A stretch of DNA of 32,279 bases, taken from Alloscardovia omnicolens DSM 21503. Lineage in GTDB: Bacteria; Actinomycetota; Actinomycetes; Actinomycetales; Bifidobacteriaceae. Shown in pieces: positions 1 through 32,279 of this stretch. The notes beneath the pieces are model-generated. The model was not told the DNA's origin, ran no database searches, and worked only from the letters and a program-made list of their open reading frames with translations. Both the position numbers and the translations under genes were made by a program. The stretch's first letter is position 1. The number at the start of each line of letters is the position of its first letter. The DNA is taken from assembly GCF_000420505.1 (NCBI RefSeq), contig NZ_ATVB01000018.1:1-32279 (forward strand), written 5' to 3'.

Positions 1-15
1 GCGGATGATAAGGGA
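1..15. repeat. attL: Left attachment-site core (direct repeat copy 1)
   Basis: GCGGATGATAAGGGA is identical to positions 32265-32279. Two copies flanking an integrase-bearing phage genome are what tyrosine-recombinase integration leaves behind. The core may extend left of base 1, which cannot be seen. Which host gene it belongs to is unknown. Confidence 0.8.
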
Positions 16-37
16 ATTAACCGTAACTACCCGCCAC

Positions 38-54
38 ACCTTATAAAATAAGGT
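38..54. repeat. 7-bp inverted repeat beside the left core
   Basis: ACCTTAT and ATAAGGT are separated by AAA, 23 bp inside the left core. There is no T-run, so it is not a simple terminator. A protein-binding site in the attachment region (integrase or excision factor) is possible but inferred. Confidence 0.4.
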
Positions 55-75
55 TTACAGGCAAGTGAAGAATTT

Positions 76-97
76 TCTTCCCCTACATCTTCCCCTA
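76..97. promoter_or_regulatory. Candidate left arm-type integrase sites
   Basis: TCTTCCCCTA occurs twice, at 76-85 and 88-97, 12 bp apart. Closely related copies lie at the other end of the prophage (TTTTCCCCTATCT at 32106-32118 and 32118-32130, also 12 bp apart, and an inverted copy at 32082-32091). Matching repeats on both sides of the core are expected for the P and P' arms of attP. The assignment is inferred from sequence and position. Confidence 0.6.
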
Positions 98-130
98 TCT
101 TACGGCGGTTAACCGGGGACTGCCTGACTC

Positions 131-185
131 CACAAACAAAAAATCCCCCTCACATCACTCTAGGATAGAGCAATATGAGGGGGGG
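131..185 (-). terminator. Rho-independent terminator of the late operon
   Basis: Read on the minus strand, TGAGGGGG (176-183 complement) pairs perfectly in an 8-bp stem with the complement of 145-152. It is followed directly by ATTTTTTTGTTTG. It sits 44 bp past the endolysin stop and so ends the leftward late transcript before the attachment site. Confidence 0.85.
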
Positions 186-228
186 TACACGAACTATTAG
201 AAAAATTCCAACAGTTCAATAATCTCAC

Positions 229-1023
229 TTACCTTTTGGTCGCGTCCACGATACGCTGTGTAGCTTCCTCGACACTCTCCGCAACTTCCTTACCCATAGC
301 TGTCAAGAAATCGTTATGGCGTTGCCAAGCCTGCGAAATCAGCATATTGTAAATGTCGAAATTCACTTTGCCATGCGTTGTCAATCCCTGAGCATAACCA
401 AGCGCTTCAATATCAGTGAGAGCACGTGCTCCTGTCACCTCACCAAGCAAAGCATACGCAGTAGAACCCCAAGGTGTCGTAGTCTCGACCATGAACATGT
501 TATTATCCTTCCAATTATTTGTATCTGCCGAGGCAGCATTAGTTGATATTGTTGAGGTACTATCCTGTACCAGGTTTACGAAGTCTTGCCACGTGTAATT
601 AAAACGCGCAAAATAAGGCAATGGGTCGGTATGATCTGAGCCTCCCCAACGCTGAGATGCGTCATTATGCGTGATGAGCCTGTCTGTGCTCCACCCATGA
701 GCTGTTAAGCGTTCACGTACCACTTGCGCGGCAATCCGAATACCTTTCACGAAATCGTCTGCGTTGGTGGCTTCGCAAATCTCCAAACCCTCCACATAAC
801 CATTACCGTTACCCACCTGGTAGCAGAGACGATCGTAAGGTACGGTGTGGTAGGCTTCCGTCCAGTCGGATACGAGGTGTACGGCATACTCATAGTCGCG
901 GCTCCACAGGCTTACATGGTTAGCCGCTGTCGCACCTGGGTTAGCAGTGGAATGGACACAAAAAAAGGAGGCTGATAAGCCTCCATGCCCATTATTAACA
1001 ATTCTCTCCTGGATAATACTCAT
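229..1023 (-). CDS. Endolysin, N-acetylmuramoyl-L-alanine amidase (Amidase_2/PGRP fold)
   Basis: This protein would cut the amide bond between muramic acid and the stem peptide of peptidoglycan to lyse the host. The N-terminal ~150 residues carry the Amidase_2 pattern: His24 in FFCVHSTANPG, His119 in LITHND, and Asp133 in SDHTDPLPYF, the likely zinc ligands by analogy with AmiD-type amidases. Residues ~155-264 are a linker and a helical tail of unknown fold, perhaps for wall binding. There is no signal peptide, so release depends on the holin. An AGGAGAGGAAG ribosome site precedes ATG. The stop of the holin gene lies 3 bp upstream of this start, forming a lysis cassette. It is the last gene of the late operon, followed by a strong terminator. 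Confidence 0.9.
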   Translation of the reverse strand: MSIIQERIVNNGHGGLSASFFCVHSTANPGATAANHVSLWSRDYEYAVHLVSDWTEAYHTVPYDRLCYQVGNGNGYVEGLEICEATNADDFVKGIRIAAQVVRERLTAHGWSTDRLITHNDASQRWGGSDHTDPLPYFARFNYTWQDFVNLVQDSTSTISTNAASADTNNWKDNNMFMVETTTPWGSTAYALLGEVTGARALTDIEALGYAQGLTTHGKVNFDIYNMLISQAWQRHNDFLTAMGKEVAESVEEATQRIVDATKR

Positions 1024-1026
1024 ACA

Positions 1027-1311
1027 CTATTCTTCCTCTCCTGTAGTTACGTTTGCCACATGCTTACCCTCACGAGTGATAGATGGTACAACACTTGCGG
1101 GGGTTAACGTGTCGGTCGCACCCATGCTCGCAATACTGGTAAGCACACTAATCAGGGCTGCCATAGCAGTAACTGACAACACGTTTACCCAATCCACCGT
1201 AAGCAAGCCCACAGCCCCCGTACCGAGCACACCGATAGCAGCCTGTGCTGCCGTCTTAATAGCACGTTCGATAGTGTCATACATAAACTCGCGTGTGAAA
1301 TGATTCTTCAT
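1027..1311 (-). CDS. Holin, phage r1t type
   Basis: This 94-residue protein would form lesions in the cell membrane that release the endolysin. The start (FTREFMYDTIERAIKTAAQA) and the segment VDWVNVLSVTAMAALISVLTSIAS match the r1t holin family as I know it. Two hydrophobic segments are visible, about residues 22-39 and 43-63, with a hydrophilic C-terminus ending in Glu residues. Length is typical of the family. AGGAGA lies 7 nt before ATG. It is tightly coupled to the endolysin downstream. Confidence 0.88.
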   Translation of the reverse strand: MKNHFTREFMYDTIERAIKTAAQAAIGVLGTGAVGLLTVDWVNVLSVTAMAALISVLTSIASMGATDTLTPASVVPSITREGKHVANVTTGEEE

Positions 1312-1359
1312 AACTTTTCTCCTAAACTATTCTTTGGTTGATAATGCTTGCATATACGC

Positions 1360-1394
1360 GTTGAGCGTGCCTTTATCCTTTGTCCACGCTCAAC
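1360..1394. repeat. 10-bp inverted repeat at the end of the membrane-protein gene
   Basis: GTTGAGCGTG (1360-1369) and CACGCTCAAC (1385-1394) are perfect complements around a 15-nt loop that contains the stop codon of the 1373-1819 gene. There is no T-run on the minus strand, so termination is doubtful. It could tune mRNA stability or holin expression. Confidence 0.45.
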
Positions 1395-1819
1395 CCCTCC
1401 CTCTCTGCTGTCCGTTCGATAGCAGTCCTAATCTCATCAGGAAGTTTCGGTTTCGGATGTTCGTCCATCCATGATTCATCAAGTACGCCACATAAGCCGC
1501 CAAGCCAATGACCGATAGCACGCACGTAAGCGGTTTTTACGTTGTCGCTTTGCTCTAACTCATAAAGCTTAGATTCTACGTGTCTGCGCTGGCGTTGTTC
1601 AGCTGATACTAAATGGCTCAACTCGCCCACATGTTTGTCCGTTTCTGCGAGCTGTTTACGCAGCTCACCTTCTAACTCTGCTTGTATTTTTTCGGCAGAC
1701 GCAGCATTGTTCGCTTGTGTGGCTCGCGCAGTACTGTAGGCGACCGCGAATGAGACAATTCCGGTAATCAATGCGACGATGATATTGTCGAGCGCAATAG
1801 GTGCTAAGGGAAACACCAT
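1373..1819 (-). CDS. Small membrane-anchored coiled-coil protein of the lysis region
   Basis: The product has 148 residues with one N-terminal membrane helix (about residues 6-27) and a long charged, Ala/Glu/Gln-rich helix (about 35-95) likely to be a coiled coil. A folded tail containing WLGGLCGVLDESW follows. The start is ATG at 1819, because the AGGAGG ribosome site abuts the upstream GTG (1828) but sits 8 nt from this ATG. It lies between the tail fibre and the holin. Such proteins in Gram-positive phages are often annotated as a second holin or a lysis accessory protein; I cannot choose. The last codons are followed by an out-of-frame continuation (see findings). Confidence 0.72.
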   Translation of the reverse strand: MVFPLAPIALDNIIVALITGIVSFAVAYSTARATQANNAASAEKIQAELEGELRKQLAETDKHVGELSHLVSAEQRQRRHVESKLYELEQSDNVKTAYVRAIGHWLGGLCGVLDESWMDEHPKPKLPDEIRTAIERTAEREGLSVDKG

Positions 1820-1845
1820 ATAATACACCTCCTAAAATTTTTATA

Positions 1846-1912
1846 TGGGACAGTCTGGGACACTTTGGGACGAATGGGACAAAACACGGATAAAAACTTG
1901 GACAAATGGGAT
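1846..1912. repeat. Phased TGGGAC repeats
   Basis: TGGGAC occurs at 1846, 1856, 1866 and 1875, followed by TTGGAC at 1898 and TGGGAT at 1907. The first four are about one helical turn apart (10, 10 and 9 bp). The array lies just upstream, on the plus strand, of the inverted fibre-like fragment and just outside the ribosome site of the membrane-protein gene. Read on the plus strand the copies encode Trp-Asp in shifting frames, so it may be decayed fibre coding sequence. Confidence 0.7.
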
Positions 1913-1914
1913 AA

Positions 1915-2193
1915 ATTCTTAGACACAAGAAGCGTAACCTCGATTATCGGGTGAGTAATGCTATGCCGGTACACGTGAAGGTTATAGCAGTTCCATACCT
2001 TGGTGAGGTTATCACGCTCACGCGCGTAGGCAATATGGTTTTAGCGAACGGTAATATGAAATTTACGCAGAGCGGGCAGCAGAATTATTCCACAGCTAAT
2101 GAGACTATTCCTGCAGGATATAGTCCTACAAACGTGAATACGCCGATTGTTTGCGGTAGCGTGAACTTTAGCTTGCTTGTATACGCGGTTTAG
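1915..2193 (+). pseudogene. Inverted partial tail-fibre C-terminal cassette
   Basis: This plus-strand frame runs opposite to all late genes and is homologous to the end of the tail-fibre gene it faces. VPYLGEVITLTRVGNMVLANG aligns with LPYQTGGAYTLTREGNIVTLGG, and ANETIPAGYSPT with VNETIPTGYCPT. It has no ribosome site; the first usable codon is GTG at 1951. A second frame just upstream (ending LDTRSVTSIIG) resembles the fibre stalk NVDNRITSVN, so a frameshift is likely. It lacks about 25 C-terminal residues of the fibre. Its TAG stop overlaps the fibre TAA in the four bases TTAG. It is either a silent alternative tip that could be inverted into use or a decayed inverted duplication. Confidence 0.72.
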
Positions 2194-3158
2194 CTCGGCA
2201 TAAGATCATGCGTAATCCACGATGCGCCGATATGTACCCACCCGTAAGCATTTCCAAGTAAAGTTATCGTTCCGTCAGGTTTGATAAGCATATCCATTTT
2301 TTGATTGCCACCCCACGAGACAGCGGTAGTGGCGGTTGGACAATAACCAGTTGGGATAGTCTCATTCACTGTGACATTACCCGCATTTTGAACGTTATCG
2401 CACGTACCTTGCCCGCCCAAGGTTACAATATTACCTTCGCGAGTAAGCGTATACGCGCCGCCAGTCTGATACGGCAAACGCACAGTAGTACTTTTCGTTG
2501 CCTGTAGGCTAGTTACCTGAGATTCCACATTACGTAAATTAGACGTTAGAATATCATTCACGCTGGTTATCCGATTATCCACGTTTGTTACACGGTTACC
2601 TGTTGATGTAATCTGCGACTGCAAGCCTGTAACATTTTCCTGCAATTTAATCGTATTCTTCGTTAACAGATAAGAATTATGCACCTGGCTAATATCTGTG
2701 GATACGCTTGGCGTCAATCCGTTCAAGACGACTTTCGCGTAAGCGAAGCGAGAATCGGTCGTCTGCTCATCCGACCAAGCAGGAGATGTTATAGACGGCA
2801 CAGTAGGATTACCCGTAGTTGCGGTACCTTTAACAACTTCTAACGTAACCTTTTCTATACCTTGAGCATCCTGCGTGTAGTGGAAGACAATCAAGTCGAT
2901 ACGCTTATAGCCAGACTGTCCCGACTCGATAGTGACTTCCATCTCCGTATCAATACGCACATGACGACCGTGAATAAGCCAGTTGCCTGAAGGAATAATA
3001 ATAGTATTCGCGTTCTTAACGCGCGGCTGCTTCCACTCATTAGCCTTATCAACCAGCTGATAAATATCCGCGCCAAAAACTCCAATATTAAAATTGGCGG
3101 CATCTAACGCAGATACATGCTTCGCATCCGCATGACCTGTAATAAGCTCAATAACCAT
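2190..3158 (-). CDS. Tail fibre / receptor-binding tail protein
   Basis: This 322-residue structural protein probably binds the host surface at the tail tip. The N-terminal ~150 residues (ITGHADAKHVSALDAANFNIG and YKRIDLIVFHYT) resemble baseplate-attachment domains of siphophage fibres. Residues ~160-235 form a polar stalk rich in N-R-(V/I)-T-N/S-V repeats, probably a trimeric coiled coil. Residues ~238-322 form a Gly/Thr-rich beta tip. A related tip sequence lies inverted directly downstream. Its position after the tail hub and before lysis genes fits. GGGGAGGAG precedes ATG. Family assignment is by pattern and position; the receptor is unknown. Confidence 0.75.
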   Translation of the reverse strand: MVIELITGHADAKHVSALDAANFNIGVFGADIYQLVDKANEWKQPRVKNANTIIIPSGNWLIHGRHVRIDTEMEVTIESGQSGYKRIDLIVFHYTQDAQGIEKVTLEVVKGTATTGNPTVPSITSPAWSDEQTTDSRFAYAKVVLNGLTPSVSTDISQVHNSYLLTKNTIKLQENVTGLQSQITSTGNRVTNVDNRITSVNDILTSNLRNVESQVTSLQATKSTTVRLPYQTGGAYTLTREGNIVTLGGQGTCDNVQNAGNVTVNETIPTGYCPTATTAVSWGGNQKMDMLIKPDGTITLLGNAYGWVHIGASWITHDLMPS

Positions 3159-3161
3159 AAT

Positions 3162-3482
3162 CTACTCCTCCCCTGCTATGGTAGGCTGATTAGTCTGCTC
3201 ATACTGCTTGACGCGCTCCGCCGCCGCTTTATTCGCTTCCGTCGGCTTCTTCAACGAATACTTCGCCAGATACTGGTCGAACCCATAATCACGCTTATAT
3301 TGGTCTTCGTTGAACTGCTTCGCACACTTTGTATCAAGCACAAGTAAAGTAGGCTCACTTGACCCCATACGTAAATACAGTGTCGTCGTAAAATCCGATA
3401 CCCCTGTATCTCCATCTTTCAAATATTTTTGAGTCCCGCACCTATCACACGTGTATAAGGTGTATCCTTTGTCTTTCGCCAT
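3162..3482 (-). CDS. Small tail-region protein with CxxC motif
   Basis: This 106-residue protein of unknown function lies between tail hub and tail fibre, 3 bp upstream of the fibre start, so the two are probably translated together. It has an N-terminal knuckle (CDRCG, Cys12 and Cys15) and one more Cys at 53 (TKCAKQF), too few for a classical four-Cys zinc site. The C-terminal third is a charged helix (KPTEANKAAAERVKQYEQ). AAGGAGA precedes ATG. A structural or assembly role is inferred from context only. Confidence 0.7.
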   Translation of the reverse strand: MAKDKGYTLYTCDRCGTQKYLKDGDTGVSDFTTTLYLRMGSSEPTLLVLDTKCAKQFNEDQYKRDYGFDQYLAKYSLKKPTEANKAAAERVKQYEQTNQPTIAGEE

Positions 3483-3492
3483 AATATTCTCC

Positions 3493-4485
3493 TTAATAAT
3501 TAGATGTCACTCGCCGCTTATCAGATAATGTGTAACTATAGGAAAGCACACCGTTGTCGAGTTGCGTGATTTTCTTGGAAACAGCAGCTTCCACCGTAAC
3601 GTGAGCCGACAAAGACTCAGCAACAACCCTGTCACCCACACCCAACTCTCTACTAGAATCACCGAGAGAAATTTTCGCAACAGTCAATTCTTGATATTCT
3701 TGAAGCTTTTTCACACACTCAGATTTCAACTTCTCAACGTCTTCTTCACTACTCAACTCATGCACAGCAGTAAGCTCATTGATACCGAAGAGTGACTGCT
3801 TGTCGCTCACCACTCCCCTACTATCAGCGTACACATGCACGACAAGACGATCCTTTAAATCGCCTTTACCCAAGCCAATAATATGGTTAACAACGTTATT
3901 ATTGACTGTTGCGTCCACGTGGACGGTCGCGTAAAGGTTCGAAATAATCTGCTTGTCTACCGTGATAATGTAAAGTTTTTTAGCGTCTACATCATAATAG
4001 AAACCAAGACACCTATTAGCTTTGTCGCATAAGCGTTGCAAAGCCTCATATGCCGTACAATAGCGAGGTAACTGCAAAATTCCAATACTATTGGAATTTG
4101 AGCTTGGCAATACGCTAATAAAACTAGGCGCGTTCACATGCTTCAGCAAAACCTGTATACAAGTAGTGAGATTCTCTGAGAGAATATAATAATCGTCACC
4201 CTTTTCAGGTTCAACAATTTTGTTCCCGAACACTCCAGACCAGGAACGACCAGAATACACAGTCTCACCATCATTATCACGGATAGAATCGATAATGCCG
4301 CCGTATTCCGATTCGTTCACACACCACATATCACCAGGATTAACCATCACACTTTCAGGCAGAATATCGGTGAATGAGAGTTCGAAATCGTTCTCGGATT
4401 CTCCCACGGCAATATCAAAGGAAGCGTGAGACAAGACTGCCTTCACGCTCCCATCATTGTTCAGAATATGTACGACTACAGCCAC
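3493..4485 (-). CDS. Tail hub / baseplate protein, Gp37-like
   Basis: The protein has about 330 residues and follows the distal tail gene, where siphophages encode the hub below the tail tube. It begins AVVVHILNNDGSVKAVLSHA, continues through an RSWSGVFGN segment, and ends in a strand-rich domain (LGDSSRELGVGDRVVAESLSAHVTVEA). This resembles the siphovirus Gp37-like/gp27-like tail family. I prefer the GTG at 4485, which overlaps the upstream gene by 10 nt behind an AGGGC site. The upstream GTG at 4509 would add 8 residues but has no ribosome site. No peptidase motif was seen. Confidence 0.7.
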   Translation of the reverse strand: MAVVVHILNNDGSVKAVLSHASFDIAVGESENDFELSFTDILPESVMVNPGDMWCVNESEYGGIIDSIRDNDGETVYSGRSWSGVFGNKIVEPEKGDDYYILSENLTTCIQVLLKHVNAPSFISVLPSSNSNSIGILQLPRYCTAYEALQRLCDKANRCLGFYYDVDAKKLYIITVDKQIISNLYATVHVDATVNNNVVNHIIGLGKGDLKDRLVVHVYADSRGVVSDKQSLFGINELTAVHELSSEEDVEKLKSECVKKLQEYQELTVAKISLGDSSRELGVGDRVVAESLSAHVTVEAAVSKKITQLDNGVLSYSYTLSDKRRVTSNY

Positions 4486-5285
4486 GGTGCCCTGCCCTTC
4501 TGCTCCCACACGGTAATATCGAAATTAAAATTGTTATTCCATGCGACTTCACCGCCTGATAAAGGTAGAGGAGCGAAAATATCCATACCTTTATTGAAGT
4601 AGGCTTGCTGGAGAATATTCTCACGCTCACCGTCAGCACGAACAAGAGTCACTGTTTTCTCCAATGATTTCACTTCAATACGTTCACCAGACGCTATAGT
4701 CGCATCCACTGCATATGAGTTGCCAGCGATAGTGATACGAGGATTAGAGACTGGCCCAAAAATAGTTAAATCCAGACCAGAAGGCTGAGAACCCTGATTA
4801 TTAAGCCTACCGATAATATTGTTACGTGTGTAATCGAAGTTGTAATCATGCGCATAATCAAGCCCTTCGCCTTGCATGATATCAATCACATACTCATGAT
4901 TGGAGGGGCGTCTCCACACGCCCTCCACAAGCAACAGGGTGAGCGTCGTCTCATAAAATTGTGGCGTAATGGTTTGTGCTGCGTCTTTCACGATGAATAC
5001 TTGAGCTTGCCAATCATTGACATGCAGAACACCTGGGGTATTCGATTCCACGTCCTTGTCAGCCAGTTCAAGGAATTCTTCAAGAATACTCGCACGAGTC
5101 GCTTTCAAAGCAAGATTCACAGTACGACTAGACCGACTACGAGCAGACAAAAACTTACCCTTCTGCTTATACGTCCACTCGCCAGACCTGAGTTCTGGAA
5201 TCGTTTCCGCATATAAATGGTTTTCACCGTTTAATTCCACGGTTTTTAACTGTGAACCAGCCTCATACGTAATATGATTAACCAA
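4476..5285 (-). CDS. Distal tail protein (siphovirus Dit-type)
   Basis: The product has 269 residues. It would form the ring joining the tail tube to the tip complex. The N-terminal half matches the Sipho_tail family pattern: SGEWTYKQKGKFLSARSRSSRTVNL, then EEFLELADKDVESNTPGVL, then ETTLTLLLVEGVWRR. The C-terminal half is a beta domain containing NPRITIAGNSYAV and GERIEVKSLEKTVTLVRADG. The start codon is TTG, supported by AAGGTGG 9 nt upstream. It follows the tape measure gene by 14 bp, the usual order. Confidence 0.8.
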   Translation of the reverse strand: MVNHITYEAGSQLKTVELNGENHLYAETIPELRSGEWTYKQKGKFLSARSRSSRTVNLALKATRASILEEFLELADKDVESNTPGVLHVNDWQAQVFIVKDAAQTITPQFYETTLTLLLVEGVWRRPSNHEYVIDIMQGEGLDYAHDYNFDYTRNNIIGRLNNQGSQPSGLDLTIFGPVSNPRITIAGNSYAVDATIASGERIEVKSLEKTVTLVRADGERENILQQAYFNKGMDIFAPLPLSGGEVAWNNNFNFDITVWEQKGRAPWL

Positions 5286-5299
5286 TTTTTTACACCACC

Positions 5300-8200
5300 T
5301 TAGAAACGATTCAACAGACGTCCACTTGCTGTATCCGGCGTATTATCCGCGATAATATCGCCAAGATTATTCAATAAAGCGCGCAACAGTACAACGAGTT
5401 CTTGAGTAGATTCCGCTTGACTGCGCATAGAATCATTATTGCCAGCAGAAGATTGAACCTGCATCATATACGACAATTGAGGATTCAACCGCGCATTCAC
5501 ATCATCAAACGAACCAGCCAACTGGTCGCCCATGCCAAGAACGTTATTCTGCACATTCTTGAATGAAGTTCTCAAACCTTCGTTCAAGCCTTGCATGATG
5601 GCGTTACCTGCAGGAATCAACAGCTTACGATCGTAGCTGATTGGACCCTTGTGGCTTTTAATCCAGTCGGCGATACCACCAACGAAACCTGTCACCTTCC
5701 CCCATGCGGCTTTCAAGCCGCCCAAGAGACCGTCCATAATCGCTTGACCTGCGTTGCTCAACCAGCTACCCGCGCCGGATACTGCGCCCATAACCGCGCT
5801 CTTAATACCGCTCACAATATTCGAGACAGTATTAATACCATTACGCAGCAGTCCTGTAATACCGTTCCAGATACTGGAAAAGACACTCCTCATCGCATTC
5901 CACGCGCCCTGCCAATCACCTTTAAGAGCAGCTGTCAACGCTTTCATAATGCCGATAAGCACATCACGAATAGTCGTAAAGACAATCTGAATTTGATTCC
6001 ACATGCCTTGCGCAAACGCAACAACAGTATTCACCAATGCGTTCCACACCGTTGTGATAGCAGTCTTAATCGCATTCCAAATAGTCGTAGCTACATTAAG
6101 AATCATGGTCCACGCATTTTGCAGACCAGTCATCAACATATTCGCTAACGTTTGAACGGCGCTTACGAGCCCGTTCCATAATGCGGTAACACCCGTAACA
6201 ATCGTCTGTACGATAGGTTGAAGAACACTCCAAATCGCATTCCAAATAGCAGAGAGAGTGTTACCGACCGCGTTGAACGCGGCAATAATCCCATTCCACA
6301 CACCTTGGAGCCAGCCAGTGAACGCTTGCCAAGCGGTCTGCATAGCAGTAATAATCGGAGTAAAAATATTAACGAGTAGCTGCCATGCACCCTGCAGAAA
6401 CGCGGAAACCATATTCCACGCGGCAATAATACCATCAATAAGACTCGTCCACCGAGACAATACAGCGGCGATAAACGCGAAGAAGAGCTCAGCCATCGCC
6501 TCAAACAATGGTTGAAGGAATGTCATAAGCACAGAGAACGCTTGCTGAATAGCGTTAATAGCAGGAGTGAAGAATGTGACAACCGCTTGCCACGCAACTT
6601 GTATCGCTTGCATTGTGGCATTCCACGCGGCAACCATACCAGCGCTCACCGCTTGGAAGAAGCTTACAAAACCCTGCCACACCTGCGACAACGCGGAACA
6701 AATCGACGAGAAGAAGCTGCTTATCGCATTCCACGCAGTTTGAAGCCAACTACCCGCCGTATTCCACGCGGATACAATAATATTACAGAAAGCCTGCCAT
6801 GCAGCCTTACCCGTTTTCGTCTGTGTGAAGAAGAATGCGAGACCAGCAACAACCGCCGCAATAGCAGTAATAATAAGAACAAAAGGATTAATCGCCATAA
6901 CCGCATTAAATGCCGTCTGGACAGCAGTCATAACTTTCGTACCGTTACTTAACGCGACTTGGACAGCTGTGAAAGCAGTAGCGCCAGTACGATAGGCGTC
7001 CATGCCAATCTTCACAGCCTTAACGACTGTATTATAGGTTTGCATGCCGGCTTTAGCTACGTTGAGCGCACTGTTGATGGCGTTGAACGCGCCGACTGCA
7101 CCTACTAAACCAGCGGTGAGAGAGACGACGAGAGGATTACCAGCAGACAATGCAGTGAAGAAATCCTGTACCGGTGTAAGTATCGCGCTAGCAGTATTCA
7201 CGAGCAATGTGAGCACCGTGATAAGCGCTTGAACACTTGTAGCGATTAACGGTGGTGGCGCAAGAGCGTTAAAGTTAAAGCCTTTGAAAATGCCTGACAA
7301 AATTGTGCCGAGATTCTCAAAAGCCTGACGTAACGGCTCGATCGCACCACTCTTATTAAGCTCAGTCCACAGTTGCGCGAGGTACTCTTTCACACCGGTA
7401 ACCATGCTTGCCGCCGCGTCCCCCACCAGGTTAAACTGCGAACTAAAACCGTTAATCACTCCCGCAATCTGCGAAACACCGAATGCTTCAATAACCTTCT
7501 GCACTGCTTTAGCGATACGATTCTGCATATTCTGCATGGCTGTGCCAATACCCTGTGTAGAAGCCCTTGCTTGCTGCTCGAATGAGCCTAAACCATTCAC
7601 ACCCTGAGTGTTCAACTGTACGAGCGCATTATTAAAATCTTGGAAGCTAATCTTTCCTGACTTCATCGCCTCATACAAATCATTAGAATTATGGCCAGCA
7701 CCAAGCAAAGCTACAGACAATTGATTCAACTGTCCTGGCATAGCGTCCATCATGGAACGCCAAGCCTGCATATCCACCTTACCTGCGGCAAGCATCTGCG
7801 TGTACTGTTGCATAGCATTCGACTGGACAACTGTAGATTTACCGCCAGCGAGCAACGCATTATTAAGAGCCAAGCTAATATTTGTCGCCTCATCAAGCGA
7901 AGATGTCAACGGAGCAAGTTGCGTAACCATGCCCGTTACATCGCTCATTGTTGTTGGCAAGCCGTCAAGATTCTTACTAATCTTCTTAATGCTCGCCGCC
8001 GCATCTTCAGCCTTATATCCCAAATTTTGCATGACAAGCGGGAAATTATTCATGGCGTCAGCACGACTGACAGCGCTTGTTACGCTGCCAGCAATCATAT
8101 CGAAAGCTCGACTAGCAACTGTGGAGGCTACACCAATAATAGTGCCCTGTACCGCACCAAAGCCCTTAGAGAAACCGTCGCCAGCTTTCTTACCAGACTG

Positions 8201-8317
8201 GTTAGCCGCAGACGTAGCTTCACCACCGCTAAACGCAGACTTAATCGCCTTACCCACACCTTCCATCGAAGGAATAATAGGCACATAAGCCTTAGCTAAC
8301 GCGATACCTTTAGCCAT
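5300..8317 (-). CDS. Tape measure protein
   Basis: At 1005 residues this is the longest gene. It sets tail length and helps DNA enter the cell. The N-terminal ~280 residues hold the conserved tape-measure domain (DAMNNFPLVMQNLGYKAEDA, LPTTMSDVTGMVTQLAP, GKVDMQAWRSMMDAMPGQL). Hydrophobic stretches follow at about 385-425 and 475-500 (INPFVLIITAIAAVVAGLAF). A long array of W-x(3)-W-type helical repeats (WNAI, WQA, WNG) covers ~510-840. The end has the common GPISYDRKLLIPAGNAI motif. GGAGG precedes ATG. At about 1.5 angstroms per residue the tail would be near 150 nm, which is inference. Confidence 0.93.
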   Translation of the reverse strand: MAKGIALAKAYVPIIPSMEGVGKAIKSAFSGGEATSAANQSGKKAGDGFSKGFGAVQGTIIGVASTVASRAFDMIAGSVTSAVSRADAMNNFPLVMQNLGYKAEDAAASIKKISKNLDGLPTTMSDVTGMVTQLAPLTSSLDEATNISLALNNALLAGGKSTVVQSNAMQQYTQMLAAGKVDMQAWRSMMDAMPGQLNQLSVALLGAGHNSNDLYEAMKSGKISFQDFNNALVQLNTQGVNGLGSFEQQARASTQGIGTAMQNMQNRIAKAVQKVIEAFGVSQIAGVINGFSSQFNLVGDAAASMVTGVKEYLAQLWTELNKSGAIEPLRQAFENLGTILSGIFKGFNFNALAPPPLIATSVQALITVLTLLVNTASAILTPVQDFFTALSAGNPLVVSLTAGLVGAVGAFNAINSALNVAKAGMQTYNTVVKAVKIGMDAYRTGATAFTAVQVALSNGTKVMTAVQTAFNAVMAINPFVLIITAIAAVVAGLAFFFTQTKTGKAAWQAFCNIIVSAWNTAGSWLQTAWNAISSFFSSICSALSQVWQGFVSFFQAVSAGMVAAWNATMQAIQVAWQAVVTFFTPAINAIQQAFSVLMTFLQPLFEAMAELFFAFIAAVLSRWTSLIDGIIAAWNMVSAFLQGAWQLLVNIFTPIITAMQTAWQAFTGWLQGVWNGIIAAFNAVGNTLSAIWNAIWSVLQPIVQTIVTGVTALWNGLVSAVQTLANMLMTGLQNAWTMILNVATTIWNAIKTAITTVWNALVNTVVAFAQGMWNQIQIVFTTIRDVLIGIMKALTAALKGDWQGAWNAMRSVFSSIWNGITGLLRNGINTVSNIVSGIKSAVMGAVSGAGSWLSNAGQAIMDGLLGGLKAAWGKVTGFVGGIADWIKSHKGPISYDRKLLIPAGNAIMQGLNEGLRTSFKNVQNNVLGMGDQLAGSFDDVNARLNPQLSYMMQVQSSAGNNDSMRSQAESTQELVVLLRALLNNLGDIIADNTPDTASGRLLNRF

Positions 8318-8340
8318 TAGTAACCTCCACTATTCACTTT

Positions 8341-9110
8341 TTAAGTTAGACCGAGACGCTCATTCAAAGCCTCAATACCCATAACCGCAATATCCACGCC
8401 CTCATGTGATTTCACCGAGATCCTCTCGCCAGACGGTTCACCCTGCATACTACCCGGGAAAGGTAACTGCAAAGGCTTATCCGGACGCTCATCCTCAACC
8501 GTATTAGCCCACTGAAAATTCAAAGCGATATTTGCAATCACAGTAAGCAACGTGTCCGTAAGCGAATACTCCAGCTGATTATGTTGAGCGATATAAATCT
8601 GCGAGCCCGCAGGTAGTTCAATCACAAGATAACCGATAAAAACGCTACCGTGTTCGGCTACGGTTTCAGCATTGAATTTCAGCCCGTACACCCTGTATAA
8701 GTCTGCGATAAGCGCGGACTTATAAAACGTATAACAGTATACGAGCCTTAAGAATTTGGGTTCAGCTGGTTCAAAACCTCATTCAAAATTTCACTCATGC
8801 GTTGAGTAGAAACGTAATCGTCAAGAGTAGCCAACTGCTTTACACGCTCATAAGAATCATCGGGGAACACAAGGTGGAGCACTCCAATCAAGGCTGAAAC
8901 ATCACCCTCCATAATTTTTGAAGAAGCTTCGATAAGACGAAAATCGTCAATCGCACGCTCATTCACTTTAATGTTCTCACCTTGTATACGCGCATACCCT
9001 TTCTCAGGCAGATAATCGTGAGGTTGAGGCTGTGCAGGGGCTTGCACTGGGGTATAAGCCTGTGCTTGAGACTGTACCTGTGCTTGTGGAGTAAATGTAG
9101 TCGGTTCCAT
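8341..9110 (-). CDS. Tail assembly chaperone gpGT (-1 frameshift product)
   Basis: The second chaperone frame (end 8341) has no own ribosome site. It is open back through 8691 into the end of gpG. Near the gpG stop the zero-frame codons AAC CCA AAT TCT TAA contain the slippery heptamer C CCA AAT (complement of 8754-8760). Slipping back one base gives P-K-F-L-R-L-V-Y-C-Y and runs without a stop into VYGLKFNAETVAEHG. A hairpin (CGTATA-CTGT-TATACG) starts 10 nt downstream. The fusion would be 256 residues. Such paired chaperones between major tail and tape measure genes are the rule in lambda-like siphophages. Confidence 0.82.
8748..9110 (-). CDS. Tail assembly chaperone gpG
   Basis: This 120-residue zero-frame product begins with a Gln/Pro/Ala-rich tail (about residues 1-35). 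A helical domain follows (NVKVNERAIDDF-like start, then ISALIGVLHLVFPDDSYERV-like helices). It would coat the tape measure during tail assembly. It sits between the major tail gene and the tape measure and carries the frameshift site at its 3' end. ATG at 9110 follows an AAAGGATTCTAGG leader. Sequence homology is not evident by eye; position and the frameshift carry the call. Confidence 0.8.
   Translation of the reverse strand: MEPTTFTPQAQVQSQAQAYTPVQAPAQPQPHDYLPEKGYARIQGENIKVNERAIDDFRLIEASSKIMEGDVSALIGVLHLVFPDDSYERVKQLATLDDYVSTQRMSEILNEVLNQLNPNS
8754..8760 (-). promoter_or_regulatory. Programmed -1 frameshift site CCCAAAT
   Basis: On the minus strand the heptamer fits X-XXY-YYZ in the gpG frame (C-CCA-AAT), two codons before the TAA. 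A 6-bp hairpin, CGTATA/TATACG with a CTGT loop, starts 10 nt later and may stimulate slipping. The -1 frame then stays open for 138 codons. Confidence 0.8.
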
Positions 9111-9172
9111 AACCTAGAATCCTTTCATTTTATAGCTTGAAAAAGCTCCTTTACTTTTTTGCGAGAAGATTA

Positions 9173-9291
9173 TTGGCTACACTCCTATCCGCTTTTCAAA
9201 ATTTTCGAGAAGAAAGGAGTAAAAGACTCGAAAAAATGAAGGTGGATAGCCCTTTGAGAGAGAGAAGAGGGGAAGAATTGAGTGCAGCCAA
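9173..9291 (-). ncRNA. Nested long-range hairpin between major tail and chaperone genes
   Basis: Three complementary pairs nest in order. The outer stem is GAGTGCAGCCAA (9280-9291) against TTGGCTACACTC (9173-9184), 11 pairs plus one G-U on the minus-strand RNA. Next is GGATAG (9244-9249) with CTATCC (9185-9190), and then CTCGAAAA (9227-9234) with TTTTCGAG (9202-9209). It fills the 191-bp gap between the two genes. It is probably an mRNA structure that sets the ratio of major tail protein to chaperone. No T-run follows, so it is not a simple terminator. Function is inferred. Confidence 0.6.
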
Positions 9292-9301
9292 GCCTATAAA
9301 A

Positions 9302-9922
9302 TTAGTTGCCGGAAGATGGAGAAGCTACAGTATTAACCGTACCAGGATTCTTCTTTTTAAAATCGATGAATTCGCGCACTGTAGCACCGTCATACTCATC
9401 AAAAGGAGAAAGGGACACTGTTACACCATATGAGAGTGCTTCAGACGATGCCTGCTTATATTCACTTGTCTCATTCACCGTCATCTCAGGAATAACCATA
9501 CGATGCTTCGCGCCATTAGTAAGAACAGCGTCAACAACCATCGAGAACTTCTCACCAGTAGGCATCTTATGATCAATCTGCAGTCCACCGTTAGCAGTCT
9601 CAATCACATTCTCGCTACCGAAACGAAGCTTAGCAGCATCAATATTGAGAACTTCCAGCATAGTGAATTCTGCTGTCTCAGAATACTTAGAAATCACAGA
9701 AGCAATAGTCGTTCCGCCCATATCTTCCAAAGTCTGAGTATCAGTATCCGTCTTCCACGTAATACCGTCAGTTGAAATATAACCAACGTTCTGGAATGCT
9801 TCGTTTAATTCATCGAAAGCACCCGTTGGCAATACTGTACCTGTAGGTGCGATGAAGACAACGCCTGTTGCCTTTGTTTTAGTAAATGCTGCGTTACTAG
9901 CTTTATTCTTTTTACGAGCCAT
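9302..9922 (-). CDS. Major tail protein
   Basis: This 206-residue protein would form the tail tube. It has the usual features: a Lys-rich N-terminus, then FIAPTGTVLPTGAFDELNEAFQNVGYISTDGITWKTDTDTQ, a TTIASVISKYSETAEFTMLE strand, and a conserved end VSLSPFDEYDGATVREFIDF. The pattern ADGVxWxTDxDxxxxxxMGG is shared with actinophage and lactococcal major tail proteins. A very strong AAGGAGGT site precedes ATG. It is set off by an upstream terminator-like hairpin and a downstream structured gap, in keeping with an abundant product. Confidence 0.88.
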   Translation of the reverse strand: MARKKNKASNAAFTKTKATGVVFIAPTGTVLPTGAFDELNEAFQNVGYISTDGITWKTDTDTQTLEDMGGTTIASVISKYSETAEFTMLEVLNIDAAKLRFGSENVIETANGGLQIDHKMPTGEKFSMVVDAVLTNGAKHRMVIPEMTVNETSEYKQASSEALSYGVTVSLSPFDEYDGATVREFIDFKKKNPGTVNTVASPSSGN

Positions 9923-9946
9923 AACAAATACCTCCTTAAATTAGGT

Positions 9947-9983
9947 ATAAAAAGAGCCTCACACCCCTTAACGATGTGAAGCT
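9947..9983 (-). terminator. Terminator-like hairpin before the major tail gene
   Basis: On the minus strand AGCTTCACA pairs with TGTGAGGCT (9 bp, one G-U) around an 11-nt loop and is followed by CTTTTTATA. It stands between the tail-completion gene and the major tail gene. It may act as a leaky terminator or a 5' stabiliser of the major tail mRNA. Confidence 0.6.
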
Positions 9984-10006
9984 ATAATTTTTTCTTTTAT
10001 GATTAA

Positions 10007-10390
10007 CTATTCAATGTCATAAGCCCAGTCCACAGTGAGAACGAACGTAATCGTATACCGTGACTGTTTAGAATCAAGCAAAGGATTATTATAAACGCTC
10101 ATAATATCCACGCTCAAGAATGGAAGAATATCATCGACAGATTGGCGTAACAGTCTAACGATATGGTAAGCGGTTTCTTCCGTCGATTTAAGCTTATCTG
10201 CATACACATCAACAGCGAAAACAGTATCCTTCGCATAATCATTGACACTTCCGCCCGTCTGCTCTACAACAATAAGCTTATTATTCTTACTATTCGTATT
10301 CACAGACTCGGGAACCATCCATGTTACCGTAAAACCAGTAGGCTTATGCTCGCGCAAATAATCCGTCAAGAGGGAATGCACAGTATCCAT
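10007..10390 (-). CDS. Tail terminator / tail completion protein
   Basis: The 127-residue protein comes directly before the major tail gene, where siphophages encode the tail-tube terminator. It has an N-terminal helix (VHSLLTDYLREH) and alternating strands and helices (LIVVEQTGGSVNDYAKDTVFAVDVYA, EETAYHIVRLLRQSV). The end, RYTITFVLTVDW, recalls DUF3168/gpU-like proteins. GCAGGAGG precedes ATG, and its start lies 2 bp from the previous stop. Assignment rests on pattern and order. Confidence 0.68.
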   Translation of the reverse strand: MDTVHSLLTDYLREHKPTGFTVTWMVPESVNTNSKNNKLIVVEQTGGSVNDYAKDTVFAVDVYADKLKSTEETAYHIVRLLRQSVDDILPFLSVDIMSVYNNPLLDSKQSRYTITFVLTVDWAYDIE

Positions 10391-10392
10391 GC

Positions 10393-10668
10393 CTATGCGC
10401 CTCCTGCAGAAGTCGCGCGAAGCAATGTACGATAACGCGAATTATCATACGCGGCTTCACCATTATCCGCTCGAGCAGCGGCAACAGAACCGAAACGACT
10501 ATCACGAGACGACGCAGAAGAATACTTTGCTTTCTTCCTCCCCCTCATCCGATTAGCATTATTCGCAATACGTTCAGCCTCAGAATCCAATAATGCGCGC
10601 ACCTCAGGAGAACGCCTATACTCAGTAAAACCAGCATAATCGAGTCCCACGCGAATCTTACCACCCAT
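10393..10668 (-). CDS. Head-tail joining protein (HK97 gp10-like candidate)
   Basis: The product has 91 residues from ATG 10668, chosen because AAGGAGGG lies 11 nt upstream. The longer reading to 10707 would overlap the neighbour and has no such site. The sequence is basic and low-complexity in the middle (ANRMRGRKKAKYSSASSRDSRFGS), with a helix ALLDSEAERIANNAN. It is translated next to the connector genes, so a minor neck role is likely. Homology cannot be seen directly. Confidence 0.6.
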   Translation of the reverse strand: MGGKIRVGLDYAGFTEYRRSPEVRALLDSEAERIANNANRMRGRKKAKYSSASSRDSRFGSVAAARADNGEAAYDNSRYRTLLRATSAGGA

Positions 10669-10670
10669 AA

Positions 10671-11006
10671 TCAATTCACCCTCCTTGCCAATACACGCAC
10701 ATACCAAATTGTAGGTGTTATATCGGTAAGCGCTGGATAAGGGTCGCCGAGCACTTGTACGATACGACCATCAGGAAGAGTAAAACGCGCATCACGCAGA
10801 TTATGAAATTCCCATGTGCGAGGCATGTAGAGTTTCGTATCCGCATTCTGCGCGTATAAATCTCTCGTAGACGCGGTTTCCTGAACCGTTGGAGAAGCAA
10901 CAAGAACATTATCTACAGCTTCAGGCTTACCGTATATAGTCTCCACATCACCTTCTGCAGTTTCAACATTCTGAGAGTATTGGAGTTGGATTGTAATTCC
11001 TCTCAT
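10671..11006 (-). CDS. Head-tail connector / head closure protein
   Basis: This 111-residue protein starts at ATG 11006 behind AGGAG (MRGITIQLQYSQNV). The upstream open frame to 11138 only overlaps the neighbouring gene. It is strand-rich and ends in a segment typical of head-closure proteins, GRIVQVLGDPYPALTDITPTIWYVRVLARR. It lies between the Gp19-like adaptor and the small neck protein in a tightly packed run. Role is inferred from order and this C-terminal pattern. Confidence 0.65.
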   Translation of the reverse strand: MRGITIQLQYSQNVETAEGDVETIYGKPEAVDNVLVASPTVQETASTRDLYAQNADTKLYMPRTWEFHNLRDARFTLPDGRIVQVLGDPYPALTDITPTIWYVRVLARRVN

Positions 11007-11016
11007 ACTAAAACTC

Positions 11017-11388
11017 CTATAGTTCAATATGACCAATATGTTGTTTACCCTGCCCAAGAAGCTTGAGCTCTCGAGGAAGAAGCCGTAACCCTCCCACAGG
11101 TTGACCAAAACCGAACGATTGACTAAAACCATCAACACTCATCGTTGTACTCGTCACACCATCAGGCACAGCAGTATTGCGTTCCTGCTCGAACACGCGT
11201 TGAACCATAGCAATGACAATATCCTTGCAGATACCTGGTTCAGCATCTTCTGCCTGTTTATATCGTGGAGCAGCTAGGCGCAACATACGACTGGCAGAAT
11301 CCAGTAGTAGTTGCACCCGCTCCTGTTCAGAACTATCCAACGGGTAGACAGCTTCCAACTCATTGGTAGTCGCGAAAGATTTCGTCAT
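11017..11388 (-). CDS. Head-tail adaptor, Gp19/Gp15-like
   Basis: The protein has 123 residues. It fits the Gp19/Gp15/Gp42-like connector pattern: ATTNELEAVYPLDSSEQERV, then LLLDSASRMLRLAAP, a Cys-containing helix ICKDIVIAMVQRVF, and the C-terminal SQSFGFGQPVGGLRLLPREL. Such proteins form a ring under the portal. GGGAGGT precedes ATG at 11388. It follows the major capsid gene by 32 bp, the standard place. Confidence 0.8.
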   Translation of the reverse strand: MTKSFATTNELEAVYPLDSSEQERVQLLLDSASRMLRLAAPRYKQAEDAEPGICKDIVIAMVQRVFEQERNTAVPDGVTSTTMSVDGFSQSFGFGQPVGGLRLLPRELKLLGQGKQHIGHIEL

Positions 11389-11420
11389 AAGCTACCTCCC
11401 ATCAAAAGTAGTTCATAGTC

Positions 11421-12293
11421 TTAAGCCGAAGGAGAAGATGCCTTAGGCTTCAATACTGCAAAACCCTTAGAATCGAGCACAGCGAAGTTCAATACGGCTT
11501 CAGTACGGTATGCGACCTGATTCATACGCTTCAAATCACCTGCACCATCTGGATCACCAAAAGCAATTTCTTCAGTAAACATTTCACGCGATAAACCCCA
11601 CTTAATAAGGTCAAAATCACCCATGATTGCCAGAACTGGTTTTACAGTATTAGATACAGCCGCACGAATACCATCAACCTGCGCACCATCAGTCAAATTC
11701 AATGGAATTTCTGGATACATGCGAACGCCTGTAGAAGTACGCACTGCACGCAAATCACCAGCTTCCTGACGAGAAAGCGCAACACCATTAATTTCATAGT
11801 CAATAAGAGCTGCTGCAAGCTGGTCAAGGTGCTTTGCCGCATCCTTATCTGCTGTCACGCTAGTAGCACCCTCAGTAAGAGCAGTGACTCCTGCGAGAGA
11901 AGAATTATCCTTAGGGTTTTGACCGTTGAACACAATAGTGTCAAGTGCGCGACCGATAGCTTTTGCTTGGTCGGCAAGAATAGACTTGATAATCTGAGCC
12001 TGCGCATCCTCATCCGTCCACTTAAGCTGATTAGACACACGTGTAGTAGTCTGAACGGTGAGCTGTGTTGCCTTAACAGGCTTCACAATCTGCTCATATG
12101 CACTCTTATTAGCACCTTCACCAACAACTTCAGCTACTGCATTACCAGAAAAATAGTTATATTCCTTGGCAAGCATAGAAGAGGGTACTGCTGGGGATAA
12201 TGCGGCAATAGCCGAAGCGCCCTGTACATCCTTAGCAATAGTGGTTACCACATCACTTGGAATAGCAATCTTTGTAGTATCAAGAACTGCCAT
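11421..12293 (-). CDS. Major capsid protein (HK97 fold)
   Basis: The 290-residue protein would form the icosahedral head. Typical HK97-type features are AKEYNYFSGNAVAEVVGEGANKS (N-arm to E-loop), then VTTRVSNQLKWTDEDA and AIGRALDTIVFNGQ. The A-domain region NTVKPVLAIMGDFDLIKWGLSREM leads into EAVLNFAVLDSKGFAVLKP at the end. It lacks the ~100-residue N-terminal delta domain, consistent with the separate scaffold gene upstream. AAGGAAA precedes ATG. Whether it crosslinks cannot be told. Confidence 0.92.
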   Translation of the reverse strand: MAVLDTTKIAIPSDVVTTIAKDVQGASAIAALSPAVPSSMLAKEYNYFSGNAVAEVVGEGANKSAYEQIVKPVKATQLTVQTTTRVSNQLKWTDEDAQAQIIKSILADQAKAIGRALDTIVFNGQNPKDNSSLAGVTALTEGATSVTADKDAAKHLDQLAAALIDYEINGVALSRQEAGDLRAVRTSTGVRMYPEIPLNLTDGAQVDGIRAAVSNTVKPVLAIMGDFDLIKWGLSREMFTEEIAFGDPDGAGDLKRMNQVAYRTEAVLNFAVLDSKGFAVLKPKASSPSA

Positions 12294-12311
12294 AATATTT
12301 CCTTATTTCTC

Positions 12312-12806
12312 CTAGTTTTTATTGATTAATTGACGTGCCATCACATGCAAACCATCATCTTTAGGTTCACGTGATGGAGTTTTAGATTGATCACTAATAG
12401 GCAGACGAGGACGCTGTGAGTTCCACGCTAAAAGCTTCTTCACGTACTCTGTCATCGCTTCTTCATCACCATCAGGCAACAAATTAGCAGGCACTCCAGT
12501 TTCTTCTGAAACTTTTGACTTTATTTCCGCCATTTTTTGCGTAGCGTTAATCTCGTTAAGTTCCTTCTGTAATTTGTCTGCTTCATCGGCGCGCTTGATT
12601 AGCTCTTCATTCTGCTTTTTAAACTCTTCCAGTTGTTGAGCAGCTTCAAAGTTCTGCTTAGCACGTTTTTCCCATTCACGCGAATGCTTAAGCAGTTCAT
12701 CATATTTCGCCTGCAAATCATCACCAACAGAAGAAATATCCTGTGGCGCTGATTGTTCAGCAGACTCAGTGTCTGTCTGTGGCTTAATTGGTTCTGGTTC
12801 TGCCAT
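12312..12806 (-). CDS. Capsid scaffold protein
   Basis: The product has 164 residues from ATG 12806 behind GAAAGG. It is acidic at the start (MAEPEPIKPQTDTESAEQ), with a long charged coiled coil at about residues 30-100 (KYDELLKHSREWEKRAKQ, EFKKQNEELIKRADEADKLQ). A basic C-terminal patch (KTPSREPKDDGLHVMARQL) would bind capsid. This is the usual form of Gram-positive phage scaffolds and it precedes the capsid gene. The longer reading upstream runs into the tRNA region and is not real. Confidence 0.88.
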   Translation of the reverse strand: MAEPEPIKPQTDTESAEQSAPQDISSVGDDLQAKYDELLKHSREWEKRAKQNFEAAQQLEEFKKQNEELIKRADEADKLQKELNEINATQKMAEIKSKVSEETGVPANLLPDGDEEAMTEYVKKLLAWNSQRPRLPISDQSKTPSREPKDDGLHVMARQLINKN

Positions 12807-12859
12807 ATTTATGACCTTTCCTATTTTATTGACCACTCTGCCATGCGGCTGAGCAAGAC

Positions 12860-12880
12860 CATGCCCCGTAGCGGAGCATG
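12860..12880. repeat. Hairpin next to the tRNA-like gene
   Basis: CATGC (12860-12864) pairs with GCATG (12876-12880), and CCG with CGG inside, with one mismatch and a TAG loop. It lies between the tRNA-like 3' end and the scaffold gene. No T-run follows. It may take part in processing of the tRNA out of the late mRNA. Confidence 0.4.
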
Positions 12881-12890
12881 GATTTACGAG

Positions 12891-12975
12891 CACCGTGAGC
12901 AAGATTCGAACTTGCGTAGCAACAATTGCGTCAGACTTTACAGTCTGAAGTCTTTAACCACTTGACTATCACGGA
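12891..12975 (-). tRNA. tRNA-Tyr-like gene with abnormal anticodon loop
   Basis: Read on the minus strand, the parts of a class II tRNA are in order. They are a 6-bp acceptor stem (CCGTGA/TCACGG), T8-A9, D-stem GTC/GAC with loop AAGTGGTTAAA, anticodon stem TCAGA/TCTGA, long variable arm GCAA-TTG-TTGC, and T-stem GCAAG/CTTGC with loop TTCGAAT. The anticodon region is CTGTAAA as in tRNA-Tyr(GTA), but an extra G follows. This gives an 8-nt loop, or a 6-bp stem with a 6-nt loop. The first acceptor pair is T-T and no CCA is encoded. It could be a working phage tRNA, a frameshift-type tRNA or a decoy. Confidence 0.75.
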
Positions 12976-12996
12976 AAAGATTGATTAAATATAAGT

Positions 12997-13040
12997 AATG
13001 AGCCGTCGTTCATACCAGTAGGTAAGTTCCGCGGCTCATT
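12997..13040 (-). repeat. Hairpin between the MuF gene and the tRNA-like gene
   Basis: AATGAGCCG (12997-13005) and CGGCTCATT (13032-13040) form a perfect 9-bp stem that includes the MuF stop codon. On the minus strand ACTTATATTTAATC follows, a weak T-rich tract. It may be a partial terminator or a processing signal before the tRNA. Confidence 0.5.
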
Positions 13041-14364
13041 TGATTCTTACAAGATTCTCCAAGCTGTCAATCATATAAATTTTTCGATTATGAAATTTAA
13101 CAGTGATTGTTAGATAATGTTTAAGATCATCATCACTCATAGAATGAGTATTATCTGAATTATCAAATACAACCGCAGTCGCATCAATTTTCTTCGAAGC
13201 GTTACCAAGATGACTCTCAATCGTATTTCTTGTAGTCGCCTTGCTGAGTGTTTTTATCTCAATTCCGCCTACGAGATCAGCTTTACCAATACGTCGCCCA
13301 TTAGCATCTTCTTTCCAATCCTGTTGAAAAATGCACTTTATACCATTTTTAGAAAGTCTCAGAGCAGTTAGCAATTCTTCATCTTTTACACGCTCACGAA
13401 CAAATTCACTCTCATACTCAATAGTTGGTATTTTCCCTGTGTTGAGCCATTCGCGGTCTCGTGTACGCATCTCAGCAAGAATTTGATTACGCTTCCATAC
13501 ATTGTAACGAGGAATCTTACTGCCTGGAGGCTGCTCTAAAACCCAATGATGATAGCGATCACTGCTTGCATAATGTTCTACAGCATCACGACACTTAGCA
13601 TACTGCTTATACAATGAGTCAGGATCATATCCAGGAATCGATTGTTCACCCCATGAGGGGATAATCAAACAATCATCATGTAAATGAAACTTACTCGAAT
13701 CTCCCGCAGTATCCTCAGTATGATAAACAAAACCACGCGAGGCAATCATCACACACCATTCACACGTAATACCCTGCGGCACACGAGCATAGCGTACTTC
13801 ACTAGGGTCTTTTTTAGCTGTGAAAAGTGTCGTTAATCGAGAAGTACGATGCGCTACATCATATGCGAGATTAACCCACTGCGAAGAATCATTATGATCG
13901 AATTGAGCAACCGCCCGACCCCACATATCATCGATAGTTAACCGCGCACGATTACGCCCCGTATACACCTGCTTCCACGTTAAACCATTAAAATCCGTGC
14001 GCGAATAACCATGCAACGCATCATATAAACCACGGTCAGCATGAACGATAAACTCCTTATAGTCATCAAGCTCTACATCCGATGCAAAAGACCATAATTC
14101 ACGACTTGACGCGTAATATCGAGCAGCCTCCTCGCTCATCTGAGCAGCATAATCAGTTACAATATCACGATATAACTCATTATCCACCACGGAATCATCT
14201 GAACCAACAAGCTGAGTTACACGCTTCTTAAAAACATCATCAATCTCAGCAATAATCTTTTGATGCTTCCCGTATAAAGAATTTAATTCAGATTGCAAAG
14301 CCTCAGCTGTACCATCACGCGGTTGAAGAATCGAAGGAAGATTCATCTGATTCTTGTCGCTCAT
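13036..14364 (-). CDS. MuF-type minor head protein with C-terminal nuclease-like (toxin-like) domain
   Basis: The protein has 442 residues. The N-terminal ~300 form a MuF-type minor capsid protein: helical start, WKQVYTGRNRARLTIDDMWGRAVAQF, then GITCEWCVMIASRGFVY (Cys201, Cys204) and FHLHDDCLIIP (His228, Cys232), the usual conserved cluster. After a linker, residues ~325-442 look like a CdiA C-terminal tRNase-type or ExK nuclease domain. They have helix ELLTALRLSKNGIKCI, then GKADLVGGIEIKTLS with Asp363, Glu369 and Lys371, then a helix with HLGNASKKIDATAVVFDN. MuF fusions to toxin domains are a known class in temperate phages. GGAGGAG precedes ATG, and the gene overlaps portal by 50 bp. No immunity protein gene follows; a tRNA-like gene does. 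Confidence 0.82.
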   Translation of the reverse strand: MSDKNQMNLPSILQPRDGTAEALQSELNSLYGKHQKIIAEIDDVFKKRVTQLVGSDDSVVDNELYRDIVTDYAAQMSEEAARYYASSRELWSFASDVELDDYKEFIVHADRGLYDALHGYSRTDFNGLTWKQVYTGRNRARLTIDDMWGRAVAQFDHNDSSQWVNLAYDVAHRTSRLTTLFTAKKDPSEVRYARVPQGITCEWCVMIASRGFVYHTEDTAGDSSKFHLHDDCLIIPSWGEQSIPGYDPDSLYKQYAKCRDAVEHYASSDRYHHWVLEQPPGSKIPRYNVWKRNQILAEMRTRDREWLNTGKIPTIEYESEFVRERVKDEELLTALRLSKNGIKCIFQQDWKEDANGRRIGKADLVGGIEIKTLSKATTRNTIESHLGNASKKIDATAVVFDNSDNTHSMSDDDLKHYLTITVKFHNRKIYMIDSLENLVRIK

Positions 14365-15769
14365 AAGAATTCTCCTCCTTATCCTCCGTTATCAAGCGTT
14401 TTTCTAAACTATCCACAGCCTGCTGCGCTCTCTGCTTGCGCTCATCACGCCTAATTTGAGCAACCTCATCAAGAGTTAAACCTGCTTTACGCAAACCCAC
14501 AGTAGAATTCGCAAATACTGGATTCTGCGACGCTATCTTCGTGTAATAATCAGCACGCGCAGCATCACTCACCTCATGCGTCGGAGACCATACAGGTACA
14601 ACACCCGTAAAATCTGGCACGGTAAGTAAACCGTCACGCGCTTGAATAGCCATAGCGAGCGCGTTTTTCAGCTGGCGTCCAAAAGCTATGTTTTGACGGT
14701 TGGCTGTTCGCGTAAGCCATGATTCGGATGCTGCAAGTGCTTCCTGGCTTGATGGGTTGCTTACTCTCATGCCGAGCGTTTCTGGTGTAAGGTCGGTGAT
14801 TGCTGCAACTTGCATGACAAGCGTTTCAAGCATGTCACCATGTGGGCTCATGCTTGCTTGATTGACTTGCTGCATGGTTGGCACATTACCATCCTCATCC
14901 CTGCTAATACTGTTAATACTATTGACGGCGATTTTCCACGCATCTGTCGTCATAGCATCAGGATCAAGACCAAGAAACCATAATTGTGGATAGGAGTAGA
15001 ATTCTGCAGTTGATTCCATGCGAACCATAGTGCGGAAAGCCACGTCAGTTAGCGCCATTAAAGCACGATTGATACGCGAGTGCCCGAATGGTCTATCCAT
15101 TTGAGCATCATAAACGAAAGGAACAATCATGGGCTGAGGCATGTTCGTCACTATTGTCTCAGCAACCCAGTGATTATTTATCCGTGTGCACTCATAGTTC
15201 TTAAAAGGCATCCATACAGTAAAAGCAGTAATATCACCTTCATCATTGCATTCAGTAATCGTCATCGCTGCACTAATACGCCTATTCTTCCTATCCCACA
15301 AGGCGCTCGACCAATCAGCAGAGCGAGGCATCAACACCATACGCCCAGCCTCATCCGCGTAAATTGTCAAAAATGAGCAAGAATGTTTATACGCGCTCAC
15401 AATCAATTGCGATACATCAACATCAAGCTGATTATCCTCAACAATCTTACTAATACCATAATCATCACTGTCTGAGACAACAAACCCTTCAAAAACGCTT
15501 TTATCCGCGAGAGCGCGCACACTCTTTTCTGCCCAACCAATAGTATTGACTGCCTGATTAGCGATTTGTGGAGGTATCGCTACACGTAGGTCACGAAAAC
15601 GGTTACGCGCATCATAATAGGCACTGCGTAGCATGTTGCGTGGATACTTTTGTCGCCACAATTTGAATAGTTTGTTGATTATAGGATAGTCACCTTCGTT
15701 AATACCATTAATTTTTCCTATATTGCTCGTAGCAAGGTTAAGGATTTGATTATCAATGTTGAAAAACAT
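14315..15769 (-). CDS. Portal protein (SPP1 gp6-like)
   Basis: The 484-residue protein would form the 12-subunit ring at the DNA-entry vertex. Family features are YYDARNRFRDLRVAIPPQIAN near the start, then GWAEKSVRALADKSVFEGF, IVPFVYDAQMDRPFGHSRIN, and MLETLVMQVAAITDLTPETLGM. The segment NPSSQEALAASESWLTRTANRQ is the typical clip-to-crown stretch. The C-terminus is Ser/Glu/Asp-rich (SYERQESDESSFDSS). It lies between large terminase and MuF. AAAGGA lies upstream of ATG, which is 3 bp past the terminase stop. Confidence 0.92.
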   Translation of the reverse strand: MFFNIDNQILNLATSNIGKINGINEGDYPIINKLFKLWRQKYPRNMLRSAYYDARNRFRDLRVAIPPQIANQAVNTIGWAEKSVRALADKSVFEGFVVSDSDDYGISKIVEDNQLDVDVSQLIVSAYKHSCSFLTIYADEAGRMVLMPRSADWSSALWDRKNRRISAAMTITECNDEGDITAFTVWMPFKNYECTRINNHWVAETIVTNMPQPMIVPFVYDAQMDRPFGHSRINRALMALTDVAFRTMVRMESTAEFYSYPQLWFLGLDPDAMTTDAWKIAVNSINSISRDEDGNVPTMQQVNQASMSPHGDMLETLVMQVAAITDLTPETLGMRVSNPSSQEALAASESWLTRTANRQNIAFGRQLKNALAMAIQARDGLLTVPDFTGVVPVWSPTHEVSDAARADYYTKIASQNPVFANSTVGLRKAGLTLDEVAQIRRDERKQRAQQAVDSLEKRLITEDKEENSYERQESDESSFDSSTA

Positions 15770-15771
15770 AG

Positions 15772-17226
15772 TTAGTTTATCCTTTGCTTCCGTCCCGGAC
15801 GACGCTTCGTTGTAGCAACACCTTCAAGAGCAAGAGTGACGGCGACAAGAGGACTAATGTCTACATCACTGCCTGACTTATTCCATGCTTGCATGCCATT
15901 TTGTCCAACGTTACGCAATATTGCGCCGCCTACTGCAATGTCAAGTGGTTGCTGGTCTTTCAGATGCGTTAATTTACGTTCAACAAGCATGCTTTGAAAA
16001 CGCTCCACAGCTCGCCCCATGTCACGCAACGACGTTTGAGTCACCTTCACATGCGCTTTCGTAAGCTCTGGAACAAGCACCGTTGCTGGAGATTGATAGT
16101 CAATGACTACTACCGCAGTTTTACTCCACCTAGACGCTATCCAATCAACCGCCCACTGTGTACCTTCACGAGACGGATCACGATATTCGGCGAGTTCAAC
16201 ATGCGCTGTACCATCCTTATATCTCATGCATGCGCCAATACTAAAGGCTTTGCGGTTAGGACTCATATCCAATGCAAAACCTATCAAATCACCGCCATTC
16301 GGTCTTTCATCCACAGCTGACTGTCCCCACAAACTGGTGTCAATAGCATGCATCGAAATATGCTCATCCCACACTCCGAGAGCCTCACGGCGAAACGAAT
16401 CATCAGACAATTGCCTGCGCATACGAAGGATAGCCGACTCCGACGTGCGGTGAGGATAAGAGGGATTTGCTTTCTTCCACTGGTTACGATCGTCAAGTTC
16501 GCAGTGTCTATCAGCACTGAATTCCACATAGAACGTGTCAGTGTCAACACCCTTGATAGCACCTAACCGCTTGCCAGTAAAAGCTTCACTAGGGTCATTA
16601 GGACGCGGAGGAGTTCCCATATAAATCGCCAAAGCATTCGGGGAAGCGTTCATAGACGGAATCATATTCTCCAACGCCGCCTCTGAAAGAATTTGCGCCT
16701 CATCAAAAACTTCCACGTCAACCGTATGCAATCCACGTCCAAAACCACGCTCGCGTGCACCAAACAAAATACGCGAGCCATTCATAAACTCTATAGCCTC
16801 TTGACCATTAGCACGACGAATATGCTTGACATATCCACGCAACGCAGCATTATCACAAATAGATGTAAGGTCTTTAAACGTTTCTGCAGAAGTGCGCGTA
16901 TGATGAGCCGTCCAAAAAACGAGCAGTGGACGTTTACTCGTCACGCACATCAACAATACAATAAGTCCAATCGTAAAAGTCTTACCAACCTGTCGAGGAA
17001 TGCTAATAACCGCGCCACCCACACCACACGCATATAAGCCATTCTTACGTTTACCAAGAAGAACAGTACCCAGCCCTTGCTGCCACAGGTCAAAAGTAAA
17101 GCCCAACCGTGTCGCAACTTGGTTGAGCCGAGGAAAATCTGAAGTAACGATACCATCAGGGATAATACAGTGCCTAGCCGCGTCAGATAATCGAGGAGTC
17201 AAAGCTACTTGACGATTCACTGTCAT
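15772..17226 (-). CDS. Terminase large subunit
   Basis: This 484-residue ATPase and nuclease motor packages DNA. ATG 17226 is chosen because GAGGAGGAGAG lies just upstream; the longer frame to 17286 is spurious. Visible motifs are Walker A SIPRQVGKT (75-83), Walker B VEVFDEAQ (171-178) and the coupling motif YMGTPP (~202-207). The RNase H-like nuclease has acidic residues in GFALDMSPNRKAFSIG and in TAVVVIDYQSPATV. The C-terminus is basic (KRRPGRKQRIN). It overlaps the small subunit by 44 bp. An adjacent HNH gene suggests cos-type packaging. Confidence 0.93.
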   Translation of the reverse strand: MTVNRQVALTPRLSDAARHCIIPDGIVTSDFPRLNQVATRLGFTFDLWQQGLGTVLLGKRKNGLYACGVGGAVISIPRQVGKTFTIGLIVLLMCVTSKRPLLVFWTAHHTRTSAETFKDLTSICDNAALRGYVKHIRRANGQEAIEFMNGSRILFGARERGFGRGLHTVDVEVFDEAQILSEAALENMIPSMNASPNALAIYMGTPPRPNDPSEAFTGKRLGAIKGVDTDTFYVEFSADRHCELDDRNQWKKANPSYPHRTSESAILRMRRQLSDDSFRREALGVWDEHISMHAIDTSLWGQSAVDERPNGGDLIGFALDMSPNRKAFSIGACMRYKDGTAHVELAEYRDPSREGTQWAVDWIASRWSKTAVVVIDYQSPATVLVPELTKAHVKVTQTSLRDMGRAVERFQSMLVERKLTHLKDQQPLDIAVGGAILRNVGQNGMQAWNKSGSDVDISPLVAVTLALEGVATTKRRPGRKQRIN

Positions 17227-17653
17227 AACTCTCCTCCTCATTAATATCAACCGTAAGAGAATTCTTCCCCGCCGTGACAATATCATTCAATTGGCGTGAA
17301 ACATTAATAAGCTCTCGAGTGATCCCCGCTAATGCTCCAGCTGGAGAATCAGGGGAAATCAAAGCCTTATGTAACACGCTACGCGCAAAGCGGAGCTCAT
17401 CTTCCAAAGAATCATCCATCATGCGCTCAAACTCGTTCTTATCCAACTCAGCATTCACCGATTTAGAAACAGGAACAATAACCTTCTGTTTCTCCACACG
17501 TACCGAGTCAGCTTTCTTAGAATCTTTTTCAGCCTCTCGCGCAAACCTTTTCTTATTACGGTTATAATCCACGCGACAGCGTGCAGAACAAAACATTGGT
17601 TTACGCCCATGAGCGGAAGGCTTAAAGAAATTACTGCAATTTTTACACTGCAA
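17183..17653 (-). CDS. Terminase small subunit with N-terminal zinc knuckle
   Basis: The product has about 156 residues. I set the start at TTG 17653 because GGGAGG lies 7 nt upstream of it, inside the longer frame that begins at 17668. It opens with a four-Cys site (CKNC ... FCSARC), then a Lys/Arg-rich stretch (RNKKRFAREAEKDSKKAD). An acidic helical middle and a Ser/Glu-rich end follow. The helix SPAGALAGITRELINVSRQLNDI is typical of small terminases. DNA recognition of the packaging site by the zinc and basic segment is inferred. Confidence 0.72.
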   Translation of the reverse strand: MQCKNCSNFFKPSAHGRKPMFCSARCRVDYNRNKKRFAREAEKDSKKADSVRVEKQKVIVPVSKSVNAELDKNEFERMMDDSLEDELRFARSVLHKALISPDSPAGALAGITRELINVSRQLNDIVTAGKNSLTVDINEEESYDSESSSSFDSSII

Positions 17654-17700
17654 AACAAAACCTCCCAACAGTTACGTATCGATTGTTACGAATTAAAAAA

Positions 17701-17797
17701 CTAGAGGGATATTAGCCCTGTCGCCGTGGTGGCGTCCGGGCGTGTCGTGGGATACCCTACCCACGTTATCAGCACGCCATTATGCCTGATAATTTTT
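17701..17797. other. Candidate cos / packaging region
   Basis: The gap between HNH and the small terminase holds a GC-rich island in AT-rich surroundings, with short dyads: CGCC-gtggt-GGCG (17722-17734), CGTGGG/CCCACG (17746-17765) and TTATCAG/CTGATAA (17766-17792). The last is followed by TTTTT on the plus strand, so it may also be a plus-strand terminator. In HNH-terminase phages the cos site is usually close by. No cut position can be assigned. Confidence 0.4.
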
Positions 17798-17801
17798 CAT
17801 A

Positions 17802-18134
17802 TTACCATTTACTTGCTCGCGTTAAACGCGGTCGAGTGATTTTCGATTGATATTTGCTTTTTATTTGTGCTCGCGCGTATGCGACTGTATGGTTGCTTCT
17901 CTGCCTGTTGCAGTAGCGGTGTGCGAGCCTGCAGTTATTAAAGTCGTAGGGGCTTCCGCCTCGTGATACAGGTATGAGTTCGTCTACTTCTGGTGCTCCT
18001 GGAAGCGTGGTGCCGTTGAGGGTTTTGTCTACGGGTTTGCCGCAGATGTGGCAGGTGTCGTAGGCGGCGAGGACTCGCGCTCGCAGTTTGTTTCTTCTGC
18101 TGCTGTTTGTGCGTCGGGGGTTAGGTTTAGTCAT
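17802..18134 (-). CDS. HNH homing-type endonuclease (packaging-associated)
   Basis: The 110-residue protein would cut DNA. With terminase, such proteins are needed for cos cleavage in HK97-like and actinophages. It has Cys28-x2-Cys31 (CHICGKPV), then VDELIPVSRGGSPYDFNNCRLAHRYCNRQR with His72 and Cys75-Asn76. The first catalytic position, usually Asp-His, reads Asp-Glu (51-52), a variant I have seen in actinophage relatives. The termini are basic. GAGAGGATG precedes ATG. It is the first gene of the late operon, behind a long regulatory region. Confidence 0.85.
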   Translation of the reverse strand: MTKPNPRRTNSSRRNKLRARVLAAYDTCHICGKPVDKTLNGTTLPGAPEVDELIPVSRGGSPYDFNNCRLAHRYCNRQRSNHTVAYARAQIKSKYQSKITRPRLTRASKW

Positions 18135-18436
18135 TATACATCCTCTCTACATGTAGCAAAAGTCTACAGCATGCTCGTTTTCTCTTTGTGATGCTGTATG
18201 GTTTGCCTGTGTGCGCTACTTCCATTTTCTCGTTTTTGAGATTTGTTTTCGGGCACTGTAATTGATTGGCTTGAGATTTGAGAGCATGTACAAAGTAAAG
18301 AGGCGAGCATCCCGTAGATATGAATATAGCCATTCGCGTACACGCATGACTACTGTACTTATTTAATCATGCAGTGGTTGTTGTTGTCAAGCATTGATTT
18401 GTGAAGATTTTGTGTGTGGACGGTTTTCTTTTTTAT

Positions 18437-18657
18437 CGGTTACATCAGTGGTGTAACCGTTCTCAAGCATTGAAAATAAAGGCTTGTAGGCATGTTTTTT
18501 GTTGAGGTTACATCTAAAAGTACTTCTACCCTCTTTTTTATCTCAAGATTTTTTGAAAAGTGGTGTAACCGTGTAACCTACCTTAATGAAAGCCAGTATT
18601 TTCAAGGTGTTAGATAGGTTACACCAGTAGTGTAACCACGTGTAACTGGTGTAACCG
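18437..18657. repeat. GTGTAACC repeat cluster (iteron- or operator-like)
   Basis: GTGTAACC or close variants occur in both orientations. CGGTTACA (18437-18444) faces TGTAACCG (18452-18459). Then come GGTTACAT (18506), tandem GTGTAACC at 18563-18570 and 18571-18578, GGTTACAC (18617-18624), GTGTAACC (18630-18637), GTGTAACT (18640-18647) and GTGTAACC (18649-18656). This density in an AT-rich spacer points to cooperative binding by one protein, either a late-gene regulator or a replication initiator. Confidence 0.75.
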
Positions 18658-18750
18658 TATTTTATATATTTTATGCTTTTGCGCGTATAAGAGGTTATCT
18701 ATTTTTTTGAATATGGATAACCTTTTGTAGTTATTGCTTGTAGGTATAGT

Positions 18751-18776
18751 TAAAGGTGTCGAATTCGACACCTTTA
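18751..18776. promoter_or_regulatory. 26-bp perfect palindrome
   Basis: TAAAGGTGTCGAA is followed at once by its exact reverse complement, centred on an EcoRI-like GAATTC. There is no spacer or T-run. It is a likely dimer-binding operator or a cruciform-forming element. Confidence 0.75.
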
Positions 18777-18794
18777 CTAGCAACACGCTTTTAG

Positions 18795-18824
18795 TATTGC
18801 ATATCAAATGCAATACATGTATTG
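18795..18824. promoter_or_regulatory. Two overlapping palindromes upstream of the NYN gene
   Basis: TATTGCAT (18795-18802) and ATGCAATA (18808-18815) form a dyad with a 5-bp spacer. CAATACATGTATTG (18811-18824) is a perfect 14-bp palindrome sharing its left arm. Overlapping operators could allow alternative occupancy by a dimer. Confidence 0.6.
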
Positions 18825-18838
18825 TTGTCTATGTAGTT

Positions 18839-18889
18839 AACTCTCGAGAGTAGACCTCCCACCATAAGGGAAGCGCCAAAATCGAGAGT
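18839..18889 (+). promoter_or_regulatory. Structured leader before the NYN gene
   Basis: AACTCTCGA (18839-18847) pairs with TCGAGAGTT (18881-18889). Inside are a competing palindrome ACTCTCGAGAGT (18840-18851) and a TCCC/GGGA pair around ACCATAA. The two ways of pairing the left arm are mutually exclusive, as in a switch. It could equally be DNA operator sites. It matches no riboswitch I recognise. Confidence 0.45.
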
Positions 18890-18919
18890 TTTGCATATTT
18901 AGTATAAGTGAGAGATACA

Positions 18920-19588
18920 ATGAACACAGCAATATTAGTTGATGGTGGTTATTATCGGAAACGGGTAGCTAGCACTTTTGGTATTGAGTCTCCGAAGGAA
19001 ACAGCGGATAGATTATATAAGTACTGTTTTAGACATTTATATGAAAAAATTGACGGCAAAAATGTGCGCCATAATCTTTATAGAATTTTTTATTATGATT
19101 GTCACCCTATAGATAAAATTGTTTATCATCCCGCTACGCGTAAGCAGGTTGATCTTAGTAAGTCTGAGACAAAAGAGTGGGCTGAGGATTTTTATAATTG
19201 TCTTGCACATAAGCGTAAGGTGGCTTTACGCTTTGGTGAAATTAGCGATTCTAGTATTCATTATCGGATTAAAGATAAGGTTTTACGAAAACTTTTGAGG
19301 GGGACTGTTTCACTCGGTGAGGTGTCTGAGGAGGATTTTACTCTTGCGATGCAGCAAAAGGGTGTGGACATGCGTATTGGTTTAGATATTGCTTCATTGT
19401 CGTTTAAGCATCAAGTTGATAGTATTGTTCTTATTGCTGGTGATAGTGATTTTGTTCCTGCCGCTAAGCTTGCTAGGCGTGAAGGTATTGATTTTATTCT
19501 TGATGCTCTGGGTGGGAATATTCGTGACAATTTGTCTTTGCATATTGATGGGTTGCGTACTTGTGATGACAGTTTTAATGCAAAATGA
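18920..19588 (+). CDS. NYN-domain (LabA/DUF88-like) nuclease
   Basis: The protein has 222 residues from ATG 18920; an in-frame GTG 12 nt earlier is less likely. It carries the PIN-like NYN fold: NTAILVDGGYYRKR (Asp8), KGVDMRIGLDIASL (Asp150, Asp156) and VLIAGDSDFVPAAKLARREG (Asp175, Asp177). These acidic residues would bind the metal for RNA cleavage. It stands alone on the plus strand between late and lysogeny operons, with its own palindrome-rich upstream region, so it is probably expressed in the lysogen. Ribosome site is weak (GAGAG). A role against other phages is possible but not shown. Confidence 0.8.
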   Translation: MNTAILVDGGYYRKRVASTFGIESPKETADRLYKYCFRHLYEKIDGKNVRHNLYRIFYYDCHPIDKIVYHPATRKQVDLSKSETKEWAEDFYNCLAHKRKVALRFGEISDSSIHYRIKDKVLRKLLRGTVSLGEVSEEDFTLAMQQKGVDMRIGLDIASLSFKHQVDSIVLIAGDSDFVPAAKLARREGIDFILDALGGNIRDNLSLHIDGLRTCDDSFNAK

Positions 19589-19645
19589 CAAGCATATAGT
19601 GGAGTAGTTATAAAAACTTGGTGTAATCTTTTTATTAATATATAT

Positions 19646-20068
19646 TTAAGTGTTAGTCGTGTTAGTCTTTGATACGATTACACTTTGTATGTATTGGGCG
19701 AGTATGTTCTGGTAGTCGCCTAGTACTTGTTGCGTGACGTTGAGCTCTAAGCCTATGAGAATATTGTTGCCTTCGTAGATACGCTCGGCTTGTATGTAGT
19801 CGAAGATGTTGATGAGCCAGAGTGCTGTTTCTTTGCGTGTTTTACGTTCGTTTTTTAGATCGTGTCCTGTGTGTTCGTATTTGGCGTGGATGAGTTCGTG
19901 GGCGAGTGTACAGCGTTTTTGCCTGTCGTTGAGTGTTGAATCGAGAAGAATGTTGTGTGTGGCGTGGTCGTAGTAGCCGGTGTGTGCAGTATTGAGCGGT
20001 GTCTCAATGATAGTAATGTGTGCTTGTTCTGCGTAATTGTAGAGGTTTTCTAGTGTGGGTGTGTCCAA
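19646..20068 (-). CDS. ImmA/IrrE-type metallopeptidase
   Basis: The product has 140 residues if it starts at TTG 20068, preceded by GAAGAGG at 8 nt. The open frame continues to ATG 20176 but that ATG has no ribosome site and would place a LexA-like box inside the gene. The zinc motif is TLAHELIHAKYEH (His57, Glu58, His61 in the short form). Such proteases cleave CI-like repressors in response to DNA damage in ImmR/ImmA-type systems. It lies in the lysogeny block with the repressor but is separated by the exonuclease gene and a strong terminator, so it has its own promoter. Confidence 0.82.
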   Translation of the reverse strand: MDTPTLENLYNYAEQAHITIIETPLNTAHTGYYDHATHNILLDSTLNDRQKRCTLAHELIHAKYEHTGHDLKNERKTRKETALWLINIFDYIQAERIYEGNNILIGLELNVTQQVLGDYQNILAQYIQSVIVSKTNTTNT

Positions 20069-20123
20069 GTGTTTGTCCTCTTCGTTGCGTGTGGTTTTGA
20101 CGGTTTTATAATACACCTTTTTT

Positions 20124-20137
20124 AGAACATTTGTTCG
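20124..20137 (-). promoter_or_regulatory. LexA-like SOS box upstream of ImmA gene
   Basis: AGAACATTTGTTCG matches the Gram-positive LexA consensus CGAAC-N4-GTTCG at every fixed base except the first. It lies 56 bp before the preferred TTG start. A possible -10, TATTAT, lies about 15 bp further on. SOS control of the repressor-cleaving protease would link DNA damage to induction. Inferred from motif and place. Confidence 0.6.
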
Positions 20138-20176
20138 AATGTTTGTGTTGTGTTTTTTGAATATTTTATGACACAT

Positions 20177-20221
20177 AAAAGTAATGACTCGAGCTCATTA
20201 AACTCGAGTCATTACTTTTTA
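20177..20221. terminator. Strong bidirectional terminator
   Basis: AGTAATGACTCGAG (20180-20193) and CTCGAGTCATTACT (20203-20216) form a perfect 14-bp stem with a 9-nt loop. TTTTT follows on the plus strand and TTTTATG on the minus strand. It ends the repressor-exonuclease transcript and isolates the ImmA promoter. Confidence 0.9.
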
Positions 20222-20231
20222 ACTATGTGGA

Positions 20232-21410
20232 CTACTGTCTTTTCTTATATTTTCTTTTGTTCTTAAACATATGCCAACAGAGGAGACCGATTGGAATGCT
20301 GATGAGAAAAAGTGGAGGTGCGAGAAAGGATAATATTAACACGATTGCTTCTAATATGGTTAGGATTGTTAAAAGTGTTAAAAATACTATATATGCGGTT
20401 TTCTCCATAGGTTTTGTTTTAACAGTATTTTGCGTAGCACAGGCTTGTATTGAGGGTTTTATATTTGCTTTTACTTGATTAGTATTATGCGCGTATTCCC
20501 TTCGTGAATGAATTTTTCCTATTGGGCGTGATAGGTTATGTGGATCATTTTGTTCAATTGCTGTAATTCCGCGTTTTTTATCTACTTGTTTTTGGACGGC
20601 TAGTGTTGCTTTGCAGTCTGAGAGTGCGTTGTGAGCTACGTAATTGTGGTTGCATTCTTTTGCCGCTTCGGTGAGTTTATAGTAATCGGTATGGTGAAAT
20701 AGTTGTCCATATTCTCGCATGGTGTCTGTGACTTTGTCGATGTCGAATTTAAGTCCAAGTACAGCAAGAAAAGCTAGGTCGAAAGGTGCGTTATAGATAA
20801 CGATTTCTTGTGCTCTGTCGAAGATGTCTTGAAGTATAGTTAGGTCTTGGCGCGCAAATGGTTTATTTGCTACTTTCTTAGGTGTGATATGGTGGATTTT
20901 TTCAGCTTCTCGCCATGTTTTCTTTTTTTCTGGTTTGTAATAACGGTCGTGTAGTACGATGCCGTTGCCGTCGATAATGGAGATTTGGAGGAGCTCATCA
21001 TATTCTGGGGCTAAGCCTGTTGTTTCTGTATCGACGACTATTCGAGTGATTGGGGTGGTAATTTCTTTGTCTTTTTTTGGTGGTGTGAGAGTGATTTCGT
21101 GCATGATTCGCCCGTAATCATCGAGTGGACGTATTTTAATGCGGATGTCAAATATGGAGCCGTCTTTCACATCTTCGAGAGCGCTGTATGCGTTGCTAAT
21201 GTTAGGTGTGATGTCGAAGATGGGATTTCCTTTACTGTCGGAGAGTGTGATGCGCGGGTATTTTGCTCCATTACGTGGCGGTAAGGTGCTTTTGACGCAT
21301 TTTTTACGTGTTCCAGCTACTTCTTTGTAGTCGTTTGTGAGATATTTTTTAGAGATGGTGAAATGGATTTTTCCACTACCAAGGTTCATGAAGTAATTAT
21401 AGTTTGCCAT
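20232..21410 (-). CDS. DEDDh 3'-5' exonuclease with C-terminal membrane segments
   Basis: The protein has 392 residues in three parts. Residues 1-120 form a strand-rich domain I do not recognise. Residues ~122-275 form a DnaQ/RNase T-type exonuclease with ExoI VVDTETTG (Asp127, Glu129), ExoII IVIYNAPFDLAFL (Asp211) and ExoIII HNALSDCKATL (His260, Asp265). After a polar linker, residues ~338-382 make two hydrophobic helices, followed by a basic tail (FKNKRKYKKRQ). The nuclease would therefore sit on the inner face of the membrane. It lies between repressor and ImmA genes, where exclusion genes are often carried. Ribosome site is weak. Degradation of incoming DNA or RNA is inferred. Confidence 0.82.
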   Translation of the reverse strand: MANYNYFMNLGSGKIHFTISKKYLTNDYKEVAGTRKKCVKSTLPPRNGAKYPRITLSDSKGNPIFDITPNISNAYSALEDVKDGSIFDIRIKIRPLDDYGRIMHEITLTPPKKDKEITTPITRIVVDTETTGLAPEYDELLQISIIDGNGIVLHDRYYKPEKKKTWREAEKIHHITPKKVANKPFARQDLTILQDIFDRAQEIVIYNAPFDLAFLAVLGLKFDIDKVTDTMREYGQLFHHTDYYKLTEAAKECNHNYVAHNALSDCKATLAVQKQVDKKRGITAIEQNDPHNLSRPIGKIHSRREYAHNTNQVKANIKPSIQACATQNTVKTKPMEKTAYIVFLTLLTILTILEAIVLILSFLAPPLFLISIPIGLLCWHMFKNKRKYKKRQ

Positions 21411-21503
21411 TATTTTTAAGTCTTTCGCATCAAGCTTTTGCTTCTTTTGCTGTCATTTTTTAGGTTGTTTGCGATGTTTGTACTGTTTGAGTTGATGTAG
21501 TTA

Positions 21504-21863
21504 TTATGCGCCGAAGTCGTCTAATTCTCGCTCAGATTCTTTATTAATATCCTCATTAGCAGCGAGGTCAAAGTCTTCGGAATAAGTATATTCGCGATTT
21601 TTGCTCATTTGGTTATATACTCGAGCGTTATTTACTAATTGGAATGCGCTGTCGAGTTTTAGCATGCTTGCAAGAATGTCTAGCTCATCTAGATTCCATG
21701 CTTTTAGTCCGCTTATGCGTAATCCTACATAACTTTTGGCACGTTTTAATTGTTCTGCAACATCATCATATGTTATTTGTTGCGATTGCAGTTCGTCATG
21801 TATGTATTTTGAAATTATCTCCGTTGTTTCTGTAGTTTCTGGGAGTTCATCTTTCCTTACCAT
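21504..21863 (-). CDS. CI-like phage repressor (HTH)
   Basis: The product has 119 residues from ATG 21863. The central HTH is ITYDDVAEQLKRAKSYVGLRISGLKAWNLDELDILASML (about 30-68). The tail is acidic and lacks the LexA-type protease domain, so relief of repression probably depends on ImmA. The frame is open further upstream to 21971 through the operators, but a -10 TATACT (21870-21875) lies 6 bp before this ATG and no ribosome site exists. I infer a leaderless transcript, as known for lambda cI. Its divergent partner is the Cro-like gene at 22032. Confidence 0.78.
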   Translation of the reverse strand: MVRKDELPETTETTEIISKYIHDELQSQQITYDDVAEQLKRAKSYVGLRISGLKAWNLDELDILASMLKLDSAFQLVNNARVYNQMSKNREYTYSEDFDLAANEDINKESERELDDFGA

Positions 21864-21869
21864 ATATTT

Positions 21870-21896
21870 AGTATACATTTGGGGCTTATATGTCAT
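21870..21896 (-). promoter_or_regulatory. Repressor maintenance promoter (leaderless)
   Basis: On the minus strand ATGACA (21891-21896) and TATACT (21870-21875) are 15 bp apart, a little short of ideal. The ATG follows the -10 closely, so the mRNA would start at or near the start codon. Operator 1 lies 15 bp upstream of the -35, where a bound repressor might stimulate it. Confidence 0.55.
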
Positions 21897-21911
21897 ATAG
21901 AGACACGCCGA

Positions 21912-21927
21912 AACCTCATATGAGGTT
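21912..21927. promoter_or_regulatory. Operator 1 (AACCTCATATGAGGTT)
   Basis: A perfect 16-bp palindrome. The core CCTCATATGAGG recurs at 21966 and 21999. Its right end overlaps the -35 of the rightward early promoter. Confidence 0.85.
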
Positions 21928-21954
21928 GATTTAATTACATGCATGTAATATGAT
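21926..21954 (+). promoter_or_regulatory. Early rightward promoter (PR-like)
   Basis: TTGATT (21926-21931) and TATGAT (21949-21954) are exactly 17 bp apart. The spacer contains the perfect palindrome ATTACATGCATGTAAT (21934-21949), possibly the site of a second regulator such as Cro. Operators 1 and 2 flank it, so repressor binding would block it. Confidence 0.75.
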
Positions 21955-21965
21955 TCTACTAACAG

Positions 21966-21977
21966 CCTCATATGAGG
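21966..21977. promoter_or_regulatory. Operator 2 (CCTCATATGAGG)
   Basis: This copy of the 12-bp palindrome starts about 5 bp past the expected transcription start of the early promoter. Its centre is 51 bp from that of operator 1. Confidence 0.85.
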
Positions 21978-21998
21978 TTTATATTTTTAGCCGAGAAT

Positions 21999-22010
21999 CC
22001 TCATATGAGG
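21999..22010. promoter_or_regulatory. Operator 3 (CCTCATATGAGG)
   Basis: The third identical palindrome, 33 bp centre to centre from operator 2, lies inside the leader of the Cro-like gene shortly before its ribosome site. In RNA it could also fold. Confidence 0.85.
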
Positions 22011-22031
22011 TTTACCAAAAAGGAGGTGGAA

Positions 22032-22277
22032 ATGAGTTCTCAGGATTATATAACGCAGGCAATTCGAGCAGAATTGGCGGCACGTGGTCTTACTAAGACT
22101 GGGTTAGCTGATTTTATGCAGATGGATAGAAGTTATTTGACGCGTAAGTTGTCTGGCTCAGTCCCTCTTAATACTCCAGAGCTGGATAAGATTTCACAAT
22201 TTTTAGGAATACCTATGTGGAACTTATTCTCTCTTGCTGCTGAGCGTGAGGTGCGTGACAAGAAAGCTGGTGAATAA
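22032..22277 (+). CDS. Cro-like HTH regulator
   Basis: This 81-residue XRE-family protein starts at ATG 22032 behind a perfect AAGGAGGTGG. The open frame back to 21972 only reads through operators. The HTH is LTKTGLADFMQMDRSYLTRKLSGSVPLNTPELDKISQFLGI (about 20-60). It is the first gene after the early promoter and divergent from the repressor, the place of Cro or an antirepressor. It may bind the same CCTCATATGAGG sites or the palindrome in the promoter spacer. Confidence 0.82.
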   Translation: MSSQDYITQAIRAELAARGLTKTGLADFMQMDRSYLTRKLSGSVPLNTPELDKISQFLGIPMWNLFSLAAEREVRDKKAGE

Positions 22278-22279
22278 AA

Positions 22280-22618
22280 TTGGCAACTTTACCTGGTTTT
22301 TCTTTGGGCTACTTGTCAAGTTTTATCCAGATTTTTATGCGTGGATATGTGAGGCAAGCATATTCCCATGACAGGGACAGGTTTCTTATAGATGAACTTT
22401 CTAAAGCTGGTGTTTTTCCTAATAGTACGCTTGAGCATCTTGCTAAGGTTCATGGTGAGGAAGAGCGTGAATGCGGGCGTTTTACTGATTACGATATTTT
22501 CGTTCTTTTCGCTCATGCAGCTGGATTCGACGATGCTATCCGTTCTTATGTGACGAAGCTATTAGAGGCAGAGACCGCTGATAATAGCAAAGTTCCCAAT
22601 AAGCAACAAAATTTTTAG
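22280..22618 (+). CDS. Early protein of unknown function, paralogue of the next gene
   Basis: The product has 112 residues and begins with TTG two bases after the Cro-like stop; the ribosome site is poor, so translational coupling is likely. FMRGYVRQAYS and GRFTDYDIFVLFAHAAGFDDAI align with FLMRQHVRNFL and SGFTDAEIFMLFGHITNLDSEI in the next gene. The segment FLIDELSKAGVFPNSTLEHLAKV looks like a weak helix-turn-helix. A DNA-binding or early regulatory role is inferred; I do not recognise the family. Confidence 0.68.
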   Translation: MATLPGFSLGYLSSFIQIFMRGYVRQAYSHDRDRFLIDELSKAGVFPNSTLEHLAKVHGEEERECGRFTDYDIFVLFAHAAGFDDAIRSYVTKLLEAETADNSKVPNKQQNF

Positions 22619-22631
22619 AAAGGACAAAATA

Positions 22632-23210
22632 ATGAGTAACGAAAAGCTGAATGATGTTAATGTTATTAAGTTTCTCATGCGTCAACATGTGCGTAACTTT
22701 TTATGGGAGTACTATGGTTCCGCGTATGTTTTGAGCAAAAAGTTTAACATTTCTGCTGACAAGTTTACTACTGTTATTAATGAGAATGATGTGTCAGGTT
22801 TTACTGATGCTGAAATTTTCATGCTCTTTGGTCATATTACGAACCTTGATAGCGAGATCATTGCTCGCGCTAATAAACCTGTTGAAGAAGATGCCGAGAC
22901 TGGCGTTGAAGAATCTCATGATGTGATTGAAGTTCATGTTGAAGAATCTGATGAGAACGGGAAGCTGGATAAGAGCGAGATTGTTCTACAAGCTAGAGAG
23001 CTTTCTGCTCGATTGTGGAACAAGAGTCTTTTGATAGGAGAAGTCGGCATTGCTGACACTCATGATGGTATCGATATCGGTAATGAGAGAGATGTTTATC
23101 TTGTTGAAGATGATGTTTCTAGCAATCGTGTGAAGCGTGCTGTGGAGATTTTTGTTCGTGCTTACTATGCGGGTGCTGCACAGCAAGCACGAGATTTGAA
23201 CGGAATTTAG
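22632..23210 (+). CDS. Early protein with HTH-like start and acidic tail
   Basis: A 192-residue protein behind AGAAAGGAC. The first ~75 residues resemble the preceding protein and look like an XRE-type fold (AYVLSKKFNISADKFTTVINENDVSGFTDAEIFMLFGH). Residues ~78-120 are strongly acidic (EEDAETGVEESHDVIEVHVEESDENG). A C-terminal helical domain contains VKRAVEIFVRAYYAGAAQQ. I do not recognise the family. With its two neighbours it forms a run of three small, probably related regulators. Its stop overlaps the stop of the antisense gene. Confidence 0.7.
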   Translation: MSNEKLNDVNVIKFLMRQHVRNFLWEYYGSAYVLSKKFNISADKFTTVINENDVSGFTDAEIFMLFGHITNLDSEIIARANKPVEEDAETGVEESHDVIEVHVEESDENGKLDKSEIVLQARELSARLWNKSLLIGEVGIADTHDGIDIGNERDVYLVEDDVSSNRVKRAVEIFVRAYYAGAAQQARDLNGI

Positions 23211-23443
23211 TAAGTAGAAAAATGCTGTTGAACATTTGTGATGTCAACAAAAGTCCAAGAGAGTACATTCGTCGTATTCACAGTAATAGTTTTACCGTAC
23301 TTATCGGGGAATGATACTGTTTCTTGACTTTTACAGGCTTTTTCTAGCTCGTTCTGTAATTTTCCACAATCGTAATCATCTTCGAGTACATAGCGTTGAG
23401 GCTTGGTTTGATTAACGATCGTGAAATCGATTCGTATCCGCAT
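23207..23443 (-). CDS. Small antisense-oriented protein in the early operon
   Basis: The protein has 78 residues, unknown. It is the only minus-strand gene in the 8.5-kb early block. The frame is convincing because a perfect AAAGGAGGTG sits 6 nt before ATG and no plus-strand gene fits the same 290 bp. The sequence (MRIRIDFTIVNQTKPQRYVLEDDYDCGKL, ending VLSWTFVDI) suggests a small beta domain. Its stop overlaps that of the upstream plus-strand gene. No promoter is obvious. It could be made from the lysogenic state and reduce early transcription by antisense. Confidence 0.75.
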   Translation of the reverse strand: MRIRIDFTIVNQTKPQRYVLEDDYDCGKLQNELEKACKSQETVSFPDKYGKTITVNTTNVLSWTFVDITNVQQHFSTY

Positions 23444-23503
23444 TATTCACCTCCTTTCATGATTTTTTTACGATTCCAATTTTAGAACGGTTAAGGAGTA
23501 AAT

Positions 23504-23653
23504 ATGACTGAGATTATTGTCACTATTCTTTTCGGTATTCTCACGTTTTTTGTCGCACTTTTCCCTGTTTTCGTTGAACTGCATGTTATGTGGCGTGAAT
23601 GGAAGAAGCGTGTGATAAAGCATTCCAAGCATGGCGAAAAGTTAAGGAATTGA
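23504..23653 (+). CDS. Small single-span membrane protein
   Basis: A 49-residue protein with AAGGAG 6 nt before ATG. MTEIIVTILFGILTFFVALF gives a membrane helix at about residues 4-26, followed by a basic tail (WREWKKRVIKHSKHGEKLRN). Function unknown. It precedes another membrane protein, so both may act at the envelope during early infection. Confidence 0.65.
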   Translation: MTEIIVTILFGILTFFVALFPVFVELHVMWREWKKRVIKHSKHGEKLRN

Positions 23654-23701
23654 TAAATGCCCGCAAGGTAATGCGAGCATCGACCAATAAGGGAAATGAA
23701 T

Positions 23702-23971
23702 ATGAAAAACAATAGTAATACTACCACAATGAGCGACCGTGCACAGCAAACTCAGTTACAATTCGAACGCACAATCATACTGCTCGACACTATTCTCGTA
23801 AGTATCATGTGCATGAGCAGCTTCTTCTATCTCATGTTTGCGAATATGGGTAAGAATCCGCTTGTTAGTTTCTCGTTTTTGCTTGTGTATGTGGTGTCTT
23901 TGGTTGGTCTTGGTTTTTTGTCGTGGGATTTTATTCAAGACTTAACCGCTCATAGTAAGGAGCGGTCATGA
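23702..23971 (+). CDS. Small two-span membrane protein
   Basis: The product has 89 residues from ATG 23702; AAGGGA is 8 nt upstream, while an ATG 6 nt earlier is too close. After a polar Asn/Ser/Gln-rich start there are two hydrophobic helices (about residues 24-45 and 53-77, including PLVSFSFLLVYVVSLVGLGF). The short end is charged. Unknown function. Its TGA overlaps the ATG of the HTH gene (ATGA), indicating coupling. Confidence 0.72.
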   Translation: MKNNSNTTTMSDRAQQTQLQFERTIILLDTILVSIMCMSSFFYLMFANMGKNPLVSFSFLLVYVVSLVGLGFLSWDFIQDLTAHSKERS

Positions 23972-24147
23972 GTCAACCTGTTCGTAAGTTGGTGAAGCTG
24001 AGTGAGGCTGCTCGCCAGTTGGATATGGATGTGCGCACAGTGAAGAGCTTAGCGGTTAAAGGTTATCTACGTTTACGTCAAATTGGGACTCGTTTCTGGG
24101 TTTCACAAAGGAGTATTGATGAATTCTGTGATGGGAAGGGTATGTGA
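23968..24147 (+). CDS. Excisionase-like HTH protein (HTH_17/MerR type)
   Basis: A 59-residue DNA-binding protein with AAGGAG before ATG. VKLSEAARQLDMDVRTVKSLAVKGYLRLRQIGTRFWVSQRSIDEF follows the winged-helix excisionase pattern: L-S-E-A-A, recognition helix T-V-K-S-L, then G-Y-L...I-G-x-R-x-W-V. Such proteins direct excision or regulate transcription. It lies far from the integrase, inside the early operon, between a membrane protein and RusA, overlapping both by 1-4 nt. Either recombination directionality factor or plain regulator. Confidence 0.75.
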   Translation: MSQPVRKLVKLSEAARQLDMDVRTVKSLAVKGYLRLRQIGTRFWVSQRSIDEFCDGKGM

Positions 24148-24593
24148 TGGCTGTTCGCGAGTTTATTGTTTCTGGTCAACCTGTTCCTAAGGCGCGTCCC
24201 CGCGTCTATGGGAAACGAGGGGTAACACCGAAGAAAACTATCGATGCTGAAACGCGGGTACGTGAAGCGTATTTAGCAGGTTATCCTAATTATCCAATTT
24301 TCGAAGGGAACGTTATTCTTCAATGTCGTTTCTTTTTGCAGGATAATCGCCGTGTAGACGTTGATAATTTGTTGAAGCTGGTGCAGGATGCGTTGAATGG
24401 TTTCGCTTTCAAGGATGATAGTCAGATTATACGGGTTATCGCGGCGAAGATTACTCCGTCAAGGCTTGTGGAAGGTGCGTCTGGTCGGCTTCGTAAACGG
24501 CGGGGTGAAGACCCGTTGACTGCGTCGCTTGATGGTGAACCGTATGATCCTCACACGCATGTGGTGGTGATATGTGATGATGCGGACAAGTAA
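24147..24593 (+). CDS. rusA: RusA-type Holliday junction resolvase
   Basis: The product has 148 residues from ATG 24147, overlapping the previous stop (TGATG). It begins REFIVSGQPVPKARPRV, the RusA signature. The acidic site NRRVDVDNLLKLVQDALNG supplies Asp71 and Asp73 with Lys77, and FKDDSQI supplies Asp90/Asp91, matching the catalytic residues known for RusA. It resolves branched DNA made by phage recombination and replication so that it can be packaged. It carries an insertion (SRLVEGASGRLRKRRGEDP) near 105-125. Confidence 0.9.
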   Translation: MAVREFIVSGQPVPKARPRVYGKRGVTPKKTIDAETRVREAYLAGYPNYPIFEGNVILQCRFFLQDNRRVDVDNLLKLVQDALNGFAFKDDSQIIRVIAAKITPSRLVEGASGRLRKRRGEDPLTASLDGEPYDPHTHVVVICDDADK

Positions 24594-24753
24594 ACGTCTC
24601 CTCTTACCGAAGTGTGGTGTGTGTGGTGTGCTTGGTTCGCCGTGTGATATTGAGCAAGCATTGAAAATACTTGACGCACACAAAGAATTGCAGCCGTTGC
24701 ATAAGAATCGCGTGCATGCGCTGCCATTACCTCAAGGTTCTTTCCACTTTTAA
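24580..24753 (+). CDS. Small Cys-containing protein downstream of rusA
   Basis: A 57-residue frame whose ATG lies inside the end of rusA (14-bp overlap) behind a GGTGGTGATAT tract. Three Cys residues cluster near the start (KCGVCG at 12 and 15, SPCD at 22), suggesting a metal site, followed by a helix IEQALKILDAHKE. Unknown function. It fills the space up to the next gene and shares the operon codon style, so it is likely real. Confidence 0.6.
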   Translation: MRTSKRLLLPKCGVCGVLGSPCDIEQALKILDAHKELQPLHKNRVHALPLPQGSFHF

Positions 24754-24775
24754 ATATTATGAAAGGTTATAAATT

Positions 24776-25207
24776 ATGGGTATTCAAGAAACTGTTAAGC
24801 CTGCTGAATCGATTTTAGAACGCGTGCAGGAAGTTGAAAATCTTGCTGATTTAACAGACGAGCAGAAAGACGAGCTCAGTAAGAAGAATTTGTTGATTCT
24901 TGAAGCAAAACGCATAGCACTCTTACAGTCGCGTATTGAGGAATGCCAGACCGAGATTGACCAGATTAAGCAGCGCATTCTTGATACGCATGAGCCTGGC
25001 TCGTATGAAGCTGATGAGCTGACTGTGCAAGTGCGTGAGGGTGCGAAGCGTCTTGATGCGAAGAAGTTCATGAATACTTTCCCAGCTTCGGATAAGCCTG
25101 AGTTTTATGAGTTGAAGCCAGCGTTAAACGTGATTAAAAAGCATATTGCGCCGACGGAGCTTGAGCAATATCAGACAACTTCTAAGCCGAGCGTGATAGT
25201 CAAATGA
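24776..25207 (+). CDS. Hypothetical partner protein of the Cas4-like nuclease
   Basis: The 143-residue protein has a helical, charged centre (LSKKNLLILEAKRIALLQSRIEECQTEIDQIKQRIL, about 35-70) likely to form a coiled coil. The compact C-terminal part contains GAKRLDAKKFMNTFPASDKPEFYELKPALNVIKKHI. Its stop and the next start overlap as ATGA. Similar small proteins next to exonuclease genes in actinophages are often recombination accessories. The role here is inferred from position only. GAAAGG precedes ATG. Confidence 0.7.
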   Translation: MGIQETVKPAESILERVQEVENLADLTDEQKDELSKKNLLILEAKRIALLQSRIEECQTEIDQIKQRILDTHEPGSYEADELTVQVREGAKRLDAKKFMNTFPASDKPEFYELKPALNVIKKHIAPTELEQYQTTSKPSVIVK

Positions 25208-26163
25208 GCAGTGTTAAGGATATTTTGGCGGTTGCTTCTCAGCATGACAACCCTGTCTACAAGCAACAGATTGAAGAAGCTACGTTGTGGCCTGAGATTC
25301 AGCAGATTATCGTGAATAATATTAATTCCGCTCCACGTAGTTTGCAAAAGACTATCGGGCCTAGCGAACTTGGAACTGACTGTGTGCATTGCTTGGCGGC
25401 AAAGCTGGCCGGTTGGAAACAGAATAAATCTGCCGCATGGCTACCATTCATCGGTACGTGTGTGCATGAACACTTCGAACGCTTATTCTCTGAGCTAGCT
25501 AATGCTAAAGGTTTGGATTATAAGGTGGTCACGCGTGGCCCTGCTTACCCTCGTTTCGCGACAGAGAAGCGTGTAGAGGTGGCTACGTTGAATGCGTTGC
25601 GGGAGCCTATGCATGTGCATGGCAGTATCGACCTAGTGGATTTTGAGAATCATGCGACGATTGATTGGAAGATTGTCGGCTCAACCTCATTGAAGAATGC
25701 TAAGGCTAATGGGCCAAGTCAACGATACCGCGTGCAAGCGTCGCTTTATGGTATCGGTCTTGAAAATGAGGGTGTGAAAGTAGAGAAGAATTGTATCTAT
25801 TTTCTTCCGCGTACTTCGATGAATTTGGGTGATATGTATGCGTGGGAGGCGCCTTTCGATCGTGAGCTTGGTGAGTGGGCGCTGTGGCGTGCACAGTGGA
25901 TACTCCAGATTCTTGGGCTTATGGAGATTAATTATCACGATACTGCTATGCGTGACGCTTGGATTAGTAAGCTTCCCCGCTCCGAGAGTCATTGTTTTGA
26001 CTGTTCCACTTGGCCGGATAGTGGGCTTGCCGCACAGTTCAATAATGGTGAGCGCGTAGAGGTTGATAGTGCTTTGCTTGCGCTGGTGGATTTGATTCCT
26101 GCGATTTTTGACCGTGACCAGTATCGGAAGGCTAATCAGCCTGTGCTTAAGCCAGAAGACTAA
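25204..26163 (+). CDS. Cas4/RecB-like PD-(D/E)XK exonuclease with four-Cys cluster
   Basis: The 319-residue protein would process DNA ends for phage recombination. The RecB-nuclease pattern is complete: His88 in TCVHEHFERLF, Asp143 in VHGSIDLVDF, Asp154-x-Lys156 in ATIDWKIVG, and Gln178/Tyr182 in YRVQASLYG. Cys60-x2-Cys63 near the start and Cys264-x2-Cys267 near the end could hold an Fe-S cluster as in Cas4 and AddB. It precedes an SSB-like gene and follows RusA, forming a recombination-replication module. No CRISPR array or other cas gene is present. Confidence 0.85.
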   Translation: MSSVKDILAVASQHDNPVYKQQIEEATLWPEIQQIIVNNINSAPRSLQKTIGPSELGTDCVHCLAAKLAGWKQNKSAAWLPFIGTCVHEHFERLFSELANAKGLDYKVVTRGPAYPRFATEKRVEVATLNALREPMHVHGSIDLVDFENHATIDWKIVGSTSLKNAKANGPSQRYRVQASLYGIGLENEGVKVEKNCIYFLPRTSMNLGDMYAWEAPFDRELGEWALWRAQWILQILGLMEINYHDTAMRDAWISKLPRSESHCFDCSTWPDSGLAAQFNNGERVEVDSALLALVDLIPAIFDRDQYRKANQPVLKPED

Positions 26164-26199
26164 ATAAAAAATCAAAATAATAGGAAAGGAGCATATATT

Positions 26200-26967
26200 A
26201 TGTATGCGAATAATTATAATCAGCCACAGTATGGGCAACAGTCTCAGTCGGCACAGTCTCAGCCGGTGAAGTTGGCGTCTCTTGGTCAGCTCATGAATGG
26301 TGGAGGCGCGAAGAGCTTCTTCACCGGCGATAGTCAACCGGGTGCGGCGGTGGAAGGTGAGATTGTTTCTATTGAGGTTACGCAGGTTAACGTCTTCGGC
26401 ACAAGCCAACCGGATCACTGGCAAGACGGCAAGCCTAAGCAACAGATTCATATTGTTTTGCAAACTCAGCTTCCACCGGTAGACCAAGATGATGATGGTC
26501 GTCGTAGCCTGTGGATTAAGGGTTGGGGTATTCATTTGAAGGCTTTGCGTGATGCGGCTAAGAAGGCTGGCGTGGATGAGCCGCATGTGGGTGACCGTAT
26601 GAGCGCGAAGTTTGTGGGTTTGGGTGAGCGTGGTAAGGCTCCACAGCCGCCTAAAGTGTATGAGTATACGATTACGCCGGCTTCTCAAGCGGCAGTGTCT
26701 AATTTGATGACTGGTGGTGCTTCAGTATCTACATCTGCGCCAGTGTCTTCTACCCCTGTTCCTCAGGTACAGCCAGCAGCACCTGCATCTGCTATTCCTG
26801 CTGCAGCAGCATCGCAGCCTAACGTGAATGATATTAAAGCTTTGCTCAATATAGGTAAGAGTGAGGAAGAAGTCGCAGCGTTAATGAATACGTCTATTGC
26901 TGTCGTACACGCATTAGCGGGCGCTCCTCAAACGCCTGCTGTGGAGCAGGATAGCATCGCATTCTAA
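26200..26967 (+). CDS. Single-stranded DNA-binding-like protein
   Basis: A 255-residue protein behind AAAGGAGC. The first 25 residues are Gln/Ser/Asn-rich. Residues ~25-165 form an OB-like domain (GAAVEGEIVSIEVTQVNVFG, KQQIHIVLQTQLPPVDQDDDGRRSLWIKGWG, GDRMSAKFVGLGER). An Ala/Pro/Ser linker (~175-205) and a small helical domain follow. The last residues, EQDSIAF, resemble the acidic DDDIPF tip by which SSB recruits partners. Its position between nuclease and helicase-primase fits coating of replicating DNA. This is by pattern, not by clear homology. Confidence 0.7.
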   Translation: MYANNYNQPQYGQQSQSAQSQPVKLASLGQLMNGGGAKSFFTGDSQPGAAVEGEIVSIEVTQVNVFGTSQPDHWQDGKPKQQIHIVLQTQLPPVDQDDDGRRSLWIKGWGIHLKALRDAAKKAGVDEPHVGDRMSAKFVGLGERGKAPQPPKVYEYTITPASQAAVSNLMTGGASVSTSAPVSSTPVPQVQPAAPASAIPAAAASQPNVNDIKALLNIGKSEEEVAALMNTSIAVVHALAGAPQTPAVEQDSIAF

Positions 26968-26987
26968 CCCAGTTCCTTCTCACGATG

Positions 26988-27015
26988 GGTAGCGTTATGA
27001 AAACATGACGCTACC
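26988..27015 (+). terminator. Hairpin between SSB-like and helicase-primase genes
   Basis: GGTAGCGT and ACGCTACC form an 8-bp stem, extended by ATG/CAT after one mismatch, with an AAAA loop. A GTTTTT tract comes 17 nt later, too far for a classical terminator. It may attenuate or protect mRNA. Confidence 0.5.
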
Positions 27016-27063
27016 TACTCGCCTCCACCTCGTTTTTCCTGATTTTTTGTTGAAAGCATTGTT

Positions 27064-29394
27064 ATGAAGCAAGAAGGCTTATATCATTTCACGCCAATCC
27101 CTGACGCTCCACAAATGGCAGACCGCGTCTACCGTGAACTGCAAGTAGTGGAATCATTAGGCTTACTCAACTCCGACTACTCATTCACCGACAGGTTGGG
27201 ACGCACCGTGAGTATTCCCGTGAATATTCGTAAGAATAGTGTGAAGCCCATCACCGCTGAGGGCTACTGCAAAGCCGTCTGGGATTACAAGAACGGTGAT
27301 ATGCTGCTGGGGGAGGATGAGAAGACAATCTACGTGCGCGACGTAGACCGCTCAGGAAAAAACGAGCTATTACCTTCATGGCATGCGATTAGTAATTTAG
27401 AAAATGAGTATCATGTGCCAGGTAGGGAGACGTATACGCCGTGGAATGACCAGCTGCGTGTAGAGCTCAGTAAATGTAAAATGCGCGTGAGGCATGGTAT
27501 TAAGTTCACTGACCGCGCCTTCCTCCGCTTCAATGGACAGGTGGTCGATATTGATATTTCGTCACCGTATTTTAATGAGCCTTTCGAAGTAACCATCGAC
27601 GCATACTATGATGAAGATTTGGCTGAGCAAGCACAAACGTTTTTGTATGATGTAACCGAAGATGATAAGAGTGCCGCCAATCTTACGCGCATGTTCGCTA
27701 CACCATTATTGGAGGAATACAAGCATTTAACGTATGTGCTTTACGGTGACGGTGGGAATGGTAAAGGTATTTTGTTGAATACGTTGGCTGCGTCTCTTCC
27801 AGGATTAACCGCGAGCGTTGACTCTCAAAAAATTTTAGGCGGTCGCCGTGGCAACGGTGGCTTCGACACACAACAAGAAACAGGTAAGCTCATTGGTGCG
27901 CTCTGGGCTTTCGACGAGGACGCGGATACGATTACGCCTGACCAGTTGACCGCGTTGAAGAAGATTTCTACTGGCGATAGTATGACTGCGCGCCGTATCC
28001 AAGAAAACGCGGTCAGCTTCACCCCACGTTGTACTTTCATTATCGCGACAAATAATCCTGTGATTACCACGATGTCGAATGCTGCGTTTCGTCGCTTTGT
28101 TTACATTCGTATGAAGGATAATCGTAAACCAGACGATTTTTTGAAGCTCTTGGAATTTCGTAAGGCTTTCGGTGTTGCTCCGTTTCTTATGGTGTCCTGT
28201 ATGTTGTGGATGAGTGAGGGGGATAAACCATTCTATAACGTGAGTATTGGCGCTGCTTCTGATTTGAGTGAGGCTGAACAATGGCTCGTGGATATGATTT
28301 GCGAACAAGGTTATGCGATTTCACGCAATAACCCGTATCCTGTTACAGCGCGTGAGCATAAGAATGCGATAAGCAAACTCGGACTAAAAACAAGCGTAAA
28401 AAAGTTTGGGGGAGCCTCTCTCCGTGTGCTGATTGTCGCGGACGAAAACCGCTTTACACCGTACCGTGATGCATGGCAGAAAGACCAAGAACAATTAGAA
28501 GAAGACTCTAAGCCGGTAGATGTGCCTGAACCGTTAGACGAGATTATCACTGCTGACAGCGTGGGGTTTGATTGTGATTTCGTACCAGCGACCGCCGATA
28601 AGACGGCTTACCATTGGAAGCAACTTGCGGAAGACCCTGATACGGACACGTCTATTATTCCGGGTACCACTGCTTATGGTGTTGTGCCGCGCGAAGGCTA
28701 TATCGTTCTTGATATGGATATGCCAAAAACTGAAGAGGAAGATCCTGGTTGGCAATCCTTGCAACTATCGGTTGGACGTTATGGTTCGCTTAACTTCCCG
28801 AAGACATATCTTGTGCAAACACCATCAGGTGGCATACACGCCTACTATAAGCTCCCCGCTGAACTTACAGGGAATGTGAAGAATCGCGTGATGGTCGGCG
28901 GATACCATATAGACCTGCGTGTAGACGGTAAAGGCTACGTGATTGGTGCTGGGTCACAAACTCATGCTGGAACGTACTCTGTGTGTGACGTGCCTAATGG
29001 TGACAGTATTCCTGAGTTAAGTCTTGCTTTAATACGTTGGCTCGACCAAATGGATTGCATCAGTAAACCTCACGCACAGCAAGCGTATTCTCCCACTCCT
29101 GTGAATACTGCGAGCGCGTTGACCACTACATCTGATTCTCCTTTAGCGCAACTCTTGCAACGAGCCAACAATTACGGTGGTGATGATTCTGAGCCGCCTG
29201 TAGATATGAGCGCCGTTCCGAAAGGTTCAAGAAACCAAGTCTTGCATGATTGGGCTTACGGGCGAGTGGTGAACCATCCTGAGAATATGGAACGTATTTA
29301 CAGTGATTTATGCGAGCGCGCAAGAAAGTCAGGCTTACCAGAGTGTGAAGTGATTGCTATGTGGAAGAGTATTTGCAGGCAGGTAGGAATCTAA
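27064..29394 (+). CDS. Replicative SF3 helicase fused to C-terminal primase-polymerase domain
   Basis: The protein has 776 residues. After a D5-type N-terminal region, residues ~220-350 hold the SF3 helicase: Walker A GDGGNGKG (228-235), Walker B LWAFDED (280-286), sensor FIIATNN (325-331) and arginines at 343-344 (FRRFVYIRM). Residues ~495-660 form an AEP/Prim-Pol domain: GYIVLDMDMP (Asp550, Asp552), QTPSGGIHAYYKLP (His592) and YHIDLRVDGKGYVIGAGS (Asp617). A helical tail follows. In the P4/D5-like proteins I know, primase comes before helicase; here the order is reversed. It would open and prime the phage origin. The ribosome site is weak (GAAAG). Confidence 0.87.
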   Translation: MKQEGLYHFTPIPDAPQMADRVYRELQVVESLGLLNSDYSFTDRLGRTVSIPVNIRKNSVKPITAEGYCKAVWDYKNGDMLLGEDEKTIYVRDVDRSGKNELLPSWHAISNLENEYHVPGRETYTPWNDQLRVELSKCKMRVRHGIKFTDRAFLRFNGQVVDIDISSPYFNEPFEVTIDAYYDEDLAEQAQTFLYDVTEDDKSAANLTRMFATPLLEEYKHLTYVLYGDGGNGKGILLNTLAASLPGLTASVDSQKILGGRRGNGGFDTQQETGKLIGALWAFDEDADTITPDQLTALKKISTGDSMTARRIQENAVSFTPRCTFIIATNNPVITTMSNAAFRRFVYIRMKDNRKPDDFLKLLEFRKAFGVAPFLMVSCMLWMSEGDKPFYNVSIGAASDLSEAEQWLVDMICEQGYAISRNNPYPVTAREHKNAISKLGLKTSVKKFGGASLRVLIVADENRFTPYRDAWQKDQEQLEEDSKPVDVPEPLDEIITADSVGFDCDFVPATADKTAYHWKQLAEDPDTDTSIIPGTTAYGVVPREGYIVLDMDMPKTEEEDPGWQSLQLSVGRYGSLNFPKTYLVQTPSGGIHAYYKLPAELTGNVKNRVMVGGYHIDLRVDGKGYVIGAGSQTHAGTYSVCDVPNGDSIPELSLALIRWLDQMDCISKPHAQQAYSPTPVNTASALTTTSDSPLAQLLQRANNYGGDDSEPPVDMSAVPKGSRNQVLHDWAYGRVVNHPENMERIYSDLCERARKSGLPECEVIAMWKSICRQVGI

Positions 29395-29400
29395 ACGCAT

Positions 29401-29889
29401 ATGACGGTCAATGAGAATAATGATTTTGCGCCCTGGGTACAGCAGATTACAAGTAAACCAAAAATCAGTAGACTATACGCCACCTATTGTATGTGTGGGC
29501 AGCCGATTATCGAATGGCGTGGAAAACCAGTCTGGAGCATTTATGATCAAAAACTTATCCACGGTGAAGACGATTTAACAGTCATGATTATTCTCAACCG
29601 TGCGTGGACGTTGACCAGCGTGCAGGTAGATGGTAATCCAGGTTTCCCTAGTTTGCGTACTGCTGTGTCCACCATGTTGAAGAGGGACTTGTATTATTTG
29701 CCGTTGCATTTTTGTAAGAAGGTGAATCCAAATAGTGTGCCAGCAGACTTTACTTTCCCTGTTAAGAAAGTGGAGACAGCGGATGATGTGTTCGCTTATT
29801 TACCTAAGTCGACTGAGGCTGAGTTAGAAGAATTTAAACGATTATGGTATCCAGCAGACTATAAGGAGGATGCATGGAAACTTTTCTGA
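29401..29889 (+). CDS. Hypothetical early protein
   Basis: The 162-residue protein starts 6 bp after the helicase-primase stop. It has a Cys-x-Cys (YCMCGQPI, 30 and 32) followed by a compact alpha/beta region (GKPVWSIYDQKLIHGEDDLTVMIILNRAW) and an acidic C-terminus. I do not recognise the family. It overlaps the zinc-ribbon protein by 16 bp, so the two are coexpressed. A role near replication or late regulation is inferred from order. Confidence 0.68.
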   Translation: MTVNENNDFAPWVQQITSKPKISRLYATYCMCGQPIIEWRGKPVWSIYDQKLIHGEDDLTVMIILNRAWTLTSVQVDGNPGFPSLRTAVSTMLKRDLYYLPLHFCKKVNPNSVPADFTFPVKKVETADDVFAYLPKSTEAELEEFKRLWYPADYKEDAWKLF

Positions 29890-30575
29890 ACGAGCACGAG
29901 CTCCACGAATTCATACTCACTGTATCCACCTGGGAGGGAAGGCTCCATGTATTGGATTTGTTGGCGAAGCGTGAAGCTCGCTTAATGAATAATAGTGTGC
30001 ATGTGCATGCGTCTATGGTGGATGCACCTCTCGATTTTGATAAGACAGAATTGTATGAGGAGTGTAGGCTGATTTTAGCGAATATGGCCACGAAACTCAC
30101 GTCACATCATAACGCGCATATAGGTGAATGCGCTAGTATTATTCTGCGTTGTGTAGCTAAGTTGAATACGCTTCCTGAATTTCCTACTCTCTATGCGAGG
30201 TTTACGTTAGCGGATAAGAAGCTTGAGAAAGCGTTAACCAAACCTGAAGAGCGTAAACTAGCAGGCTACTGCGTATACTGCAATAAGCCGTTATTCACTT
30301 CTGAGAGTCGGAAGGAGCAGGACTGCTCCTACTGTGGAACGGTTAATGATATTGCTACTGTAAGAGCTGAATTACAGAATTCACGTAGCTATCTGTTGCG
30401 TGAGAAAACCGTAAGAGGTACGTTAAAGCAGATAACGAATATGGTGAATATGGTGAATCGGAATACGTATTCCTTCTACCAGGTACGCAGGTTCTTAAAG
30501 TCGAGGAAGATTCTTGGAGAGAAGATTAATTCTACGGAATGGATCGTAGCAGCGAAAACACTCCATCTCGATTAA
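29874..30575 (+). CDS. Zinc-ribbon/HTH protein, candidate regulator
   Basis: The 233-residue protein starts behind AAGGAGG within the previous gene's end. Residues 1-125 are helical. A four-Cys zinc ribbon lies at 133-154 (GYCVYCNKP ... QDCSYCGT). The C-terminus (VRGTLKQITNMVNMVNRNTYSFYQVRRFLKSRKILG) looks like a winged HTH. It is the last gene of the early operon, a usual place for a late-gene activator. The GTGTAACC array before the late operon is a possible target, but nothing in the sequence proves that link. Confidence 0.7.
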   Translation: METFLNEHELHEFILTVSTWEGRLHVLDLLAKREARLMNNSVHVHASMVDAPLDFDKTELYEECRLILANMATKLTSHHNAHIGECASIILRCVAKLNTLPEFPTLYARFTLADKKLEKALTKPEERKLAGYCVYCNKPLFTSESRKEQDCSYCGTVNDIATVRAELQNSRSYLLREKTVRGTLKQITNMVNMVNRNTYSFYQVRRFLKSRKILGEKINSTEWIVAAKTLHLD

Positions 30576-30582
30576 AAATTTT

Positions 30583-30617
30583 AGCCCGCCACTTTTTAGC
30601 GCTAAAAATGGTGGGCT
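30583..30617. terminator. Bidirectional terminator between early operon and integrase
   Basis: A nearly perfect inverted repeat: AGCCCGCCA pairs with TGGTGGGCT, and TTTTTAGC with GCTAAAAA inside, with one unpaired C. On the minus strand AAAATTTTTAA follows; on the plus strand TTTAGA follows. It stops the two convergent transcripts. Confidence 0.8.
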
Positions 30618-30678
30618 TTAGAATCTTCAGATTTGAGCATACCAAGTAGAGGCTAAGAAGACTACTCTTACCACACTA

Positions 30679-32055
30679 TTATAAGAGTAACGGTAACAAT
30701 TCTACCTGCCTGTCAGCAGGTAACTGACTAATAATCTGCGCCTGCTTCATCTTATCTAACGCTTTAAGAATACTCACCTGCTGTTCAACAGGTAGTTTTT
30801 CAAGCACGCTTACAAGACTATCTGTCTCACTGTTATCTTTCGCTTTGCTTATTGTTGTTGCTTGTGCGTTGAGTTTTTCTGCGGTTTGCGAGCGCTGCTG
30901 TTGGCTAATCTGCTGATACACTGTCACTGTCTTAATATCCGCATGCCCAGCCACCTCCATAAGTTGAGCAAGCGATGCTCCCGCTTCTCCCCAATGAGTT
31001 AACGCGGTATGACGTAAATCGTGAAAATGCATGCCAGCAAGCCTAGGCACATGCTTTAACGCTTTATACCAGTTCACACGCAACTGTTGCGGAGCCAGCA
31101 AACCACGATTTCTAGGCGAGACGATAAGTAGCGCGTCATCTTGTTCTTCGACGAACCGTGCGATATGGGTTTTCAAAATCGATTCTAACCATTCAGGGTA
31201 TGGCACTTTGCGTATACTATTCACGCTTTTAGGCGCTCCAACAATCAGCTTACGTTTCTGGCCAATCTCATTAATCTGTTTCACCGACTTATCAACGTTC
31301 ACGCGCTGATAGTCAAAGTCGATATCCTTACGTGTCAGAGCGCAGACTTCTCCTTCACGCAAACCACACACACCAGCAAGATAAATAGAAATAGCAAGAT
31401 AATCAGGCATGTGTGCTGCTAAGATTTTGAGCTCATCATAATCGGCAACCATACTCTCATGCTTTTTACGCGGCTTGACCGTTTTAATCATGCACGGCGA
31501 AGACACTATGAGAGTCCTACCCGTATCATCAAGCGGCGTCTCCGCCGCATGCTTAAAAATAGAGCTCAAAAAAGTATAAATATTATAGCGTTGCGACCTA
31601 CCGTTACCCGCCTTGTCAACGCCGAAGTTTTCCCACCATTGTTGAATATCGTACGGCTTGATAGCTCGCATGTCCCTCGAACCGAATGTCGGGTAAAGAT
31701 CACGATGGAGCCATTCTTTATGCCTTGCAATAGTTGTCGGCGCAAGCATACTTCCATCGGCTTTACGATGTTCAACAATATATTGCTCGGCGTATTCTTT
31801 GAAAGTAATCGTTGCCGAGATAATATTCTTCTTCTTAAAACGTAGCGGCGGTTCCCACATGCCGTTTTTAATATCTTTTTCGGCTTGAGCTAGCCACACT
31901 TCTAGGTCTGCACGATAGGCTGCTCTCACGGTCTTTGTGATACGCGCAGGAAGAAGGGGATTTTCTTGCGCCGCTTCTACTGGTGTAGGGTACGACGCTT
32001 CCAAGTAGTCGTTGCCGTATTTTTTGACTTTGCGTATATTGCCGAACCTGCGCAT
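30679..32055 (-). CDS. int: Tyrosine-type site-specific integrase
   Basis: This 458-residue recombinase would insert and excise the prophage. Residues ~1-75 form an arm-binding N-terminus, ~85-180 the SAM-like core-binding domain (ITFKEYAEQYIVEHR ... LSSIFKHA), and ~200-395 the catalytic domain. Its residues are Arg233 (GLREGEV), His345 and Arg348 (HDLRH), His371 (GHAD) and Tyr380 (VYQQ). The family usually ends soon after Tyr; here ~75 extra residues follow, with a repeated L-P-x-x-x-Q-V-x-x-L motif at 421-430 and 445-454. The start at ATG 32055 has only a weak GAGAG site. It lies beside the right core and arm sites. Confidence 0.93.
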   Translation of the reverse strand: MRRFGNIRKVKKYGNDYLEASYPTPVEAAQENPLLPARITKTVRAAYRADLEVWLAQAEKDIKNGMWEPPLRFKKKNIISATITFKEYAEQYIVEHRKADGSMLAPTTIARHKEWLHRDLYPTFGSRDMRAIKPYDIQQWWENFGVDKAGNGRSQRYNIYTFLSSIFKHAAETPLDDTGRTLIVSSPCMIKTVKPRKKHESMVADYDELKILAAHMPDYLAISIYLAGVCGLREGEVCALTRKDIDFDYQRVNVDKSVKQINEIGQKRKLIVGAPKSVNSIRKVPYPEWLESILKTHIARFVEEQDDALLIVSPRNRGLLAPQQLRVNWYKALKHVPRLAGMHFHDLRHTALTHWGEAGASLAQLMEVAGHADIKTVTVYQQISQQQRSQTAEKLNAQATTISKAKDNSETDSLVSVLEKLPVEQQVSILKALDKMKQAQIISQLPADRQVELLPLLL

Positions 32056-32081
32056 AATTCACTCTCACTTCAGGTCTCTCA

Positions 32082-32130
32082 TAGGGGAAGAAAATGGGGG
32101 TAATCTTTTCCCCTATCTTTTCCCCTATCT
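32082..32130. promoter_or_regulatory. Candidate right arm-type integrase sites
   Basis: TTTTCCCCTATCT occurs at 32106-32118 and 32118-32130, and the inverted form TAGGGGAAGA at 32082-32091. They match the left-end repeats at 76-97 and lie in the int leader, so bound integrase could also repress its own gene. Confidence 0.6.
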
Positions 32131-32133
32131 CAC

Positions 32134-32167
32134 ATGCTCTATTATGCTTTCATATGCTCTCTTATGC
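32134..32167. repeat. 14-bp direct repeats (ATGCTCTNTTATGC)
   Basis: Two copies at 32134-32147 and 32154-32167 differ at one base and are 20 bp apart, two helical turns. They overlap the proposed int promoter. Excision-factor or accessory sites are likely. Confidence 0.6.
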
Positions 32168-32169
32168 AA
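32141..32169 (-). promoter_or_regulatory. Candidate integrase promoter
   Basis: On the minus strand TTGCAT (32164-32169) and CATAAT (32141-32146) are 17 bp apart. Transcription would begin near 32134 and run through the arm sites into int. The -10 fits well; the -35 fits partly. Confidence 0.5.
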
Positions 32170-32220
32170 CTAACAGGAAAGAAGTAAAACAGTCTAGAAA
32201 CGTTGAAAACATGCGCCTAC

Positions 32221-32260
32221 CGGCAAAAAATAAGGGTTTCAGAATTTTCTCCTGAAACCC
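32221..32260 (-). terminator. Terminator next to the right core
   Basis: GGGTTTCAG (32234-32242) and CTGAAACCC (32252-32260) form a perfect 9-bp stem with a 9-nt loop. TTATTTTTT follows on the minus strand. It would stop host transcription entering the prophage toward int. Confidence 0.75.
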
Positions 32261-32264
32261 CTAC

Positions 32265-32279
32265 GCGGATGATAAGGGA
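32265..32279. repeat. attR: Right attachment-site core (direct repeat copy 2)
   Basis: GCGGATGATAAGGGA, identical to positions 1-15, ends the window. It lies 210 bp upstream of the int start codon. Confidence 0.8.

What the first reader, a model, noticed from the sequence alone, without database searches (positions are those of the whole stretch)
20232..21410. Membrane-tethered DEDDh exonuclease between repressor and ImmA
All five DEDDh residues are present, preceded by an unfamiliar 120-residue domain and followed by two membrane helices and a basic tail. Proofreading exonucleases are not membrane proteins. The immunity-block location and membrane anchor fit a superinfection-exclusion device that degrades DNA at the entry point. 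I know of no described system with this layout.
Basis: partly seen in the sequence, partly recalled or inferred. Interest (0 to 1): 0.6.

Follow-up and report, generated by a model that had tools for sequence, protein, structure and literature searches.

The report
Membrane-tethered exonuclease in prophage immunity block
A dormant virus in a bacterial chromosome carries, beside the genes that keep it dormant, a DNA-digesting enzyme predicted to be anchored in the cell membrane, most likely to attack the DNA of other viruses as it enters.

Summary
The 392-aa ORF (20232-21410, minus) has a ~118-aa N-domain, a DEDDh exonuclease domain with all five catalytic residues, a hydrophobic C-terminal hairpin and a basic tail. 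It lies between a repressor-like and an ImmA-like gene of a siphoprophage. Seven of 189 genomes of the family carry the N-domain plus exonuclease: five keep the hydrophobic C-terminus, two end in an amphipathic helix instead. Five of the seven lie beside repressor, ImmA or integrase genes.

The pattern is wider than this family. In a 67-row tree the tethered/untethered label changes at least four times across well-supported branches. In 50 viral records (window not among them) tethered exonucleases have a same-strand HTH gene just upstream in 4 of 6 cases against 2 of 44 untethered (p=0.0009; 0.03 if every hydrophobicity flag is counted as a tether). A relative in another family is fused to a Pfam TM2 membrane domain.

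Best reading: a lysogen-expressed superinfection-exclusion nuclease. The principle is in print for SNIPE (Nature 2026), which has a different nuclease, so this is a new variant of a known kind. A HIRAN-like fold for the N-domain has weak structural and no sequence support. Activity, membrane location and exclusion are untested.

The parts
20232..21410 (-). Exonuclease ORF, 392 aa
21057..21410 (-). N-domain, residues 1-118, no Pfam family; found with the exonuclease in 7 of 189 family genomes
20595..21041 (-). DEDDh exonuclease domain, residues 124-272 (D127, E129, D211, H260, D265)
20334..20390 (-). Transmembrane helix 1, residues 341-359 (well supported)
20277..20333 (-). Transmembrane helix 2, residues 360-378 (probable)
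20235..20264 (-). Basic tail, last 10 residues (KNKRKYKKRQ)
   Evidence: sequence
21504..21971 (-). Repressor-like protein, upstream of the exonuclease on the same strand, 93-bp gap; true start probably inside the ORF because two operator-like palindromes overlap its first codons
19646..20176 (-). ImmA-type metallopeptidase
20177..20219 (.). Long inverted repeat, reads as a bidirectional terminator between exonuclease and ImmA ORF (about -30 kcal/mol, z -9.9)
21914..22010 (.). Three perfect CCTCATATGAGG palindromes (21914, 21966, 21999), operator-like
21972..22277 (+). Divergent Cro/C1-type HTH gene

Best explanation
It is a superinfection-exclusion nuclease of the lysogenic state. The gene is read from the repressor promoter in the lysogen (inferred from position). 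The C-terminal hairpin holds the protein on the inner face of the cytoplasmic membrane with both ends and the catalytic domain in the cytoplasm (predicted: basic residues on both sides of a short uncharged turn). The DEDDh domain digests DNA from 3' ends (family knowledge). Tethered at the membrane it meets linear phage DNA as it enters, chews its 3' ends, for example the cohesive overhangs needed to circularise, and so stops the infection. The integrated prophage and the circular chromosome expose few ends and are spared (inferred). The N-domain would hold the DNA end or an entry protein (guess).
For: All catalytic residues present and invariant; exonuclease region dN/dS 0.044 in a close pair. 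Hydrophobic C-terminus kept in 5 of 7 family members, amphipathic helix in the other 2 (2 and 38 of 5000 shuffles as amphipathic). In G017 the order repressor-ImmA-exonuclease-integrase lies on one strand with 19- and 12-bp gaps; in G067 repressor-exonuclease-integrase; in G001 HTH-exonuclease-ImmA. Viral records outside the family: HTH gene-exonuclease with TM hairpin-serine integrase in L037, exonuclease with N-terminal TM-integrase in L078, repressor-TM protein-exonuclease with two N-terminal TMs-endonuclease in L035. Same-strand HTH_3 within 1.5 kb upstream: 4 of 6 tethered, 2 of 44 untethered, p=0.0009. Tether label changes at least 4 times over well-supported branches. One relative is fused to Pfam TM2 (E 7.8e-12). 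SNIPE shows that a membrane nuclease can cut DNA during injection (PMC13190303, abstract and passages).
Against: No activity, localisation or infection data. TM plus tail shows dN/dS about 1.0 (13.7 nonsynonymous, 4.3 synonymous) in the only close pair tested, so hydrophobicity may be kept but sequence is not. A strong hairpin separates exonuclease and ImmA here. No repressor, ImmA or integrase was found near the G041 copy and only an integrase remnant near the G021 copy. Proximity to a tyrosine integrase is not enriched in tethered exonucleases (1 of 6 against 3 of 44, p=0.41). L042, a tethered exonuclease, sits among tail genes, not by a repressor. The HTH association weakens to p=0.033 if all 13 hydrophobicity flags are taken as tethers and to p=0.0056 after roughly collapsing near-copies. 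Cohesive ends are inferred only from an HNH gene near the terminase.
Confidence: 0.48

Rival explanations
1. A membrane-sited exonuclease that acts on RNA or small oligonucleotides rather than incoming DNA, as an abortive-infection or signal-degrading enzyme triggered by infection.
For: The fold also fits RNases: weak PDB sequence matches include ISG20 and nanoRNase C, and the Pfam family is RNase_T. Position by the repressor fits any lysogen-expressed defence.
Against: The best PDB sequence match is a PolC-type proofreading exonuclease, and membrane placement has no obvious use for an RNA substrate.
Confidence: 0.2
2. A housekeeping phage enzyme for DNA end processing in integration, excision or recombination; the lysogeny-module position reflects the integrase, and the hydrophobic C-terminus is incidental.
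For: Integrase neighbours in G067 and G017 and in L037 and L078. PHROG names the family 'DNA polymerase exonuclease subunit'. TM region poorly constrained.
Against: Repeated, separate appearance of tethers with three layouts (N-terminal TM, C-terminal hairpin, TM2) in exonucleases beside HTH genes, and no enrichment of tyrosine integrase proximity.
Confidence: 0.2
3. A regulator or helper of the repressor-ImmA induction switch, for example sensing DNA ends or damage at the membrane and triggering induction.
For: Lies between repressor and ImmA in the window and G001, directly follows ImmA in G017 and G008.
Against: G067 has repressor and exonuclease without a detected ImmA; a catalytic nuclease is not needed for such sensing.
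Confidence: 0.12

Closest known systems
SNIPE (surface-associated membrane nuclease, Nature 2026, PMC13190303; abstract, outline and passages read)
   Same: Single protein, nuclease tethered to the inner membrane, proposed to act on phage DNA at entry; anchors vary between homologues and TM-less homologues carry other membrane-targeting parts.
   Different: SNIPE is a GIY-YIG endonuclease with DUF4041 and an N-terminal TM; this is a DEDDh exonuclease with another accessory domain and a C-terminal hairpin. No sequence relation was tested or claimed.
PHROG 192 'DNA polymerase exonuclease subunit' / Pfam PF00929 RNase_T
   Same: Catalytic domain; the window protein aligns to PHROG 192 over residues 8-392 (E 7e-50).
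   Different: The six other tethered or N-domain relatives scanned align to PHROG 192 mainly over the exonuclease part; of 51 viral ORFs taken from that search I accept 6 as tethered.
HIRAN domain (PF08797; HLTF, lp_0118)
   Same: Six of the first eight Foldseek rows for the N-domain model are HIRAN chains (3k2y, 4s0n, 6kcs). HIRAN is described as binding 3' ends of ssDNA and as fused to nucleases in bacteria (PMC4666394, passages).
   Different: E-values 0.09-0.37 and TM-scores near 0.33; no profile-profile or Pfam support.
HK97 gp15-type superinfection-exclusion morons (recalled; cited in the SNIPE passages)
   Same: Prophage-encoded membrane proteins thought to act at DNA injection.
   Different: Not nucleases.

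Membership tests
DEDDh exonuclease (RNase_T/DnaQ-like) | Five catalytic residues D-E-D-H-D and the exonuclease fold | tested here: met
DEDDh exonuclease (RNase_T/DnaQ-like) | 3'-5' exonuclease activity | not testable with these tools
   needs protein
SNIPE | GIY-YIG nuclease domain and DUF4041 | tested here: not met
   Pfam lists RNase_T, DNA_pol_A_exo1 and RNase_H_2 only
SNIPE | Membrane anchor with cytoplasmic nuclease | tested here: inconclusive
   anchor predicted by hydropathy at the opposite terminus; orientation only by charge
HIRAN domain (N-domain) | Sequence profile match to PF08797 or to HIRAN relatives | tested here: not met
HIRAN domain (N-domain) | HIRAN beta-barrel fold | tested here: inconclusive
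   model pLDDT 63; Foldseek rows led by HIRAN but not significant; VIA-align Z 3.8 and 3.1, below unrelated rows
Superinfection-exclusion protein | Expressed in the lysogen from the immunity block | tested here: inconclusive
   position and association only
Superinfection-exclusion protein | Blocks DNA entry or establishment of a second phage | not testable with these tools
   needs infection assays

The most novel reading that the evidence does not exclude
Temperate phages have repeatedly and independently tethered 3'-5' DEDDh exonucleases to the membrane and placed them behind the repressor, making a general class of lysogen-encoded entry-point exonucleases that erase 3' cohesive ends of incoming genomes; self is spared because integrated and circular DNA expose no ends, so no modification or sequence recognition is needed.
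Probability: 0.3. Interest if true: 0.82.

Novelty: new variant of a known kind. Interest (0 to 1): 0.62.

Why it matters
If true, tethering a nuclease at the entry site is a general self/non-self strategy reached separately by bacteria (SNIPE) and by prophages with an unrelated enzyme. It gives simple predictions: cohesive-end phages sensitive, phages with protein-capped or circular genomes resistant, and escape by end protection. It also gives a likely role to part of a phage protein family now labelled 'DNA polymerase exonuclease subunit'.

Tried and rejected
HIRAN identity of the N-domain: first guessed from the strand pattern; not supported by Pfam, hhalign against five HIRAN segments, hhalign against a second domain of L182 or a PDB sequence search. 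Kept only as a weak structural lead. A C-terminal 'GKY' domain of other DEDDh proteins is HIRAN-related by hhalign (probability 72, E 3.4e-5) but does not link to the N-domain. An apparent second GKY match in the L182 HIRAN region was not significant (i-E 300) and was dropped.

Strong constraint on the TM region: looked for and not found (dN/dS about 1). Enrichment of tyrosine integrase proximity: not found. Wider spread of the N-domain: in 396 order and 396 phylum genomes the listed matches outside the family cover only the exonuclease or exonuclease plus C-terminus. PADLOC: matches to a CRISPR-associated DEDDh model and to candidate PDC-S48 (E 1.3e-10) reflect the exonuclease domain. The tRNA-like hit at 12890 was not followed.

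Selection of rows: of 80 viral loci I read ORFs for 51. 13 had a hydrophobic flag; I set aside six that lie in the exonuclease domain and L072, and report the test with L072 counted (4 of 7 against 2 of 43, p=0.002) and with all 13 counted (p=0.033). One search used 50 of the 51 (L107 left out because of a 50-locus limit). A version counting the L035 repressor found by PHROG gives p=5.7e-5 but is lopsided, since untethered records had no PHROG scan. The TM2 fusion was found last and by inspection, not as part of the test. The tree lacks L017, L068 and L090 (no motif) and duplicates L002 and L031.

Full report
OBSERVATION. The ORF at 20232-21410 (-) encodes 392 aa. RNase_T spans residues 124-272 (E 6.4e-17), and D127, E129, D211, H260 and D265 are present and invariant in seven homologues. 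AlphaFold gives a confident exonuclease domain (blocks mostly 86-97 pLDDT) that matches viral DEDDh models (89 matches with E<=0.001). Residues 341-359 form a clear hydrophobic helix (2.77; 2 of 2000 shuffles reach it) and 360-378 a probable second one. The last 20 residues carry net +7. Residues 1-118 match no Pfam family.

SETTING. The window is an IMG/VR provirus and contig 18 of a 1.85-Mb genome. It has terminase large subunit, portal, head protease and tape measure genes, endolysin, HNH endonuclease, RusA, primase-like and integrase genes. The exonuclease gene follows a repressor-like gene by 93 bp on the same strand and is followed by an ImmA-type peptidase. Three perfect CCTCATATGAGG palindromes mark the control region. 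A 61-nt stretch between exonuclease and ImmA folds at -30.1 kcal/mol, z -9.85, so ImmA may be transcribed apart from the exonuclease. The same DNA is found, 100% identical over 8.7 kb of aligned stretches, in an assembly titled Granulicoccus phenolivorans DSM 17626.

RELATIVES. Of 189 genomes of the family, 23 match the protein and 7 carry N-domain plus exonuclease. G017, G067, G021 and G041, like the window, keep a hydrophobic C-terminus. G001 and G008 have none but end in an amphipathic segment (2 and 38 of 5000 letter shuffles as amphipathic). Neighbours: G017 repressor-ImmA-exonuclease-integrase; G067 repressor-exonuclease-integrase; G001 HTH-exonuclease-ImmA with an integrase further on; G008 ImmA-type peptidase-exonuclease, integrase about 3.3 kb away; G021 an integrase remnant only; G041 none found. 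So 5 of 7 lie in a lysogeny block.

THE N-DOMAIN ALONE. Related domains occur without the exonuclease: in G083 in a 397-aa protein with two N-terminal TM helices close to an integrase, in G159 in a 310-aa protein beside an integrase, and in G115 as an 85-aa ORF beside a SHOCT protein, ImmA and an HTH gene. The G159 link rests partly on alignment by eye. The domain thus belongs to prophage lysogeny regions and is twice paired with a predicted membrane anchor. Its own AlphaFold model is poor (pLDDT 63). HIRAN chains fill six of the first eight Foldseek rows (four are chains of one entry) but at E 0.09-0.37; VIA-align puts them below unrelated rows. Sequence methods give no support. 3k2y is HIRAN-like by sequence.

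IS TETHERING GENERAL? From 80 viral loci I read 51 exonuclease ORFs; 6 have a hydrophobic anchor outside the exonuclease domain. L037 reads HTH-exonuclease (C-terminal hairpin)-serine integrase, L078 exonuclease (N-terminal TM)-integrase, L035 repressor-small TM protein-exonuclease (two N-terminal TMs)-endonuclease. A same-strand HTH_3 domain lies within 1.5 kb upstream in 4 of 6 tethered and 2 of 44 untethered cases (p=0.0009, built). It is 0.002 with L072 counted, 0.0056 after rough removal of near-copies and 0.033 with all 13 flags. Tyrosine integrase proximity is not enriched (1 of 6, 3 of 44). In a 67-row tree the untethered label needs 6 changes, at least 4 forced by well-supported branches, gains or losses; the window's clade of 7 is well supported. 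L042 instead sits between tail genes and the likely tape-measure gene, overlapping a small TM protein. A relative in another family of the phylum is fused to Pfam TM2 (E 7.8e-12, above cut-off).

MECHANISM. Shown: domain content, conserved catalytic residues, recurrent hydrophobic anchors, recurrent position behind repressors. Inferred: transcription in the lysogen, cytoplasmic orientation, action on DNA at entry. Guessed: trimming of 3' cohesive ends, and the N-domain's role. The HNH gene near the terminase is compatible with cohesive ends but does not show them. Against: TM and tail evolve freely (dN/dS about 1.0 against 0.044 for the exonuclease, one pair, small counts), and two of the seven family loci lack intact lysogeny neighbours.

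COMPARISON. SNIPE (PMC13190303) is a GIY-YIG nuclease held in the inner membrane that cuts phage DNA during injection; 59% of its homologues have one TM, 7% two, and TM-less ones often carry other membrane-targeting domains (passages). The present protein works by the same principle if the reading is right, but fails SNIPE's defining domains, so it is not a member. Literature searches (one open-licence full-text library) showed me no DEDDh version in their listings.

VERDICT. Observation confirmed, interpretation partly supported, a new variant of a known kind. The recurrence of tethers beside repressors is the most interesting part and is testable.

Noticed in passing
18908-19588 (+): NYN-domain protein (PF01936; PHROG 5783) convergent with ImmA; its DNA is 66% identical over 722 bp to Streptococcus phages Javan84/85 and up to 76% over 164 bp to a Lactococcus phage, in an actinobacterial-type prophage.
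   Followed up: no
L148:7712-8851 (G008): A second DEDDh exonuclease gene lies just behind the first in the same immunity block, with a C-terminal domain shared with L022, L024 and L182 that is HIRAN-related by hhalign.
   Followed up: partly
L182 (G148): 281-aa protein with an N-terminal TM helix, a Pfam HIRAN domain and a second related domain.
   Followed up: partly
L175:8976-10169 (G083): Two-TM protein carrying the N-domain without exonuclease, close to an integrase; no Pfam family.
   Followed up: partly
L042:5941-7136: Tethered exonuclease overlapping a small TM protein, between a tail assembly chaperone and the likely tape-measure gene: the place of exclusion morons (recalled).
   Followed up: no
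L155:8722-9750 (G666): DEDDh exonuclease fused to a TM2 domain; a resolvase gene lies about 2 kb away.
   Followed up: partly
L147:7677-8905 (G001): DUF6978 and DUF1828/DUF1829 genes between ImmA and integrase.
   Followed up: no
L002: Window DNA appears at 100% identity in an assembly titled Granulicoccus phenolivorans; the window's genome is 1.85 Mb with window G+C 44%, so a mixed assembly is likely.
   Followed up: no
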